NCBI GenBank assembly: GCA_011620605.1
Contig: WOYW01000016.1
Location: forward strand, 248,001 to 312,000
Source of the DNA: Bacteroidales bacterium
GTDB taxonomy: Bacteria; Bacteroidota; Bacteroidia; Bacteroidales; UBA932
Length of the DNA stretch: 64,000 nt
Direction: 5' to 3'
In this document: piece by piece, positions 1-64,000 of the stretch
Layout: each line of letters begins with the position of its first letter
Numbering within the stretch: the stretch's first letter is position 1
The notes under the pieces: generated by a model
What the model saw: only the letters and a program-made list of their open reading frames with translations
Database searches by the model: none
What the model was told of the DNA's origin: nothing
Program-made: the position numbers and the translations under genes

Positions 1-693
1 AAGGTGGTCAATGCATTGATCTCGGCCGATAAAGCTAATATTCCCCTGGATTTCAAAATGGCTGCTGCTATTGACCTGGCCGGACGTGACGTGTTCGAGG
101 CTGTACAAATGTCTGTAAACCCCAAAGTGATCAACACCCCACCCGTTTCTGCCGTGGCAAAAGACGGTATCCAGCTCATAGCCAAAGCCCGTGTTACGGT
201 ACGTGCCAGCATCAAACAACTGGTAGGAGGGGCAGGTGAAGAAACCATCCTGGCCCGCGTTGGTGAAGGAATCGTTTCCAGTATCGGTTCAGCAGATTCG
301 CACAAATCCGTGCTGGAGAATCCCGATTACATCTCTAAAGTCGTCCTGGAAAAAGGACTGGACTCGGGAACCGCATTCGAGATCCTTTCCATAGACATTG
401 CCGACATTGACGTAGGCAAGAACATCGGGGCCGTCCTGCAAATGGACCAGGCCAACGCCGATAAGAACATCGCCCAGGCCCGCGCCGAAGAACGCCGCGC
501 CATGGCCGTTGCCCTGGAGCAGGAAATGAAAGCATCTGCACAGGAGGCCCGGGCCAAAGTGATCCTTGCCGAGGCAGAAATTCCTCTGGCAATGGCAGAC
601 GCATTCCGTAAAGGCAACCTGGGAATCATGGATTATTACCGCATGAAAAACATCCAGGCCGATACAGGCATGCGCGAGGAAATTGCAAAATAA
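1..693 (+). CDS. floA: Flotillin-like protein FloA, C-terminal part (5' end outside window)
   Basis: The reading frame is open from the first base and gives about 230 residues, so the N-terminal ~100 residues (membrane anchor and start of the SPFH domain) lie outside the window. The visible part matches the UPF0365/FloA family: an SPFH-type segment containing VIASS-like and [20 protein letters not shown] stretches, then an Ala/Glu/Arg-rich helical region (residues ~150-200) typical of flotillin coiled coils, and the C-terminal segment [18 protein letters not shown]. FloA proteins form membrane microdomain scaffolds; they are inner-membrane associated. The gene ends 42 bp before tRNA-Ser, and the tRNA promoter begins inside its last codons. 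The family call is firm; the precise role in Bacteroidota is not established by the sequence. Confidence 0.9.
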
Positions 694-712
694 AATAAAT
701 TATCTACCTTTG
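683..712 (+). promoter_or_regulatory. Bacteroides-type promoter of tRNA-Ser
   Basis: TTG at 683-685 is followed after 19 nt by TACCTTTG at 705-712, an exact fit to the Bacteroidota primary-sigma consensus (TTTG/TTG, N19-21, TAnnTTTG). The tRNA begins 23 nt after the -7 element, leaving a short leader. The -33 element overlaps the last codons of the flotillin gene. Confidence 0.65.
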
Positions 713-735
713 CCCTCCTTAAAAAGCAAAGGTTT

Positions 736-825
736 GGTGAGGTGGGTGAGTGGCTGAAACCACCAGTTTGCTAAACTGACGTACTCGCAAGGGTACCGGG
801 GGTTCGAATCCCCCTCTCACCGCCA
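736..825 (+). tRNA. tRNA-Ser (anticodon GCT)
   Basis: A full class II tRNA folds here. The acceptor stem is 736-742 with 815-821 (one G-T pair), the anticodon GCT is at 770-772 in a TTGCTAA loop, a long variable arm follows, the T arm is 798-814 with TTCGAAT in the loop, and the discriminator base is G822. CCA is encoded at 823-825. GCT reads AGC/AGU serine codons. Confidence 0.95.
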
Positions 826-870
826 AAGAAATAACAAGCCAACCCCAAAGGGGAAAAGCAAAAAAATAAA

Positions 871-905
871 AAAACCGCCTTCAAGCTTGCTTGAGCGGTT
901 TTTTG
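871..905 (+). terminator. Rho-independent terminator after tRNA-Ser
   Basis: AAAACCGC (871-878) pairs with GCGGTTTT (895-902), and an inner TCAAG/CTTGA stem (881-885 with 890-894) closes on a CTTG loop. A T-rich run follows. It sits 45 bp beyond the tRNA. The A-tract on the 5' side means it could also act on leftward transcription. Confidence 0.75.
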
Positions 906-958
906 TTTTTTTTGCTTATGCTGCCGCAAGCAGTCTGGCTTGTTTTTCTTTGGCAGGC

Positions 959-1060
959 CCCCCAATTGGGGATCACGGAGCGAAACAACGTGAAGCGGAG
1001 TAATCCCCAACCGGGGATCACGGAATGAAGTGAAATGCAGTGACGTAATCCCATCGGGGA
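959..1060. repeat. Two tandem REP-like palindromic units
   Basis: Two ~40-nt units share the same ends: GGGGATCACGGA at 968-979 and again at 1013-1024, and TAATCCC(C) at 1001-1008 and 1046-1052. Each unit is an imperfect inverted repeat (GGGGAT...ATCCCC), and the spacer between them (ATCCCC-AACC-GGGGAT, 1003-1018) is itself a hairpin, as is CCCCCAATTGGGG at 959-971. This is the look of REP/BIME-type intergenic elements. No gene is credible in 826-1079. Confidence 0.6.
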
Positions 1061-1079
1061 ACAAAGCCCTATTGCACAC

Positions 1080-1619
1080 TTAATCCTTTACACAACGCAC
1101 ATAAAGCCCATTATCCTTGGTGAAGAAATTGTTCCTGTAAAAATAGATTTCGTCGTAGTAGAGCACCCGGTACCAGGCAGTACTACCGCTTTGCGTAGCG
1201 CTCCAAAATGCGATGGTGGCGGTTATGAATTCAAATGTATTATCATCGGCGTACCGGGTCCCTCCCGGAAGGGCCGAGAACCCGGACATGTTTCTGTCTT
1301 CGGTATAATCGGTATTACCCGGGACTCCATCATCTTCTGAAGAAAACCATCCATTATCACTTGCCAAAGATTTGGCTATTTTATTACCTTCTGTAGTCCC
1401 GTCATAATTGTGGCCGTTGGCAATCAAGTATTCTTCCAATTGTGTCCATTCATCATCACTTGGCAAATGCCACCCTTCGGGGCAGGCCGTCATGGCTGCC
1501 GGCCAGTTGTATAACACGCCATAAGTGCTATAATTATACGTTTCTTTGGCTGCCGTCACATCTGTTCCTTCGTATCCAGAGTTTGGTGCGCACGAAATGG
1601 AGTTTGGTGCGCCAAAATT
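1080..1619 (-). pseudogene. FISUMP-domain protein fragment (5'-truncated)
   Basis: Translation gives the C-terminal part of the Fibrobacter succinogenes major paralogous (FISUMP) domain: YGVLYNWPAAM, then CPEGWHLPSDDEWTQLEEYL, GNKIAKSLAS, FSALPGGTRY, FWSAT and the final LYVRCVKD. Members are normally larger surface proteins with a signal peptide or lipobox. Here the frame can be read back to a stop at 1620-1622 with no ATG; a GTG at 1557-1559 is the only nearby start and would begin inside the domain. The 60 bp upstream carries a duplicated GAGTTTGGTGCGC motif instead of the expected WMAENL-type N-terminal part of the domain. I read this as a remnant whose 5' end was lost to a rearrangement. 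It could still be expressed as a short protein, but no export signal remains. Confidence 0.65.
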
Positions 1620-1693
1620 TCAGCATGCCAATACAAAGCGTTGTCAATCAGTGTTTTGTGATTTTTAGGTTTTAGTTGGCGCAGTCAAACTCC
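1598..1693. repeat. Imperfect terminal inverted repeat around 66 bp (possible IS/MITE footprint)
   Basis: GGAGTTTGGTGCGCC (1599-1613) recurs in inverted form as GGCGCAGTCAAACTCC (1678-1693), differing by one substitution and one indel. A second direct copy of GAGTTTGGTGCGC lies at about 1579-1591. The interior is AT-rich and non-coding. The arrangement suggests ends of a mobile element from which the transposase is gone, located exactly where the FISUMP fragment loses its 5' part. Confidence 0.4.
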
Positions 1694-1695
1694 AT

Positions 1696-2043
1696 TTACC
1701 TTGTGTTTAGCAGGACTTTTACCCGGCTTTTCTGGTCAGAGGAGACTTCCCTGACATCTGTCGGGATCGCAGAAGGATCCACTTCTATGGCCAGGTAACA
1801 TTTTTTTGGAGACAGATCTTTACTTTTGGGAATATAAATCTCTGTAAGAAAATCATAATCCAACACTTCGGAAATGGTCAATAACAGATCTATGTCAATG
1901 CTTTTCCGGTGAAAGATATCGTATATGGTTGTGCGGGAACGGTTAATAAGTATGGCAAATTCAGAAATGGACAGTTTACATTCCTTGACTTTCTGCTCAA
2001 TAATTTTACCAATAAAAATTTCAGACCTGTGATTTTTATTCAT
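1696..2043 (-). CDS. XRE-type helix-turn-helix protein
   Basis: This 115-residue protein has a predicted helix-turn-helix at residues ~24-60 (LSISEFAILINRSRTTIYDIF followed by IDIDLLLTISEVLDYDFL), the arrangement of Cro/C1-type DNA-binding domains common as small solo regulators in Bacteroidota. The C-terminal 40 residues are basic/acidic and resemble nothing I recognise. The ATG at 2043 gives the expected length. It is transcribed in the same direction as the upstream LytTR regulator gene but is separated from it by 109 bp containing a dyad (2113-2139). Its target is unknown; autoregulation is plausible by analogy only. Confidence 0.75.
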   Translation of the reverse strand: MNKNHRSEIFIGKIIEQKVKECKLSISEFAILINRSRTTIYDIFHRKSIDIDLLLTISEVLDYDFLTEIYIPKSKDLSPKKCYLAIEVDPSAIPTDVREVSSDQKSRVKVLLNTR

Positions 2044-2112
2044 GGCTTTATGTGATTTATAATCAGAGCCTTTAATTTAGCCATTTTAACCTTCAAAAGG
2101 TACAGTAAATTT

Positions 2113-2139
2113 GATTTCGGTAGATATTTCTTTGAAATC
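2113..2139. promoter_or_regulatory. Dyad symmetry upstream of the XRE gene
   Basis: GATTTC (2113-2118) and GAAATC (2134-2139) form an inverted repeat, and ATTTC-TTT-GAAAT (2126-2138) forms a second, nested one. Its position between a regulator gene and the gene upstream would suit an operator, but there is no direct evidence of binding. Confidence 0.3.
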
Positions 2140-2152
2140 GGTCAATTTTCAG

Positions 2153-2917
2153 TCAGATCAGGATCCCGTTTTGTCTCAAAAACTGAATAAAATCCTCTTT
2201 TCTGGCACGTGCCACAGGTATCAATGATTTTTCGGAATCATCCATCATCAGGTTCAGTCCGTTATCGTAGATCATTTGCCGGATGTAGTTGATATTAATT
2301 AAATGCTGGTTATGGACCCTGTAAAAGAGAGCTTTCCCCTGAAAGAGGTCTTCAAAATACGAGATTCCCTTTGAAGTTAACGTTTTTATAACTTCCTTGT
2401 CCGCTTTATAAAACACCTCGGTATAGGCATTATCCGAATGCAACCGGATGATGTCTTTCAATTTCACAAACAGGAAACAGCCCTTATCATAAAGCGCTAC
2501 TTTTTGCTCTTCGCTGTTGTTTTTAAAATTTTCCAGGAGCGTTTGTATCTTTTTTGCTCCAGTTTTTAGTTTGTAACGCGCCAGTGCCTCTGTCAGTTTG
2601 TCCACACTAACAGGCTTTTCAATATAATCAAGAGCTGCCGTTTTTATGGCCCTGATCGCATATTGCTCATATGCTGTAGTAAAGATCACTTCGAAATCTT
2701 TTCTTTTTACCATTTCCAGCACATCAAATCCGCTAAACGGCCCCATTTCAACATCCAAAAAAACCAGATGCGGTTTAAGCGTATCTATCTTTTTAACAGC
2801 ATCCGGCACATTCGTGCAAATAGCTTCTATCTGAACGTTCTTAAAATTCTCATGAAGGATCTTAGCCAGAGATTCGACGTGCATCAAATCATCTTCCACA
2901 ATTATTGTCTTTATCAT
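2153..2917 (-). CDS. LytTR-family response regulator
   Basis: Residues 1-120 form a CheY-like receiver: acidic pair D9-D10 (VEDD), phospho-acceptor D55 in LVFLDVEMG, T in IFTTAYEQYA and the conserved Lys in YIEKPVS. Residues ~145-254 form a LytTR DNA-binding domain (IRLHSDNAYTEVFYKAD, the FYRVHNQHLININYI core). The 254-residue length is standard. The start codon overlaps the stop of the sensor kinase gene by ATGA (2914-2917), so the two are translationally coupled and form a LytS/LytR-like two-component system. Targets are unknown. Confidence 0.92.
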   Translation of the reverse strand: MIKTIIVEDDLMHVESLAKILHENFKNVQIEAICTNVPDAVKKIDTLKPHLVFLDVEMGPFSGFDVLEMVKRKDFEVIFTTAYEQYAIRAIKTAALDYIEKPVSVDKLTEALARYKLKTGAKKIQTLLENFKNNSEEQKVALYDKGCFLFVKLKDIIRLHSDNAYTEVFYKADKEVIKTLTSKGISYFEDLFQGKALFYRVHNQHLININYIRQMIYDNGLNLMMDDSEKSLIPVARARKEDFIQFLRQNGILI

Positions 2918-5199
2918 GCTGCAAGTATGTAGGGTAGTTGTAAAGAGACCAAAGTCCCTGTTGTATTGTTTTCTTCATTGTTTAGATCCCCTATGGAATA
3001 GGAATACTCCGAACGCGTCATCTGGTTAATCAGCCGCAATCTGTCTTCAGTCAGTTTCAGGCCGAGTGATTCTTTTTTAAAGCCCGAGACAGACATTTGG
3101 TCTTTCTTTGTTGAAAAGCCAATGCCGTTATCCGTGATCTCGCAATGCAGCTTTCCCTCTTCGGCCTGCAGCCTGATCCGGATGTGGTATTCTTTGCCGT
3201 CCTGCACAAATCCATGTTTAATGGAATTTTCCACGAAAGGCTGCAGGATCAGAGGCGGCACCATGGTTGTCACGGGATCTATCTGGCTGTCCGTTTCAAT
3301 ACTATATGAGAAATCATGCGTATGCCGCATTTTTTCCAGGTCCATATACAGACGCAAAATGTCCAGTTCCCTTTCCAACGGGATCTCTTTTTTGCTCATG
3401 CCCTCCAGCATCATGCGGATCAAATCGGAAAATTTCCTTAAACAGGTCATGGATTCCTTTACTTTGGACTGACCAAGCAGGTATTCCACCGTATGCACGC
3501 AATTGAAAATAAAATGAGGGTTTAACTGGAAATTGATGGCTTTCATATTCGTTTCCACCAACTGACGGCTTAACTCCGCTGCTTCCTGTTTCAAACGTGC
3601 CTCTTCCTTCTTTTTCCTGTTCCTGTAACTGATCAGTATGTAATAAGTAATAACCCCACCGGCTAAAAAGATCAAGACAAAACCAATAATTAAAAACATT
3701 TTCTCTCTTTTCTCCTGCTGCAGTTTCTGCTCCCGCACCTGCTCATTCAGAGTCAGAATATCTATCTGGGTTCTCTGGTATTCCCTTTCTGTATTGGCCA
3801 GTTGCAGGTTCTGCCGGAATTTTTCATGCTCTATGGCAGCCTGCATCAGTTCCAGATTGGCTATACGGTGCTCCTGAGTCAGTTTATCCAGGTCATGCTG
3901 TCTTTTCTCTTTTTCCAGGTTCAATAACGCTATTTCTTTTTCTTTCTTCTCCGAATCGTATTTCTCCTGCATTTCTGCTATTGCCCTGACTGTTTGTTCA
4001 TTGAAAACAGAATCTTTTAATGCGATATACTTTGCCAAATACACATCAACACTGTCCGGTTCATTTAAACGGGCAAACAACCTCACATATCCCTGGAACA
4101 AACGAGACAAGTTGTTTTTGTTTTCACTTTTGTACATTATCAGTTCTGCTTTTTTGCAATATTTCAGAGCCGTTTGATAATCCTTTTTTGCATAATAAAT
4201 ATCAGATATACCACATAAATAAAAATCGATATCTGCTTTGTCTCCTGATTCATTGGCATGGTCAAGACATTTTTGTAAAGTCTCCAACGCTTTGTCAAAT
4301 TCTTTCTTTTCACAATAGAGACGTCCAAGTTGTCCATTTATAAGATTTACAAAATAGTCATTCCCCAACGCGGATAATATGTCCAGGGCTTCCTCTAATG
4401 CCTCAATGGATTTCCCGGGTTCTCCTGATTCATCATAAACAAGTGCCAACCTGTACAACGACACCCCTATACCGTTCTGATCACCCATTCTTTCAAATAT
4501 TTCCTTTGCTTGCTGAGCGTATTGTATTGATTTATCATATTGCTTTAATTGTCTGTAGACTGAAGATATGTTTACAACAGAATATGCCATGTAATATTCT
4601 TCGTGGTTTTCTTCAAAAATAGTATTGGCTTTGAGATAGTATTGAAGTGCCTGTTCATAATCCGATTTCAAGTTATGGATATTTCCTATCCACACATACC
4701 CGCTTGCCAGGCTGATCATTTCTCCTGCATTCAGATAGATATCATTTGATTTCATACGCAGATCCAGTGCCTTGTCAAATTCTCCCTTGTGAACCAGTAT
4801 CATACTGATATTATCCACGGAACTTGCAATACCCAGGGTGTCGTCAATAGCTGTAACCACATCCAAACGCTTTTCAAAGTGAACCATCGCAGAATCAAAT
4901 TTTCCCATACTATGATAAGCAATTCCAATTTGGTTCAGACAAATGCTTATTCCTTTGTCCGATCCCAATTCCTTTGATAATTCCAATCCCTGCTCTGCAT
5001 ATTCAAGAGATATTGAAAGATCAATATTTTCGTAAAGTTCTGATAAAGTGTTCAACGCCATTACTTTTGTTAAATCAGCAGGTGCATTCTCTATAACATT
5101 GATCAACGAATCAATTTTCTGCTGCTGGGCGTGCAGTTTCCCTGAAACCGGACAGAACAAAAACAGAAACCAGAATAGTGAAAAAACTATTTTATTCAT
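2914..5199 (-). CDS. TPR-containing LytS-type sensor histidine kinase
   Basis: This 761-residue protein begins with a signal peptide (residues 1-24, ending around LHAQ). A periplasmic array of TPR repeats follows (~25-390, with repeated YYLKANTIFEE / ALEYCKKAEL-like helices), then a long coiled coil (~400-500), one membrane helix (~503-525), and a cytoplasmic His_kinase/HATPase_c module. The kinase has the LytS-family phospho-histidine motif LNPHFIFN, the N box PFVENSIKHG and the G1 box DNGIGF. The layout is usual for Bacteroidota one-TM sensors, in which the TPR part probably senses a protein or envelope ligand. Its gene is co-transcribed with, and overlaps, the LytTR regulator gene. The signal is not evident from the sequence. 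Confidence 0.9.
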   Translation of the reverse strand: MNKIVFSLFWFLFLFCPVSGKLHAQQQKIDSLINVIENAPADLTKVMALNTLSELYENIDLSISLEYAEQGLELSKELGSDKGISICLNQIGIAYHSMGKFDSAMVHFEKRLDVVTAIDDTLGIASSVDNISMILVHKGEFDKALDLRMKSNDIYLNAGEMISLASGYVWIGNIHNLKSDYEQALQYYLKANTIFEENHEEYYMAYSVVNISSVYRQLKQYDKSIQYAQQAKEIFERMGDQNGIGVSLYRLALVYDESGEPGKSIEALEEALDILSALGNDYFVNLINGQLGRLYCEKKEFDKALETLQKCLDHANESGDKADIDFYLCGISDIYYAKKDYQTALKYCKKAELIMYKSENKNNLSRLFQGYVRLFARLNEPDSVDVYLAKYIALKDSVFNEQTVRAIAEMQEKYDSEKKEKEIALLNLEKEKRQHDLDKLTQEHRIANLELMQAAIEHEKFRQNLQLANTEREYQRTQIDILTLNEQVREQKLQQEKREKMFLIIGFVLIFLAGGVITYYILISYRNRKKKEEARLKQEAAELSRQLVETNMKAINFQLNPHFIFNCVHTVEYLLGQSKVKESMTCLRKFSDLIRMMLEGMSKKEIPLERELDILRLYMDLEKMRHTHDFSYSIETDSQIDPVTTMVPPLILQPFVENSIKHGFVQDGKEYHIRIRLQAEEGKLHCEITDNGIGFSTKKDQMSVSGFKKESLGLKLTEDRLRLINQMTRSEYSYSIGDLNNEENNTTGTLVSLQLPYILAA

Positions 5200-5525
5200 A
5201 AAAAATTTACACGGATAATTCTAATAAATCTAGTGTTTGTATGGTTTCCAGAACAGAATAAACGCTCGTATTATATTGCAACTAATTTCAGCACAATATA
5301 AAAGTTCTTAAAATTGGACAAATTTCCGGTATGAAACAATATTAACGTGTCGAAAAAACAAACGTTATTGTTTGTATTTTCTGACACTTACGCATTTATA
5401 TCTAAATTCTTGCTACACGTTTTGCTGCCCTAATGGCATACCTGCACTCTGGCAGATATTTTGTACCTTTAGTGATCTTACTCAACGCGCAAAAGCGTAC
5501 ATTACTAAATATCTAACATAAACAA
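5200..5525. other. Divergent intergenic region, 326 bp
   Basis: AT-rich region between the leftward kinase gene and the rightward DUF2249 gene, which must hold promoters for both. I see an inverted repeat ACAAAC-GTTATT-GTTTGT (5358-5375) and a -7-like TACCTTTA (5473-5480), but no convincing -33 partner. No coding potential or RNA gene was recognised. Confidence 0.4.
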
Positions 5526-6136
5526 ATGGAAAAAGACTGGTTACAAAATAAAGATTCATTCCCCGAATTTGACGTCAGACCTATAAAAGGAAACTTTCTG
5601 CCTGCAATCATAAAAAAAGCAAAGGCCGTAGAAAAAAACGGCGGGATCACCATCATTCAGAATTTCGAGCCTATACCACTGTATGGGTCCATGAAAAATC
5701 TGGGGTTTGAATATTTCACAGAAAAAAAAGAAGAAGGACTTTATCACAGTTATTTCTTCCGGAAGGAAATCCTGTACAAAGCCGATGAAGAGCTTCCGCT
5801 CAAACCTATTGTCATGCCTCGTTATGCCGAGATCGATCCCGCACTGGCCGGTTTGACGGTAAATTTCTGGGACAATATCTGGAATAAGGAGAATCCCGCC
5901 ATTGAACTCAAATACAAACTGTTATTGTCTTTGACAAATGCCGTGGGCGCCGGAAGGATCAGGCAGGTAACCAGGGAATTGGTCATTTTTCCTCGGAAAT
6001 TGCGCAATCTTCACTCTTTAAGGCATACAGACTCATTAAAGAAATGGAAAAATCGGGAAAAACGCATAGCGAGATCATGGCTGTTATGACAGAAAAATTC
6101 AGCGAAAAGAACCCGGAAACGGGATTTAATAATTAA
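5526..6136 (+). pseudogene. DUF2249 / carboxymuconolactone-decarboxylase-like protein, internally deleted and frameshifted
   Basis: The ATG at 5526 opens a frame with a DUF2249 domain (residues ~15-85: DVRPIKGNFLPAI, FEPIPLYGSMKNLGFEY) followed by a linker and the start of an AhpD/carboxymuconolactone-decarboxylase-like helical domain (LLSLTNAVGAGRIRQ). After R-Q the frame continues as TRELV and then runs out of recognisable sequence to a stop at 6089. The family-like C-terminus (NQGIGHFSSEI, LFKAYRLIKEMEKSGK, EKNPETG) is in another frame and ends at 6136. At 5966-5985 the same bases read family-like in both frames, so a segment of roughly 20-30 codons appears to have been lost between short repeats. 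The family is poorly characterised. The gene directly precedes the SOD gene. Confidence 0.65.
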
Positions 6137-6147
6137 AAAACACAATT

Positions 6148-6852
6148 ATGAGAACACTACTACTGACACTTAGCCTTGTCCTGGCAGGATTGCTGGGCAA
6201 GCCATATTCCCTTAACGCACAAATCACATCCCAGAGTTTTGTTTTTCAAGACCTTCCTTATGATTACGATGCATTGGAACCCTACATAGACGCAACCACC
6301 ATGGAGATCCATTATTCGCGTCATCACAGGGCGTATTACAACAATTTTTTGAATGCCGTTAATGGCACCGGGATGGAAAAAATGGCCATAGAAGACATTT
6401 TTGGCAACATCAGCTCATACCCTCCGGCAGTAAGAAACAACGGAGGCGGTTATTACAACCACACCCTGTTTTGGGAGAACATGACTCCCCAGACAGGCGG
6501 AAAACCCTCCGGAAAACTGGAAAAAGCCATTAAAAAAACATTCGGGTCCACAGAAGCCTTCAAAGAAGTGTTTGCAAAGGCAGGAGCCACCCGCTTTGGA
6601 AGCGGCTGGGCCTGGTTGAGTCTGGACAAACAGGGCGACCTTTTTGTCAGCTCCACCCCAAACCAGGACAATCCTTTGATGGATTTGGCCGAACAGCGGG
6701 GAATTCCCCTTTTGGCAATGGACGTCTGGGAGCACGCATATTACTTGAAATACCAAAACAAACGAGCCGACTATATTGAGGCTTTTTGGAATGTTATCAA
6801 TTGGAAAGAAGTAGAAAAACGATATGAAAAAGCTCTTAAACAGCTGAAATAA
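6148..6852 (+). CDS. sod: Exported Mn/Fe superoxide dismutase
   Basis: Dismutates superoxide. The protein has a 25-residue N-terminal signal peptide (hydrophobic core LLLTLSLVLAGLL, cleavage near LNAQ), which cytoplasmic bacterial SodA/SodB lack. The four metal ligands are all present: H55 in MEIHYSRHH, H105 in YYNHTLFW, and D192 and H196 in MDVWEHAYYLKY. At the site where Fe-SODs have a Gln (AAQxWNH) this protein has Gly (GGGYYNH), and it carries Gln173 in PNQDNPLM, the Mn-SOD/cambialistic pattern. It probably works in the periplasm or outside the cell. It starts 11 bp after the broken DUF2249 gene and is followed 17 bp later by the GH15 gene, so the three may be one transcript. Confidence 0.93.
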   Translation: MRTLLLTLSLVLAGLLGKPYSLNAQITSQSFVFQDLPYDYDALEPYIDATTMEIHYSRHHRAYYNNFLNAVNGTGMEKMAIEDIFGNISSYPPAVRNNGGGYYNHTLFWENMTPQTGGKPSGKLEKAIKKTFGSTEAFKEVFAKAGATRFGSGWAWLSLDKQGDLFVSSTPNQDNPLMDLAEQRGIPLLAMDVWEHAYYLKYQNKRADYIEAFWNVINWKEVEKRYEKALKQLK

Positions 6853-6869
6853 AACCATAAACGAACCCT

Positions 6870-8666
6870 ATGGGACATCTGGACTATGGTGCCGTTGGAA
6901 ATTGCCGTTCAGCGGCGCTTATTTCAAAAGAAGGCAGTATTGACTGGTTTTGCTTCCCGGATTTTGATTCTCCGTCCATTTTTTCCAGGATCCTGGATCA
7001 AAAAAAAGGCGGGCATTTTGCTATCATAACGGATCAACCCTGTGAGATCACCCAGGAATATGTGAAGCACACCAATATACTGTCCACAACATATTCCACA
7101 AAAGACGGGGTATTTCAGGTAGTAGACTTCATGCCCAGATTTAAGATCGGGGAAATGAACAGCTATTACCTGCCTCCCGAACTTTACCGGATGATCCGCC
7201 TTATAAGCGGGAATCCTCGTATTCGGGTTCAATACAGACCCGTGTTCAATTACGCCAAAGACAAAGTTGAACACCGATCCGGGAAAACCTACATAAAAAC
7301 CGTTGACCGGAAAAGCAGCCGTAATGCCATCTATTTGTATTCCAACCTGGATTATGATCTTATTTTAAACGAAAAATCAATAGAACTTCAGGAAGACGCC
7401 TTCTTGATGATCTCCTACAACCAGAAACTAATCAAGATCTCGCAATCACGCGTAGAACTGGAATACAACAGGACCCTGGTATACTGGCTGGACTGGACCA
7501 ACCGGTCCAAAAAATTCACCCTGTTCAATGATATCATTGAACGCAGTATGCTTATCTTAAAGCTTTTATCATACCAAAGATCCGGTGCGGTACTGGCTGC
7601 CCTGACCACGAGTATTCCCGAGGTTATTGGCAGGGACCGAAACTGGGATTACCGGTTCTGTTGGCTGCGGGATGCTTCCATGTCTATTAAAACCCTAGTC
7701 ACACTGGGCCATAAAGGAGCGGCCAAACGCTTCATGGAATTCATCAAGAGTATTTTGAAGTCTAAGGACGAGAGTTTCCAGATCATGTACGGCATACGCG
7801 GAGAAAGAGCCCTAAAGGAAAAGACACTCCCTTACCTGACCGGTTTTGCCGGGTCCAAACCGGTCCGCATAGGAAACGCCGCATTTTCCCAGAAACAAAA
7901 CGATTCCCTGGGATACCTGATGGATATGATCTATCATTACTATCTCTATTTCCCCGGCACGCTGGATGAAATTGAAGAAATGTGGGAAGTAGTCAAAGGG
8001 ATCGTCAAGACGGTGATCTCCCAATGGCGCAAACCCGATAACGGTATTTGGGAAATCCGCGGGGAACCGAAACATTTTTTGATCTCAAAAGTTATGTGCT
8101 GGGTAGCCATGGACCGGGCAATAAGCATCGCCCAATTGCTTGATGAACCCGGATACGTGGAAAAATGGAGCGATATTGCACATCTGATCAGGGAAGAGGC
8201 ACTGGAAAAAGGATGGAAAGAATCAATCGGCAGTTTTTCCCAGGCCTACGAAAACTCGGACCTGGACGCCTCATTACTGCTTATGGAAGATTATGGGTTT
8301 ATCAGCGCCGATGATCCCCGTTTTGTAAAAACGGTAAATGCCATTGAACAGGGATTGATGCACAACGGTCTTCTTTTCCGCTACCGGAACCACGACGGAC
8401 TGGGGATCCCCTCCTCGGCTTTCACAATATGCAATTTCTGGCTGGTCAAGGCACTTTTCAGGATCGGCAGGCGGGAAGAAGCACTCTCTATGTTCGAGCA
8501 TTTGCTAACCTATTCCAATCACCTGATGCTTTTCAGCGAAGATCTGGATTTTTACACGGGCGAACAATTGGGCAATTACCCGCAGGCATATTCCCACCTG
8601 GCCATCATAGAGACTGCCAGGCTTTTTGCCGAGGAAAAAACGCTCTCGCGTTTTCTGCGCCCCTGA
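6870..8666 (+). CDS. Glycoside hydrolase family 15 protein (trehalase/glucoamylase type)
   Basis: The 598-residue protein starts with the family hallmark YGAVGNCRSAALISKEGSIDW. It has an N-terminal beta-sandwich (~1-200) and a C-terminal (alpha/alpha)6 barrel with RDRNWDYRFCWLRDASM (~250), GxIWEIRGEPKHF (~390) and the C-terminal IPSSAFTICNFWLVKAL/QLGNYPQAYSHLA. No signal peptide is visible, so it should be cytoplasmic. GH15 enzymes of this non-secreted type include trehalases and glucoamylases. Its convergent neighbour makes trehalose 6-phosphate and trehalose, so trehalose hydrolysis is the likeliest role, but substrate specificity cannot be read from the sequence. Confidence 0.88.
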   Translation: MGHLDYGAVGNCRSAALISKEGSIDWFCFPDFDSPSIFSRILDQKKGGHFAIITDQPCEITQEYVKHTNILSTTYSTKDGVFQVVDFMPRFKIGEMNSYYLPPELYRMIRLISGNPRIRVQYRPVFNYAKDKVEHRSGKTYIKTVDRKSSRNAIYLYSNLDYDLILNEKSIELQEDAFLMISYNQKLIKISQSRVELEYNRTLVYWLDWTNRSKKFTLFNDIIERSMLILKLLSYQRSGAVLAALTTSIPEVIGRDRNWDYRFCWLRDASMSIKTLVTLGHKGAAKRFMEFIKSILKSKDESFQIMYGIRGERALKEKTLPYLTGFAGSKPVRIGNAAFSQKQNDSLGYLMDMIYHYYLYFPGTLDEIEEMWEVVKGIVKTVISQWRKPDNGIWEIRGEPKHFLISKVMCWVAMDRAISIAQLLDEPGYVEKWSDIAHLIREEALEKGWKESIGSFSQAYENSDLDASLLLMEDYGFISADDPRFVKTVNAIEQGLMHNGLLFRYRNHDGLGIPSSAFTICNFWLVKALFRIGRREEALSMFEHLLTYSNHLMLFSEDLDFYTGEQLGNYPQAYSHLAIIETARLFAEEKTLSRFLRP

Positions 8667-10835
8667 TCAGCGACTGAGATTTTTCAGGAAGGGGATCACT
8701 TCGGACTGTGAAAGCATGTAATACCTTGCCCGTTCCGAGACCGAGCCGATCTTTATGGTATGTGCCCTTTTTGGCAAAGCCCTGAAGGTGTCTTCATCGG
8801 TCACATCATCGCCCATGGCCAGAATAAAATCGTATTTATCCTTGCGCAACAGTCTTTTTGCCTCGGAGCCTTTGGAAAATACAGGGGGTTTTATTTCCAC
8901 GATCTTATTACCCTGCATGATTTGCAGGTTCAGGCGCGTACAAGGGCCAATAAGGGCGTTAACCAATTGCTGTGTCCTGAGCGAGGCCATCCAGGCATCT
9001 ACATTGCGGTAATGCCACACCAAGGCGGTTTCCTTAACTTCCAGTGTAGAATTGGGCGTTTTTTCCAGGAACGACTGTATGATCTCCATGATTTCCCGGT
9101 TCCAGGTAAAAGGCTCTTCAATGCGGTGCCATATGCCTTTTTCTTTGTAAAAAGCGCCGTGTTCGGCAGCCATATCCAGTGGCAGGGCCCCCATCCAGTC
9201 TTCCAGTGTGGTATGATCCCTTCCGCTGCTTATGACCACTTTGTTCTTTTGGTCCGAGGCCAGTTGTCGCAGGATCTCCAGGATTTCCGTGGTCGGGTAG
9301 GCATCTTCCGGTTTCTTTTTATATGGGGATAACGTCCCGTCGTAATCCAGTATAATGAGTCGTTTGGAAGCTCTTCTATAAGAGCGGCGTATCAGGGTAA
9401 TATTGGCCGCGGTAATCTGTTTCATGTCATTTTCCAGGTTCTTCTTTCGAATGGCAAGTAATTGTTTTATAAAAAGGTCTGCCCATTTGTCTACCGTGTT
9501 GACAGACACTACTTTTTGCATTCTCTTTAAAGCCTGTATCTGTTCTTTTTCAGGCATCTTAAGCGCCGTTAGCAGTGCGTTGCTTATTTGGTTTACATCA
9601 TTTGGATTAATGATCAATGAATCTGACAATTCCGTTGAAGCACCTGCCATTTCACTTAAGATCAAAACACCGGGGTTATTCCTCTTGGTGGCCACATATT
9701 CCTTCGCTACCAGGTTCATGCCATCCCGCAGGGGAGATACCAAGGCTATATCGGCTATGTAATACAAGGCAACCAGTTCTTCAAAAGTAAGTCCGTGATA
9801 AAAATAATGGATGGGAGTCCAGTTAAGCGTGGAATACCTTCCGTTTATAGCCCCTATGGCCTCGTCAATGTTTTTCTTCAGCTTGGCGTAACGGACCACA
9901 TTGCTCCTGGAAGGCACCACCACCATTGCCAGTGAAACTTTTTCGTGAAACCCGGGATTGTCATCCAGAAAACGTTCAAATCCCTTGAGCCGGTGCATGA
10001 TCCCCTTACTGTAATCCAGCCGGTCGACCGAGAGGATCAATTTGTAGTTCCCGTATTCCTTACGGAGCCTGTTGGCATTCTTTTTGACTTCCGGGTTTTC
10101 TATGGCGTTGTGGTACATCTGGTAATTGATACCCATGGGCAAAGAATCCACCTGTATCAGGCGGTTCCCCTGCAATACCTTATCAAGTTCAAACTGAAGG
10201 CCCATGACACGTTCCACCGTACTCACAAAGTGCCTCATGTACCCGTGGGTATGAAAAGCAATCATATCCGCCCCCAGCAATCCGTTCAGGATATCGGCCC
10301 GTTCGGGCAGGATCCGGAACAATTCATATGAAGGGAACGGTATGTGATGGAAATACCCGATGCTCAGACCATCCTTGGCATCCCGTAACATTTTGGGCAA
10401 CAACATCAGCTGGTAATCATGCACCCATATTATATCGCCGGACTGAGCCATTTCACACGCCTTTTCACAGAAAAGTCGGTTTACCTCCCGATATGCTTCC
10501 CAGTAACGTGCCTCATATTCTATATAAGTATAAAAATAATGACACAGCGGCCAGATGGTGCTGTTGCTGTACCCTTCATAATAATTCTGGATCTGATCAT
10601 CGGTAAGAAAAACAGGATGAAAATGCATCTCTTTCAACTGGCGGGTGATCTCTGCTATTTCCTGCGGATCATCCGTAAATATCCCCGGCCACCCCACCCA
10701 ATGGGTTTCAATGTCCGTTTCCAGCGAAGACAACCCTGTTGCCAGTCCGCCTTCGCTGCGTATCATCCTGATCGTTCCGTCATCTCCTTTCTGTACTCTT
10801 ACCGGGAGACGGTTCGCTATAATAATTAATTTCAT
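8667..10835 (-). CDS. otsAB: Bifunctional trehalose-6-phosphate synthase/phosphatase
   Basis: An OtsA-OtsB fusion of 722 residues. Residues 1-~470 are a GT20 trehalose-6-phosphate synthase (IIIANRLPV N-terminus, EGGLATGL, the WVHDYQLML and IGYFHHIPFPS motifs, SVDRLDYSKGI, and SPLRDGMNLVAKEY). Residues ~485-722 are a HAD-type trehalose-6-phosphatase with the nucleophile motif LDYDGTLSPY, SSGRD and GDDVTDEDTF. It would make trehalose from UDP-glucose (or another NDP-glucose) and glucose 6-phosphate in one polypeptide. It is convergent with the GH15 gene, the stop codons being adjacent with no spacer and no obvious terminator. The ATG at 10835 gives a canonical N-terminus. Confidence 0.95.
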   Translation of the reverse strand: MKLIIIANRLPVRVQKGDDGTIRMIRSEGGLATGLSSLETDIETHWVGWPGIFTDDPQEIAEITRQLKEMHFHPVFLTDDQIQNYYEGYSNSTIWPLCHYFYTYIEYEARYWEAYREVNRLFCEKACEMAQSGDIIWVHDYQLMLLPKMLRDAKDGLSIGYFHHIPFPSYELFRILPERADILNGLLGADMIAFHTHGYMRHFVSTVERVMGLQFELDKVLQGNRLIQVDSLPMGINYQMYHNAIENPEVKKNANRLRKEYGNYKLILSVDRLDYSKGIMHRLKGFERFLDDNPGFHEKVSLAMVVVPSRSNVVRYAKLKKNIDEAIGAINGRYSTLNWTPIHYFYHGLTFEELVALYYIADIALVSPLRDGMNLVAKEYVATKRNNPGVLILSEMAGASTELSDSLIINPNDVNQISNALLTALKMPEKEQIQALKRMQKVVSVNTVDKWADLFIKQLLAIRKKNLENDMKQITAANITLIRRSYRRASKRLIILDYDGTLSPYKKKPEDAYPTTEILEILRQLASDQKNKVVISSGRDHTTLEDWMGALPLDMAAEHGAFYKEKGIWHRIEEPFTWNREIMEIIQSFLEKTPNSTLEVKETALVWHYRNVDAWMASLRTQQLVNALIGPCTRLNLQIMQGNKIVEIKPPVFSKGSEAKRLLRKDKYDFILAMGDDVTDEDTFRALPKRAHTIKIGSVSERARYYMLSQSEVIPFLKNLSR

Positions 10836-10893
10836 TGCTATGCCTCTATCACAAAATTACAAAAAAATTCCTATCTTCGCAGCCCTAAAGTCT

Positions 10894-10967
10894 CGGGGTG
10901 TAGCGCAGTTGGTTAGCGTTCCTGCTTTGGGAGCAGGGGGTCGCCCGTTCGAGTCGGGCCACCCCGA
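10894..10967 (+). tRNA. tRNA-Pro (anticodon TGG)
   Basis: Cloverleaf with acceptor stem CGGGGTG/CACCCCG (10894-10900 with 10960-10966), anticodon stem CCTGC/GCAGG enclosing TTTGGGA with anticodon TGG at 10928-10930, T arm 10943-10959 with TTCGAGT in the loop, and discriminator A10967. CCA is not encoded. A TATCTTCG -7-like element lies at 10872-10879, 15 bp upstream, without a clear -33. Confidence 0.95.
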
Positions 10968-11046
10968 CTTTAAATGGAGTAGGGAGGTGGTGGCGCGGAA
11001 GGTTCCACCTCTTCCCTTTTTTTTATCTTTTTTTTATCTTTGTATT

Positions 11047-11466
11047 ATGCCAAACCGTAAAAGACACCGTCGTATGTCAGCCCTTCCACCCATGGAAGGG
11101 TACAGACCTTATGGGGTTCCAGGCAGGAACCGCGGATCGGTGGAATTGCTGTTTGAAGAATATGAGGCCATTCGTTTGGCTGATTATGAGAACCTGACAC
11201 AAGAAGAAGCGGCCCGCAGAATGAATATTTCACGGCCTACCTTTACGCGTTTATACGACAAGGCCCGCAAAAACATAGCCCGAGCCTTTATTGAAAGCAA
11301 GAGCATTGTTATCCGGGGCGGGGATTATGAAATTGACAATTACTGGTACCGTTGCCGCCATTGCCACCAGGTAAATTCTTCGCCGGAGCCGGTTGATAAT
11401 TGCCAAAATTGTCATTCAGACAACATCTTGTCTTTGAACAAAAAAACACCGGACTCACTCAAATGA
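11047..11466 (+). CDS. DUF134 (UPF0251) family DNA-binding protein
   Basis: A 139-residue protein with the DUF134 signature: GYRPYGVPGRNRGSVELLFEEYEAIRLADYENLTQEEAARRM, then a sigma-70-region-4-like helix-turn-helix (ISRPTFTRLYDKARKNIARAFIE, ~60-85) and a C-terminal zinc-ribbon-like part with two CxxC pairs (CRHC ... CQNC). The ATG at 11047 fits the family length; earlier in-frame starts would run through tRNA-Pro. DUF134 proteins are putative regulators often found near iron-sulfur and ParA-like metallocluster genes, which suits the facing Fe-S/GTPase/ABC operon. Its stop overlaps (ATGA, 11463-11466) the start of the ruined UDG gene. Confidence 0.85.
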   Translation: MPNRKRHRRMSALPPMEGYRPYGVPGRNRGSVELLFEEYEAIRLADYENLTQEEAARRMNISRPTFTRLYDKARKNIARAFIESKSIVIRGGDYEIDNYWYRCRHCHQVNSSPEPVDNCQNCHSDNILSLNKKTPDSLK

Positions 11467-11646
11467 CGGAATCTTTCAAACAACAAGTTCTCAACTGTAC
11501 ACGTTGTGATCTTTGGAGAAGGCAATTCAAACGCAGCCCTTTTACGAAATCCCTATCTAAAAAGAGATACCTGGACGGATTTCAAAAACATTGTCCGTAA
11601 ATACAGGGAAGTCTCGGATTCCCAACATACCTGCCAGTACGTTTAA
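11463..11646 (+). pseudogene. Collapsed uracil-DNA glycosylase (family 4-like) gene
   Basis: Only the two ends of the protein remain. The ATG at 11463 gives MTESFKQQVLNCTRCDLW, the Cys-rich Fe-S-binding start of family 4/5 uracil-DNA glycosylases. The next frame gives VVIFGEGNSNA, the following family block, and this runs straight into ALLRNPYLKRDTWTDFK, which resembles the family C-terminus after the catalytic-site HPS motif. The central ~130 residues (GEAPG motif, catalytic core, HPS) are absent. Bases 11502-11517 encode RCDLW in one frame and VVIFG in the next. No functional enzyme can be made. The gene was translationally coupled to the DUF134 gene. Assignment is from remembered family motifs. 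Confidence 0.55.
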
Positions 11647-12296
11647 TCCTTTGTATGTTCCCAGATCTTAAGGTCTATGCAATCAATGCGTGTTGTTTCG
11701 TCTTCCAGAGAAACGATCACCCCTGAATGCACTTTGCCCATCATGCAATGAGCCGGAAGGAATTTTACGGTTTGTCCCACTGAAGGACGCATGCCCTCAA
11801 TTACTCCGCTGAATGAAAGCACCATACAAATCCCTGCCTCAATAACCTTCTCTTCTCGGCCCAACAGTTTTCCCGGGCCGATCACCCACACATCCAGCAA
11901 TCCGTTATCGATCTCCACAACCCGTGCAAAATGCGTAATGGGGCAACCCAACGGGCGGTAACGGATAACATCGTCCTTAGAGATCTTATTAGCCGAGAAA
12001 CAGGCCAGCGTTTCGCGACACGACGGCTCCCCGGGCAACGGGTGCAAAAGAAAATCTGCTTTCGCCTTATCTATCAGCCCCACATAAGTCTCTTTTTGCT
12101 CAATGTTTGCCGAGTTCAGGATCCCGTTTATTTTTTCAAACTGCTCCTTAAACCGTTCCTGCCTGAAAACCGGGCATCGCTCCGGCATGGCCTTTCTTTC
12201 TTTTAAAGCCGAGGCAAAGACCGCGCAATTTACATATCCGCAAGCCCCGCAATTAAATCCCGGCAGCAGGGTCATGAGAGTTTCTTCCTTGATCAT
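11643..12296 (-). CDS. 4Fe-4S domain protein of an Fe-S/GTPase/ABC module
   Basis: A 217-residue protein whose N-terminus carries a PF04060-type 4Fe-4S motif: LLPGFNCGACGYVNCAVFA, then a fourth Cys at ERCPV. This motif is known from RnfB, the corrinoid protein/acetyl-CoA synthase gamma subunit and related electron carriers. The C-terminal half (~100-217) has further Cys residues (ETLACFS, RPLGCPITHFARV, AHCMMGKVHSGV) that could bind metal. There is no signal peptide or membrane helix, so it should be cytoplasmic. It is the last gene of a three-gene operon, 3 bp after the GTPase stop. Function is unknown; a scaffold or electron donor for metallocentre assembly is my inference. Confidence 0.75.
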   Translation of the reverse strand: MIKEETLMTLLPGFNCGACGYVNCAVFASALKERKAMPERCPVFRQERFKEQFEKINGILNSANIEQKETYVGLIDKAKADFLLHPLPGEPSCRETLACFSANKISKDDVIRYRPLGCPITHFARVVEIDNGLLDVWVIGPGKLLGREEKVIEAGICMVLSFSGVIEGMRPSVGQTVKFLPAHCMMGKVHSGVIVSLEDETTRIDCIDLKIWEHTKD

Positions 12297-12299
12297 GGC

Positions 12300-13001
12300 T
12301 TATTCTCCCTTATATTCCTGTACCCCGTTAATGTGCCGCAGCACACCCCGGTGGTACTTCTTTTCAATATGCATTTCCCCTACGCATAAAGTACATATGG
12401 AAAACGGGGCATTGTGGCGTAAATGATCTTCGCTGTAATTAAAAACAGGAGCTTCCGCAAAACATCCCGCCAATTCTGCCGTTCCTTTACCTGTTAGTCC
12501 GTTTGTTTCAATGATACGGCATCCGGCATTCATCTCCATAACCCGTTCCCTGAATATTTCTCTTTCTGCCTGGGATATCATGTCTCCTTTTGTTATGGCT
12601 ACGACATTGGCTGTACTTAAAAAAGGACCTACTTTTAAAGGAGTGTTTGGCCCTGTTGTGGCGTCTATTACACAGACACCCAGACCATTGGTGGTATAAG
12701 GTGCACACCTGTGACACAATCCCGCGGTTTCCACAATAAGCATATCCGCAGTATGCTCACGGGCAAAAGAAACCATCTCTCCCATGTTGTAAATGGTGTA
12801 ATGATCGGGGCACATATCCCTGGATAAACCGATCATGGTCGGAACATCGGTCTTTTTAAATCGGATCTGGTCTTCTGTATACAGGCAATCGATCTTGGCA
12901 ACCGCAATCTTAACCTGTTGTTCTTTCAAAAATTTAATGGTGTTGAGCAATACAGACGTTTTCCCTGCTCCCGGCGTACCAGCTACTACAATGACTTTCA
13001 T
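12300..13001 (-). CDS. Metallochaperone-like P-loop GTPase
   Basis: A SIMIBI-class NTPase related to HypB/UreG/CooC-type metal-insertion GTPases: Walker A GTPGAGKT (residues 9-16), a switch region with KIDC, Walker B LIVETAG followed at once by CHRC, and a guanine-specificity-like ITKGD. A second CxxC pair ([11 protein letters not shown]) lies near the C-terminus. The paired Cys motifs suggest bound metal. I start it at the ATG at 13001 (MKVIVVAG), because a TTG at 13019 would overlap the upstream gene and add residues before the canonical N-terminal strand. It lies between the ABC ATPase (10 bp gap) and the 4Fe-4S protein (3 bp). The metal and the target enzyme are unknown. Confidence 0.8.
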
Positions 13002-13011
13002 GGTTATTATT

Positions 13012-13764
13012 TCAGGCAACTATTTCCTCTCCCAGCCTCACCCGTTCGCGGATCCTGAACAATTCACTATCCATGCGGTTCAACTCCACACAAAGATCCG
13101 TTTCATGATCGGTTGTATTGAAAATCTTTTCCACTCCGCCGTTTTTCATTACTAAGCGCCGACCGGTCAATAAGGCCAGAAGGGGATCGTGTGTCACCAC
13201 CAAAATGATTTTTCCTTTGCCCGATAACAACTCCATAGCCTGGTGTTTTTTAATGCCGGCATTTTCAATTTCATCAATCAGGACAATAGGTGAATCACTT
13301 ATAAAAGCAACATCTGCCACCATTAGCGACCGGCTTTGTCCTCCGCTAAGGACCGTCAAATTCATATCTTCCGTTATAGGCTCACCAGTCAAAGTGTTGG
13401 CATGATAAACAACCTGTTCCACCATATTCATATTCTTTCCCCTGCATTTGGCGTGAAGCAGCAGGAATTCCCTGACAGTCATATCCGCCAGAAAATTCAT
13501 ATTTTGTGACAACTGTGCAATCAGTTTCTTTTTTGGATCAAACCGCATTGAAATATCCGGCACACAGCCGTTTATCAATACACTGCGGTGTGTAGAAGTA
13601 TCGGCCTGCGCCAATTGTTCAATGTCCTCAATAAAAGCGCTTTTCCCGCTTCCCGTAGGACCCACAACGCCCACAATTTCTCCGGGATAGATATCGATCC
13701 GGGAAAATGCCTCGGCAATTCCTAATTTGTTTTTTCCAGGCAAAATGGTAATGCTTTCAATCAT
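13012..13764 (-). CDS. Soluble ABC-type ATPase of the Fe-S/GTPase module
   Basis: About 250 residues with Walker A GPTGSGKS (~35), a Q-loop-like [10 protein letters not shown], signature LSGGQS, Walker [12 protein letters not shown] (Glu after Asp present) and H-loop VVTHDP. It lacks a membrane partner gene nearby and is not preceded by a permease, so it is probably a soluble ABC protein like SufC rather than a transporter subunit. The ATG at 13764 ([10 protein letters not shown]) is preferred to the GTG at 13782. First gene of the three-gene operon. The DEIENAG form of Walker B is unusual among transport ATPases and supports a separate family. Confidence 0.8.
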
Positions 13765-13862
13765 TGTCGTATCTTTTCCCACAAAGGTAAAAGCTTTTAC
13801 TATTTTGATAAACCCCTGAAAAACGTATTAGTCACTACGTTCAAACACGTATCTGGATGGCT

Positions 13863-14510
13863 TTAAATGTCAAAATAATGATGTTTAATAGCATACGTGA
13901 CCAGGTTGGCAGTATTCCTGGATTGTGTTTTCTGCAGTAGGTTTTCGCGGTGTTTGTCTACCGTACGTTTGCTGATACTCAGTTTTTGCGCTATTTCTGC
14001 ATTTGAAAATCCTTTACAGATATAATACAGAATATCTTTTTCGCGTTGTGTAATATCTTTCTGGTCTTTTCCTGAATTGTTGATCTTATGGGTCATAATC
14101 TCCAGAATGGAATGTATTATGTCCTGAGAATAATAATTCTTTCCCTCCATAACATCAAGCAAGGCGTTTTTCACTTCTTTGAAAGAAGAGTTTTTGAGCA
14201 AAAACCCCGAAGCGCCTGCTTCTATCATGCTGGATAAATAGCTTTCTTCCGAATACATGGATAAAGCAAGGATCTTTAAATCCGGGTTCAGCTCAAGAGC
14301 CTTTATTGTAGCTTCTATTCCGTTCATAATAGGCATCTCTATATCCATAAGAACAATACAATCTTTTACTTCAACTATCTTTTCCAAAAACGCGTTTCCG
14401 TTTTCTGCCTCTAGTATTTGATCCACAAAATCCATTTTTTGCAACAGAAAACGCAAGCCTTCCCGGAACAAAGCATGATCATCCACCAAAAAAATATTGA
14501 CCTTTTTCAT
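13863..14510 (-). CDS. NarL/FixJ-type response regulator
   Basis: Receiver domain at residues 1-120 with acidic pair VDD (9-11), phospho-acceptor D56 in LMDIEMP and Lys near LLKNSSF. The C-terminal LuxR-type helix-turn-helix (~145-210) has TQREKDILYYICKGFSNAEIAQKL and SKRTVDKHRENLLQKT. Length 215 is normal. Its ATG overlaps the stop of the kinase gene (ATGA, 14507-14510), so the pair is coupled. Targets unknown. Confidence 0.93.
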   Translation of the reverse strand: MKKVNIFLVDDHALFREGLRFLLQKMDFVDQILEAENGNAFLEKIVEVKDCIVLMDIEMPIMNGIEATIKALELNPDLKILALSMYSEESYLSSMIEAGASGFLLKNSSFKEVKNALLDVMEGKNYYSQDIIHSILEIMTHKINNSGKDQKDITQREKDILYYICKGFSNAEIAQKLSISKRTVDKHRENLLQKTQSRNTANLVTYAIKHHYFDI

Positions 14511-15463
14511 TTCACAGGTATTTCAATATATGCATAAAACCCGTTGCCGGGGGACGATTCCACGGAAACCGACCCGTCCAGGGATTTCACACGTGAATAT
14601 ATGTTGTCCAGACCCATCCCTGTTAAATGTGTATCTTTATCGGGTATACGATCCGGTTCCATTCCTTTCCCGTCATCCAGGTATTCCACTATCAACCAAC
14701 TGTTTTGTTCTTTTAACGTCAGGTTAATGACTGCCGGTCCGGCATGTTTGGCACTGTTGTTCAACAACTCCGTGACAATTCGGTATACGTTGATTTCCAA
14801 ATCGTAATCGTACCTTTTGTCGGAAATGTCAGCCTTAAAAACCACTTTTATGGGAGAATTGGCAAACAACTGTTTGGTAAGTGTTTCGGTAGCCTTTGCC
14901 AATCCGTAATTCTTAAGCAGATGAGGACTCAGGTGATTGGATATTTCTCTGAGCGTGACTATTGCCTCGTCTATCACCGAATATGATTGTTCAACGATCC
15001 TTCTGTTTTCAGAATCCATTTTTTCCGTATCAGCAGCACTGATGATCATTTTGACCGAGGAAAGCAACGGTCCCAGTCCGTCGTGCAGATCTCCCGCTAT
15101 GGTGCGCCGGGCACGTTCTTCTCCCTGGATAATCCCCATAAGCATGCGCTTTTCACTTGTCTTTCGCACAACATCCAACTGGTCATGCAAATTAAATATT
15201 TGCCGGATATAATACAAACTTATTAGTGTCAGTATGGATGTCACAATGCCCAGCCAGCTGCTTACTTCGTCTTTGGCAAATAATTTTGTCTCCCAGAAAT
15301 AAGAGGAAAATTCAAACAACCTTTCCAGGGCCATCAGGACAAAGGCAATCGAGATCAAAATCCAGGAAATGTTGTACCGGGTCCTGCGGACCATAGTGAC
15401 AGCCACAATAGCCGTGACCAATTGAATGATCATAGACAGGAACAGTGCAATTTTAAAAATCAT
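14507..15463 (-). CDS. NarX-type sensor histidine kinase
   Basis: A 318-residue kinase with three predicted membrane helices (about residues 4-25, 32-52 and 68-88) and hardly any extracellular part, so it probably senses within or near the membrane. HisKA_3 phospho-histidine H127 lies in GDLHDGLGPLLSS, preceded by GEERARRTIA. The HATPase_c domain has LLNNSAKHA, DDGKGM and TGMGLDNIYSR. It pairs with the overlapping NarL-type regulator. An 80-bp gap with a terminator separates it from the upstream lipoprotein gene. Confidence 0.92.
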   Translation of the reverse strand: MIFKIALFLSMIIQLVTAIVAVTMVRRTRYNISWILISIAFVLMALERLFEFSSYFWETKLFAKDEVSSWLGIVTSILTLISLYYIRQIFNLHDQLDVVRKTSEKRMLMGIIQGEERARRTIAGDLHDGLGPLLSSVKMIISAADTEKMDSENRRIVEQSYSVIDEAIVTLREISNHLSPHLLKNYGLAKATETLTKQLFANSPIKVVFKADISDKRYDYDLEINVYRIVTELLNNSAKHAGPAVINLTLKEQNSWLIVEYLDDGKGMEPDRIPDKDTHLTGMGLDNIYSRVKSLDGSVSVESSPGNGFYAYIEIPVK

Positions 15464-15492
15464 TTTTTCAGTAAAGTTGTTGATTTAAAAAC

Positions 15493-15521
15493 GAAAAAGG
15501 TCGCCCGGCAAAGAACGACCT
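15493..15521 (-). terminator. Terminator downstream of the lipoprotein gene
   Basis: Read leftward, AGGTCG (15521-15516) pairs with CGACCT (15503-15498) around a 12-nt loop, followed by a T-rich run (15497-15484). It lies 22 bp past the lipoprotein stop and would insulate the two-component pair from it. Confidence 0.65.
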
Positions 15522-15543
15522 CAACACTATTAGGTTTTAAGTG

Positions 15544-16368
15544 TTACTCAAGCAGCTTGTTGCGGGCAGCTTCAATATCTGCAGCCAGAGTATTTAATTG
15601 TTCTTCAAGCTGTTTAACATTTATGGCGTTGATAACCTTCAATGGCTCCAGGATCCCCTTAATGGATTCCAATTCCGGGTGGTAGGGGATCAGGGATTCT
15701 ATACCGTCCACTACAAGCAGGAAGCGATAGGAAACATCAGCTGCCGTCTGATCATCAAAATAGGTTATGTAACGAGGAATGTCAAGGCTCGTGAAATACA
15801 GGGTTTCCAGGATCCCGGCAGCCATGGTCTCAAAGAACATGTTTACCTGTTCTCTTTCCATTTGTTCGTCTCCCATGGTTATTACCCATGTATCAATATC
15901 CAGCGCATTGATCTCCACATTGATTTCTGCACCTTCCATCAGGGCCACATTGTCGGTATCTACCAAAAGCTGCGCAATTACTTTATCGTATTCCTCAACC
16001 GGCATACCATAAAGCTGCGCAATAGCCTTGTCGACCGCATAAATGGCTAAAGCCCTGTTTTTCTGTGAAAGTGTCACCAGGTCGTTTACTTTTTCCAACG
16101 GCATCAGAAATGTGGGTTTTACCCTTTTTTCACGCTCGGTAAGGACCAGCGTACCTTCCTGAATGGCTTTCATGTGAGGCATTACGCCCAACTTTTGAAA
16201 TCCCGATATCAGAGAGTCGATCTTGATGATTAAGTCTTCTGTCAGGTATTGTTCCTGAAGACTTGTTTCCGATTTGGTCTGAGCGTCTTTTTTCTTGGAA
16301 GAGCTGTTACCGCATGCGTTTACGATAAGCGCCAAGATCAACAATAGTGCAATGACAATTCTTTTCAT
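15544..16368 (-). CDS. Lipoprotein of unknown function
   Basis: A 274-residue protein with a lipoprotein signal peptide (MKRIVIALLLILALIVNAC, lipobox VNAC, Cys19) followed by a Ser/Lys-rich tether. The rest is predicted helical, with acidic and hydrophobic heptads and an Asp-rich strand-like ALDIDTWVITMGD segment. It ends in a coiled coil (LKVINAINVKQLEEQLNTLAADIEAA). I recognise no family. It is probably anchored in the outer or inner membrane facing the periplasm. A terminator follows it, and 63 bp separate its start from the end of the ABC exporter gene, so it may be the last gene of that transcript. Confidence 0.8.
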   Translation of the reverse strand: MKRIVIALLLILALIVNACGNSSSKKKDAQTKSETSLQEQYLTEDLIIKIDSLISGFQKLGVMPHMKAIQEGTLVLTEREKRVKPTFLMPLEKVNDLVTLSQKNRALAIYAVDKAIAQLYGMPVEEYDKVIAQLLVDTDNVALMEGAEINVEINALDIDTWVITMGDEQMEREQVNMFFETMAAGILETLYFTSLDIPRYITYFDDQTAADVSYRFLLVVDGIESLIPYHPELESIKGILEPLKVINAINVKQLEEQLNTLAADIEAARNKLLE

Positions 16369-16431
16369 ATTGGGTTGTTTTGTATAGTAAATAATCTTGG
16401 AATATTTTACAAATGTAAAAAAAACACATTA

Positions 16432-19350
16432 TTATTCATCTTTCTTTCCCATAAACCTTGACGGAATCCTGAAAAATAATGCCAGGGCTGTCAGTATGGC
16501 CATAATTCCCAGCACCCCCAGGTTGTACCACAAGGTGGGTATTTTTACCTTACCCAGGATTTTTTCATGGCTGTAAAATGGAGCCCTTCCGTTTTTAGTT
16601 GCCGGTTCCAGGTATATCTGTCCTACTTTGGGAACGATCACGTTATCTACAATACGGAACATTTTTAATGAAGAAGTGTTCAGCACCAGATCCTGTAAGA
16701 ACAGGTTGTGGTGATTCTTTTTCAGGGACAACAATCCGTCTTTTCCCATTTCTTTGATCAGCCGGGCATTTGTCCTGTCAATTTCTAGAGTATAATGCAA
16801 CGACCTCCTAGACAACACTTTATTGGCCTCGGAAAAATATTCGTCCAGCTCATGGTAAAGATCTTCAGACCAGGCGTAACCTTCTATTTGTAGAGGATCC
16901 AGTTCCGTAACCTGTGCCAGCAGGGGCAGACCCGTTTTAATAATTTCCAGCCTCTCTTTTTCCGGGACCCCTTCTTTCAGGTATTCTGACTGAGCTGTTT
17001 CCATCTGGCTTTGCAATTCTTCAAGGAATCCTATCCTGTAATACTGTGCCCTGAATTTTTCTTTTTCATCGTCAAAGAAATGCTTCATATAACGGTTATA
17101 TTCGTAAGAACTTACCGCCAGGGCCTCGAAAGCCCACCTGGATGGGATTACTTCGCCAATAACAGGCACATTTCCCGTTTTACTTTTCGGGTTCAGATCG
17201 TCAAATTTTACAACAAGACCGCATAATAATATCTGGGGAATAAGCAACAGCGGAATGGTAATATAAATGGCTACAATGGAACTCATTGACTGGGAAAGCA
17301 CCAGTCCTGTCAGATTTGCCACCAATGCCGAGGCAAAAAGAATGATCCACCAGATACCCAGCATGCTGTGAATCCCCATGATCGCATTCCCGACCAAAAT
17401 GAATAACAAGGTCTGTACAAGCGATAAGCCTGTAAGGTATATGATCTTCGACCATATATACCCGCTGTGGCTCAGTTTCAGGAAACGTTCCCGTTTGAGC
17501 AGCGAACGGTCCTTGAAAATTTCCTCGGCACTTACACTCATTCCCATGAATATTGCTACAATGACGGCCATAAAAAAATACGACACCAGGTTTTTATTGT
17601 CCAACAATGTATATCCCGTCTCGGATGCATACCTGGTCAGCATAGCCACCACCACTGCCAGTAAAGGGGCTTCCAGCAGGGAAATGAGTAAATACTGGGT
17701 GTTTGCCACTTTTGTACGTATGTTACGCTGCAGGAATATCCGGAATTGTTTCCACGGTGAAGGTTTTTTCTGCCTTGTCTGCGGGACTTCACGCAGCCCC
17801 GGTTCCTCCCCGGTCTGTCTTGTTTCCAGGTATTTATTGTGCCATTCTTCCGGGCTCATGCGACGTGTTTCCGTTATTTTCCCCGTATCGTCCAGGGCAT
17901 TGGCTTCCAAAATATTGAGAACAATTTCGGGATTTACGTTGCCGCAGGTGGAACACATACTGGTATCGGCATCGGCATAATGGGCTATATTCTTAAAATA
18001 TGTAATGGCCTCTATGGGGTTCCCGTCGTACACGGGATAACCGCCTTTATCCAAAAGCCAAAGCCGGTCAAACAGTTTATAAATATCCGAGGAGGGTTGA
18101 TGGATGTTCACCACGATCAGCCGTCCCTTGAAAGTCTGTTCCTTGAGCAGGTTGATCACTTTTTCCGAGTCGGAGGAACTCAGCCCCGAGGTGGGTTCAT
18201 CCAGGAACAGTACCACCGGCTCCCTGATCAACTCCAGCGCAATATTCAGTCTTTTCCGCTGTCCTCCGCTGATGGTCTTGTTCAGCGGGGATCCCACTTT
18301 GAGATCTTTTGCCGCCGCGAGTCCCAAATCCGTCAATATATCCATAACCCGTTTATCGAGTTCTTCCGGAGACATCCCGTCAAAGCACAATTTAGCGGTA
18401 TACCAAAGGTTTTTGTATACTGTCAGCTCTTCTATCAGCAGATCGTCCTGTGGGACAAATCCTATAAGCTTTTGTACCTGTGCATTATCAATGGAATGGC
18501 CGTTAAGAAGGATCTGTCCTTCCTGGGGTTTTATATTGCCGTTAAGCAATCCCAGCAACGTGGATTTTCCCACTCCGCTCCCCCCCATAATGGCCACCAG
18601 TTGTCCGGAGTGCAGGGTAAAGCTGAAGTTATGCATCCCGTTGTCACTTCCGGGAAAACGGAAATTGATATCTCTTCCGGAGAGTTCTATGGGAATGTGT
18701 TTTTCTCCTTTTTTGTCAAACAGAGCCTTTATATTGCTGTAATACAGTGGTGTGCCCTGCCTTCCTTTCATTACGCCGCTTTGCTGCCATAATTGAAATG
18801 TGCCGGCCAGAACGGGAATGTCATTCATCATAACGGGATCCGTTCCGTGGTATGTAAAAGCCATGATATTGGATCCGGGCAGATCAATTATCCGTAAAGT
18901 CCCGTTCCATCTTTCGGGAGTAAAAGAAATTACTTTCTCTGTCTCCTGATCCAGCACAAAGGCTTTGTAATGACTAAAAACCTCCTGACTTACATTGAAT
19001 TGGGCGCCAACTTTTTTGAACAGATCTTCATGGGCAAGGAATCCTTCCGGGTTAATACCGGCAAATTCCATAAAACGCAATAACAGCAACGACTGTTCTT
19101 TTGCTTCTATGTTTTTTCTCAACCCCTCACAAACCGACTCAATGATCTTATCCTTATCCAGATCCGGGGACATCTGGTACAATTCCATCAGATCCCTGTA
19201 CAATCCCAGATATGTTTCCTGGCGGCGTATACCAAAATGCTGATTTAGATAAGCTTTAATAAGTTTTTCGGATCTTTCTTTGTCTATCCCCGCCACAGCT
19301 CCAAAAAGAGCGAACAGATTCAGCAACCCGGATAATACCAAATCGTTCAT
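16432..19350 (-). CDS. Large ABCG-like ABC exporter (ATPase and permease fused)
   Basis: A 972-residue half-transporter. Residues 1-~100 form an all-helical N-terminal domain resembling TerB-like modules. Residues ~130-215 are a possible FHA-like/beta-rich segment. The ATPase follows (Walker A GGSGVGKST, signature ISGGQRKR, Walker B VVLFLDEPTSGL). The C-terminal ABC-2 permease has at least six membrane helices and a large soluble loop before the last helix. I start at the ATG at 19350, since it forms an ATGA overlap with the VanZ-like gene stop (19347), whereas the longer frame would use TTG at 19377. This architecture recurs in Bacteroidota, but the substrate is unknown. It is the last or next-to-last gene of the suf-folK-glyS-vanZ unit. 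Confidence 0.85.
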   Translation of the reverse strand: MNDLVLSGLLNLFALFGAVAGIDKERSEKLIKAYLNQHFGIRRQETYLGLYRDLMELYQMSPDLDKDKIIESVCEGLRKNIEAKEQSLLLLRFMEFAGINPEGFLAHEDLFKKVGAQFNVSQEVFSHYKAFVLDQETEKVISFTPERWNGTLRIIDLPGSNIMAFTYHGTDPVMMNDIPVLAGTFQLWQQSGVMKGRQGTPLYYSNIKALFDKKGEKHIPIELSGRDINFRFPGSDNGMHNFSFTLHSGQLVAIMGGSGVGKSTLLGLLNGNIKPQEGQILLNGHSIDNAQVQKLIGFVPQDDLLIEELTVYKNLWYTAKLCFDGMSPEELDKRVMDILTDLGLAAAKDLKVGSPLNKTISGGQRKRLNIALELIREPVVLFLDEPTSGLSSSDSEKVINLLKEQTFKGRLIVVNIHQPSSDIYKLFDRLWLLDKGGYPVYDGNPIEAITYFKNIAHYADADTSMCSTCGNVNPEIVLNILEANALDDTGKITETRRMSPEEWHNKYLETRQTGEEPGLREVPQTRQKKPSPWKQFRIFLQRNIRTKVANTQYLLISLLEAPLLAVVVAMLTRYASETGYTLLDNKNLVSYFFMAVIVAIFMGMSVSAEEIFKDRSLLKRERFLKLSHSGYIWSKIIYLTGLSLVQTLLFILVGNAIMGIHSMLGIWWIILFASALVANLTGLVLSQSMSSIVAIYITIPLLLIPQILLCGLVVKFDDLNPKSKTGNVPVIGEVIPSRWAFEALAVSSYEYNRYMKHFFDDEKEKFRAQYYRIGFLEELQSQMETAQSEYLKEGVPEKERLEIIKTGLPLLAQVTELDPLQIEGYAWSEDLYHELDEYFSEANKVLSRRSLHYTLEIDRTNARLIKEMGKDGLLSLKKNHHNLFLQDLVLNTSSLKMFRIVDNVIVPKVGQIYLEPATKNGRAPFYSHEKILGKVKIPTLWYNLGVLGIMAILTALALFFRIPSRFMGKKDE

Positions 19351-19781
19351 AATGAATTGGATTTTTGTTCTTTCCAATAATAAAAGATCAATAGCGGTAT
19401 TCCCAGCACGCTGCCCACAATATCGGCCGCGACATCGGTTATATCTCCGGTACGATAGGGTAGGTAATATTGAATAACCTCAGTTATCACGCCAAAAATA
19501 AATCCCGACCACAAAATAAATATTTTAGTGACTATCCATCCGGGTCTTACGGCAGCCCAGGCAAGAGGTACTATGGGAATAAATAGCATAGCGTGTAATA
19601 TCTTATCTGGTTGCACTCCCAGAAACGAAGCCAGCCAGACAAAAAGCCCGTTTTTTTTAAACTGGGGCAGTGCATCTCCCATTGAAAAAAGAAAATAAGT
19701 ACATACTCCCAGGTATACTACAAAGAAGCAAATCCAGAAAATATTCCGTTTTTTTTGTTTTATACGAGTTTTTCCAGCCAA
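19347..19781 (-). CDS. VanZ-like membrane protein
   Basis: A 144-residue protein with four predicted membrane helices (about residues 13-32, 58-75, 83-103 and 118-135) and the VanZ-family pattern DKILHAMLFIPIVPL ... TEVIQYYLPYRTGDITDVAADIVGSVLG. The only usable start is TTG at 19781, 22 bp inside the glyS 3' end: a stop lies just upstream and the first ATG (residue 31) would remove the first membrane helix. The role of stand-alone VanZ-like proteins is unclear; in Gram-positives some influence teicoplanin sensitivity. Confidence 0.8.
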   Translation of the reverse strand: MAGKTRIKQKKRNIFWICFFVVYLGVCTYFLFSMGDALPQFKKNGLFVWLASFLGVQPDKILHAMLFIPIVPLAWAAVRPGWIVTKIFILWSGFIFGVITEVIQYYLPYRTGDITDVAADIVGSVLGIPLLIFYYWKEQKSNSL

Positions 19782-21301
19782 TATTTACTATTCAGTTTTT
19801 TATCCAGTATTCCTGAAAGACTTTCTATGGGTATCCGCTCCTGGAGCATGGTGTCCCTGTCTCTCAAGGTAACTGTTCTGTCCTCAAGTGTTCGATGGTC
19901 AACGGTTATGCAATAAGGAGTTCCAATGGCATCCATCCTGCGGTAACGTTTTCCTATGCTGTCTTTTTCATCGTACAGGCAATGGTGGTCCAGGCGGAGG
20001 GTTTTTAAGATATCGTGTGCCACTCCCGGCAATCCGTCTTTTTTGATCAGGGGGAATACGGCCAGTTTAACCGGGGCAAGAATTGGGGGAATTCTCAGGA
20101 CCACGCGGGTTTCCCCGTCTTCCAGCAACTCTTCTTTGTAAGAAGCTGACAAGACGGACAGGAATGTACGGTCCAGTCCAATGGAAGTTTCCACTACGTA
20201 TGGAATATAACTTTCGTTGGTCTCAGGATCGAAATACCTCAATTTACGTCCCGAATATTCTTCGTGACGTGAAAGGTCAAAATCGGTCCTTGAATGGATT
20301 CCCTCCAGTTCCTTGAACCCAAAAGGAAACTGAAACTCTATGTCACAGGCCGCGGTGGCATAATGGGCCAGCTTGTCGTGATTGTGATAACGATACATGT
20401 TCTCTCCCAGGCCAAGGGATAAATGCCAGCGCAAGCGCATTTCTTTCCAGTATTGATACCACTTCATTTCCTCTCCAGGTTTCACAAAGAACTGCATTTC
20501 CATCTGCTCGAATTCCCGCATCCTGAAAATAAATTGCCTGGCAACTATCTCGTTCCTGAAAGCCTTGCCTATCTGTGCTATCCCGAATGGGATTTTCATC
20601 CTGCCGCTTTTCTGGACATTCAGAAAATTCACGAATATACCCTGTGCCGTTTCCGGACGAAGGTATATCTGCGAAGCGCCGTCTTCCGTACTTCCAAGTT
20701 TTGTACTGAACATGAGATTGAATTTCCTGACTTCCGTCCAGTTTTTGGAACCGGAAACAGGGCACGCGATCCCGCAATCCACGATCAATTGACGTAATCC
20801 TTCCAGATCGTTGTCATTGAGCGCTTTAACCATTCTTTCCCGAACTGCGCCTATTTTTTCCTTTTCCCTCAACACGTTGGGATTTGTGGCGCGGAATTGT
20901 TCTTCATCAAAAGCTTCTCCAAAACGTTTTTTTCCTTTTACGACTTCTTTGTTGATCTTTTCCTCCAGTTTGGACAGATAATCTTCTAAAAGCACATCCG
21001 CCCTGTATCGTTTTTTTGAATCTTTATTATCAATAAGCGGGTCATTGAAAGCCTGGACGTGCCCGCTGGCTTCCCATACCCTTGGGTGCATGAAAACGGC
21101 AGAATCCAGCCCGGTAATGTTATCATACATCATAACCAGTGAATCCCACCAATATTTTTTTATGTTGTTTTTCAATTCCACGCCGTTCTGTCCGTAATCG
21201 TAAACAGCTCCCAATCCGTCATAAATATCGCTGGATGGAAAAATGAATCCGTACTCTTTGGCGTGTGCAATAAGGTTCTTGAATAAGTCTTCCTGTGTCA
21301 T
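19760..21301 (-). CDS. glyS: Glycyl-tRNA synthetase (single-chain, alpha2 type)
   Basis: Charges tRNA-Gly. The 513-residue protein has the N-terminal KEYGFIFPSSDIYDGLGAVYDYG segment and class II motifs: LRPETAQGIFVNF, AFRNEI (motif 2 region), FQFPFGFKELEGIHSRTDFD, and the motif 3-like SIGLDRTFL. The C-terminal anticodon-binding domain follows from residue ~400. It lies 7 bp after folK and overlaps the next gene by 22 bp. Confidence 0.95.
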   Translation of the reverse strand: MTQEDLFKNLIAHAKEYGFIFPSSDIYDGLGAVYDYGQNGVELKNNIKKYWWDSLVMMYDNITGLDSAVFMHPRVWEASGHVQAFNDPLIDNKDSKKRYRADVLLEDYLSKLEEKINKEVVKGKKRFGEAFDEEQFRATNPNVLREKEKIGAVRERMVKALNDNDLEGLRQLIVDCGIACPVSGSKNWTEVRKFNLMFSTKLGSTEDGASQIYLRPETAQGIFVNFLNVQKSGRMKIPFGIAQIGKAFRNEIVARQFIFRMREFEQMEMQFFVKPGEEMKWYQYWKEMRLRWHLSLGLGENMYRYHNHDKLAHYATAACDIEFQFPFGFKELEGIHSRTDFDLSRHEEYSGRKLRYFDPETNESYIPYVVETSIGLDRTFLSVLSASYKEELLEDGETRVVLRIPPILAPVKLAVFPLIKKDGLPGVAHDILKTLRLDHHCLYDEKDSIGKRYRRMDAIGTPYCITVDHRTLEDRTVTLRDRDTMLQERIPIESLSGILDKKLNSKYWLEKLV

Positions 21302-21308
21302 AAATCTT

Positions 21309-21761
21309 TTAGTAAAAATCCTCTAAAGATAGGTTTTTTGGAAGAATCTCTTCCAGCAATTCTATGGCAAAAGGCCTTTCTTTTAAACGGGGATGAGGCA
21401 GGACAAGATTAGTTGTATTTATTTGTATCCTGTCGTAGAGCAAAATATCTATGTCTATAAGCCTTGATTCGTAAGATTTCTGAATATCTGGAGAAGATGA
21501 CGATTTTTTACGTATCCTGCCCAATTTTTTTTCAATATCCAGGCATTTCCCCATTAAAACCCACGGACTGAGTTCCGTTTCCAGGCAAACAGCCTGGTTC
21601 AGAAAGGCTTTTACCGGCCTGCTGAATCCCCAGGGTTCCGTTTCTTTTCGTATGGAAACAGCGGTTATCCGCCCCAGGGAGCCCAGGGCATCAAGTGCCT
21701 GCTGCAACAACCCGTCCCTGTTTTCCATATTGCCCCCCAGAAGAAGATACGCTGTATGCAT
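21309..21761 (-). CDS. folK: 2-amino-4-hydroxy-6-hydroxymethyldihydropteridine pyrophosphokinase
   Basis: HPPK of folate synthesis transfers pyrophosphate from ATP to 6-hydroxymethyl-7,8-dihydropterin. The 150 residues start with AYLLLGGNMENR, and the family core is ETEPWGFSRPVKAFLNQAVCLETEL, followed by ESRLIDIDILLYD and LVLPHPRLKERPFAIELL. Length and motifs are standard. It lies 12 bp after the SufT-like gene and 7 bp before glyS in the same unit. Confidence 0.95.
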   Translation of the reverse strand: MHTAYLLLGGNMENRDGLLQQALDALGSLGRITAVSIRKETEPWGFSRPVKAFLNQAVCLETELSPWVLMGKCLDIEKKLGRIRKKSSSSPDIQKSYESRLIDIDILLYDRIQINTTNLVLPHPRLKERPFAIELLEEILPKNLSLEDFY

Positions 21762-21773
21762 AGAAACCTGCGG

Positions 21774-22097
21774 TTAAAACATGTCGTAAAGACCGGTATC
21801 CAAAAGCGCTTCTTCACTCATGCGTGAGGGGTCCCACGGAGGATCAAAAGTAAGGGTTACTGTTGCCCGGGATACACCCGGAACCTGACTGACCGCAATA
21901 CGGGCATCTTCCACTACTTCGTCAGCCATAGGACAATTTGGGGCCGTTAAGGTCATGGTTACCGTTACCGGAAATCCTTCCTCTGTTTCTGCCCCTATGG
22001 CTATTTCATAGATCAGACCAAGATCTACAATGTTGGCAGGTATTTCGGGGTCAAAAACCTGCTTTAAAGACAGTCTGATGCTGTTTTCTAGTTCCAT
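21774..22097 (-). CDS. MIP18/DUF59 protein, SufT-like Fe-S assembly factor
   Basis: A 107-residue DUF59 protein: VFDPEIPANIVDLGLIYEI and the Cys-containing TLTAPNCPMADEVVEDA with VPGVSRATVTLTFDPPWDPSRMSEEA, as in SufT/PaaD-like proteins. SufT assists Fe-S cluster delivery to client proteins. Its ATG directly abuts the sufE stop, which supports a role in the SUF pathway. Confidence 0.9.
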   Translation of the reverse strand: MELENSIRLSLKQVFDPEIPANIVDLGLIYEIAIGAETEEGFPVTVTMTLTAPNCPMADEVVEDARIAVSQVPGVSRATVTLTFDPPWDPSRMSEEALLDTGLYDMF

Positions 22098-22523
22098 TCA
22101 AGAATGTTTTTTAGTGTTTGCGACAAGGGCATACATCTGGATTTGTTGTATCATAGATAACAAACCGTTTGCCCTTGTGGGAGACAGGTGATCCTTTAGC
22201 CCTATCTTTTCTATGAAATCCATATTGGAATCCAAAATCTCTTCCGGCGTATGACCGGAAAAAACCTGAACAAGCAGGGAAATGATCCCTTTGGTGATCA
22301 GGGCATCGCTGTCGGCCTTGAAATACAGTTTTCCGTCTTTCCTGGCGATATCAAGCCAAACTCTTGATTGACATCCTTTTATAAGATTTTTCTCTTGTTT
22401 GGAGCTTTCTTCCAGTGGAGGCAGGTTTTTGCCCAGTTCTATCAGGTATTCGTATTTATCCATCCAATTTTCCAAAAAGGAAAATTCTTCCACAATCTTT
22501 TGTTGTTTTTCCGGTATGGTCAT
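22098..22523 (-). CDS. sufE: SufE cysteine desulfurase sulfur acceptor
   Basis: A 141-residue SufE: residues EKQQKIVEEFSFLENWMDKYEYLIELG at the N-terminus, and the sulfur-accepting Cys in NLIKGCQSRVWL, then SGHTPEEIL and LSPTRANGLLSM. It takes persulfide sulfur from SufS and passes it to the SufBCD scaffold. Lies 11 bp after sufS. Confidence 0.95.
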   Translation of the reverse strand: MTIPEKQQKIVEEFSFLENWMDKYEYLIELGKNLPPLEESSKQEKNLIKGCQSRVWLDIARKDGKLYFKADSDALITKGIISLLVQVFSGHTPEEILDSNMDFIEKIGLKDHLSPTRANGLLSMIQQIQMYALVANTKKHS

Positions 22524-22534
22524 AAAAATTGTCT

Positions 22535-23782
22535 TTAACGAAGTATCTTCAGCACTTTTTTCAAAGAATCCACAAAAAATTCCAGTTCTTCAAGGGTGTT
22601 GTACAATGTAAAGGACGCACGCAGGACGGAAGTCACGTTTAACCGGGCCAGCAACGGCTCGGCACATAACATTCCGGAACGGGCGGCGATGCCCATTTTA
22701 TCCAGCATCATGGCTATGTCGGAAGGATGAGCACCTTCAATGGACATGGAAAAAACGGGAATTTTATCATAGACCTGGCCATAGTAAGTCCCCGGGATAC
22801 CGTAAATGGTGCATCCGTCAATTTCACGGAGCAACCGGATGGCTTTTTCCGTAATGGTCTTTTCGTATTCCTCTATGGCCCCGTTGTCCAGCTCCTGTAC
22901 AAATTCCACAGCGGCTCCCAGGCCGGCCACGCCTGTAAAGTTGGGTGTTCCGGCTTCAAATTTCAGGGGAAGCTGAGCATATGTGGTCCCTTTTTCCAGG
23001 GAGACACTCTCTATCATGTCTCCTCCTCCCTGCCAGGGAACCATCTCATCCAGGAATTTTTCTTTCCCGTACAGGATCCCGGTACCGGTAGGTCCGTAAA
23101 GCTTGTGCCCGGAAAAAACATAAAAATCGGCATCCATTTTCCGAACGTCCACTTTTTGATGCACGATACCCTGGGCACCGTCCACAACTACGGGAACCTG
23201 GTAAAAATGGGCTATGCGAATGATCTCGGCAAGGGGATTCACAATGCCAAGAACGTTGGAAATATGGGTTATTGCCAACAGTTTGGGGGGATCCCCGGGT
23301 TTATCCAGGATTTGCTCCAGCTTTTTGGGATCCATGGCTCCCGAATCATCCATTTCCCAAACCTCCAGGAGGGCACCTGTACGTTGACACATCATTTGCC
23401 ACGGTACTATATTGGAATGATGCTCGGCCCGGGTAATAATGATCCGGTCTCCCGGACGGATATACGTTTGTCCAAAGGAAAAAGCCAGTAAATTAAGGGA
23501 CGCGGTTGTTCCTGATGTAAAAATAATTTCGTTTTCAGATACTGCATTGATAAAATCCCGGATGGTCCTGCGTGCCTGATCATACCGATCGGTACATTGG
23601 ACGCTCAGATAATGAACGGCCCTGTGAATGTTGCCGTTTATTCCCCCGTTCATTTCCTCCAGTACGTCAAGAACCTGCTTGGGTTTTTGTGTTGTGGCAC
23701 TGTTGTCAAGATAAATAAGAGGTTTGCCGTACACTTTTTGTTGCAGGGCCGGAAACTGAGCCCTGATTTGTGATATATTCAT
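22535..23782 (-). CDS. sufS: SufS cysteine desulfurase
   Basis: A PLP-dependent class V aminotransferase-fold enzyme of 415 residues that removes sulfur from cysteine. Landmarks: YLDNSATTQKP near the N-terminus, the PLP Lys in FSGHKLYGPTGTG, the HxxN block RAEHHSNIVPWQ, and the active-site Cys loop ARSGMLCAEPLL. The family usually reads RSGxHCA, and the Leu before Cys here is a mild variant. It heads the suf-folK-glyS-vanZ-ABC transcript. sufB, sufC and sufD are not in this window. Confidence 0.95.
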   Translation of the reverse strand: MNISQIRAQFPALQQKVYGKPLIYLDNSATTQKPKQVLDVLEEMNGGINGNIHRAVHYLSVQCTDRYDQARRTIRDFINAVSENEIIFTSGTTASLNLLAFSFGQTYIRPGDRIIITRAEHHSNIVPWQMMCQRTGALLEVWEMDDSGAMDPKKLEQILDKPGDPPKLLAITHISNVLGIVNPLAEIIRIAHFYQVPVVVDGAQGIVHQKVDVRKMDADFYVFSGHKLYGPTGTGILYGKEKFLDEMVPWQGGGDMIESVSLEKGTTYAQLPLKFEAGTPNFTGVAGLGAAVEFVQELDNGAIEEYEKTITEKAIRLLREIDGCTIYGIPGTYYGQVYDKIPVFSMSIEGAHPSDIAMMLDKMGIAARSGMLCAEPLLARLNVTSVLRASFTLYNTLEELEFFVDSLKKVLKILR

Positions 23783-23801
23783 ACTTCAAAGATAATAAAT
23801 G

Positions 23802-23809
23802 TATATTTG
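23802..23809 (+). promoter_or_regulatory. -7 element upstream of ruvA
   Basis: TATATTTG fits the Bacteroidota -7 consensus and sits 24 bp before the ruvA ATG. No good -33 element is visible at the expected spacing, so this is a partial match only. Confidence 0.35.
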
Positions 23810-23832
23810 TATTTGTATAAAACACCTTCAAA

Positions 23833-24423
23833 ATGTACGAATACATAAAGGGAACACTAATATATGCAGATCCGGCTCAGGCAGTTATAGAGACTTCCGG
23901 AATCGGGTACAATATAATGATCTCCCTGCAAACTTATTCTGCCATACACACCCAAAAAGATATTTTGTTGTGGGTGCATTTGCTGGTTAAGGAAGATGCT
24001 CACCTGTTATATGGTTTTGCCACCCGTGATGAGCGGGAGATTTTCCGCCTGTTAATAAGTGTTTCCGGCGTGGGACCAAATACGGCGAGGATGATCCTTT
24101 CAGCTATGAGTAACGAAGAGATCCGGGATGCCCTGATCACTTCCGATGTGGTCAGAATAAAAAGCATTAAAGGCATCGGCACCAAGACGGCAGAAAGAAT
24201 GATTATAGAACTAAAAGACAAAATGATGAAAGTGGGCCTGGAGTCTTCTCCTTCCGGTAGTATGCTGCAACCTGTTTCGAAAACCGGGGCAGAAGCTGCC
24301 GCAGCCCTGCAGCAGTTGGGATTTCAACGTTCTGCCGTCGAAAAAGTACTTTCCAGGCTTCAAAAAGAAAATCCCGCATACAGTCTGGAAGAATTGATAA
24401 GGCTTTCTCTTAAGATTTTATAA
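23833..24423 (+). CDS. ruvA: Holliday junction helicase subunit RuvA
   Basis: RuvA binds four-way junctions and loads RuvB. The 196 residues begin MYEYIKGTLIYADPAQAVIETSGIGYNI. The two helix-hairpin-helix motifs are at ~72-90 (ISVSGVGPNTARMILSA) and ~105-125 (IKGIGTKTAERMIIELKDK), and a C-terminal UBA-like domain has AAAALQQLGFQRSAVEKVL. Standard length. ruvB is 24 kb away, not adjacent as in many Proteobacteria. Confidence 0.96.
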   Translation: MYEYIKGTLIYADPAQAVIETSGIGYNIMISLQTYSAIHTQKDILLWVHLLVKEDAHLLYGFATRDEREIFRLLISVSGVGPNTARMILSAMSNEEIRDALITSDVVRIKSIKGIGTKTAERMIIELKDKMMKVGLESSPSGSMLQPVSKTGAEAAAALQQLGFQRSAVEKVLSRLQKENPAYSLEELIRLSLKIL

Positions 24424-24435
24424 TTTTTAAATAAC

Positions 24436-24443
24436 TATATTTG
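24436..24443 (+). promoter_or_regulatory. -7 element upstream of gcvH
   Basis: TATATTTG, 30 bp before the gcvH ATG, fits the -7 consensus. The -33 region is only T-rich. It would drive gcvH and the three coupled genes behind it. Confidence 0.4.
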
Positions 24444-24472
24444 CATCATTAACCATTAATCATTTTATAATA

Positions 24473-24850
24473 ATGAACATTCCGGAAAATCTGAAGTACA
24501 CTAAAGAACATGAGTGGGTAAAAATTGAAGGGGATCTGGCAATTGTAGGCATTACCGAACATGCTCAGTCTCAATTAGGAGACATAGTTTTTGTAGATAT
24601 ACAGACTATGGGCGAAACGCTGGACAAAGATGAGGTCTTTGGTGCCATAGAAGCTGTTAAAACTGTAGCCGACGCCTTTATGCCTTTATCCGGAACTATC
24701 GAGGAAATCAACGAAGTGCTGGAAGAAGAGCCCCAGTTAGTCAACAAAGATCCTTACGGTGAAGGCTGGATGTTAAAAATCAAATTTACGAACCCCGGTG
24801 AAGTGGAAGAACTACTAGACGCCGCTGCTTACGGGAAGCTGATCGCATAA
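24473..24850 (+). CDS. gcvH: Glycine cleavage system H protein
   Basis: A 125-residue lipoyl carrier protein: YTKEHEWVKIEGDLAIVGITEHAQ, the lipoylated Lys in GAIEAVKTVADAFMPLSG, and the ending ELLDAAAYGKLI. It shuttles the aminomethyl group among GcvP, GcvT and the lipoamide dehydrogenase, none of which is encoded here. The next gene starts directly after its stop codon. Confidence 0.96.
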   Translation: MNIPENLKYTKEHEWVKIEGDLAIVGITEHAQSQLGDIVFVDIQTMGETLDKDEVFGAIEAVKTVADAFMPLSGTIEEINEVLEEEPQLVNKDPYGEGWMLKIKFTNPGEVEELLDAAAYGKLIA

Positions 24851-25876
24851 ATGAAAACCTGTTTCGGAAGCGATAATCATTCCGGAGTGCATCCTCTTGT
24901 GCTTAAGGCGATAACGGAAGCAAACGATGATTATCAGCTCTCTTACGGAGAAGACGAATATTCGGAAAGGGCCTGCAACCTGTTCCAAAGCTTTTTTGGC
25001 AAGCAAGCCCGGGTATTCTTTGTTTTTAACGGAACCGGGGCAAATGTCCTTTGTCTCCAGGCACTCACTCAACCTTATAATTCTGTAATATGTGCCCGTA
25101 CGGCACATATTAACCAAGATGAATGTGGTGCGCCCGAACGTTTTACTGGATGCAAACTCCTGACGGTAGAAACCAAGGACGGAAAGTTGAACCCGGAACT
25201 TGTGAAGCCTTATCTGCAGGGCTTTGGATTTCAGCACCATTCGCAACCTAAAGTCATTTCCATATCCCAAACCACAGAACTGGGAACTGTTTATACTCCG
25301 GAAGAGATCAAGGCCCTTTCTGATCTGGCACACAATTACCAAATGTACCTGCACATGGACGGATCAAGACTGGCCAATGCTGCCGCATTTCTTGATCTTC
25401 CACTGGATAGTATAACCGTGAAAGCCGGTGTGGATGCACTTTCGTTCGGAGGTACAAAAAACGGGATGTTGATGGGTGAGGCCGTTGTTCTTTTTCATCC
25501 GGAACATGCCGAGAACTTTCTGTACATGAGGAAACAATCCATGCAACTCTTTTCCAAAGGCCGGTACGTGGCGGCACAATACCTGGCTTACCTGGAAAAT
25601 GACATTTGGCTGGAAAATGCACGATACGCGAATGCCATGGCCCGGTACCTGGCCAAAGAAGCAAGAGATATCCCAGGAGTGACCATTACTCAAAAAGTGG
25701 AGAGTAATGCTGTCTTTGCGATTATTCCTGAAAAAGCACGTGAAGAACTGGCTAAAAAACACTTTTTTTACACATGGGACGAAGCAACCGGAGAAGTTCG
25801 CTGGATGTGTTCATTCAACACCCGGAAGTATCACATAGATGCTTTTATTAACGACTTAAAAAACACGTTATTATGA
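24851..25876 (+). CDS. ltaE: Low-specificity threonine aldolase / beta-eliminating lyase
   Basis: A 341-residue PLP enzyme of the aspartate aminotransferase fold: FGSDNHSGVHP N-terminus, YGEDEYSERACNLFQ, FVFNGTGANVLCLQ, HMDGSRLANAAA and the PLP Lys in SFGGTKNGML. It would cleave threonine or allo-threonine to glycine and acetaldehyde. It follows gcvH with no spacer, linking it to glycine metabolism, and its stop overlaps the acyl-CoA ligase start (ATGA, 25873-25876). Confidence 0.85.
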   Translation: MKTCFGSDNHSGVHPLVLKAITEANDDYQLSYGEDEYSERACNLFQSFFGKQARVFFVFNGTGANVLCLQALTQPYNSVICARTAHINQDECGAPERFTGCKLLTVETKDGKLNPELVKPYLQGFGFQHHSQPKVISISQTTELGTVYTPEEIKALSDLAHNYQMYLHMDGSRLANAAAFLDLPLDSITVKAGVDALSFGGTKNGMLMGEAVVLFHPEHAENFLYMRKQSMQLFSKGRYVAAQYLAYLENDIWLENARYANAMARYLAKEARDIPGVTITQKVESNAVFAIIPEKAREELAKKHFFYTWDEATGEVRWMCSFNTRKYHIDAFINDLKNTLL

Positions 25877-27666
25877 ACGAAGAAGTAAAAATTACCAGGT
25901 TGTTCGACCTGTTGGAGCGCCTGCAAAAAAATTATCCAAAAGAAGACATTCTTGCCGGAAAAGTAAATGGTTCCTGGAAAAAATACAGTTCAAAAGAATA
26001 TTCGGAAATATCTCACCTCTACGCATATGGTTTCTTGGAGCTGGGTCTGAGCCCGGGGGATAAAGTCATAACGGTCATGAACAACCGTCCCGAATGGAAT
26101 TTCATAGACATGGGAACCGCACTTTCCGGCCTTGTCCATGTTCCTGTATATACCACTTTGAGTGAAGACGATTACCTGTATATCATCCCCCATTCCGATG
26201 CAAAAGTCATGATTATAGGGACAGCGGCTTTGTATAAGCATCTGGCACCGATCATTGATAAATTGGAAAACCCGCCCATGGTTTTTACCATAGCTGAAGT
26301 GGAAAATGTCCGAAACCTTGACGAGATCCGTCAATCGGGAGAGAAAAACAAGGCAAAATGGGGCCCGGTAATTGAAGAAAACAAAAAGACAACAACGCCT
26401 GATACATTGCTTACCATCATTTACACATCCGGAACCACCGGAACCCCCAAGGGAGTAATGCATGCACACAGCAGTATTGTTTTTAATTTTCTGGGACATG
26501 CCGCACAACAGGTAATGAACGCCTCACACCGTTACCTTAGTTTCCTGCCGTTATGCCACATTTACGAAAGAACGATGAACTATGAGTTCCAGTCTCTGGG
26601 GATCAGCATTTACTATGCCGAAAACATGGGAACCATTGCCCGTGATCTGAAAGACATTCAGGCGGATGGATTTTGTGCTGTCCCCCGTGTCGTTGAAATG
26701 ATGTACAAAAAGCTGGAAGATGCTGGTAAAAGCCTTACCGGTATTAAACGGATAATATACAATTGGGCTTGGAATTTCGGAAATACATTCGATTACGAAA
26801 ACCTTACTTTCTGGCGTGTAACCTTGAATAAATTGTTTGACAAACTTGTATACAGCAAATGGAGGGCCAACCTGGGAGGCCATGAAATGCTTATCGTTAC
26901 CGGCGGATCTTCCATAAGGGCATGTATCATACGTCTTTTCTCCGCTGCTAAAATGTATATTTACGAAGGCTACGGCCTTACAGAAACCGCCCCTGTAATT
27001 GCCGTGAACAATCCTAAAGACAGAATCCGTAAAATCGGGACGGTTGGAAAGATCATGGATGGAACAGAGGTTAAATTTGCTCCCGACGGTGAGATCCTTA
27101 CCCGGGGACCTCATTTAATGATAGGATATTACAAAGATCCCCAGGCCACCAAAGAGGCCATTGACAGTGAAGGCTGGTTTCATACCGGAGATGTGGGAGA
27201 AATGGTGAATGGTATCTTCCTGCGAATCACCGATCGTAAAAAAGAGATATTCAAACTTTCCAACGGAAAATATGTGGCGCCGCAACTAATTGAAAACAAG
27301 CTAAATGAATCTCCCTATGTTGAAAACTCACTGGTTATTGGAAGCAATCAGAAGGTAGCTTCGGCCATTATTATTCCAAACGGTGTGTTGATACAGGATT
27401 GGGCAGCTCGGCACAAAATGGTATTCCAGGACCTGGATAATCTGTACAAGACAAAAGAAATTAATGATCTGATACGTAAAGAGATCGATCGGATCAACAA
27501 ATATCTTGCCCCTCATGAACAGATCAAGTTTTTCAGGTTGGTGGATGATGAATGGAGCACGACCAACGGACTTCTTTCGCAAACCCTCAAATTACGCAGG
27601 GCGCAATTGAACAAACATTACGACAAAATCATAGCCGACATTTACGGTGATACGAAAGGCAACTGA
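25873..27666 (+). CDS. Long-chain acyl-CoA synthetase (AMP-forming)
   Basis: A 597-residue ANL-superfamily ligase with AMP-binding motif TIIYTSGTTGTPKGVMHAH (~175-195), the YEGYGLTETAPV motif, the GWFHTGDVGEM motif, DRKKEIFKLSNGKYV and a C-terminal domain with LAPHEQIKFFRLV. It activates fatty acids with ATP and CoA. The family (FadD15-like) is common in Bacteroidota. It is translationally coupled on both sides (4 bp overlap with ltaE, 20 bp with the GNAT gene). Confidence 0.92.
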   Translation: MNEEVKITRLFDLLERLQKNYPKEDILAGKVNGSWKKYSSKEYSEISHLYAYGFLELGLSPGDKVITVMNNRPEWNFIDMGTALSGLVHVPVYTTLSEDDYLYIIPHSDAKVMIIGTAALYKHLAPIIDKLENPPMVFTIAEVENVRNLDEIRQSGEKNKAKWGPVIEENKKTTTPDTLLTIIYTSGTTGTPKGVMHAHSSIVFNFLGHAAQQVMNASHRYLSFLPLCHIYERTMNYEFQSLGISIYYAENMGTIARDLKDIQADGFCAVPRVVEMMYKKLEDAGKSLTGIKRIIYNWAWNFGNTFDYENLTFWRVTLNKLFDKLVYSKWRANLGGHEMLIVTGGSSIRACIIRLFSAAKMYIYEGYGLTETAPVIAVNNPKDRIRKIGTVGKIMDGTEVKFAPDGEILTRGPHLMIGYYKDPQATKEAIDSEGWFHTGDVGEMVNGIFLRITDRKKEIFKLSNGKYVAPQLIENKLNESPYVENSLVIGSNQKVASAIIIPNGVLIQDWAARHKMVFQDLDNLYKTKEINDLIRKEIDRINKYLAPHEQIKFFRLVDDEWSTTNGLLSQTLKLRRAQLNKHYDKIIADIYGDTKGN

Positions 27667-28357
27667 ACAGGATAAATCAGCACTCCGGGAGATCTGGGGT
27701 GCTGCTTTTAATGATCAGGCTTCCTATGCTGATTTTATCATTGATCATTGCCTGAAACTGGGAACCGTACTTTACTATGATGAAGGTTCCTCCTGTCTTA
27801 CTCTTTTTCCCCTTACACTCCAACATAAAGGCACAATCCTGATGCAAGGGTTTTATATATACGGCCTTGCTACTCACCCCGGGCAGCAGGGAAAAGGATT
27901 CGGGTCCCGATTGCTGGCCTATGCCCTTGAAGACGCTCCGTTTTATTTGCTCTACCCCGCTACTCCTGAATTACAGCGCTTTTATCATAAAAGAGGATTC
28001 ACCACTCCCGTCCGTATACCTGATGCGGTATCCCGAAAACTGACCGTACCAGGTGTTCAGGACATCCACTCAAAACTTCTTTACCGGCAATACCTTGAGA
28101 ATGCAGGTAATCAGGATTTTGTTTTTCTCTGGTCAGCACCATTGTTTGACTTTGCCATTGGAGAATGCTTTTTCAGAAAGGGTTTTATCAGTCCGCCCTT
28201 CTTTTGTTACCCGGAAGAAGATCAAGTATTGTGCAAACCTTTTTTGAGTGCTGCAAACTCCGGAGAGTATTCTTATTTGCATGGCCGGGCAAAGTTTAAT
28301 GTTCCTTTTCCCGGATTTGACACCGAAAAAAGCACATTTTATCTTCCCTTAGATTGA
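27647..28357 (+). CDS. GNAT-family N-acetyltransferase
   Basis: A 236-residue protein starting at GTG 27647, inside the acyl-CoA ligase 3' end, which gives the canonical MIRKATEQDKSALREIW start. The acetyl-CoA binding segment is YGLATHPGQQGKGFGSRLL (~80-98), followed by YPATPELQRFYHKRGF. The C-terminal ~100 residues are not typical GNAT and may be a second, degenerate half. The substrate is unknown. It converges with the TonB-dependent receptor gene with 3 bp between stops. Confidence 0.85.
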   Translation: MIRKATEQDKSALREIWGAAFNDQASYADFIIDHCLKLGTVLYYDEGSSCLTLFPLTLQHKGTILMQGFYIYGLATHPGQQGKGFGSRLLAYALEDAPFYLLYPATPELQRFYHKRGFTTPVRIPDAVSRKLTVPGVQDIHSKLLYRQYLENAGNQDFVFLWSAPLFDFAIGECFFRKGFISPPFFCYPEEDQVLCKPFLSAANSGEYSYLHGRAKFNVPFPGFDTEKSTFYLPLD

Positions 28358-28360
28358 TTG

Positions 28361-30724
28361 TTAGAAGGTTATCCTGTAATAACCCAGCGGTAACAAACCG
28401 GTTTGGTAAGTTGTTTTCATATCTTCCAGCTTCACATCATATTCGTAAGAAAATACGTTTTTCCGGTTGGTAAAATTTCGAATCTCCACGCCTATTTCAT
28501 GAGTGATACTCCGCTGCTGGATCTTGGCCCAGGCTTTTAAATCTCCCCGCATATAGAATGGATGCTGAGGAACATACGCTTCTTCATAAATATAAACGGT
28601 AGCTCCTGTCGCCCTGGAAGCTTCCAGGTCTACAGGAATATAACGCTGTCCTCCTGCAAGGGCAAATTTGATATCTGCCCCGAAAGACCATATATTTCTT
28701 GCCGATTGATTTTTGATGACATCGAATTCTTTGCCTATCAGCAAATTAGAGACAAAGTTGCCATTATACCTGGTGTTTCTCAGGATATTGTCTATACTTC
28801 TGAATTTACTCTCAAAAACTGAAGCGGTAACCATATAATACCACCCTTGTGAGAGGAACCGTTCCAGGGTTAATTCCAGGCCGTAATTATATCCCGTTCC
28901 GTCACAAACATACACACGGCCATATTTATCAAACTGCATACCGTCCAGATTTATTATGGAATAATACGGCTCGTAAAGATCCACCGGAATATTGTACAGG
29001 TATTGATAATAGACTTCGGCTTTCAAACGCGTAGCCGGTGCAAGGCGCCACTGGTAACCCAAAATTAGGTGATGTGCCCGGGTCATATCCAGGTATTTGT
29101 TTGGATATATCTTACTGTCTACGGCCTGAGAAAACAATTTAGTCATATAAATCTCCAACCCCTGGTACTGACTGTGCAAACCATAGCCAAAGGTCATCTC
29201 GTGCTTGTCTTTGAATTTCCACGAAACACCTACCCTTGGGTCAATATTCCAGGTTTGGTTGAGTATCATGAATTGTGCGTTCACTCCTGCATCCAGTGTC
29301 AATTTTGCGGTAGCTCTGTAAGATATCTCGGAAAATCCCTGCAATTGAAAGGTATTTCCGATTTCGTTTACGTCTTTGGGATATGTTGTAAGGGAATAGT
29401 CGTTAGAGATAAATTTGTAAGCAAGTCGTTTTCCCGTAATGCCCGAACGCAGGGATAAGCGGCTTCCCAATTTTACATTGTGAACGGCCTGGATACTTTG
29501 AAATTCCCGCATAAGCAGTGCATCCTGGCTCCGTTCTTTCTGCAGCAATGATGGATTCAAAGAATCGATCTGTGCCGAGAAAGAAGACAGTGAGCTTGAC
29601 AGGGAAATATGTAAAGACTGATTGTGTCCAAGGGTTTTCCGGTACTGAATTCCCACAACACCCATCCCGGACTGCGTGGCAATATCATCTCCGTAATTGT
29701 AAAAATCAGATTCTCCGTTTACTATACTTACATTGCCTAAGCCCCCTATGGTGAACAAGGAAAATGTACCACTTTTTGGTGTAGGGATATTTATCTTTGC
29801 CGTGAAGTCCTGGTACCTGGGAACGGCCGAACCTGTCCCGAATTCAAACCCAAGATAAGCTAGTGCATCAAGGAACGAATACCTGTAAGACGCAAGGTAT
29901 GAGGCTTTTAACTTTTTAGAAATAGGCCCTTCCACTCCAAATTCAAGGCCGTTGATCCCCAATTGCCCGGTAAATTCATGAATGTCGTAATTCCCTTCAC
30001 GTAAATGGATATCGAAAACACCCGAATATGCATTGGTATATTCAGCCGGGAAAGCACTTGTATAAAAATCTGAGGTTGATAACGTGTTGACATTCAACAT
30101 GCTAATAGCACCTCCCGTTGCGCCGCCATCGGCAAAATGATTAGGGTTGTATATATCCACTCCTTCCATGCGCCATAACAAACCAAAGGGAGAATTCCCC
30201 CTTACCACTATATCGTTATTGGAATCATTAGGAGTGCCTACTCCGGCAAAATTTTGAGCCATCCTTGAGATATCGTTCATCGCCCCGGCATATCTTTCAG
30301 CATCGGCAACTGAAAAAGTTCTTCCTGATACCGATGCCATTTCATTTACCGGTCGCAGCTTGTCTCTTTCTGCAGTAATAACCAACTCTTCAACTGTAAG
30401 AACGTCTTCTCTCATTTTTACATTAAGGACAAGCTCCTTTCCTGAATTGAGTGAAATATTTTCCATATAAATTGTCTCCATGCCTATGCTGGAAAATAGT
30501 ACAGAGATCCTCCCCACGGGGACATTGGGCACGTTGTAATAACCGTCAATATCACTGTATGTGGTTAGGTAACCGCTGTTGTTTACAACTACGGCCACTC
30601 CAACCAAAGGCTGGTCAGACACTTCATCCACGATACGGCCTTTTATAGTCTGTACCATCTGCTGTTGAGCAGTAGTCTGTATAAATATCATAGAAAGCGT
30701 CAGCCACAATAGGAATCGTTTCAC
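28361..30724 (-). CDS. TonB-dependent outer-membrane receptor with CarboxypepD_reg-like domain
   Basis: A 787-residue outer-membrane protein with a signal peptide (1-~19, ending TTAQQ), a carboxypeptidase-regulatory-like beta-sandwich (~22-110, IKGRIVDEVSDQPLVGVAVVV), a plug domain (~125-235, NDIVVRGNSPFGLLWRMEGVDIYNP) and a beta-barrel ending in an aromatic strand (GYYRITF). There is no SusD partner and no adjacent hydrolase, so it is not a polysaccharide-utilisation locus; the ligand is unknown. A -7-like TAAATTTG lies upstream (30756-30749) without a clear -33 element. The gene is transcribed alone. Confidence 0.93.
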   Translation of the reverse strand: MKRFLLWLTLSMIFIQTTAQQQMVQTIKGRIVDEVSDQPLVGVAVVVNNSGYLTTYSDIDGYYNVPNVPVGRISVLFSSIGMETIYMENISLNSGKELVLNVKMREDVLTVEELVITAERDKLRPVNEMASVSGRTFSVADAERYAGAMNDISRMAQNFAGVGTPNDSNNDIVVRGNSPFGLLWRMEGVDIYNPNHFADGGATGGAISMLNVNTLSTSDFYTSAFPAEYTNAYSGVFDIHLREGNYDIHEFTGQLGINGLEFGVEGPISKKLKASYLASYRYSFLDALAYLGFEFGTGSAVPRYQDFTAKINIPTPKSGTFSLFTIGGLGNVSIVNGESDFYNYGDDIATQSGMGVVGIQYRKTLGHNQSLHISLSSSLSSFSAQIDSLNPSLLQKERSQDALLMREFQSIQAVHNVKLGSRLSLRSGITGKRLAYKFISNDYSLTTYPKDVNEIGNTFQLQGFSEISYRATAKLTLDAGVNAQFMILNQTWNIDPRVGVSWKFKDKHEMTFGYGLHSQYQGLEIYMTKLFSQAVDSKIYPNKYLDMTRAHHLILGYQWRLAPATRLKAEVYYQYLYNIPVDLYEPYYSIINLDGMQFDKYGRVYVCDGTGYNYGLELTLERFLSQGWYYMVTASVFESKFRSIDNILRNTRYNGNFVSNLLIGKEFDVIKNQSARNIWSFGADIKFALAGGQRYIPVDLEASRATGATVYIYEEAYVPQHPFYMRGDLKAWAKIQQRSITHEIGVEIRNFTNRKNVFSYEYDVKLEDMKTTYQTGLLPLGYYRITF

Positions 30725-30865
30725 AATAATTGTAAAATATTAGATATACAAATTTACAAAAATAGTACTTTTTTTAGTTGATTGCTAACGATTTAATGAA
30801 TAGTTATGCATTTCTGATTCAAATAAGATGCGTTTTTAAATTCATTAACAGCACATTATGTGTTT

Positions 30866-32743
30866 TTAGCGCCCCAGATACAGCAGCAATACAGAAATAT
30901 CAGCCGGAGATACTCCGGGGATCCTTGAGGCCTGCCCTATTGTCTTAGGTTTTATTCTTTGTAGCTTTTGCCTGGACTCCATAGATAAAGAATTCATAGC
31001 GTCATAATCAAACTTATCTGGAATAGGCACCGCATCTAGTCGAAGGATCTTTTGTGCAAATGCAGTTTCTCTTTCAATATATCCTTTATATTTAATGGCA
31101 ATTTCCACAGATTCGTATATTTCTTCTGAAGCAGCATCATCACCATACAATGTTCCACGTGGAACAAATTCCCGGATCGTTTCCCAGTTAACCTGCGGTC
31201 TGCTTAATAAGTCTGCAAATTTTTTCTTTGTTGTTACAGGTGTGCTCTGAACTTTTTGTAATATTTGATTGGCCAGATCCGGTGTTAGAGAATTATTCAG
31301 AAGCCATGAAAGTAATAAATCGCGCTTTTCCTTTTTTTTTCTGAATTGCTTCAGTCTTTCGTTGTCCGCTAATCCAAGTTCGTGCCCAATTTCAGTTAGT
31401 CTTTCATCTGCATTGTCCTGTCTTAATAAAATTCGGTGTTCGGCTCTTGAAGTAAACATTCTGTAAGGTTCGTCAACACCTTTTGTAATCAAATCATCTA
31501 TCAACACGCCTATATATGCTTCATCACGTTTTAAGATCACGGGATCCATTCCATTAATCTTTCTGTGAGCGTTAATACCGGCTATTACGCCCTGTGCAGC
31601 TGCTTCCTCATAACCGGTTGTTCCGTTTATCTGCCCGGCTAAGTATAAAAAAGGTAGGTTTTTTACTTCCAAAGAGTGAAATAATTGTGTTGGAGGAAAG
31701 TAATCGTATTCAATTGCGTATGCAGGACGGTAAAAAACAGCGTTTTCAAATCCATTAATTTTTCTAAACGCTTGATATTGAATTTGTATGGGCAATGAAG
31801 ATGAAAATCCTTGCAAATAATATTCATGGGTATTCCAGCCTTCCGGCTCAAGAAATAACGGATGTTGTTCTTTATCTGCAAAAGTTTTTAGTTTGTCTTC
31901 AATACTGGGACAATACCGGGGGCCTTTCCCACCAATTCTTCCTGCAAAAAGCGGTGAGTCATCAAAACCTTCTTTTAACTTATCGTGAACTGCCAAATTT
32001 GTATATGCGATATAACAATTTTTTTGCCTGCCCAGTTTTTGAATTGCCGAAGGTTCTTCCAGAAATGTGAATTTTTTTGGATTTTTATCTCCCGGTTGCA
32101 GATCAAGCTTGGAAAAATCCACAGTTCTTCCGTCTATTCGCGGAGGAGTGCCTGTTTTCATTCTGTCTACCTGGATTCCTTTTTCTTTTAATTGTTTGCT
32201 CAATCCAATGGACGGTGGTTCTCCCATACGTCCTGCCGCGGTAGATTTCCAACCAACAAAGATCTTTCCGTTCAAAAAAGTGCCATTGGTCAGAATTACT
32301 GCTCCTGCATAAAAATCCTGTCCAAATTCCGTTTTGATCCCTTTTACCCGATCTCCATTAAAAAGCAACTCTACGGCCTGGTCCTGCCATATATAAAGAC
32401 CGGGGGTATTTTCCAGTACATTTCTCCATTCTGCAGAGAATTGTATTCTGTCGCATTGAGCCCTTGGGCTCCACATGGCCGGTCCTTTTGACCTATTAAG
32501 CATTCTAAATTGTATGGTGCTTCTGTCGGTTACTAATCCTATTGCGCCTCCTAAAGCGTCTATCTCTCTGATTATTTGTCCCTTAGCTATTCCACCCATT
32601 GCCGGGTTACATGACATGTAAGCCAATTTTGTCATATCCATGGTTATCAAAAGTGTTTTTGACCCAAGCTTAGCTGCTGCATAAGCCGCCTCACATCCTG
32701 CATGACCGGCTCCTACTACTATGATGTCGTACTTAAATTTCAT
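30866..32743 (-). CDS. mnmG: tRNA uridine-5-carboxymethylaminomethyl modification enzyme MnmG
   Basis: An FAD protein (GidA) of 625 residues which, with MnmE, modifies wobble U34 in tRNAs. Rossmann motif VVGAGHAGCEAAYAAAKLG at the N-terminus, then GGIAKGQIIREIDALGG, DRMKTGTPPRIDGRT, AGQINGTTGYEEAAAQG and the C-terminal GVSPADISVLLLYLGR. Length is standard. Its ATG overlaps the ybeY stop (ATGA, 32740-32743). Confidence 0.96.
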   Translation of the reverse strand: MKFKYDIIVVGAGHAGCEAAYAAAKLGSKTLLITMDMTKLAYMSCNPAMGGIAKGQIIREIDALGGAIGLVTDRSTIQFRMLNRSKGPAMWSPRAQCDRIQFSAEWRNVLENTPGLYIWQDQAVELLFNGDRVKGIKTEFGQDFYAGAVILTNGTFLNGKIFVGWKSTAAGRMGEPPSIGLSKQLKEKGIQVDRMKTGTPPRIDGRTVDFSKLDLQPGDKNPKKFTFLEEPSAIQKLGRQKNCYIAYTNLAVHDKLKEGFDDSPLFAGRIGGKGPRYCPSIEDKLKTFADKEQHPLFLEPEGWNTHEYYLQGFSSSLPIQIQYQAFRKINGFENAVFYRPAYAIEYDYFPPTQLFHSLEVKNLPFLYLAGQINGTTGYEEAAAQGVIAGINAHRKINGMDPVILKRDEAYIGVLIDDLITKGVDEPYRMFTSRAEHRILLRQDNADERLTEIGHELGLADNERLKQFRKKKEKRDLLLSWLLNNSLTPDLANQILQKVQSTPVTTKKKFADLLSRPQVNWETIREFVPRGTLYGDDAASEEIYESVEIAIKYKGYIERETAFAQKILRLDAVPIPDKFDYDAMNSLSMESRQKLQRIKPKTIGQASRIPGVSPADISVLLLYLGR

Positions 32744-33174
32744 TCTTTTGGATCCACACTAAATATTTGTAATGCCCGATCTTCAGCCTTTCTCATATTG
32801 TCCCATTGTTCTTTTGTAATATCGTCTTCCCCTGCCAGGTGTAATACTCCGTGAATGATCACCCGTAGTATTTCATCAGAAAAGGATTGTTTGTAATCCA
32901 CAGCATTCTTTTTTACAGTATCAATATCAATAAATATGTCTGCGTTTATCTTTTCGTCCTCCGGATCCGAATAAGGAAAAGTAATCACATCTGTATAGTA
33001 ATCATGATTCAGATATTTTTTGTTGATTTTTAGCAAATATTCAGGATCACAGAATATTATATTAATGTCTCCCGGAATTCTGTCATAATCCCGCAATACA
33101 ATCTCTATCCAGCGTTTTATGGCACGCCTGTTGCTTATCTTAAAATATGTATTGTGAATGTGAAAAAGTATCAT
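32740..33174 (-). CDS. ybeY: rRNA maturation endoribonuclease YbeY
   Basis: A 144-residue metallohydrolase for 16S rRNA 3'-end processing and ribosome quality control. It carries INKKYLNHDYYTDVITFPY and the zinc motif HGVLHLAGEDD. In the classical motif HGxLHLxGYDH the third ligand is His; here the position is Asp, as I recall being usual in Bacteroidota members. It is coupled to mnmG by a 4-bp overlap. Its upstream region is shared with the divergent tRNA-Ala/tonB promoter. Confidence 0.92.
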   Translation of the reverse strand: MILFHIHNTYFKISNRRAIKRWIEIVLRDYDRIPGDINIIFCDPEYLLKINKKYLNHDYYTDVITFPYSDPEDEKINADIFIDIDTVKKNAVDYKQSFSDEILRVIIHGVLHLAGEDDITKEQWDNMRKAEDRALQIFSVDPKE

Positions 33175-33207
33175 AATTTTGTATTGATCAGCGGCAAAAG
33201 TACGAAA

Positions 33208-33237
33208 TTGTTTTTTAAAATATTTTGTTTATATTTG
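33208..33237 (+). promoter_or_regulatory. Bacteroides-type promoter of tRNA-Ala
   Basis: TTG (33208-33210), 19 nt, TATATTTG (33230-33237): an exact consensus match, ending 11 bp before the tRNA. tonB follows the tRNA by 21 bp with no terminator, so this promoter may also drive tonB. Confidence 0.65.
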
Positions 33238-33248
33238 CAAGCCTTGAT

Positions 33249-33322
33249 GGGCCATTAGCTCAGTTGGCTAGAGCGCTTGCATGGCATGCACGAGGTCGTC
33301 GGTTCGATTCCGACATGGTCCA
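33249..33322 (+). tRNA. tRNA-Ala (anticodon GGC)
   Basis: Acceptor stem GGGCCAT (33249-33255) with ATGGTCC (33315-33321), D arm GCTC/GAGC, anticodon GGC at 33283-33285, T arm 33298-33314 with TTCGATT, discriminator A33322. The anticodon stem has one mismatch: T28 (33277) faces C42 (33291), where the usual sequence TGCAAGAG would give T-A. CCA is not encoded. Confidence 0.93.
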
Positions 33323-33343
33323 CAAAATTAACGTTTAATTACA

Positions 33344-34036
33344 ATGGAAACTAAGAAAAGTCCAAAGGCGAATCTTGAAACCAAGAGAGTTCTTTTTATT
33401 GAAATCGGATTTATTATTGCTCTTCTTGTAGTCCTTGCTGCTTTTGAGTACAAAACTTACGACAAAGACGTAAGCATGCTTACCGCAAACATTCAGCAAG
33501 TTATTGAAGATGAACAGATCCCCATCACCATGGAGACGCCTCCCCCACCCCCTGAAATGCCTAAAGCACCTGTACTTTCAGATGCCATCGAAATTGTTGA
33601 CGATGATATTACCATTGAAGAGGATATTTTTATTGAAACGGAAGACGATGCCAGTTTTGCTATAGAAATTCGCGATTACATTGAATATTCAGCAGAAGAG
33701 GATGTGGAAGAAGAAGAAATTCCCCTAGCCATTGTGGAAGAAAAACCCTCTTTTATGGGCGGTGATGAAAACACATTTACTAAATGGGTTTTTGATCGCA
33801 TAGTCTATCCTGAGGTAGCTAAAGAAAATGGTGTTCAGGGTCGTGTTGTTCTGAGTTTTATTGTTGACTCTGATGGTTACGTCAAAAACGTTACGGTTTT
33901 ACGTGGTGTTGACCCCTCTATAGATAAAGAAGCTGTACGCGTAGTATCTTCCTCTCCCAGATGGAAACCTGGAAGACAACGTGACAAAGCCGTAAGGGTA
34001 CGTTACAATTTTCCCCTGAATTTCCAGCTCAGGTAA
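33344..34036 (+). CDS. TonB energy-transducing protein
   Basis: A 230-residue TonB-family protein. It has an N-terminal cytoplasmic stub rich in Lys, one membrane helix (~22-40, FIEIGFIIALLVVLAAF), a proline stretch (TMETPPPPPEMPKAP), an acidic periplasmic spacer with many Asp/Glu (~80-135), and a C-terminal TonB domain (~150-230: YPEVAKENGVQGRVVLSFIV, then AVRVVSSSPRWKPGRQ). With ExbB/ExbD it would energise TonB-dependent receptors in the outer membrane. A broken second copy lies on the other side of hflX. Confidence 0.92.
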   Translation: METKKSPKANLETKRVLFIEIGFIIALLVVLAAFEYKTYDKDVSMLTANIQQVIEDEQIPITMETPPPPPEMPKAPVLSDAIEIVDDDITIEEDIFIETEDDASFAIEIRDYIEYSAEEDVEEEEIPLAIVEEKPSFMGGDENTFTKWVFDRIVYPEVAKENGVQGRVVLSFIVDSDGYVKNVTVLRGVDPSIDKEAVRVVSSSPRWKPGRQRDKAVRVRYNFPLNFQLR

Positions 34037-34061
34037 TTGCAGATTATTTACCTTTAATCAT

Positions 34062-34092
34062 AAAGCGCTCTTTTATAACGGGCGCTTTTTTT
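34062..34092 (+). terminator. Terminator after tonB
   Basis: AAAGCGCTC (34062-34070) pairs with GGGCGCTTT (34080-34088; one G-T pair) around a 9-nt loop and is followed by a T run. It lies 25 bp past the tonB stop and 14 bp before hflX. Confidence 0.75.
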
Positions 34093-34105
34093 ACAATTTA
34101 TTGCT

Positions 34106-35257
34106 TTGAATACCATAAGAGATAAAGCTGTTTTTGTAGGAATTCTCAGACCGGGTACCGACCCTGTTGTTTTTGAGGAATATCTTGATGAATTGGAATT
34201 CTTGGCAGACACTGCAGGTGTTGATGCCGGCGGTCGTTTCATACAACGGCTTGACAAACCCCATACCAATACATACCTGGGAAGCGGAAAACTTAAAGAA
34301 CTGTCAGCCTATATCAAAGCAGAAGAAATATCCATTGCTATATTTGATGATGAGCTTTCTCCTTCACAACTTCGTAACCTGGAAAAAGAACTTTCTTGTA
34401 AAATATTGGACCGGACCAATCTTATCCTGGATATATTTGCCCAGCGCGCAAAGACCGCTTATGCGAAAACTCAGGTAGAACTGGCTCAGTATCAATACTT
34501 ATTACCACGTCTTACCCGTATGTGGACGCACCTTGAGCGTCAACGCGGCGGTATTGGAATGCGTGGACCCGGAGAATCGCAGCTGGAAACGGACCGCCGG
34601 ATCATACTGGACAAAATTTCAGCACTTAAAGAAAAACTTAAAAGAATTGACCGCCAGATGATCTCTCAACGCGGGAATCGCGGATCACTGGTCCGTATGT
34701 CTTTGGTCGGTTATACCAATGTAGGAAAAAGTACCCTTTTGAATCTTCTGGCCAAAACAGATGTTTTTGCCGAAAACAAACTGTTTGCCACTTTGGATAC
34801 TACGGTTAGGAAAGTGGTTGTTGACAATATTCCTTTTCTTTTAAGCGATACTGTGGGTTTTATCCGCAAACTGCCAACCCAGTTGGTGCAGTCTTTTAAA
34901 AGTACGCTGGATGAAGTGCGTGAAAGTGATGTGCTCATACACGTAGTAGACGTATCTTATCCGAATTTTGAAGAAATGATGCACGTTGTTAATCAGACCC
35001 TGCAGGATATTGGATGTGCAGACAAGCCTGTCTACCTTGTTTTCAATAAAATTGATGCCTACAAGGAAAAAGAAACAGAGGAAGGCCCTGTCGGACTCAC
35101 CGATCTTAAAAATACCTGGATATCAAAAATACATATACCCTGTATTTTTATTTCCGCCAAAGAAAAGATCAACATTGACAAACTCCGTAAAGATCTTTAC
35201 GGGATGGCAGCCGAAGTACAATTGGGACGTTATCCGTTCGGCACTTTTTTGTGGTAA
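34106..35257 (+). CDS. hflX: GTPase HflX
   Basis: A ribosome-associated GTPase of 383 residues: N-terminal HflX domain (LDRTNLILDIFAQRAKT, QYLLPRLTRMWTHLERQRGGIGMRGPGESQLETDRR split here into its two blocks), then a G domain with Walker A GYTNVGKST (~205), DTVGFIRKLP and NKIDAY. The start is probably TTG at 34106 (NTIRDKAVFVGIL); no ATG gives a sensible N-terminus and the terminator lies just upstream. HflX rescues stalled or heat-damaged ribosomes in other bacteria. Confidence 0.94.
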   Translation: MNTIRDKAVFVGILRPGTDPVVFEEYLDELEFLADTAGVDAGGRFIQRLDKPHTNTYLGSGKLKELSAYIKAEEISIAIFDDELSPSQLRNLEKELSCKILDRTNLILDIFAQRAKTAYAKTQVELAQYQYLLPRLTRMWTHLERQRGGIGMRGPGESQLETDRRIILDKISALKEKLKRIDRQMISQRGNRGSLVRMSLVGYTNVGKSTLLNLLAKTDVFAENKLFATLDTTVRKVVVDNIPFLLSDTVGFIRKLPTQLVQSFKSTLDEVRESDVLIHVVDVSYPNFEEMMHVVNQTLQDIGCADKPVYLVFNKIDAYKEKETEEGPVGLTDLKNTWISKIHIPCIFISAKEKINIDKLRKDLYGMAAEVQLGRYPFGTFLW

Positions 35258-35339
35258 ACTTGTTTGCCAAATATTAACACGCTGATATCAAGTGTTTTAA
35301 ATGTTTTTTTGGCATGTTTTTTGCAAATATTTGATTAGT

Positions 35340-35351
35340 GACAATATTGTC
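35340..35351. promoter_or_regulatory. 12-bp perfect palindrome upstream of the tonB pseudogene
   Basis: GACAATATTGTC, 20 bp before the ATG of the broken tonB copy. It may be an operator left from the intact gene. No such palindrome was noticed in front of the working copy. Confidence 0.3.
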
Positions 35352-35371
35352 CTGATCAAAGCTCTGAAGCC

Positions 35372-35833
35372 ATGAAAACAAAGAAAAGCCTTAAAGCAGA
35401 TCTTGAAAACAAGAGAGTTCTGTTTATTGAGATCGGGCTGGTCATTGCTCTCGCTATAGTTCTTGGAGCCTTTGAATACAAGACGTATGAGAGAAATGTC
35501 AGCATGATCACAGCTAATATACAGCAGGTGATTGAAGAATAACAGATCCGCATAACCATGGAGACGCCGCCGCCACCGCCGGAAGCCCCTAAAACACCGG
35601 TTCTTTCAGATGCGATTGAAATCGTAGATGACGATATAGTTATTGAGGAAGACATCTTTATTGAGACGGAAGACGATGCCTCATTTGAGGTAGAGATACG
35701 TGACTATATTGATTACCAAGAGGAAGAGGCTGTGGAAGAAGAAGAAATTCCTTTAGCCATTGTTGAAGAAAAACCCTCTTTTATGTCCGGATCTTTGCGG
35801 AAATTTAACACTTGCGTTGCTGAACATTTTTGA
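35372..35833 (+). pseudogene. Second tonB copy: nonsense mutation and 3' truncation
   Basis: From ATG 35372 the translation follows the working TonB 2 kb upstream closely: MKTKKSLKADLENKRVLFIE, the same membrane helix, TANIQQVIEE, then TAA at 35540-35542 where the intact copy has a Glu codon. Beyond the stop the same frame continues with TMETPPPPPEAPKTP and the acidic spacer as far as EEKPSFM (35785), after which the sequence is unrelated and the TonB C-terminal domain is gone. An internal ATG at 35558 could still give a fragment, but without membrane anchor or TonB domain. The copy pair flanks hflX. Confidence 0.88.
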
Positions 35834-36476
35834 AGTTTCCTGCGCAAGAGGGGGCGGTATGTAATGATCCTGCATGCCAAAAATAAAAGAAACTGGAATT
35901 GTTGCGGTTTTTAGAAAAATCCGGTAAGAAGGTCTTTCTTTCATCCCTTCCAGACTGGCTTCTATTCCGGCCGGATCGTGTACCTGTGCCTGTGCAATTG
36001 TGTTTTCTATCACAGAGGCCATCTTATTCCTGTTTTGAGGAGCATACATAAGGGGAACCGCCTCTTCAGCCACCTGATTCAATTTACCTTTTTTTTTCAG
36101 AGCAATATCCCTGTCCCGGGCTGCTTTCTTTTCCTCGTTGTCCGGATAGGGCAATGAGTGCATAAGAATGAGTTTATTTACCACATGGGGATACTTTTGG
36201 CAAAATGCCTGTGCCACATAACCCCACCATGGAATGCCCTGCCACAATAACCTTTTCAATGTTTTGTTTCTGCAAATAAGCACAGATAACATCTGCCTGT
36301 TTTTCCATATGATTTACATCAAAAGTGCCGCTGAGGCCATGCCCGGGAAGGTCCGGTGCAATTGTGCGAAACGATCCGTCAAGCAATACGCGGAACGAAT
36401 CCCATATTTCGTGGGTTTCCAGGTATCCGTGAAGCAGCACCAAAGAAATTTTTTCAAGCATGTAAATCGCGTTCAT
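35753..36476 (-). pseudogene. Alpha/beta hydrolase, frameshifted and C-terminally truncated
   Basis: ATG 36476 (MNAIYMLEKISLVLLHGYLE) opens an alpha/beta-hydrolase with oxyanion motif LLHGYLETHEIWD, then PDLPGHGLS and the nucleophile elbow VIVAGHSM (Ser). Right after the elbow the frame breaks within 36222-36228: seven bases (GTGGGGT) stand where six are needed for GHSM-GG-YVAQAF, and the remaining part (YVAQAFCQKYPHVVNKLILMHS ... SFIFGMQDHYIPP) is in the next frame. The C-terminus reaches the catalytic-His motif SGH at 35783-35791 and then runs into the antisense of the tonB pseudogene. So the gene has two separate lesions. The substrate of the ancestral enzyme is unknown. Confidence 0.85.
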
Positions 36477-36506
36477 ATTGTTTTTTTTATAATTTTGCAC
36501 TAATCT

Positions 36507-37124
36507 ATGCCGGTTCTTAACAATAAGCGGATCCCAGGGATTTTTACGGTCGCAGCTGTATTGATCCTTGCTTTGTACGGATGTAGCGGCAATCCTGCTA
36601 AATTCGTGGAAAATTCATTTGTGGGCACATGGCACATTGACACTTCAAGAGTCAGCGTATCTGTGTCTGTAGATGCAGGAGATGCTTCCGATCTCCAGGT
36701 TTTTTTGCCGTTCATTACCGATAATTATCAAAACATCCGCCTGCTTCTAAAAGAGCCTAAAACCATCAGCGTGGCACAATCTTCAGTTGAAAATCCATAT
36801 ACCGGTATTTATTCACTGGTCTTTTCCTCCGGGAATGTATATACAAGTTCTTACAAATTGGTCCGTAATATTTTATTTCTTAATCTTTCGGATAAATCTG
36901 GTCAGGATTTCACCATACCCTGCCAGGCAGATGGCAACACCTTGCAGATCCTGTATTCTACGCCCTATATGAAAGCACTTATAAGGGATTTTATTGAAGA
37001 AAATTATCCTGCCGAAGCCCAAGATTTTATATCTGTGCTTTCTTCCATTACAGTGACTATTGAAGGTCTGAGCGTTTACAGTACAAGAACTCGCGATTCA
37101 GGCGGGCAATATTTGCAACCGTGA
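36507..37124 (+). CDS. Lipocalin-like lipoprotein (DUF4923-type)
   Basis: A 205-residue lipoprotein with signal peptide and lipobox (VLILALYGCSG, Cys ~27) followed by FVGTWHIDTSRVSV, the GxW start typical of lipocalin-like/DUF4923 proteins of Bacteroidota. The rest alternates beta strands (YTSSYKLVRNILFLNL). It is likely anchored to the outer membrane; its ligand is unknown. The last 68 bp overlap the 3' end of the convergent fumarate reductase B gene. A -7-like TAATTTTG at 36490-36497 would place transcription only a few bases before the ATG. Confidence 0.8.
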   Translation: MPVLNNKRIPGIFTVAAVLILALYGCSGNPAKFVENSFVGTWHIDTSRVSVSVSVDAGDASDLQVFLPFITDNYQNIRLLLKEPKTISVAQSSVENPYTGIYSLVFSSGNVYTSSYKLVRNILFLNLSDKSGQDFTIPCQADGNTLQILYSTPYMKALIRDFIEENYPAEAQDFISVLSSITVTIEGLSVYSTRTRDSGGQYLQP

Positions 37125-37806
37125 TATTTTTGGGACATTCCATCTGACACGTTCCAATATTGGTACAGGACCCGAACCCCATTTCATCCATTTTTAACAC
37201 CATAGCCCTTGCTCTGCGACATGCCTCGGGTTTTCCCTGCGGCAACAGCGACAGGGCACTTACCCTGGACGCCACAAAGAGCATGGCAGAACCGTTTTTA
37301 CAGGAAGCAACACACGCCCCGCATCCGATGCAGGAGGAAGCATCCATACTCTCCTCGGCTTTCTCCCTGGAAATAAGTGTCGTATGTGCTTCAGGGGCAC
37401 TTCCGGTATTGACGCTTACAAAACCCCCGGCCTGGAGGATTTTGTCGAAGGCACTACGGTTGACCATCAGATCTTTTATTACCGGGAATGCACCGCTTCT
37501 GAAAGGTTCCATTGTGATTTCACTTCCGTTTTTAAAACGCCTCATGTATAACTGGCACGTTGTAACATCATCGTCAGGCCCGTGTGCCCTGCCGTTAATA
37601 TACAATCCACAGGCCCCGCATATCCCTTCCCGGCAATCGTGGTCAAAAGCTATAGATTCCCTGTTTTCTTTCACCAACTGATTGTTAAGCATATCAAGCA
37701 TTTCCAGGAACGAAGTGTCACTGTCCACGTTATCAATGGTAAACTTTTCAAAGTATCCTTTTGCCCGGGGTCCGGCCTGACGCCATATTTTAAGTGTAAA
37801 ATGCAT
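37057..37806 (-). CDS. frdB: Fumarate reductase/succinate dehydrogenase iron-sulfur subunit
   Basis: A 249-residue FrdB/SdhB. The N-terminal 2Fe-2S domain has CREGICGACGLYING and a further Cys in DDVTTCQLYM. The C-terminal domain has the 4Fe-4S motif CIGCGACVASC and the Cys residues of GSCTNIGTCQMECPKNI for the remaining cluster(s). It transfers electrons between FrdA and the membrane quinone subunit. It begins 1 bp after frdA ends. The 3' end overlaps the convergent lipoprotein gene by 68 bp. Confidence 0.95.
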   Translation of the reverse strand: MHFTLKIWRQAGPRAKGYFEKFTIDNVDSDTSFLEMLDMLNNQLVKENRESIAFDHDCREGICGACGLYINGRAHGPDDDVTTCQLYMRRFKNGSEITMEPFRSGAFPVIKDLMVNRSAFDKILQAGGFVSVNTGSAPEAHTTLISREKAEESMDASSCIGCGACVASCKNGSAMLFVASRVSALSLLPQGKPEACRRARAMVLKMDEMGFGSCTNIGTCQMECPKNITVANIARLNREFLYCKRSDLQ

Positions 37807-37807
37807 T

Positions 37808-39751
37808 TTACTTATACTTACGTTCTGTTACATTTATATAACTGAAAACCAGTGGTTCTTTATGCAAAACAGGTTCTGTATCGGAATCTTTATATTCCCA
37901 GGCGGCCACGTATTGAAACTCTTTGTCGTTCCTAAGTGTTTCTCCTTCTTTTGTCTGGCTCTCGACCCTAAAATGTCCCCCGCAGGACTCCTCCCTGTGC
38001 AACGCATCTTTTATCATCAATCCGGCCAGTAACAAATAATCTTCCATGTGCAACGCTTTTTCCAGTTCCTTGTTTACTGTTTTGTCGCTTCCCGGGATCC
38101 CCGTTTCCTTTCTAAACCTGTCGCGGATGGCATCCAGCTCAATGAAAGTGCCTGACAAACCCTCTGCAGATCTAACTATCCCGGCATGTTCCCACATCAA
38201 TTTGCCGAGTTCCCGGTGCAGGTCGTCCACTGGCGTGCGTCTCCCGATTCTCATCAGATTATGGATCCTTTGTTTTACCTTTTCCGAGGCTTGTATAAAG
38301 TCCGGGTGCGCCGTGTCGGGGAGCGGCTCTCCGATCTCTGCCTCAAGGTAATCCGGCAGGGTATATGGTAAAATGAAGAATCCATCCGCCAGGCACTGCA
38401 TAAGCGCCGAGGCACCCAGCCTGTTGGCGCCATGATCGCTAAAATTGGCCTCGCCTATGGCAAACAATCCCCTGATGGTTGTCATTAAGTTGTAATCCAC
38501 CCACAAACCTCCCATGGTGTAATGCATAGCTGGAAAGATCTGCATAGGTTCTTTATATGGATTATTATCCGTTATTTTTTCATACATCTGGAAAAGATTT
38601 CCGTATTTCCTGTCAATGGACGCTTTTCCTTGTGTTTCAACGGCCTTTTCAAAATCCAGGTAAACGGCCTTTCCTGTTTTGTTGATTCCCAGACCTGCAT
38701 CGCAACGCTCTTTGGCTGCCCTTGAAGCTACGTCCCTGGGAACCAGGTTCCCGTAAGCAGGGTACCTGCGTTCCAGGTAATAATCCCTCTCATTTTCATG
38801 CACTTCAGATGGTTTTAACGTGCCTTCTCTTAAATGCTCTGCCGTTGCTTTATTTTTAGGCACCCATATTCTTCCGTCGTTTCTCAGGGATTCGCTCATT
38901 AATGTCAGTTTGGACTGGTGTGTCCCGTGAACCGGGATGCAAGTGGGATGGATCTGTACAAATCCCGGGTTGGCAAAAAAAGCACCTTTTTTCCAGCATT
39001 GCACCAGGGCCGAGGCATTCGAATTCATGCTGTTGGTGGAAAGAAAATAGACGTTTGCATATCCCCCGGTGGCCAAAACCACGGCATGGGCAGGATATCT
39101 TTCGATCCTGCCGGTGACCATATCCCGGGTAATGATCCCTTTGGCCTGTCCGTCAATGACCACCAGGTCCATCATCTGGTGTCGGCAATGGACCGTTACG
39201 TTTCCCAGGGCGACCTGCCGGTTAAGGGCACCGTAGGCGGCAAGTAACAATTGCTGACCGGTTTGCCCCCGGGCATAAAAGGTGCGGCTTACCTGCGATC
39301 CCCCGAAAGAGCGGTTGTCCAGGTACCCTGCGTAATCGCGGGCAAAAGGCACGCCAAGCGCCACACAATGATCTATGATGGCGTTACTTACCTCGGCAAG
39401 CCTGTAGACATTGGCTTCGCGCGATCGGAAATCGCCTCCTTTTAAGGTGTCCAGGAACAGCCGTTGAACCGAATCGTTATCATTCCTGTAATTTTTAGCG
39501 GCATTTATACCTCCCTGGGCCGAGACAGAATGGGCCCTCCTGGGGGAATCCCCCATGCAAAAAACATTTACGCGGAACCCCTGCTCCCCGAGAGCTGCGG
39601 CAGCCGAGGCTCCCGCCAATCCCGTACCTACCACAATGATATGCATCCCGCCCCTGTTGGCCGGCGAAACTGTTTTCAGACTTTCCTTGTGGAGCGTCCA
39701 TTTTTGATCCAGAGGACCTTCTGGGATTTTTGCATTCAGAATTCCGGCCAT
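37808..39751 (-). CDS. frdA: Fumarate reductase/succinate dehydrogenase flavoprotein subunit
   Basis: A 647-residue flavoprotein of the Bacteroides-type quinol:fumarate reductase. N-terminus [21 protein letters not shown] motif [21 protein letters not shown], the [15 protein letters not shown] loop carrying the flavin-linking His region, [15 protein letters not shown], and the active-site block [13 protein letters not shown] plus [18 protein letters not shown] start at ATG 39751 rather than 39811, since a clear promoter (-7 at 39781-39774) lies between them and 39751 gives the usual family N-terminus. Only frdB follows; the cytochrome b gene (frdC/sdhC) that precedes frdA in Bacteroides is missing from this locus. 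Confidence 0.95.
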
Positions 39752-39773
39752 TGTACTTTCCTGGTTTATTTGA

Positions 39774-39802
39774 CAAAAATACAAAACAATGATGAGATGC
39801 AA
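39774..39802 (-). promoter_or_regulatory. Promoter of frdAB
   Basis: Read leftward: TTG (39802-39800), 18 nt, TATTTTTG (39781-39774), close to the Bacteroidota consensus. It predicts a short leader to the ATG at 39751 and argues against the longer frdA frame. Confidence 0.55.
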
Positions 39803-39822
39803 TTTTTTCATAACTTAGACGC

Positions 39823-41013
39823 ATGAAACGTATATTTTACTTCGGAATTACGGTGTTGACCGTGATCTGTGTTTCCTGCAGTAATACTCAGGAAACCGCA
39901 CCTCTGAGAACTGGGGCTGAAAATACAGGGGCATACCTGTCCTTGTTACAGGGAAAAAGGGTAGGCTTGCTTACAAATCATACCGCCCTTATAGACACTA
40001 CGCACCTTGTTGACAGTCTCACTGGTCTGGGGATAGATCTTAAAATGATCTTCGCTCCGGAACACGGTTTCCGGGGAGATGAAGATGCCGGTTCCCCTAT
40101 TGCTCATCAGACAGATCCAAAGACGGGTATACCCATTGTTTCCGTTTACGGGGCTGGTTTTATTCCGGCAGACAGCCTTATGCAGCAACTTGATGTCGCC
40201 CTGTTTGACATTCAGGATGTTGGTCTGCGGTTTTATACGTACCTTTCCTCGATGTACTATTTCATGGAAGCCTGCGCGCGAAACGACGTTCCACTCATAG
40301 TGCTGGACAGACCAAATCCCAACGGGCACATAGTATCCGGCCCTGTTTTAGACATGAAATACCGTTCTTTTGTAGGCGTCATCCCGATCCCTGTGGTACA
40401 CGGCATGACCCTGGGAGAACTTGCCCGTATGATCAACGGGGAATTTTGGCTTAAAGACAGCCTGCAGACCCGACTGACCGTTATTCCCTGCCTGAATTAC
40501 ACACACGGAACCATATACGAACTGCCGGTAAAACCTTCTCCCAATTTACCCAACAACCGTTCCATTTACCTGTACCCTTCCATATGTCCTTTTGAAGCAA
40601 CGCCCGTGAGCCTGGGACGCGGCACTGAATTTCCTTTCCAGGTCTACGGACACCCTCAAATGACAGGGTATGACTTTTCCTTTACTCCCCAACCGGTTCC
40701 GGGAGCGCAAAATCCTCCTCAAAAAGGGAATCTCTGTTACGGAGTGGATCTGCGTGTTTCTCCTTCAGATGATATTGTCAGAACCAACGGATTCAACCTG
40801 GAGTATGTTATTGACGCGTACCGTAACCTGAATGAAAACACAGAGATAGGGGATTCGTTTTTCACTTCTTACTTTGAAAAACTAGTTGGTGTGGATTATG
40901 TAAGGGAAATGATCATCTGGGGAAAAGACGCCGCCCAGATAACAGAAATCTGGCAGGAAGATCTGGAAGCTTTTAAGACAAAACGTAAAACGTATTTAAT
41001 TTATCCCGAATAA
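39823..41013 (+). CDS. DUF1343 protein, NamZ-like exo-beta-N-acetylmuramidase
   Basis: A 396-residue lipoprotein (signal peptide ending VICVSCSN, lipobox VSC) with the DUF1343 hallmarks GKRVGLLTNHTA, IFAPEHGFRGDEDAG, VSVYGAG, LFDIQDVGLRFYTYLSSM, LDRPNPNGHIVSGPVLD, VHGMTLGELARMINGE and PSPNLPNNRSIYLYPS. Characterised members (NamZ) release terminal MurNAc from peptidoglycan chains. It is followed after 1 bp by the DUF4251 gene and then a GH20 enzyme, which together suggest breakdown and recovery of cell-wall or chitin-like amino sugars. Confidence 0.9.
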   Translation: MKRIFYFGITVLTVICVSCSNTQETAPLRTGAENTGAYLSLLQGKRVGLLTNHTALIDTTHLVDSLTGLGIDLKMIFAPEHGFRGDEDAGSPIAHQTDPKTGIPIVSVYGAGFIPADSLMQQLDVALFDIQDVGLRFYTYLSSMYYFMEACARNDVPLIVLDRPNPNGHIVSGPVLDMKYRSFVGVIPIPVVHGMTLGELARMINGEFWLKDSLQTRLTVIPCLNYTHGTIYELPVKPSPNLPNNRSIYLYPSICPFEATPVSLGRGTEFPFQVYGHPQMTGYDFSFTPQPVPGAQNPPQKGNLCYGVDLRVSPSDDIVRTNGFNLEYVIDAYRNLNENTEIGDSFFTSYFEKLVGVDYVREMIIWGKDAAQITEIWQEDLEAFKTKRKTYLIYPE

Positions 41014-41014
41014 T

Positions 41015-41512
41015 ATGAAACGTCTGGTTATTTTATCATTAGTTATGGTCTTCCTTGCTCCGGGAAGTATGACAGCCCAGACACGCAAGGAAGAAAAAGC
41101 AGCCCGCAAAGCCGCCGTTGAACAACATGTCTGTGACCTGGTAGACAGCGGCACATTTTCCATTTCTTTTGATCGCGCCAATCCGGCCCGGGGAATGTCC
41201 AGGATCTTATCTCCGGAATATGAAATGAAGTTTGAAGACAACCGGGTAACCGCATACCTGCCGTATTTTGGACGAGCCCATACCGCACCCATGGATCCCA
41301 CAAAATTGGCTATTGAGCTTACCGATCAGGAAGTAGATGTTAAAGCGAAAAAAGACCCCAAAAAAGGGTATTCCCTTACCTTTTCCACAAAAACCCAAAC
41401 GAATGAGAACATCACTTTTTACCTGAAGATCACATACAGCGGTATGGCAACCCTATCTATTAACAGCAGTACCCGGGAACCAATCTCTTATCTTGGAAAT
41501 CTGAAAATGTAA
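41015..41512 (+). CDS. DUF4251 secreted protein
   Basis: A 165-residue protein with a signal peptide (1-~22, ending SMTAQ) and a charged segment (TRKEEKAARKAAVEQHV), then an all-beta domain with ISFDRANPARGMSRILSPEYEMKF split over two blocks, YLPYFGRAHTAP and a C-terminal ISYLGNLK. It matches the Bacteroidota family DUF4251, of unknown function. Lies between the NamZ-like and GH20 genes, so probably co-transcribed. Confidence 0.88.
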   Translation: MKRLVILSLVMVFLAPGSMTAQTRKEEKAARKAAVEQHVCDLVDSGTFSISFDRANPARGMSRILSPEYEMKFEDNRVTAYLPYFGRAHTAPMDPTKLAIELTDQEVDVKAKKDPKKGYSLTFSTKTQTNENITFYLKITYSGMATLSINSSTREPISYLGNLKM

Positions 41513-41522
41513 CTATTTATTT

Positions 41523-43724
41523 ATGACCACTTTATTTGCTTTTATCATGACCTCCCTGATTCACCTTATTCCCGCACCTGTAAGCATGGAACCCGGGGAA
41601 GGTTTTTTTACACTGAACGACCAAACGCAATTGTTCCTGTCCAAAGACGCTTCCATGGCAAGGGGAGCAGCCTTGTATTTCACAGAAACCGTGAAGTCTT
41701 CCATGAACATTGATCCTGCTTTTTCAAAAAGCCGGCCTGATGGGAATGCCATACTTTTTTTACCTGACATATCCCTGCCCGCTGAAGGATATACGCTTTC
41801 CGTTAACAACCGGTTTATTGAAATAAGGGCCGCAGATGATGCCGGTTTTTTCTACGGTATACAGACATTATTGCAACTGTTGCCCCCATATGTTTATCAA
41901 CCGGTCTACAAACCAGATCAGTATACACCTTCCCTGACGGCAGATATTCCCTGTGTCCTGATCAAAGATTATCCCGCTTATCAGCACAGGGGCATGATGC
42001 TGGATGTAAGCCGCCAGTTTTATACCGTTGAATACATTAAGCGTTTTATCGACTGGATGGCTGTTCACAAACTGAACCGGTTTCACTGGCACCTTGCAGA
42101 TGATACCGGATGGCGCATAGAGATTAAAAAACACCCGTTCCTTACCAGTAAAGGAGCGTGGAGGGGTCCTGGAGAGGTACTGCCCACTACATACGGGCAT
42201 GCAGGTGAACGCTACGGCGGTTTTTATACCCAGGAGGATATCCGCGAAATAGTGGCCTTTGCGGCAGCACGCCATATAGAGGTCATTCCTGAAATAGACC
42301 TTCCCGGGCATTCCAAGGCCGCCATTGCCAGTTACCCCGATATCCTTTGTGATCTTACCGGAGAAGTGGAACTGAGCATTCAGGGAGTCAGCAACAACGT
42401 CTGGTGTGCTTCCTACGAGAAAAATTATCAAATGCTTGAAGACATTGTCCGGGAAATGGTTCAACTGTTTCCTTCCCAATATTTTCATGTTGGCGGTGAC
42501 GAAGTGGTCACCAGCCAGTGGGCCAGCTGTACCCGTTGCAAAGCCTTCATGCACGAACACAACATGGGTGATCCCATAGAAATGCAATCCTATTTTGTGC
42601 AGCGCATGCAGCAGATCCTCAACAAATTCGGCAAAACGCTGGTAGGATGGAACGAAATTATGGAAGGAGGCGAACTGGACCATGAAAAGACAGTGGTTCA
42701 TGCCTGGCAAAGTCCGGAAAAGATCAAAGAAGCAGCCTCTGCAGGATACCGCGTTATAGCCCAGCCTGCCCAGTATTGCTACCTGGACATGAAACATACG
42801 CCACAGGAACGGGGCATGACCTGGGCCGCGATATTTGATGTGGACAAGGTATATTCCTTTGATCCTGTAGAAACAGCAGGCCTTAACCAAACGGAAGCTT
42901 CCAGGGTAATGGGTGTTCAGGGAGGATTGTGGTCGGAATTGATGAACATGCCTGCTAATATTGCCGAGTACCAGGTATACCCGCGCCTGTGCGCCATTGC
43001 CGAGGTGGCATGGAGTCCCCATGAAAATAAGGACTGGGACGATTTCAACACCCGACTCAGTCAGACGCATTTTTACCGGCTTTATTTTATGGGCATCCGT
43101 TTTAGGATCGCTCCTCCCCGGGCTGATTACGTAAACGGGTACCTGTGTGTGACGCACCAGTACCCGTGGATGATCATACGCTACACGTGTGACGGGTCGC
43201 TACCCGGTCCCAGATCCACGCTTTATACCGGTCCCCTGAAAACCGACAACCCCGAACCGTACCGTTTTGCAGCCTTTTTCAGGGATGAGATCCGCAGTGA
43301 AGTCACCCTGGCAAACCTGCCTTACGACCGCTATCAGAAACCGGTAACACAGGTTACAGGGAATGTGGAAACTCATCCGCGTACGCCGTTGTCCCTTTTG
43401 GGAGACAACAATCCAGCTTCTTATGTAAGCTGTTTTGGTCCTCTGAAAGAAGATCACTATTTGCTGTTTACATTTGAAAGGCCTGTTACAACCCCGGGTA
43501 TCACGGTCCGGACCGGCCTTCCCCGGGTAGATATTGATATTGTTGATTTTGCCAGTGTGGAATATTCCACTGACGGGGTTCATTTCACAAAAGCCGCATG
43601 CCTTTGGAAAAACGGAGGATGCCGTTTTGTGCCGGAGCGGCCTGTTATGGCTGTAAAAATCTTGTTTGACAACAGAAACCAACCCCTGACATATTATTTG
43701 CAAGATCTTCATATAGAAAAATGA
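41523..43724 (+). CDS. Beta-N-acetylhexosaminidase (GH20)
   Basis: A 733-residue enzyme that removes terminal GlcNAc/GalNAc. It has a GH20b N-terminal domain (~10-140), then the catalytic barrel with YQHRGMMLDVSRQFY, NRFHWHLADDTGWRIEIKK, EIDLPGHSKAAIASYP and the catalytic Asp-Glu pair in FHVGGDEVV (~325), plus WGVQGGLWSEL-like VMGVQGGLWSEL. The C-terminal ~200 residues are beta-rich, with a chitobiase-like segment (TCDGSLPGPRSTLYTGPL) and a possible F5/8-type domain. A short hydrophobic N-terminus may serve for export. Third gene of the amino-sugar group. Confidence 0.93.
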   Translation: MTTLFAFIMTSLIHLIPAPVSMEPGEGFFTLNDQTQLFLSKDASMARGAALYFTETVKSSMNIDPAFSKSRPDGNAILFLPDISLPAEGYTLSVNNRFIEIRAADDAGFFYGIQTLLQLLPPYVYQPVYKPDQYTPSLTADIPCVLIKDYPAYQHRGMMLDVSRQFYTVEYIKRFIDWMAVHKLNRFHWHLADDTGWRIEIKKHPFLTSKGAWRGPGEVLPTTYGHAGERYGGFYTQEDIREIVAFAAARHIEVIPEIDLPGHSKAAIASYPDILCDLTGEVELSIQGVSNNVWCASYEKNYQMLEDIVREMVQLFPSQYFHVGGDEVVTSQWASCTRCKAFMHEHNMGDPIEMQSYFVQRMQQILNKFGKTLVGWNEIMEGGELDHEKTVVHAWQSPEKIKEAASAGYRVIAQPAQYCYLDMKHTPQERGMTWAAIFDVDKVYSFDPVETAGLNQTEASRVMGVQGGLWSELMNMPANIAEYQVYPRLCAIAEVAWSPHENKDWDDFNTRLSQTHFYRLYFMGIRFRIAPPRADYVNGYLCVTHQYPWMIIRYTCDGSLPGPRSTLYTGPLKTDNPEPYRFAAFFRDEIRSEVTLANLPYDRYQKPVTQVTGNVETHPRTPLSLLGDNNPASYVSCFGPLKEDHYLLFTFERPVTTPGITVRTGLPRVDIDIVDFASVEYSTDGVHFTKAACLWKNGGCRFVPERPVMAVKILFDNRNQPLTYYLQDLHIEK

Positions 43725-43728
43725 TCCT

Positions 43729-45138
43729 ATGGATATTCTTCGTTTCTACCTTAACGGCGATCTCCGGGAAATCGATTTTTCCGCCAAAGAAAGTCCGCCT
43801 CTTTACTGTTCTGTCCTTCATTACCTGCGCAAGTATGAAAAACTTACCGGAACCAAGGAAGTGTGCGGCAGGGGAGACTGCGGGGCCTGTACCGTTATTC
43901 TAGCCTCTAAAGACACTGTTTCCGGCCGGGAAAAGCGCTTTTCCGTGGATTCCTGCCTGATGCGCCTGCCACAGTTACACGGGAAACACCTTTTGACTAT
44001 AGAAGCTCCGGATCAATACCTGAATACCCGTGCGGTAAAAAAAGCTTTTTTGAAGGAAAGGGCCAGTCAGTGCGGTTTTTGTTCTCCCGGCATGGTGCTT
44101 TCCACCTATATTCACGTTAAAAATCAAATCCCTTTTAACCGGGAAGACATCCAGCGTTCTTTGTCCGGAAATCTTTGCCGGTGCAGCGGTTATCAGGCAA
44201 TTATGGATGCTGCACTATTCCTGGAAAAATGTCCTGAAATACCCGGAAAAAAGGAGCTTCCCCTTGCTTTTCCGGAACCTGAAAGCAAAATGCTGCTTTT
44301 TAAACAGGATGACCTGGTTTATGTTATCCCGTCTACCTTACAGGAATTCTACCGGGTACGCAAGACATGGCCTGTAGCCCGGATCGCAGCCGGTTTTACC
44401 GGTTCCTGCATGGACTATAAAAGTTCTGTTATAGATATCTCCCATATTCCCGAACTGACACATGTTAAGGTTACGGATACGCATATTACACTTGGGGCAG
44501 CCTGTAATTTTGAAACCATGAAAAAGGAATTGGGGTCTTTATTCCCTTACATGATGCCTTACCTGGACGAGTTTGCTTCACTGCAGGTTCGGAACCAGGC
44601 CACCCTGGGAGGGAATATTGCCGATGGATCTCCGGTGGGAGATACCATGCCTTTGTGCCTGGCTCACGATGCCGTCTTTCTTGTTGCCGGTCCCCACGGC
44701 ACCCGCAGCATAGAAGCCCGCCGTTTTACAACGGGATACCGGCAGGTTGCCCTTAAACCTGGTGAATTGATCCTGGCTGTGGAATTTCCCCGGCAGGACG
44801 AAGATGCTTTTTATTTTGCCCACAAACAGGCACGACGCAGAAACATGGACATCAGCTCGGTTTCTTTTGTAGCACGTGTAAATTTACGTGGTAAAACCTG
44901 CCGGGATATCCGGCTGGCATACGGTGGTATGGCAGCCGTACCTACACGGTCAATGAATGCCGAACGCTTTTTGAAAGGAAAAATTTTCTCCCTTAACAAT
45001 TGCCGCAAAGCCTCAGCCCTGCTTGAAAAAGATTTTACCCCTTTATCAGATGTCAGGGGAAGTGCCACATACCGTATGGATGTAGCTAAAAATATGCTTT
45101 TGTTGCTTTATGAATCATACACCGGGAATCATGACTGA
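43729..45138 (+). CDS. xdhA: Xanthine dehydrogenase-like small subunit (2Fe-2S and FAD)
   Basis: A 469-residue subunit of the molybdenum hydroxylase family. The N-terminal plant-type 2Fe-2S domain has EVCGRGDCGACTVIL (~45), the second 2Fe-2S domain has CGFCSPGMVLS and LCRCSGYQ (~115-150), and an FAD-binding domain (~190-465) has VRNQATLGGNIADGSPVGDTMP. It passes electrons from the Mo centre to FAD/NAD. It starts 4 bp after the GH20 gene and overlaps the large-subunit gene by 29 bp. Purine hydroxylation is likely, but related enzymes use other N-heterocycles or aldehydes. Confidence 0.92.
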   Translation: MDILRFYLNGDLREIDFSAKESPPLYCSVLHYLRKYEKLTGTKEVCGRGDCGACTVILASKDTVSGREKRFSVDSCLMRLPQLHGKHLLTIEAPDQYLNTRAVKKAFLKERASQCGFCSPGMVLSTYIHVKNQIPFNREDIQRSLSGNLCRCSGYQAIMDAALFLEKCPEIPGKKELPLAFPEPESKMLLFKQDDLVYVIPSTLQEFYRVRKTWPVARIAAGFTGSCMDYKSSVIDISHIPELTHVKVTDTHITLGAACNFETMKKELGSLFPYMMPYLDEFASLQVRNQATLGGNIADGSPVGDTMPLCLAHDAVFLVAGPHGTRSIEARRFTTGYRQVALKPGELILAVEFPRQDEDAFYFAHKQARRRNMDISSVSFVARVNLRGKTCRDIRLAYGGMAAVPTRSMNAERFLKGKIFSLNNCRKASALLEKDFTPLSDVRGSATYRMDVAKNMLLLLYESYTGNHD

Positions 45139-47392
45139 ACCAGATCTTATTCAATACAGGGAAGCGGCACATCTTTCGGGTGAAACCAGGTACATTCCTG
45201 ATATGGAACTTTATCGTGGAACGCTTACCGGATATGCCGTATCTTCTCCCCATGCCAAAGCCCGCCTGGAACATCTGGATGTTTCACTGGCCCGGACCTC
45301 TCCGGGTGTAGCTGCCGTTCTTACTGCCAACGATATACCGGGCCCTAATACCATGGCTCCTGTTATAGACGATGAACCCTGTCTTCTTCCTGAAGGAGGA
45401 ACCTGCGGATATATGGGACAGGTCGTCTGCATTATAGCGGCGGATACGCTCGAAAATGCCAAAAAGGCCGCGTCTCTTATAGAATGGCAATGGAAAGTCC
45501 TGGATCCTGTGCTTACTGTAGAGGAAGCTATGAAAAATGAAGATTTCCTTTTCAAACCTTTACGGCTTAAACGGGGAGATCCTGCACATGTAATGGAAAA
45601 TGCCCCCTTTAGAAAAAAGGGATCGCTGGAGGCGGGGGGACAGGAGCATTATTACTTTGAAACCCAGGCCGCGTATGCCGTTCCTTTGCACCAGGGAGGC
45701 CTTCTAATACGTTCATCCACGCAAAACCCTACTGACAACCAGCGTTTTGCAACCTCATTACTGGGGCTGAAAGCTTCTGATGTTGAAGTTCAGGTGGGGT
45801 TCCTGGGAGGCGGATTCGGAGGCAAGCAGACTCAGGCAACCTGGACGGTAGCCTGGTCGGCCCTTTTGGCCTGGAAAACAAAAAAACCTGTTCTTTTTAT
45901 CATGGAAAGAGACCAGGATTTCCGTCTAACAGGCAAACGTCACCCGTTCAAAGCTCACTGGGAGGCAGGTTTTGATCATCAGGGACGTATTCTGGCCCTG
46001 GAAATTTCCATGTCTTACGATTGTGGCTGGTGCAACGATGTTTCCATCGCTGTTTTGCATCATAGTCTTTTTCATATGGACGGAGCTTATTACATTCCCC
46101 ATATAGACAGCGTACTTTACGGGTGCAGGACTAACAAACCCAGCAATACGGCTTTTAGGGGCTTTGGTGTTCCACAAGCCATTTCCGTCATAGAATCCGT
46201 TATTACACAGATAGCGCAAACCCTGGGTAAAGATTCCGCAAATGTCCGCTGGAAAAATTACTACGGGATCCGGAAAAACAACCGTACTCCCTATAATATG
46301 CTTGTGGAACATAACATTTTACGGGCTGCACACCGCCAGATAGTCCAAAAAAGCGATTATTTTGGATTGAGGAAAAAGATCAACGCGTTCAACAAAAAGA
46401 ATACTTTCAAAAAACAAGGACTTGCATTGGTTCCCGGAAAATTTGGGATCTCTTTTAATGAATCTTTTTTCAACCAGGCAGGCGCGCTTATTAACATATA
46501 CCGGGACGGTTCAGTTCTGATCCATCATCCGGGTACGGAAATGGGGCAGGGGTTGCATGATAAGATGAGAACTGTTGTTCACCGTGAACTGGGAGTATCC
46601 ACTGATTTTATACGGGTGGCGGATACTTCAACCTCTATTATCCCAAATACCACTTCCACGGCAGCTTCTACGGGAACCGATTTTTCGGGAGCTGCACTAA
46701 AGGATGCCTGCGATAAACTAAAAAAACGACTCAATCCCATAGCTTTAAAAATGATGGGATTGGAAAAAGGAAAAGTGGTTTGGGAAAACAATACGGTATC
46801 CTGTAAAGAAGCCGGCACCGGAGTTCCCTTTAAAGAATTATCCTTTCATTCTTATATGATACTGGAATCTTTAAGTGAAAAAGGTTTCTATAAAAGAGAA
46901 AACATAGGATTTAACCTGGACACCATGACCGGTCGTCCTTACTGGTATTATGTGATGGGATCTTCCGTGGCACATGTGGAACTTAATTTACTCACCGGAC
47001 AGTTCCGTATCCTGGACATGTGGATACTGCACGATTGCGGGGAACCTGTGGACAAAGGAATAGACATGGGACAGATCCACGGAGCTTTTATGCAAGGCCT
47101 TGGCTGGTGTACCCTGGAAAAACTTATAACCGGCAAAAACGGCAGGCTGGAAACTTATTCTCTGGATAATTACAAAATTCCCGGCATATATGAATTGCCC
47201 GAAAATTTCCATATTGAATTATTCCAGGGAAATCCTGAACCGCTTAATATACATAATACAAGGGCAATAGGGGAGCCTCCTTTGATATACGCTCTATCTG
47301 TTTGGCTGGCCCTTCAGGATGCCAGAGGAACTACACTTCCCATTCCGGCTACCAGAGAAGAATTAATAAAACCATTATACAATGAAGAATAA
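45110..47392 (+). CDS. xdhB: Xanthine dehydrogenase-like molybdopterin subunit
   Basis: A 760-residue Mo-binding subunit. The sequence HLSGETRYIPDM begins the domain, and GGGFGGKQTQ marks the pterin-binding loop with Gln. FRGFGVPQAISVIESV, HPGTEMGQGLHDK, and the active-site Glu in TRAIGEPPLIYALSVW follow. ATG 45110 and ATG 45131 are both possible starts; the second (MTEPDLIQYREAA) fits the family slightly better. Cofactor synthesis and XdhC-type maturation genes are not in this window. Electrons go to the small subunit encoded upstream. Confidence 0.92.
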   Translation: MNHTPGIMTEPDLIQYREAAHLSGETRYIPDMELYRGTLTGYAVSSPHAKARLEHLDVSLARTSPGVAAVLTANDIPGPNTMAPVIDDEPCLLPEGGTCGYMGQVVCIIAADTLENAKKAASLIEWQWKVLDPVLTVEEAMKNEDFLFKPLRLKRGDPAHVMENAPFRKKGSLEAGGQEHYYFETQAAYAVPLHQGGLLIRSSTQNPTDNQRFATSLLGLKASDVEVQVGFLGGGFGGKQTQATWTVAWSALLAWKTKKPVLFIMERDQDFRLTGKRHPFKAHWEAGFDHQGRILALEISMSYDCGWCNDVSIAVLHHSLFHMDGAYYIPHIDSVLYGCRTNKPSNTAFRGFGVPQAISVIESVITQIAQTLGKDSANVRWKNYYGIRKNNRTPYNMLVEHNILRAAHRQIVQKSDYFGLRKKINAFNKKNTFKKQGLALVPGKFGISFNESFFNQAGALINIYRDGSVLIHHPGTEMGQGLHDKMRTVVHRELGVSTDFIRVADTSTSIIPNTTSTAASTGTDFSGAALKDACDKLKKRLNPIALKMMGLEKGKVVWENNTVSCKEAGTGVPFKELSFHSYMILESLSEKGFYKRENIGFNLDTMTGRPYWYYVMGSSVAHVELNLLTGQFRILDMWILHDCGEPVDKGIDMGQIHGAFMQGLGWCTLEKLITGKNGRLETYSLDNYKIPGIYELPENFHIELFQGNPEPLNIHNTRAIGEPPLIYALSVWLALQDARGTTLPIPATREELIKPLYNEE

Positions 47393-47759
47393 TATACGGA
47401 TCATTATTTTCTGGGCAGTTTGCTGGGGTCTCTCAGAAGCTACCATCGGCTATGTGCTTCATTTTATTGAAAATTCCGTCGGTATATTGTTGTACCCTTT
47501 TGGAGCTTTCTGCCTTATAAAAGCTTTTTCAAAAAGCGGATATAAAGTTCTTGTCCCTGTTTTGGTAACCATCCTGGCGGCTGTTCTCAAATTGAGTAAT
47601 CTTGCTTTTACCCCGGAAATATTTCATTATAGGGTATATTTTCCTGTCCTGGCCATTTTATCTGAAGGATTGGTCACTTCAGTTCTTTTGTTTATAACTG
47701 CACGATATCCTGTGGAAAACCTGTTTAATAAACTGAGTATAAAAAAAAATATTTTTTGA
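47382..47759 (+). CDS. Small multi-pass membrane protein of unknown function
   Basis: A 125-residue protein with about four hydrophobic helices (residues ~5-25, 30-48, 55-75, 85-107) and a C-terminal basic tail. Its ATG overlaps the xdhB 3' end by 11 bp, so it is translated together with the xanthine dehydrogenase-like subunits. It could be a substrate-uptake component such as an ECF-type S protein, but no diagnostic motif supports that. Confidence 0.7.
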   Translation: MKNNIRIIIFWAVCWGLSEATIGYVLHFIENSVGILLYPFGAFCLIKAFSKSGYKVLVPVLVTILAAVLKLSNLAFTPEIFHYRVYFPVLAILSEGLVTSVLLFITARYPVENLFNKLSIKKNIF

Positions 47760-47944
47760 AAACTTTTCTAGTTGTGAATAACTTTTGTTTTATCCATTTT
47801 TACCAACAAAATTATGAACATCATTTTTTACTTATAAATTCTTAAATAGCTTTATATACAGGTTTTTCATTTATTTATAAACATATCAACAGACTATTAA
47901 AAAAAACAAGATTCTTAAAAATAAATATATTTATTATTGTTTTC
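47760..47944. other. Very AT-rich spacer before ruvB
   Basis: 185 bp, strongly AT-rich. It contains TGTGAATAA (47773-47781) and TTATCCATT (47790-47798), each close to a DnaA box, in opposite orientations. There is no coding potential. It holds the ruvB promoter presumably; see findings for the weak origin-like look. Confidence 0.3.
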
Positions 47945-48958
47945 ATGACTGATTTTGACCCACACAAAAACAGAGATACATCGGACAGGGATTTTGAAGA
48001 ACAGATAAGACCTAAAGAATTTGCGCAATTTTCCGGTCAGGAAAAAATTACCGATAATCTTAAGGTATTCGTAAAAGCCGCCCTTTTGAGAGGAGAATCC
48101 CTTGATCACGTTCTGTTGCACGGTCCTCCAGGATTGGGTAAAACCACTCTGGCACATATTGTTGCGCGGGAACTCGGAGTAGGACTCAGGATCACTTCCG
48201 GGCCCGTGTTGGATAAACCGGGTGATCTGGCGGGTTTGCTTACCGGCCTTGAAGCAGGGGATGTACTGTTTATAGATGAGATACACCGCCTCTCACCAGT
48301 AGTTGAGGAATATTTATATTCGGCTATGGAAGATTTTACAATAGACATAATGCTGGATAAAGGACCGGGTGCCCGTTCCGTACAGATATCCCTGCAACCT
48401 TTCACACTTGTTGGGGCCACAACAAGAAGTGGGCTGCTTACCGCCCCGTTAAGAGCCCGGTTTGGAATACAGTGTCACCTTGAATATTACGATGCTTCAG
48501 TTTTATTACAGATAGTGTTGCGTTCGGCTTCCATATTAAATGTAGATATTGATCAGAAAGCTGCTCATGAGATTGCTTCCAGGAGCAGGGGAACCCCTCG
48601 TATTGCCAATTCATTGCTCAGGAGGGTCAGGGATTTTGCACAGGTAAAGGGTTCCGGAGTAATAGATAATGAAATAACCCAGTATGCCCTGGATGCTCTA
48701 AATATTGACAAGAGGGGACTGGACCAGATGGACAATAAGATATTATCAACCATAATCCACAAATTCAAGGGAGGACCAGTTGGAATAAGCACGATTGCCA
48801 CAGCCGTCAGTGAAGAAATCGGTACTTTGGAAGAAGTCTATGAACCGTTCTTGATCAAAGAAGGATTGTTGCAAAGAACTCCCCGTGGCAGGGAAGCCAC
48901 CCGGCTTGCTTATGAACATCTGGGTATATTCAGGGAAGAACCCGAAAAACTGTTTTGA
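47945..48958 (+). CDS. ruvB: Holliday junction branch-migration ATPase RuvB
   Basis: A 337-residue AAA+ motor: [18 protein letters not shown], Walker [10 protein letters not shown], Walker [10 protein letters not shown], sensor 1 [18 protein letters not shown], and a C-terminal winged helix ending [15 protein letters not shown]. Works with RuvA (24 kb away) and RuvC. Confidence 0.96.
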
Positions 48959-48970
48959 AAACTGATAGTT

Positions 48971-50197
48971 ATGAAAAAATATCTGATTTTTACACTTACC
49001 GCTGTTGTTTTTAGTCTTTTTACCCATCATTCACAGGCGTGTACCTCAGCCATAATAACAGGAAAAGTTACAGCTAACGGTCGTCCTCTTTTATGGAAAC
49101 ACCGGGATACCGGTCAGGAGCAAAACAGAATAGAATTTTTCAATACCGGAAAATACACTTTTTTGGCACTGGTCGATGCTACCGATAAGGGAGGAACTGC
49201 CTGGACAGGTACCAACAGTGCGGGATTTTCCATTATGAATACGGCTTCATACAATTTAAAAGATGATCAGGTAAAGGAAATGGATAGGGAAGGAAAGTTA
49301 ATGTACAGGGCACTGGAAATATGTACAGATCTTAAAGATTTTGAAACGTTTCTGGACACGATTACAAGACCTATGCGCGTAGAAGCCAATTTTGGTGTTA
49401 TTGATGCATGCGGAGGTGCCGCATACTACGAAGTTAACAATCACTCATGGGTTAAAGTTGATGCCAATGATCCTGCCATAGCACCCCACGGTTATCTTGT
49501 ATATACCAATTTTTCCTACACCGGAAGGATTAACGAGGGAATGGGCTATATGAGGTATAAAACGGCCTCTGCCCTTTTTTTGAAAAAATCAGCCACATCG
49601 GATTTCACGCCTCAATGGATATTTAAGAACGTTTCACGCTCCTTTTACCACGTATTCCTGGGAATGGACCTTTGCGATCCTTCGTTTTCTCCTGAAAATG
49701 CTTCCGGCTGGTTTTTGGACCAGGATTTTATTCCGCGCAGGTCCAGTACCTGTTCCATCGTTGTTGAAGGGGTAAAACAGGGAGAGGATCCCCTGGAGAC
49801 CATAATGTGGACCGTTATGGGTTACCCTCCTGCAGGCGTATGCATACCTCTTTGGGTGGAAATGGGAAAAGATCAACCGTATTTACTCCTGGGACAGGGA
49901 GAAAACAACACATCCCCGTTATGCGAAAAAGCCGTAAGGCTAAAACACGAAACCTTTCCCGTAAAAAGAGGGAATGGCAGCAAATACATGTATTTTACGC
50001 ATATATTCAACAGCAAAGGGACCGGATACATGCAGCAGCTGGCTTTGCTGGAAGAAGAGCTTTGTGCGATTTACCGGAATTGTATGGACAGTTTGGAAAA
50101 AGACGGTTTGACAGGTAAAAAACTGGATAAAAAACGAATTAAAGACATGTACGGGCAAATTGCTCCACAGATAGAACGCGTATATGACGAGCTTTGA
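48971..50197 (+). CDS. Secreted Ntn hydrolase of the C45/C69 type
   Basis: A 408-residue protein whose signal peptide ends SQA, exposing Cys as the first mature residue (ACTSAIITGK), the expected N-terminal nucleophile of Ntn hydrolases. Further family features are NGRPLLWKHRDT, GTNSAGFSIMNTASYN and EANFGVIDACGGAAYYEVNN. Related enzymes are acyl-CoA:6-aminopenicillanate acyltransferase-like peptidases (C45), dipeptidases (C69) and choloylglycine hydrolases, so it may cleave a peptide or amide in the periplasm. The substrate is not evident. It lies 12 bp after ruvB and overlaps mfd by 14 bp. Confidence 0.78.
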   Translation: MKKYLIFTLTAVVFSLFTHHSQACTSAIITGKVTANGRPLLWKHRDTGQEQNRIEFFNTGKYTFLALVDATDKGGTAWTGTNSAGFSIMNTASYNLKDDQVKEMDREGKLMYRALEICTDLKDFETFLDTITRPMRVEANFGVIDACGGAAYYEVNNHSWVKVDANDPAIAPHGYLVYTNFSYTGRINEGMGYMRYKTASALFLKKSATSDFTPQWIFKNVSRSFYHVFLGMDLCDPSFSPENASGWFLDQDFIPRRSSTCSIVVEGVKQGEDPLETIMWTVMGYPPAGVCIPLWVEMGKDQPYLLLGQGENNTSPLCEKAVRLKHETFPVKRGNGSKYMYFTHIFNSKGTGYMQQLALLEEELCAIYRNCMDSLEKDGLTGKKLDKKRIKDMYGQIAPQIERVYDEL

Positions 50198-53100
50198 TGT
50201 TGGGGATATACGCAAATTTATAGAAGATTCAGGTTTTCAAAATATTCCGGGAGTTCTTTCCTTACAGGGACTTTCAGGCTCTTCCGTATATTTTCCCGTT
50301 GCCGGGATCTGCAAAGAATCTCTTGGAAAAATTCATGTTGTGATCAGGGAAAATTCTTCGGAAGCTTCTTATGCCGCAGGCGATCTTTCGGTACTGACAC
50401 AAGATGAAAACGTATTTTTGTTTCCCGCATCTTACAGGGGCACCGGCAAAACCGCAAGACCCGATGAATCATTCAGGGTCCAGCGTACTATGGCCTTAAG
50501 GGCCTTGTCCCGCTTTTTCAGCGACAAAAAGGATATCATTCTAGTCACCTATCCAAAAGCATTAATGGAAGGTGTCCCGGAAAAAGATGCTCTTGAAAAA
50601 GACGCCCTTATCGTTCATAAAGGACTCAGCCTGTCTCATGAAACCATAAAGGAATACCTTTTCCAGGCCGGTTTTGAAAAAACGGATTTTGTTATTGAAC
50701 CCGGACAATTTGCTGTACGGGGAAGTATTATAGATGTGTTTTCTTATTCCGAAAACCGTCCTTACCGGATCAATTTTTTTGGTGACGTAATAGAAAACAT
50801 CCGGATATTCGACCAAAACACGCAATTATCCATAGAAGAACGTTCTTCTGTGTCGGTAACACAGCGTTTACAGGGTGAACAACTGTTACTTGAAACTATT
50901 GCAGAACATACTGTTGTCTGGTTATTCCCGGAAGAGTTCAAAAATATACCGCCCAATATTCCGGTGATGGCTTTTTACAACCTGGTAAAGGAAAATGCAG
51001 CGGTTCAGTATGAAACTTCTCCGCAGCCGGTGTTTAACAAAAACTTCGGGCTTCTTGTCAGTTATATCCGCAAAAGAAAAATGGACGGGTACCGGGTTTG
51101 CATATTGTGTGAGAACAAGGCTCAGATAAGCAGACTTGAAGACATTTTTGAAAGCCTTGGATGTCCGCAGCCATTTGTTGAATATAAAAAAGTCTCTTTA
51201 CACGAAGGTTTTACTGACCACCGTAATAAAGTCTGCTATTACACAGATCATCAGCTTTTCCAGCGAATACACAGGATACACCTGAAAGGTTCGGTTCAGA
51301 AAAGCGAACAAATAACCCTGAACGATCTTACGGGCTTTAAAGTAGGTGACTATGTCGTACACATCGACCACGGAGTGGGGGTATTCGGAGGCCTTGTAAG
51401 AACGAATCTTAACGGGAAAGTGCAGGAGGCCGTTAAGATCATTTACCGGGATAACGACGTGCTCTATGTGAACATACACGGCCTGCACAGGATCGCCCGG
51501 TACAAAAGCAAAGAAAGCGAAGCCCCAAGGATCCACAAACTGGGATCGGGTGCCTGGAACAAGATCAAGCAACAGACCAAGAAAAAAGTACAGGACATAG
51601 CCCGTGACCTCATCAAGCTTTATTCGGAAAGAATATCAACCAAAGGATTTGCGTTTTCAGCCGACACCTACCTGCAACAACAGCTGGAAGCTTCGTTTCT
51701 TTTTGAAGACACTCCCGACCAGCTACTTGCCACACAGCAGGTCAAAAGCGATATGGAAAAGCCGTATCCCATGGACCGTCTTATTTGCGGTGACGTAGGT
51801 TTTGGTAAAACGGAAATTGCCATCAGAGCAGCTTTTAAAGCCGTGACCGATGGCAAACAGGTCGCTTTCCTTGTTCCCACAACCATACTGGCCTTGCAGC
51901 ATTATCATACTATAACCGAACGACTGGAAGATTTTCCCGTGAAAACAGAATTTATTTCCCGGCTGAAAACCTCATCCCAGACAAAAGAGATCTTTAGGCA
52001 ATTGCAGGAAGGGACCATAGATATCATCATTGGAACACACCGGCTTTTGAATAAGGATGTTTTGTTTAAAGACCTGGGCCTGCTGGTGATAGATGAAGAA
52101 CAAAAATTCGGGGTAGCTGCCAAAGAAAAGTTAAAACTTCTCAAAGTCAACGTTGACACACTTACCATGACTGCAACACCCATTCCAAGGACTTTACAGT
52201 TTTCCCTTATGGGTGCACGCGATCTGTCCATTATTCAGACACCCCCGTCCAACCGGCTTCCCATCCACACGGAAGTCCAGACTTTTGACCATGAGATCAT
52301 AAAAGAGGCCATAGACAGGGAATTGGACCGGGGCGGACAGCTTTTTTTTGTTCACAACCGTATCATGGATATAGAAACGGTTGCCGAAATTTTGAAAAAA
52401 ATACGTCCCGGTATACGGATAGCTATAGGGCACGGGCAGATGCCTCCCAAAACCATGGAGAAAGTTCTCCTCGATTTTATATGCGGGGACTATGACCTGT
52501 TATTATCCACGTCCATAATAGAAAACGGGATAGATATTCCTAACGCCAACACCATCATCATCAACCGGGCACACCTGTTCGGACTGAGCGATCTGCACCA
52601 AATGAGAGGCAGGGTGGGACGCTCCAACCGGAAAGCCTACTGTTACCTGCTTGTACCGCAACACGCCGGTCTGACCGAAGATGCAAACAGGCGGCTCAAA
52701 GCCCTGGAATCCTTTACCGAATTGGGAAGCGGTTTCAACATAGCCATGCAGGACCTGGACATACGCGGTGCGGGCAACCTTTTGGGCGGGGAACAAAGCG
52801 GATTTATTGCCGAGATGGGGTTTGAGACGTACCAGAGGATCCTGGAAGAAGCCTTTGCCGAGCTGAACCAGTCTTGCGACGAACCGGAAAAGTTGGCCAA
52901 AAGGCCTTCATTTGTGTCTTCTTTTGCGGCCGATTGTACCATAGAAACCGATCTGGATGTTATGATCCCCGATGAATACATAGGGCAGGTTTCCGAAAAG
53001 ATACGCCTTTACAAGGAACTGGACAACATAAAGGAAGAAGAACGTCTGCAACGTTTTTTTGCATCCCTGGAAGACCGGTTTGGCCCCATTCCCGAACCTT

Positions 53101-53381
53101 TCTGGCAATTGGGATATGTGGTGCGTCTGAGGCAATTGGCCGTACAGGCGGGTTTTGAGCGTATCGTACTGAAAAACGGCATAATGCTTGCATATTTTAT
53201 TTCAGATCCGCATTCAGACTATTACAAAACGGAACTTTTTGCAAACATCCTGAATTATATATCGGCACACCCCAGGGATTTCCAGGTAAAAGAGCAAAAA
53301 AACAAATTGTTTGTTAAAGTACCTCACGTTAAGAGTGTTGAAGCGGCGTATAATTTTTTAAAAATTTTTGCAAAACCCTGA
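50184..53381 (+). CDS. mfd: Transcription-repair coupling factor Mfd
   Basis: A 1065-residue translocase that removes stalled RNA polymerase and recruits UvrA. N-terminal UvrB-homology module (~20-300, QFAVRGSIIDVFSY), RNA-polymerase-interaction domain (~370-450, GDYVVHIDHGVGVFGGL), RecG-like helicase (Walker A CGDVGFGKTE, VIDEEQKFGV, TATPIPRTL, GRVGRSNRKAYCYLL) and a C-terminal TRCF domain. It is somewhat shorter than E. coli Mfd, mainly at the N-terminus. Starts inside the preceding gene. Confidence 0.96.
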   Translation: MTSFDVGDIRKFIEDSGFQNIPGVLSLQGLSGSSVYFPVAGICKESLGKIHVVIRENSSEASYAAGDLSVLTQDENVFLFPASYRGTGKTARPDESFRVQRTMALRALSRFFSDKKDIILVTYPKALMEGVPEKDALEKDALIVHKGLSLSHETIKEYLFQAGFEKTDFVIEPGQFAVRGSIIDVFSYSENRPYRINFFGDVIENIRIFDQNTQLSIEERSSVSVTQRLQGEQLLLETIAEHTVVWLFPEEFKNIPPNIPVMAFYNLVKENAAVQYETSPQPVFNKNFGLLVSYIRKRKMDGYRVCILCENKAQISRLEDIFESLGCPQPFVEYKKVSLHEGFTDHRNKVCYYTDHQLFQRIHRIHLKGSVQKSEQITLNDLTGFKVGDYVVHIDHGVGVFGGLVRTNLNGKVQEAVKIIYRDNDVLYVNIHGLHRIARYKSKESEAPRIHKLGSGAWNKIKQQTKKKVQDIARDLIKLYSERISTKGFAFSADTYLQQQLEASFLFEDTPDQLLATQQVKSDMEKPYPMDRLICGDVGFGKTEIAIRAAFKAVTDGKQVAFLVPTTILALQHYHTITERLEDFPVKTEFISRLKTSSQTKEIFRQLQEGTIDIIIGTHRLLNKDVLFKDLGLLVIDEEQKFGVAAKEKLKLLKVNVDTLTMTATPIPRTLQFSLMGARDLSIIQTPPSNRLPIHTEVQTFDHEIIKEAIDRELDRGGQLFFVHNRIMDIETVAEILKKIRPGIRIAIGHGQMPPKTMEKVLLDFICGDYDLLLSTSIIENGIDIPNANTIIINRAHLFGLSDLHQMRGRVGRSNRKAYCYLLVPQHAGLTEDANRRLKALESFTELGSGFNIAMQDLDIRGAGNLLGGEQSGFIAEMGFETYQRILEEAFAELNQSCDEPEKLAKRPSFVSSFAADCTIETDLDVMIPDEYIGQVSEKIRLYKELDNIKEEERLQRFFASLEDRFGPIPEPFWQLGYVVRLRQLAVQAGFERIVLKNGIMLAYFISDPHSDYYKTELFANILNYISAHPRDFQVKEQKNKLFVKVPHVKSVEAAYNFLKIFAKP

Positions 53382-53403
53382 AAAAGTGCGACATTTGCAA
53401 GCT

Positions 53404-54708
53404 ATGCATAGAACAGGATTCCGGCTATTGATCCTCGGTTTGTTTTTATTGTTCACAGGAAACATCAAATCTGAAGCACAAACAATGGACGCTTTAGGCA
53501 CGTTTACCCCTTATTCCATGTTCGGGGTGGGAGAACTGACCCGCCTGGGAACCTCTTTGAACAGAGGAATGGGCGGGATAGGAGCCGGATTGCGTGACAA
53601 CCGTTACATCAATTACCTGAATCCCGCATCGGCCTCGGCAAGGGATTCCCTGTCCTTTATGCTCGATTTCGGGATGTTGCAGAATAATTTCATTAATACG
53701 GACGGATCCCGTTCTTCGGCATACAATGCATTCAACATGCACCATATCATCATGTCTTTTCCCATATGGAGAAGTTCTGCCATACAACTGGGCATCATAC
53801 CCTACAGCAACGTAGGATACCGTTTTGTGGAAGACGAAAGCAGGGAAAACATATTGGCTACCATTGGGGCATTCCGCTACTACCATTACGGGCAGGGGAG
53901 TATCAACCAGGCTTTTGCCGCGTATTCCGCCACTTTTTTCCGTCACCTTTCCATAGGTGTGCAGGGAATGTATTATTTTGGCAACATTGAAAAAAACGCA
54001 CAGGCCATATCTGTAACATCTCCGGAATCCTATGGAACGCTTAAAACCGGGTACGACATAGTGGTGGGATCGTTCGGGGCCCAGTTTGGTATGCAGGCTT
54101 TCGGGAATTTCAACACGAACACTTCTTTTACCGTAGGGGCGACGTTTCAGCCGGCCACCACCCTTAAAGGAGATGTGACAAGGTTTGCCAAAGTTGAAAA
54201 AAACTCTGTTATTGACACAGTGTATTCAGTTGTAAATGAGGAATCAAGAATGTCTGTACCTATGGAATGGTCTATGGGTTTTTCAATAAGAAAACGCGAC
54301 AAATGGATGTTCGGGGTTGATTACTCACAGTCAGACTGGAGCAAATCCAACTTTTCTCCCACTCCGGGAGTAAACTTTGAGCCGGCCATGAGCCGGACCC
54401 TGAAAGCCGGCCTGGAATTTACACCGGACAGGTACAGCATCCGTTATTTCATGCGCAGGTGGACCTACCGCCTGGGTGCTTATTACGATAAGTCTTACAT
54501 GAGTCTGAACGGGCAACAGGTGGAGGCCATGGGCATTACCTTTGGATTTTCTTTGCCCATTTACCGCTGGTATAATTCAGTAGGCGTATCCATTGATGCG
54601 GGGCAAAGGGGCAGTATAGAAAACAACCTTATCCGTGAAAGGTACATCATGCTGATCCTGAATTTCAATTTACACGATATTTGGTTCTTAAAACATAGAT
54701 ATAATTAA
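53404..54708 (+). CDS. Outer-membrane beta-barrel protein
   Basis: A 434-residue protein starting at ATG 53404 (MHRTGFRLLILG), with a signal peptide ending EAQT. A TTG at 53368 would overlap mfd and put 12 residues before the signal. After cleavage it shows many alternating strands and turn motifs (YSMFGVGELTRLG, GGIGAGLRDNRYINYLNPASA, YFMRRWTYRLGAYYD), like FadL/PorP-type barrels of Bacteroidota. Its place before a TPR protein, LptC and PpiD suggests a role in envelope biogenesis. The specific function is unknown. Confidence 0.82.
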   Translation: MHRTGFRLLILGLFLLFTGNIKSEAQTMDALGTFTPYSMFGVGELTRLGTSLNRGMGGIGAGLRDNRYINYLNPASASARDSLSFMLDFGMLQNNFINTDGSRSSAYNAFNMHHIIMSFPIWRSSAIQLGIIPYSNVGYRFVEDESRENILATIGAFRYYHYGQGSINQAFAAYSATFFRHLSIGVQGMYYFGNIEKNAQAISVTSPESYGTLKTGYDIVVGSFGAQFGMQAFGNFNTNTSFTVGATFQPATTLKGDVTRFAKVEKNSVIDTVYSVVNEESRMSVPMEWSMGFSIRKRDKWMFGVDYSQSDWSKSNFSPTPGVNFEPAMSRTLKAGLEFTPDRYSIRYFMRRWTYRLGAYYDKSYMSLNGQQVEAMGITFGFSLPIYRWYNSVGVSIDAGQRGSIENNLIRERYIMLILNFNLHDIWFLKHRYN

Positions 54709-54719
54709 AATTCACAAAA

Positions 54720-56060
54720 ATGAAAAAGCTTGGAATCCTATTTACATTGATCATGTTCGCATTCGTAACACAAAGTTACGCGCAGGGCGGTAAATTCGGA
54801 GCGACACCGGAAGACAGCGTACAATGCGTTAGGTACTTGTCTTTCTATAAGGATTATTACAAGAACGGGAACATCAGGGAAGCCCTTCCTTCATGGCGGG
54901 GTGCTGTAAGGGTTTGCCCCGTAGGAGTAGTACAATCCCTGTACCAGGACGGTCAGAACATTATCAAATTTCTGATTCATCAGACCAAAGATCCCGACCG
55001 CAGAAAAGAATTGATAGATTCACTGGTATTGATGTACGACATCAGGATAGACAAATTTCCCACAAGCAAAGCCCGTTTAAGTGCCTTTACATACAAAGCC
55101 TATGACATGGTTACATTCTACAAAGAGGATGACATGAAAATTTTCCAGGCTTTACAGGATGTGGTGGAATTCGGAAAACATAAGACAGATCCGGGCATTC
55201 TTGTGCTAAACATGCAATATGCCACCAATTTGTTTAAAGAAGAAAAATTGGATGCCGAAAAAGTTATTAACGTATACCAGCAACTGAGCGAAGTTTTCGA
55301 TAAAAAAATGGAGACCGGATCGGATGAGGCGCTTGAAGAAGCTCGCAATAATTTTGAAATCCTCTTTGCCATAAGCGGAGTGGCCGACTGCAAGAACCTG
55401 CTGGCACTTTTTGGCCCCCGTTTTGACGACAATGCCTCCGATCTTGTATATGTTAAACGTGTTGTGCAATTACTCTCCAATGCAGGCTGCGAAACATCGG
55501 ATCTATTCCTCAAGGCCGTGGAACGTCTCTACGAAATGGAACCTTCCTACAACTCGGCATATTACCTCTATCGTTTGTATTCTGCCCGTGAAAGCAATGA
55601 AAAGGCAGCCAAATACCTGGAACTCGCCATAAAATCCGATTCCATTGACGACGTGACCAAAGGAGATTACATGATAGAACTGGGCACGTTCTATTTCAAA
55701 AAAATGAATAATGCTTCAGCTGCAGCCAATTCCGCCCTGAATGCCGCCGATTTCAATAAAGAAACTGAAGGACGTGCTTACCTGTTGATGGGGCACATCT
55801 GGGCAAACGCCAAGGTAACGAACGGAGAAATGCCTGAGATCGACAAGCGTGCCAATTTCTGGGTAGCCGTGGATTATTTTGCCAGGGCAAAAGCGGCTGA
55901 TCCTTCGCTGGAAGAAGAATGCAACCGTCTCATTGCTACTTACCGGCAATATTTCCCAACCCCGGAAGAAGCTTTTATGCATGATCTGGATGAAGGCACA
56001 AGGTATTCAGTAAGGGCTAACGGCTTATCGGCCACAACCACGGTAAGAACAAACAAATAA
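54720..56060 (+). CDS. Periplasmic TPR protein
   Basis: A 446-residue protein with a signal peptide (1-21, SYAQ) and repeated helical hairpins of TPR type, for example YYKNGNIREALPSWRGAV at the N-terminus and SNEKAAKYLELAIKSD near the C-terminus. No catalytic motif. Its stop overlaps the lptC start by 1 bp (TAATG). It resembles the conserved TPR protein that accompanies lptC and surA/ppiD genes in Bacteroidales. Confidence 0.82.
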   Translation: MKKLGILFTLIMFAFVTQSYAQGGKFGATPEDSVQCVRYLSFYKDYYKNGNIREALPSWRGAVRVCPVGVVQSLYQDGQNIIKFLIHQTKDPDRRKELIDSLVLMYDIRIDKFPTSKARLSAFTYKAYDMVTFYKEDDMKIFQALQDVVEFGKHKTDPGILVLNMQYATNLFKEEKLDAEKVINVYQQLSEVFDKKMETGSDEALEEARNNFEILFAISGVADCKNLLALFGPRFDDNASDLVYVKRVVQLLSNAGCETSDLFLKAVERLYEMEPSYNSAYYLYRLYSARESNEKAAKYLELAIKSDSIDDVTKGDYMIELGTFYFKKMNNASAAANSALNAADFNKETEGRAYLLMGHIWANAKVTNGEMPEIDKRANFWVAVDYFARAKAADPSLEEECNRLIATYRQYFPTPEEAFMHDLDEGTRYSVRANGLSATTTVRTNK

Positions 56061-56695
56061 TGGGATCTTTTTCCCGGACAACAAAACAAATAATGGTAGC
56101 AACAGGCCTGTCTCTTGCTGCCATATTTGTTTCCTGTAAAAACCGGGTGACAACGGTTGAATCACTCGATAACCTGGACAGCATTCCTACGCAGACCATT
56201 AAAAACATGGAAGGCTGGCAGGTGGAAGGAGGTGTTGTACGGGGACGATTGACGACTCCCTACATGGAAAAATATTCCCGAGGTTCGGATCCCTATGAGA
56301 TCTTTCCGCAATCATTCAGGGTAGAAGGATATACACTTGAAGGAGAGTTGGAAACGGTAATTACGGCCGACAAAGCGTTGCACCGTACCGGAGAAGAGCA
56401 GGTGTGGATAGCTACGGGAAATGTGGTCGTAAAAAATCTTCTGAAAGAAGAAACCATGGAAACAGATACGTTGTACTGGGACCAGCAGAACAAGAAGATC
56501 TACACGAATTGTTACGTAAGGCTTACCTCTCCCGACTTTTTTGCACAGGGGTACGGGATGGAATCCGATGAAAGGGCCACAAACGCTAAAATTCTGAAAC
56601 CGTTTGATTCTTACGGATACATTCAACAGGACACTTTGTCCAATGAAGAAAAAGAATTATCTTCGCACCCTCAAAGAAAACAAAAACCACAATAA
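56060..56695 (+). CDS. lptC: LPS export protein LptC
   Basis: A 211-residue lipoprotein or membrane-anchored protein (hydrophobic ATGLSLAAIFVSC, lipobox-like FVSC) with the OstA/LptC beta-jellyroll segment GELETVITADKALHRTGEEQ followed by WIATGNVVVKN and DTLYWDQQNKKIYTNCYVRL. LptC bridges LptBFG and LptA in carrying LPS to the outer membrane. It is co-transcribed with the TPR protein and PpiD-like chaperone. Confidence 0.88.
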   Translation: MGSFSRTTKQIMVATGLSLAAIFVSCKNRVTTVESLDNLDSIPTQTIKNMEGWQVEGGVVRGRLTTPYMEKYSRGSDPYEIFPQSFRVEGYTLEGELETVITADKALHRTGEEQVWIATGNVVVKNLLKEETMETDTLYWDQQNKKIYTNCYVRLTSPDFFAQGYGMESDERATNAKILKPFDSYGYIQQDTLSNEEKELSSHPQRKQKPQ

Positions 56696-56708
56696 ATAAA
56701 CTTACAAG

Positions 56709-58799
56709 ATGGCAGTTCTGGAGAAGATTAGAGTACAAATGGGTATATTTATTACCATACTCATAGCTATTGCCTTAATTTCCTTTATTATAGATCCTGG
56801 CACATTACAGTCCGCCATGTCTATGTTCTCTTCCAAAAACGATGTGGGAGAAATGAACGGGCAAAGCATAACATATATGGAATACACAAAAAAACTGGAA
56901 AACCTCAAAAACCTGCAACAGGCCATAACAGGCGGAGCCTCCCTGGACGAACAAAGCCAGGAAGCCGTGGAACAGGGAACCTGGCAGGCATTTCTGAAGG
57001 ACCTGGTCTATATACCGGCCATTGAAGATGCAGGTATCCAGCTGGGAAATGAGGAAATTTTTGATATGGTTCAGGGAAGGGACATTTCTCCGGTGATCAT
57101 GAACGACGCCCTTTTCAGAGGAGAAGACGGATCTTTTGACCGCTCGCGTCTTATTTCCTTTGTACAAAATGCCACTTCAGATCCGGACGGCGTAGCCGCC
57201 ATGTATTGGGCTTTTATCCAGGACAACATGGAAACGGACAGAATGTTTGCAAAATACAGTTCTCTGCTGGCCAAGAGCAATATTATTACCCCCGTGGAAT
57301 TACGCAGGAATATGGAGGAAAACAATATTACTTCCAACGTAAGCTTTGTTCTGGAAGCCGTTTCTTTTGCAAGGGATACGACCATAACCGTTACGGAACA
57401 GGAGATCAGGGATTATTATCATGCGCATAAACACCAATACGAACAGATCGCCACACGGGACATAGACTACGTTGTTTTTCCCATTGAACCATCCCAAAAA
57501 GATATTCAGGAAGCGCGGGAAGACATAGAAAAGGTATACGAAGAATTTGTTAGCACCGACAACCTCAGACAGTTCCTGGCCCGTAACTCGGACAAACCCC
57601 TTGATGCGTTTTATTACAAAAAAGGAGAACTGGCATCAATCTCTTCCGCATTGGACAGCTTTGCCTTTAATGCATCTATGCGCGATGTTCTGCCGGTTTA
57701 CAAAGAAGATCATTTCTTCCGTGCTGCCAGAATCTCGGATATTAAGCAATTGCCGGACTCGGTATACGTTAATCATATTTTATTGCAGAACGATACCCGG
57801 GAAGCAAGAAAGATCGCCGACAGCCTGATGATTGTGCTGAGTCGCGAACCGGGCAGTTTTACCCGCCTGGCCGGGGAATTTTCGGCAGACCGTAATCCAA
57901 ATGTTAATCCGGGGGAGATCGGATGGTTTGTGCAATCGGCATATATTCCGGGCATGGAATCCGTCTTTGAAGCTCCGCTGAACAAACCTTATATTGCGGA
58001 AACACAATACGGAATTCATATTGTGAAAGTTAGTGAACGTACACGTCCTCACAAAAAAGTACAGCTGGCCGTTCTGGAAAAAGAAGCCGTAGCGGGAAGA
58101 GAAACGTACCAGGAGATTTATTCACAGGCAAACACACTGTCAAACGCAAGCAAGGATATTGCCGGTTTCAATCAGGCAGCCCGTCAGAAAAACTGGATAG
58201 CCGTTCCTGCCCTGGGAATTACAGAAGATGCCAAAACAATTTCCGGTTTTGAACATATGAGGGAACTGGTCCGTTGGGCTTTTGATGCGGAAAAAGGCGA
58301 AGTTTCCCCGGTAATTACCGTAGATAACAAGTATTTCTTTGTTGCAGCCGTGGCCGATATACACGAAAAAGGCATTGCCACCCTGGAAGAAAAACGTTCC
58401 GAAATTGAACCCATTCTCATTCTGGAAAAGAAAAAGGACCGCATTTACAATCAGATACGTGATGAACTGGCATCACATACGACCCTTGAAGGATGGGCAG
58501 AAGCTACCGGTAGAAATGTGTCCAAACAAACCGGGATCGCCTTTGGCTCGGTACAGCAGACAGACCCGAAATTTGTGGGAGCCGTATCGGCAGCACCTGA
58601 ACAAACCATGTGCGGACCGATTAAAGGGGAGATAGGAGTATATGTATTCCACGTGGACGAACGCCTGGACGGAGCCTTCTATACGGAAAACGATGCCTTG
58701 CAATACGCATCCTATTTGGCCAATATTCAAATCCAGATGGTCCCCATGGTATTGCAGGAAACGGCAGAAGTAAAAGACAACCGGGCTCGGTTCTTTTAA
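56709..58799 (+). CDS. PpiD-like periplasmic peptidyl-prolyl isomerase/chaperone
   Basis: A 696-residue protein anchored by one N-terminal helix (MGIFITILIAIALISFIID). A SurA_N-like region follows (~35-230, GEMNGQSITYMEYTKKL), then a parvulin PPIase domain (~345-450, VNHILLQNDTREARKIAD ... ANPGEIGWF-like NVNPGEIGWFVQSAYIPGM ... QYGIHIVKV). Folds outer-membrane proteins in the periplasm. It follows lptC by 13 bp. In several Bacteroidales a CorC-type protein gene sits between the two; it is absent here. Its 3' end overlaps the convergent ychF stop by 4 bp. Confidence 0.9.
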   Translation: MAVLEKIRVQMGIFITILIAIALISFIIDPGTLQSAMSMFSSKNDVGEMNGQSITYMEYTKKLENLKNLQQAITGGASLDEQSQEAVEQGTWQAFLKDLVYIPAIEDAGIQLGNEEIFDMVQGRDISPVIMNDALFRGEDGSFDRSRLISFVQNATSDPDGVAAMYWAFIQDNMETDRMFAKYSSLLAKSNIITPVELRRNMEENNITSNVSFVLEAVSFARDTTITVTEQEIRDYYHAHKHQYEQIATRDIDYVVFPIEPSQKDIQEAREDIEKVYEEFVSTDNLRQFLARNSDKPLDAFYYKKGELASISSALDSFAFNASMRDVLPVYKEDHFFRAARISDIKQLPDSVYVNHILLQNDTREARKIADSLMIVLSREPGSFTRLAGEFSADRNPNVNPGEIGWFVQSAYIPGMESVFEAPLNKPYIAETQYGIHIVKVSERTRPHKKVQLAVLEKEAVAGRETYQEIYSQANTLSNASKDIAGFNQAARQKNWIAVPALGITEDAKTISGFEHMRELVRWAFDAEKGEVSPVITVDNKYFFVAAVADIHEKGIATLEEKRSEIEPILILEKKKDRIYNQIRDELASHTTLEGWAEATGRNVSKQTGIAFGSVQQTDPKFVGAVSAAPEQTMCGPIKGEIGVYVFHVDERLDGAFYTENDALQYASYLANIQIQMVPMVLQETAEVKDNRARFF

Positions 58800-59899
58800 C
58801 GGCTGAACAGAAAGTGCATAATATCCCCGTCCTGCACCACGTAATTCTTGCCTTCGACAGCCAATTTTCCGGCTTCACGGCAGGCGGCCTCTGAACCGTA
58901 ACGGATGTAATCCTCAAATTTGATCACTTCAGCACGAATAAAACCGTGTTCAAAGTCAGAATGAATAAGCCCTGCAGCCTGCGGGGCTTTTGTTCCTTTT
59001 ATATAGGTCCAGGCTTTAACTTCCATGGGCCCGGCCGTAAAATACGTCTCCAGTTCAAGCAGCCTGAAAGCGGCTTTGATCAGACGGGAAACCCCCGATT
59101 CTTTCAAGCCCAGATCTTCCAGGAACATTTGTCTTTCCTGGTAGGTGTCCAGTTGTGCTATTTCCGATTCTATGCGGCCTGCCACGATCAGGTATGGTTC
59201 GTTGTCAGGCAGTAACGTTTCGGCCACCTGCCTGGTATAATGGTTCCCGTTTTGGGCCGAGTTTTCGTCTACGTTACAGACATACAGTACCGGCTTGTTA
59301 GTCAGCAGAAACAGTTCCCGGGCCATCTGTTCCTCTTCCTGGTTGACCAATTCTACAGTTCGCGCATTTTTTCCCTGCCAGAGCACGTCCCGGTAACGAA
59401 GCAGCAAGCCGGCCAGTTTTACCGCTTGTTTATCACCTCCCGTGACGGCCTGTTTTTGAACTTTGACAATTCGGTTTTCCACGGTTTCCAGGTCCTTGAG
59501 CTGCAACTCGGCATCTATGATCTTTTTGTCGCGAACAGGATCAACCGACCCGTCTACGTGCACTACGTCGGGATCGTCAAAACATCGCAATATATGAAGA
59601 ATAGCATCGGTTTCCCGAATATTGGCCAAAAATTGGTTTCCCAGGCCTTCTCCTTTGCTGGCTCCTTCTACCAATCCCGCAATGTCCACAAAATCAACGG
59701 TTGCCGGGACTATACGCCCGGGATGCACCAGGGCGGCCAGTTCTTCCAGGCGTGTATCCGGAACCTGCGTGTATCCCAGGTTGGGTTCTATGGTGCAGAA
59801 CGGGAAATTGGCCGCCTGGGCCTTTCCCGAAGAAACACAATTGAACAAAGTTGATTTACCCACATTGGGAAGTCCCACTATACCGCATCTTAATGCCAT
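58796..59899 (-). CDS. ychF: Redox-regulated ATPase YchF
   Basis: An Obg-family P-loop protein of 367 residues: Walker A GLPNVGKST, the switch region VDIAGLVEGASKGEGLGNQFL, a coiled-coil insert (~130-200), NxxE-type NVDE region and a TGS domain ending GKNYVVQDGDIMHFLF. I start at ATG 59899 (MALRCGIVG), the family N-terminus, not the GTG at 59926. YchF hydrolyses ATP and binds ribosomes in other bacteria. Confidence 0.95.
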   Translation of the reverse strand: MALRCGIVGLPNVGKSTLFNCVSSGKAQAANFPFCTIEPNLGYTQVPDTRLEELAALVHPGRIVPATVDFVDIAGLVEGASKGEGLGNQFLANIRETDAILHILRCFDDPDVVHVDGSVDPVRDKKIIDAELQLKDLETVENRIVKVQKQAVTGGDKQAVKLAGLLLRYRDVLWQGKNARTVELVNQEEEQMARELFLLTNKPVLYVCNVDENSAQNGNHYTRQVAETLLPDNEPYLIVAGRIESEIAQLDTYQERQMFLEDLGLKESGVSRLIKAAFRLLELETYFTAGPMEVKAWTYIKGTKAPQAAGLIHSDFEHGFIRAEVIKFEDYIRYGSEAACREAGKLAVEGKNYVVQDGDIMHFLFSR

Positions 59900-59988
59900 A
59901 TGATCTTTCTTTAACGATGAAGGCACAAAACTAACAACTTTTTACGAATTGTCCTTTTTGTGTTCAGAAGGCATGTTATCTTGAGTGC

Positions 59989-60924
59989 ATGATTCGCTGG
60001 GTATTGTGTTTGGTCGTATTCTGGAACGTGGAAAATTATTTTGACCCGTTTGCGGATCCTTTGACAAATGATGATGAATTCACCCCAAAAGGAGCCTATT
60101 CATGGACATGGGACCGGTTTTTGAAAAAAAAGAATGATCTGGCCAAAACACTTATCTCATGCGGAACTCAGGAAGACGGGACATGGGAAGCTCCCTTTAT
60201 AGTGGGTTTGTGTGAAATAGAAAACTGGTATGTTTTATCCCTGTTGGTGAACGATTCTCCCCTGGCCCCGCTGGACTACGGGATCATTCACCGGGATTCC
60301 CCCGATCCGCGCGGAATAGACGTAGCCTTACTGTACCTGAAAGAACGTTTTCTGCCCCTGGCGCAGGTGTATTATCCTCTTAGGGGAGAAGACGGTCTTG
60401 TTGTAAAGACACGCGAGATCCTTTATGTAAAAGGCATCCTGGATAACCGGGACACACTCCATTTTTTTGTGAATCACTGGCCTTCAAAAAGAGGTGGCGT
60501 TCTGGCGGAAGGGTACAGGATGTATGCTGCAGATCTGTTGCTGCGAACCGTTGACAGTATCTGCAAGGTTTCTCCGCAGGCGCGCATCATCGTAATGGGA
60601 GATTTCAACGAACTCCCTGATTCCCGGCCGCTGGATCATCTTTCCGGGAAGGGAATGATCAATGTTTCCCGCGAGGGTACTTATAAATACCGGGGTGTCT
60701 GGGAATGCCTGGACCAGTTTCTGCTCAGTCCCTTTGTCCATAAAAAAATGGAATACGCCAAGGTGTTCAAAAACAATTATTTACTGGAACGTGACAAGAC
60801 GCATTTGGGGTACAAACCAAAAAGAACTTACCAGGGTCCTGTTTATCACGGCGGAGTTAGTGATCACCTGCCTGTAACCTTAAAATTTATTACCTTTGCT
60901 CCTTATGGCTTCACAACCCGTTAA
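59989..60924 (+). CDS. Endonuclease/exonuclease/phosphatase family protein
   Basis: A 311-residue EEP-fold metal-dependent phosphoesterase: VVFWNVENYFDPF (Asn-Val-Glu start motif), LCEIEN (catalytic Glu), HRDSPDPRGIDVALLY, FFVNHWPSKRGG, VMGDFNELPDS and SDHLPVTLKF. The whole EEP core is present. Homologues usually carry a signal peptide; here only ~10 hydrophobic residues precede the domain, so export is doubtful. Nucleic-acid or phosphoester substrate cannot be assigned. It overlaps mutS by 20 bp. Confidence 0.88.
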   Translation: MIRWVLCLVVFWNVENYFDPFADPLTNDDEFTPKGAYSWTWDRFLKKKNDLAKTLISCGTQEDGTWEAPFIVGLCEIENWYVLSLLVNDSPLAPLDYGIIHRDSPDPRGIDVALLYLKERFLPLAQVYYPLRGEDGLVVKTREILYVKGILDNRDTLHFFVNHWPSKRGGVLAEGYRMYAADLLLRTVDSICKVSPQARIIVMGDFNELPDSRPLDHLSGKGMINVSREGTYKYRGVWECLDQFLLSPFVHKKMEYAKVFKNNYLLERDKTHLGYKPKRTYQGPVYHGGVSDHLPVTLKFITFAPYGFTTR

Positions 60925-63514
60925 GACCCCTTTGATGGACCAGTATTTTGTCATTAAGGCAGAATATCCCGATGCTCTGCTGCTTTTCAGGGTAGGTGAC
61001 TTTTATGAGACGTTCGGGGAAGATGCCATCAAAACTTCCAAAGCGCTGGGCATTGTCCTTACACGCCGCGCAAACGGATCCGCATCTTCTGTGGAATTGG
61101 CGGGATTTCCTCACCATGCCCTGGATACATACCTGCCAAAATTGGTACGGGCCGGCTATAAAGTGGCCGTATGCGATCAGCTTGAAGATCCGAAACTTGC
61201 AAAAAAAATCGTTAAAAGAGGGATCACCGAGGTTGTTACCCCCGGCCTTTCCTACAACCCGCAATTGCTGGAAGCCTCTGAACATAATTTTCTGGCCAGT
61301 GGTTTTACCGTCCAGGAAAAGGGAAAGGAACTGACAGGCATAGCTTTTACAGATATATCCACAGGGACGATCCAGGTGGCCCAGGGAGACCGGTCTTACA
61401 TTGAAAGTCTTTTATCCCAGTATAATCCCAAGGAGATCCTGGTGCATCGCGACCAGGAGAAAAAATGGAGAGCGATGGCGGGAACCTCGGCGTTTATTTC
61501 TACCATGGACGATTGGGCATTTGTGTACGATGCGGCGCAGGAGAAAGTAAAAACACAGTTTGGCGTTGACAGTCTTAGAGGGTTCGGTGTTGAAAACCTT
61601 CCGCTGGCAATATCGGCGGTGGGAGCTATGCTTTTTTATCTGGAAATGAACAAATACGCCCGGTACGATCATTTATGCACCCTGCAGCGCATAGATTCAG
61701 GGCACATGATGTGGCTGGATAAATACAGTATCAGGAACATGGAACTTTTCCCGCGTCATGACAATCCGGAAAGGGGTGCCAGTCTCACAGAGGTTATTGA
61801 CAAAACACATACACCCATGGGGGCCAGGCTTTTACGTCAATGGGTAGTGATGCCTCTGCGGCATATTGGTGATATTGAAGAACGGCATGATGTCGTTGCC
61901 GCTTTCCTGGAACAATGGGATCTTACGGGAAAATTACGTAAGGTACTCATCCAGATCGGTGATATGGAAAGGCTTGTTTCCCGGGCGGCTGCCGGCAGGA
62001 TCACTCCCCGGGAAGTGGGACAGCTCAAATCGGCCTTGATACAAACCTCAAAAATCCGGAAGTCGCTTGCTCAAACCGAAGGAACAGAGGCCATACGCAA
62101 AGAGACGGACAAACTGGACGATTGTCTGGAATTGATAGAGATCCTGCACCGAACATTGATTGCCTCTCCTCCCGCACAAATGGGAAAAAGCCCGGTGATC
62201 GCACCCGGATACAATCAACAGCTTGACGAATTGCGGCATATTGTATCGCACAATAAAGAATACCTGCAGGAAATGCAGCAGAAAGCCGCAGAAGCCACGG
62301 GAATATCTTCTCTTAAGATCAGTTTCAACAATGTTTTCGGCTATTATATTGAAGTCAGGAACACCCACAAAGACAAGGTGCCTGTTTCCTGGATCCGAAA
62401 ACAGACGTTGGTTAATGCCGAACGTTATATTACCGAAGAGCTGAAGACTTATGAAGAAAAGATCCTGGGAGCCGAAGAAAGGATTGCCTTGCTGGAACAG
62501 GAGATCTTCACACAACTGGTGGAATCGCTACGTCATTATGTTCGTCCCATACAGGAAAACGCCCGCATACTGGCCCGGCTTGATGTATTACTAGGTTTTG
62601 CCGTACTGGCAAGGGAGCAGAAATATTGTCGGCCACGCATGGAAGAATCCAATGTAATAGATATTCACCAGGGACGCCACCCGGTCTTGGAAACATTTAT
62701 GCCCCCCGGGGAAGCATATATCCCGAATGACGTATACCTGGATAATGAAAAACAACAGATCATCATCCTGACCGGACCCAATATGGCCGGAAAATCCGCT
62801 TTGTTACGCCAAACGGGATTGATAGTACTGCTGGCACAAATAGGTTCATACGTACCTGCGCGGCAAGCCACATTGGGCATAGTGGACAAACTGTTCACAA
62901 GGGTAGGGGCCTCGGACAACATAGCACGCCGGGAATCCACGTTTATGGTAGAAATGTTGGAATCGGCGGCCATCCTTAATAATATTACCGAAAAATCCCT
63001 GGTCCTTTTTGATGAAATAGGTAGAGGAACAAGTACTTATGACGGCATATCCATTGCCTGGGCCATTGTGGAATACCTGCACGAAAAACCCGGGGCACAG
63101 GCAAAAACACTGTTTGCCACACATTACCATGAACTGAACCAAATGGCGGAACAGTATGCTAGGGTAAAGAATTTTCACATTGCCGTGAAAGAACGGGGAC
63201 AAAAGGTGTTATTTTTACGCAAAATGATTTCCGGAGGCGTGGAACATAGTTTTGGGATCCACGTGGCCGGTATGGCGGGAATGCCACGACGTGTTTTAAT
63301 AACGGCAGAGGAGATCCTGAAAAAAATGGAAGCCGGCAGGGAACAACCGCCTTCTGCGGAAAGACCAAAACAGCTTTCCTTTTTTCAATTGGAGGACCCA
63401 TTGCTGCAGGCCCTGAAAAGAGATATTGAATCAGTGGACCTTAACAGAATTACGCCCCTGGAAGCATTTGATGCCCTACGGGAGCTGAAACGAAAAATCG
63501 GACAAAAAGAATGA
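60905..63514 (+). CDS. mutS: DNA mismatch repair protein MutS
   Basis: An 869-residue MutS starting at ATG 60905 (MASQPVKTPLMDQY). The mismatch-reading motif GDFYETF is near the N-terminus, followed by connector, lever/clamp helices, and the ATPase with Walker A TGPNMAGKSALLRQ, Walker B LFDEIGRGTSTYDG and ATHYHEL. The TTG at 60896 would add three residues only. Recognises mispairs and recruits MutL. The stop overlaps the next gene start (ATGA, 63511-63514). Confidence 0.96.
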   Translation: MASQPVKTPLMDQYFVIKAEYPDALLLFRVGDFYETFGEDAIKTSKALGIVLTRRANGSASSVELAGFPHHALDTYLPKLVRAGYKVAVCDQLEDPKLAKKIVKRGITEVVTPGLSYNPQLLEASEHNFLASGFTVQEKGKELTGIAFTDISTGTIQVAQGDRSYIESLLSQYNPKEILVHRDQEKKWRAMAGTSAFISTMDDWAFVYDAAQEKVKTQFGVDSLRGFGVENLPLAISAVGAMLFYLEMNKYARYDHLCTLQRIDSGHMMWLDKYSIRNMELFPRHDNPERGASLTEVIDKTHTPMGARLLRQWVVMPLRHIGDIEERHDVVAAFLEQWDLTGKLRKVLIQIGDMERLVSRAAAGRITPREVGQLKSALIQTSKIRKSLAQTEGTEAIRKETDKLDDCLELIEILHRTLIASPPAQMGKSPVIAPGYNQQLDELRHIVSHNKEYLQEMQQKAAEATGISSLKISFNNVFGYYIEVRNTHKDKVPVSWIRKQTLVNAERYITEELKTYEEKILGAEERIALLEQEIFTQLVESLRHYVRPIQENARILARLDVLLGFAVLAREQKYCRPRMEESNVIDIHQGRHPVLETFMPPGEAYIPNDVYLDNEKQQIIILTGPNMAGKSALLRQTGLIVLLAQIGSYVPARQATLGIVDKLFTRVGASDNIARRESTFMVEMLESAAILNNITEKSLVLFDEIGRGTSTYDGISIAWAIVEYLHEKPGAQAKTLFATHYHELNQMAEQYARVKNFHIAVKERGQKVLFLRKMISGGVEHSFGIHVAGMAGMPRRVLITAEEILKKMEAGREQPPSAERPKQLSFFQLEDPLLQALKRDIESVDLNRITPLEAFDALRELKRKIGQKE

Positions 63515-64000
63515 AAAAGATTGTAAAGAGCATCAACATTTTCTTTAAGCTTCTGGGGGAAAGTTTTACGTTTGCTTTTGACTCGGTAAAAGGAGATAAG
63601 TTCAGGGCCTTTCTTTCCCTGCTCGGTATTACCATAGGTATTTTTTCAATAGTAGCGGTTTTTACTGCCATAGAAGGTCTGGAAAAAAACGTGCGCAATC
63701 TGTTTTCTTCACTGGGTACCGACGTGGTTTATATAGATAAGATCTCCTGGGAATCATTAGCGGAAGGAGAAGATTTTAAATGGTGGGAATTCAGACAAAG
63801 GCCAAACAATACTTACGAAGAATTCGTTTTTCTGCAAAAAACACTCAAATATGCAGATATGATGGCTCTTTCGGCGGTTACCTCTGCACATGTCAGACAC
63901 GGGAGGACCACATTGCGGAACACTTCCGTTCACGGAGTAACCTATGACTGGAACAGGATCTCGTATTTTGAAATTGAAAGGGGCCGCTATTTTATGCCTT
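63511..64000 (+). CDS. ABC transporter permease (MacB/FtsX-like), N-terminal part
   Basis: The frame from ATG 63511 is open to the window edge (163 residues). It has a short cytoplasmic lead (KSINIFFKLLGESFTFAFDS), the typical MacB-like DKFRAFLSLLGITIGIFSIVAVFTAIEG first membrane segment split across two blocks, and the start of a periplasmic MacB_PCD domain (LFSSLGTDVVYIDKISW). It is likely an exporter or lipoprotein-related permease; the ATPase and the C-terminal helices would lie beyond 64000. Coupled to mutS by ATGA. Confidence 0.88.
   Translation, partial: MKKIVKSINIFFKLLGESFTFAFDSVKGDKFRAFLSLLGITIGIFSIVAVFTAIEGLEKNVRNLFSSLGTDVVYIDKISWESLAEGEDFKWWEFRQRPNNTYEEFVFLQKTLKYADMMALSAVTSAHVRHGRTTLRNTSVHGVTYDWNRISYFEIERGRYFMP

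What the first reader, a model, noticed from the sequence alone, without database searches (positions are those of the whole stretch)
35372..36476. Tail-to-tail fusion of two broken genes, with the join at a catalytic-His codon
The second tonB copy matches the first until 35785, and the antiparallel hydrolase reads correctly up to its SGH motif at 35783-35791. The two unrelated genes therefore meet within about 8 bp, each having lost its 3' end (TonB domain; ~20 C-terminal residues). This is a deletion or inversion breakpoint between convergent genes. Both genes carry another lesion elsewhere (a stop at 35540, a frameshift at 36222-36228).
Basis: seen in the sequence. Interest (0 to 1): 0.5.

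Follow-up and report, generated by a model that had tools for sequence, protein, structure and literature searches.

The report
Deletion fusing two dead convergent genes
A deletion of roughly 320 bases in an uncultured Bacteroidales bacterium removed the adjoining tail ends of a spare tonB copy and a neighbouring hydrolase gene, leaving two recently dead gene remnants stuck tail to tail; this is ordinary gene decay, though the same tonB copy seems to be lost repeatedly in sister species.

Summary
Window 35372-35785 is the first 138 codons of a second tonB, without its TonB_C domain. It abuts an antiparallel alpha/beta-hydrolase that ends at its SGH motif. The sister genome G003 has both genes intact, convergent, overlapping by 8 bp. 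Against it the window lacks 319 bp: 92 tonB codons plus stop, and the hydrolase's last 14 residues plus stop. So it is a deletion; in the host assembly the missing stretch matches only the paralogous tonB1, which argues against an inversion. The join shares only 2-3 bp, too little for an assembler to invent. Reads could not be checked. Neither gene shows clear relaxed selection (tonB2 dN/dS 0.02 against G003), so I infer recent death. In the 13 genus genomes held, tonB2 is intact in 3, broken in 3, absent in 6 and off-contig in 1; on my tree that needs at least 7 inactivations if it was gained once. Ordinary pseudogene formation, at a site of recurrent loss.

The parts
33344..34036 (+). tonB1, intact parental copy (230 aa, TonB_C domain)
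   Evidence: Pfam PF03544 E 6.4e-20; full-length match at 80-95% identity in 12 of 12 other genus genomes
34106..35257 (+). hflX-type GTPase between the two tonB copies, intact
   Evidence: GTP-bdg_N, GTP-bdg_M, MMR_HSR1; 91% identical in G003
35310..35325 (+). sigma-54-like (GG-N10-GC) motif upstream of tonB2; tentative
   Evidence: A relaxed form ([T/A]GGCA[C/T]-N5-TTGC) lies upstream of tonB2 in 6 of 6 genomes that have tonB2, the window included; the exact pattern is not above its reversed control genome-wide, 4 vs 3
35372..35785 (+). tonB2 remnant: codons 1-138 of the paralog, without TonB_C domain; in-frame stop at 35540-35542
   Evidence: 78% to tonB1 DNA, 1 TAA; full-length ortholog in G003, L033
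35540..35542 (+). in-frame stop codon in tonB2
35783..35786 (.). deletion join: tonB2 side ends at 35785, hydrolase side begins at 35786; 2-3 bp (TG, or ATG/CAT) could belong to either
   Evidence: alignment to G003 and flank comparison, 319 bp missing
35783..36500 (-). alpha/beta-hydrolase remnant, ends at SGH; lacks the last 14 residues and the stop relative to G003
   Evidence: Abhydrolase_6 E 9.6e-11 for the first piece; 265-aa intact ortholog in G003; alignment of the two pieces apart
36222..36229 (-). one-base frameshift directly after GHSM in the hydrolase
36440..36455 (-). site of a 36-bp in-frame deletion (12 residues) near the hydrolase N-terminus; approximate position
   Evidence: gap in the window only, filled in 6 of 6 other hydrolases; 36 bp of gaps in the DNA alignment to G003
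36507..37124 (+). intact neighbour (205 aa; lipoprotein-like by eye), right-hand anchor of the locus
   Evidence: 86% identical in G003; no Pfam match

Best explanation
A duplicate tonB (tonB2) lay between hflX and a convergent alpha/beta-hydrolase, its stop overlapping the hydrolase's stop by 8 bp (shown in G003, inferred for the window's ancestor). In the window's lineage a deletion of about 319 bp with 2-3 bp of microhomology (illegitimate recombination or replication slippage; mechanism inferred) removed both 3' ends. It took codons 139-230 of tonB2, with the TonB_C domain, and the hydrolase's residues after the SGH His, and fused the remnants tail to tail. Each remnant now reads a short way into the other's antisense strand (15 and 9 codons) and stops. 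Separate lesions (an in-frame stop, a frameshift, a 36-bp deletion) show that both genes are dead. The order of the lesions cannot be told. tonB1 presumably covers the TonB function.
For: G003 has both genes intact in the same place with overlapping 3' ends. The arrangement recurs in G011, with the hydrolase intact and tonB2 broken by other lesions. The missing 319 bp matches the host assembly only at tonB1, 78%. The join shares 2-3 bp only, and the 5 bases right after the join occur nowhere in 33344-35785 (nothing printed). The neighbours tonB1, hflX, the 205-aa gene, sdhB and sdhA match G003 over essentially their whole length, and the rest of the window largely tiles with open frames. In the genus tonB2 is also broken in G011 and G012 and absent in six others. 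The read-through lengths are from the ORFs.
Against: No reads could be checked, and the named relatives are all MAG records, so the window is probably a MAG too and a chimera is not formally excluded. Constraint has hardly relaxed: tonB2 dN/dS is 0.021 against G003, and the hydrolase differs at 1 of 24 and 0 of 22 columns invariant in 6 others. I read this as recent death, but wrongly assembled intact genes would look the same. Four lesions with so little excess substitution is the least comfortable point.
Confidence: 0.92

Rival explanations
1. Assembly or binning chimera: two gene fragments joined wrongly, with sequence errors giving the stop and the frameshift.
For: Both genes look constrained right up to the lesions; the join sits at the end of a 21-bp run shared by the two tonB copies.
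Against: A wrong join would need sequence shared between tonB and the hydrolase, and there are only 2-3 bp. Four lesions fall in one 1.1-kb stretch while the rest of the window largely tiles with open frames. Relatives independently show broken or missing tonB2 at this site.
Confidence: 0.05
2. Inversion or translocation breakpoint rather than deletion.
Against: The lost 3' ends were not found elsewhere in the assembly, and the flanking genes keep the order and orientation of G003. The assembly is 94.5% complete, so a small gap in this argument remains.
Confidence: 0.02
3. The short genes are functional new forms (a truncated TonB N-terminal peptide, or a read-through product).
For: tonB2 dN/dS of 0.021 over 137 codons against G003; the upstream motif is kept.
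Against: The in-frame stop lies upstream of the truncation; none of the 11 other genus genomes that reach the site has the short form; low pairwise dN/dS mostly reflects the history before the lesions.
Confidence: 0.03

Closest known systems
Young bacterial pseudogenes removed by deletion (Kuo and Ochman 2010, PMC2916853; abstract and list of sections seen)
   Same: Recently inactivated genes on the way to removal by deletion.
   Different: That study is on Salmonella; here two unrelated convergent genes were truncated by one deletion.
Convergent (tail-to-tail) overlapping gene pairs in prokaryotes (PMC2174442; passages seen)
   Same: The intact pair in G003 and G011 overlaps by 8 bp at the 3' ends.
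   Different: In the window the overlap is gone and both genes are truncated.
TonB energy-transducer family with TonB_C domain (PF03544)
   Same: tonB1 is a member by Pfam; the full-length tonB2 of relatives aligns to it over its whole length.
   Different: The window's tonB2 has lost the defining C-terminal domain.

Membership tests
Pseudogene: tonB2 | Homologous to an intact gene but with disabling lesions | tested here: met
   In-frame stop, and loss of 92 codons plus stop, against the intact G003 ortholog
Pseudogene: hydrolase | Homologous to an intact gene but with disabling lesions | tested here: met
   Frameshift, 36-bp deletion and loss of 14 residues plus stop, against the 265-aa G003 ortholog
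Pseudogene (both) | Relaxed selection (raised dN/dS); usual in older pseudogenes, not required in young ones | tested here: inconclusive
   Not seen: tonB2 0.021; hydrolase pieces 0.081 and 0.194 against 0.197 and 0.193 for the intact pair G003-G011; residues unique to the window vs unique to G003 6:3 and 12:9. dS is near saturation; too young to show, on my reading
TonB protein (functional) | TonB_C domain PF03544 | tested here: not met
   Neither tonB2 piece has a Pfam match
Alpha/beta-hydrolase (functional) | GHSMGG and SGH motifs in one open frame with a full C-terminus | tested here: not met
   Frameshift after GHSM, C-terminus cut at SGH; catalytic roles are recalled
Deletion breakpoint | Intervening sequence of a relative missing, flanks collinear with it | tested here: met
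   319 bp missing, flanks collinear with G003
Deletion breakpoint | Reads span the join | not testable with these tools
   No reads held

The most novel reading that the evidence does not exclude
tonB2 is a duplicate that some lineages keep, partly by gene conversion with tonB1, while others lose it again and again at one convergent overlapping junction: a natural series of the same loss at different stages (intact, frameshifted, stop plus tail-to-tail deletion, fully erased) that would let the pace and order of duplicate loss be read in one genus.
Probability: 0.35. Interest if true: 0.3.

Novelty: new member of a known kind. Interest (0 to 1): 0.2.

Why it matters
One deletion truncating two convergent genes at once is an expected hazard of overlapping 3' ends, and here it is seen with the intact arrangement still present in a sister species. 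The repeated loss of tonB2 in the genus makes a small natural series for studying how redundant transport genes are purged. By itself it changes no established view.

Tried and rejected
Inversion: the lost stretch was not found elsewhere in the assembly. Misassembly at a shared word: the join has too little shared sequence. Old decay: dN/dS and invariant columns give no sign of long neutrality. A remnant of the tonB2 promoter in G005: the 16-bp match was reached by 23 of 300 shuffles, so I do not claim it; of the 9 gaps tested only G006 and G002 (hydrolase N-terminal end) beat all 300 shuffles, and the others (G001, G004, G005, G008, G009, G010, G012) were reached by 3 to 179 of 300. Those shuffles kept base make-up only. 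Sigma-54 control of tonB2: the relaxed motif is in 6 of 6 tonB2 loci, but the exact pattern is not above control genome-wide (4 vs 3), and the similar motif upstream of tonB1 lies inside the ybeY reading frame, so it may be codon constraint; left as a lead. All tonB2 copies as one clade: rejected by the AU test (p 0.004, 6 rows against 16), which I read as gene conversion or a second duplication in the G004/G012 lineage; the bootstrap had not settled and the sequences are short. Paper searches: the listings (12 of 21 shown; 1 of 1; 2 of 2; 10 of 19 shown) held nothing on this locus by title and start of abstract; (6 of 47 shown) gave the pseudogene paper.

Correction of my own notes: an earlier count said 80 codons and 18 residues were lost and that G005 keeps a promoter remnant. 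The recount gives 92 codons and 14 residues, and one search does not bear out the remnant; this report is right where they differ.

Full report
What was claimed.

Check. tonB1 (33344-34036) carries a TonB_C domain. The second copy, 35372-35785, matches it at 78% in DNA with one in-frame stop at 35540-35542; the last exact shared run, 21 bp, ends exactly at 35785. From 35786 on, the sequence is the minus-strand end of an alpha/beta-hydrolase (first piece: Abhydrolase_6, E 9.6e-11) that stops being hydrolase at SGH; the His codon and the tonB Met codon are the same three bases. A one-base frameshift lies at about 36222-36229. A fourth lesion is a 12-residue in-frame gap near the hydrolase start, filled in 6 of 6 other hydrolases.

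Relatives. The collection holds 13 genomes of the genus, the window's included, and all were searched. G003 is the window's sister on a tree of ybeY, hflX, sdhA and sdhB; rows are incomplete for some genomes (G007 has ybeY alone, because its contig ends, and G011's sdhA entered with its best piece only).

The intact state. G003 has ybeY, tonB1, hflX, tonB2, hydrolase (convergent), the 205-aa gene, sdhB and sdhA in one order. Its tonB2 stop is at 3747-3749 and its hydrolase stop at 3742-3744 of the reversed locus, an 8-bp overlap. G011 shows the same 8-bp overlap, read by eye. Against G003 the window lacks 319 bp, positions 3471-3789: tonB2 codons 139-230 plus stop and, on the other strand, the 14 residues after the His plus stop. 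The flanks share TG at the join with G003, or ATG if the window's ancestor had a CAT His codon. So little microhomology is common by chance and does not by itself identify the mechanism.

Deletion, not inversion or artefact. The 319 bp used as a query hits the host assembly (94.5% complete) once, at tonB1, 78% identity. An assembler needs a shared word to make a false join, and 2-3 bp will not do (inference). The neighbouring genes align to G003 over essentially their whole length, and this is the only stretch of 33-44 kb without one long frame per gene in the ORF tiling (not a gene-by-gene test of the whole window).

Age. Between window and G003, tonB2 has dN 0.032, dS 1.47 and dN/dS 0.021 over 137 codons; the same part of tonB1 has 0.035. 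dS is near saturation, so these ratios are rough. The two hydrolase pieces have 0.081 and 0.194, against 0.197 and 0.193 for the intact pair G003-G011; residues unique to the window against those unique to G003 are 6:3 and 12:9, and of columns invariant in the 6 others the window changes 1 of 24 and 0 of 22. There is no clear relaxation, so I infer that both genes died recently. This is the result that least suits a simple picture of decayed genes: four lesions, hardly any excess substitution.

Genus pattern. tonB2 is intact in G002, G003 and G004; broken in the window, G011 and G012; absent between hflX and the next gene in G001, G005, G006, G008, G009 and G010; G007's contig ends before the site. 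The hydrolase is intact in G003, G010 and G011, broken in the window, and missing at the site in the other 8 genomes that reach it. Remnants of its N-terminal end remain in G006 and G002 (0 of 300 base-shuffles reach the match; 7 other gaps tested gave nothing clear). So the same pair was cut by different deletions in G006 and G002. On the tree, if tonB2 was gained once after G010 split off, at least 7 inactivations are needed; for the hydrolase, present at the root, at least 2. Several nodes are weakly supported and the single gain is an assumption, so 7 may come down. Of 8 family outgroup loci, 4 (G022, G023, G027, G034) have hflX and the hydrolase with no tonB match between them. G026 has hflX inverted, also with no tonB between. 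G015 has no hydrolase there, and G029 and G016 contigs end too early. G034 has two further tonB copies, upstream of ybeY.

Origin of the copy. The tonB2 copies do not form one clade: G004_2 and G012_2 group with tonB1 copies of their own lineage (AU p 0.004), and G004's two copies are closer at synonymous sites (dS 0.80) than, for example, the tonB1 orthologs of G002 and G004 (1.21). Gene conversion or a second duplication would explain this. A tRNA-Ala gene ends 20 bp upstream of tonB1 in the window. tRNA-like sequence lies upstream of tonB2 in G011 (called tRNA-Arg, TCG) and, degraded, in G002 (by eye; ARAGORN calls nothing there). This suggests that the duplicated unit may have included the tRNA.

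Verdict. Kuo and Ochman (abstract) describe the general process; PMC2174442 (passages) treats convergent overlaps. Ordinary, well resolved, low to moderate interest.

Noticed in passing
33249-33323 and 33344 (window); L037 (G011) and L034 (G002) between hflX and tonB2: tRNA-Ala (GGC) ends 20 bp upstream of tonB1, and tRNA-like sequence (called tRNA-Arg TCG in G011; degraded, by eye only, in G002) lies upstream of tonB2 in two relatives, as if tRNA and tonB had been duplicated together.
   Followed up: partly
35310-35325 (window): Sigma-54-like motif upstream of tonB2, in relaxed form in 6 of 6 tonB2 loci; a Sigma54_DBD match is present in 13 of 13 genus genomes, but the exact pattern is not above control genome-wide.
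   Followed up: partly
L041 (G001), between hflX and sdhB, about 3200-3320 in the reversed-to-tonB orientation: A long inverted repeat stands where tonB2 and the 205-aa gene would be; perhaps a small mobile or REP-like element (by eye).
   Followed up: no
L035/L036 (G004, G012) tonB copies: tonB2 of these genomes groups with tonB1 of their own lineage rather than with other tonB2 copies, suggesting gene conversion or a second duplication.
   Followed up: partly
5200-5525 (window): A 326-bp gap without a long ORF, the only gap over 300 bp in the window's ORF tiling.
   Followed up: no
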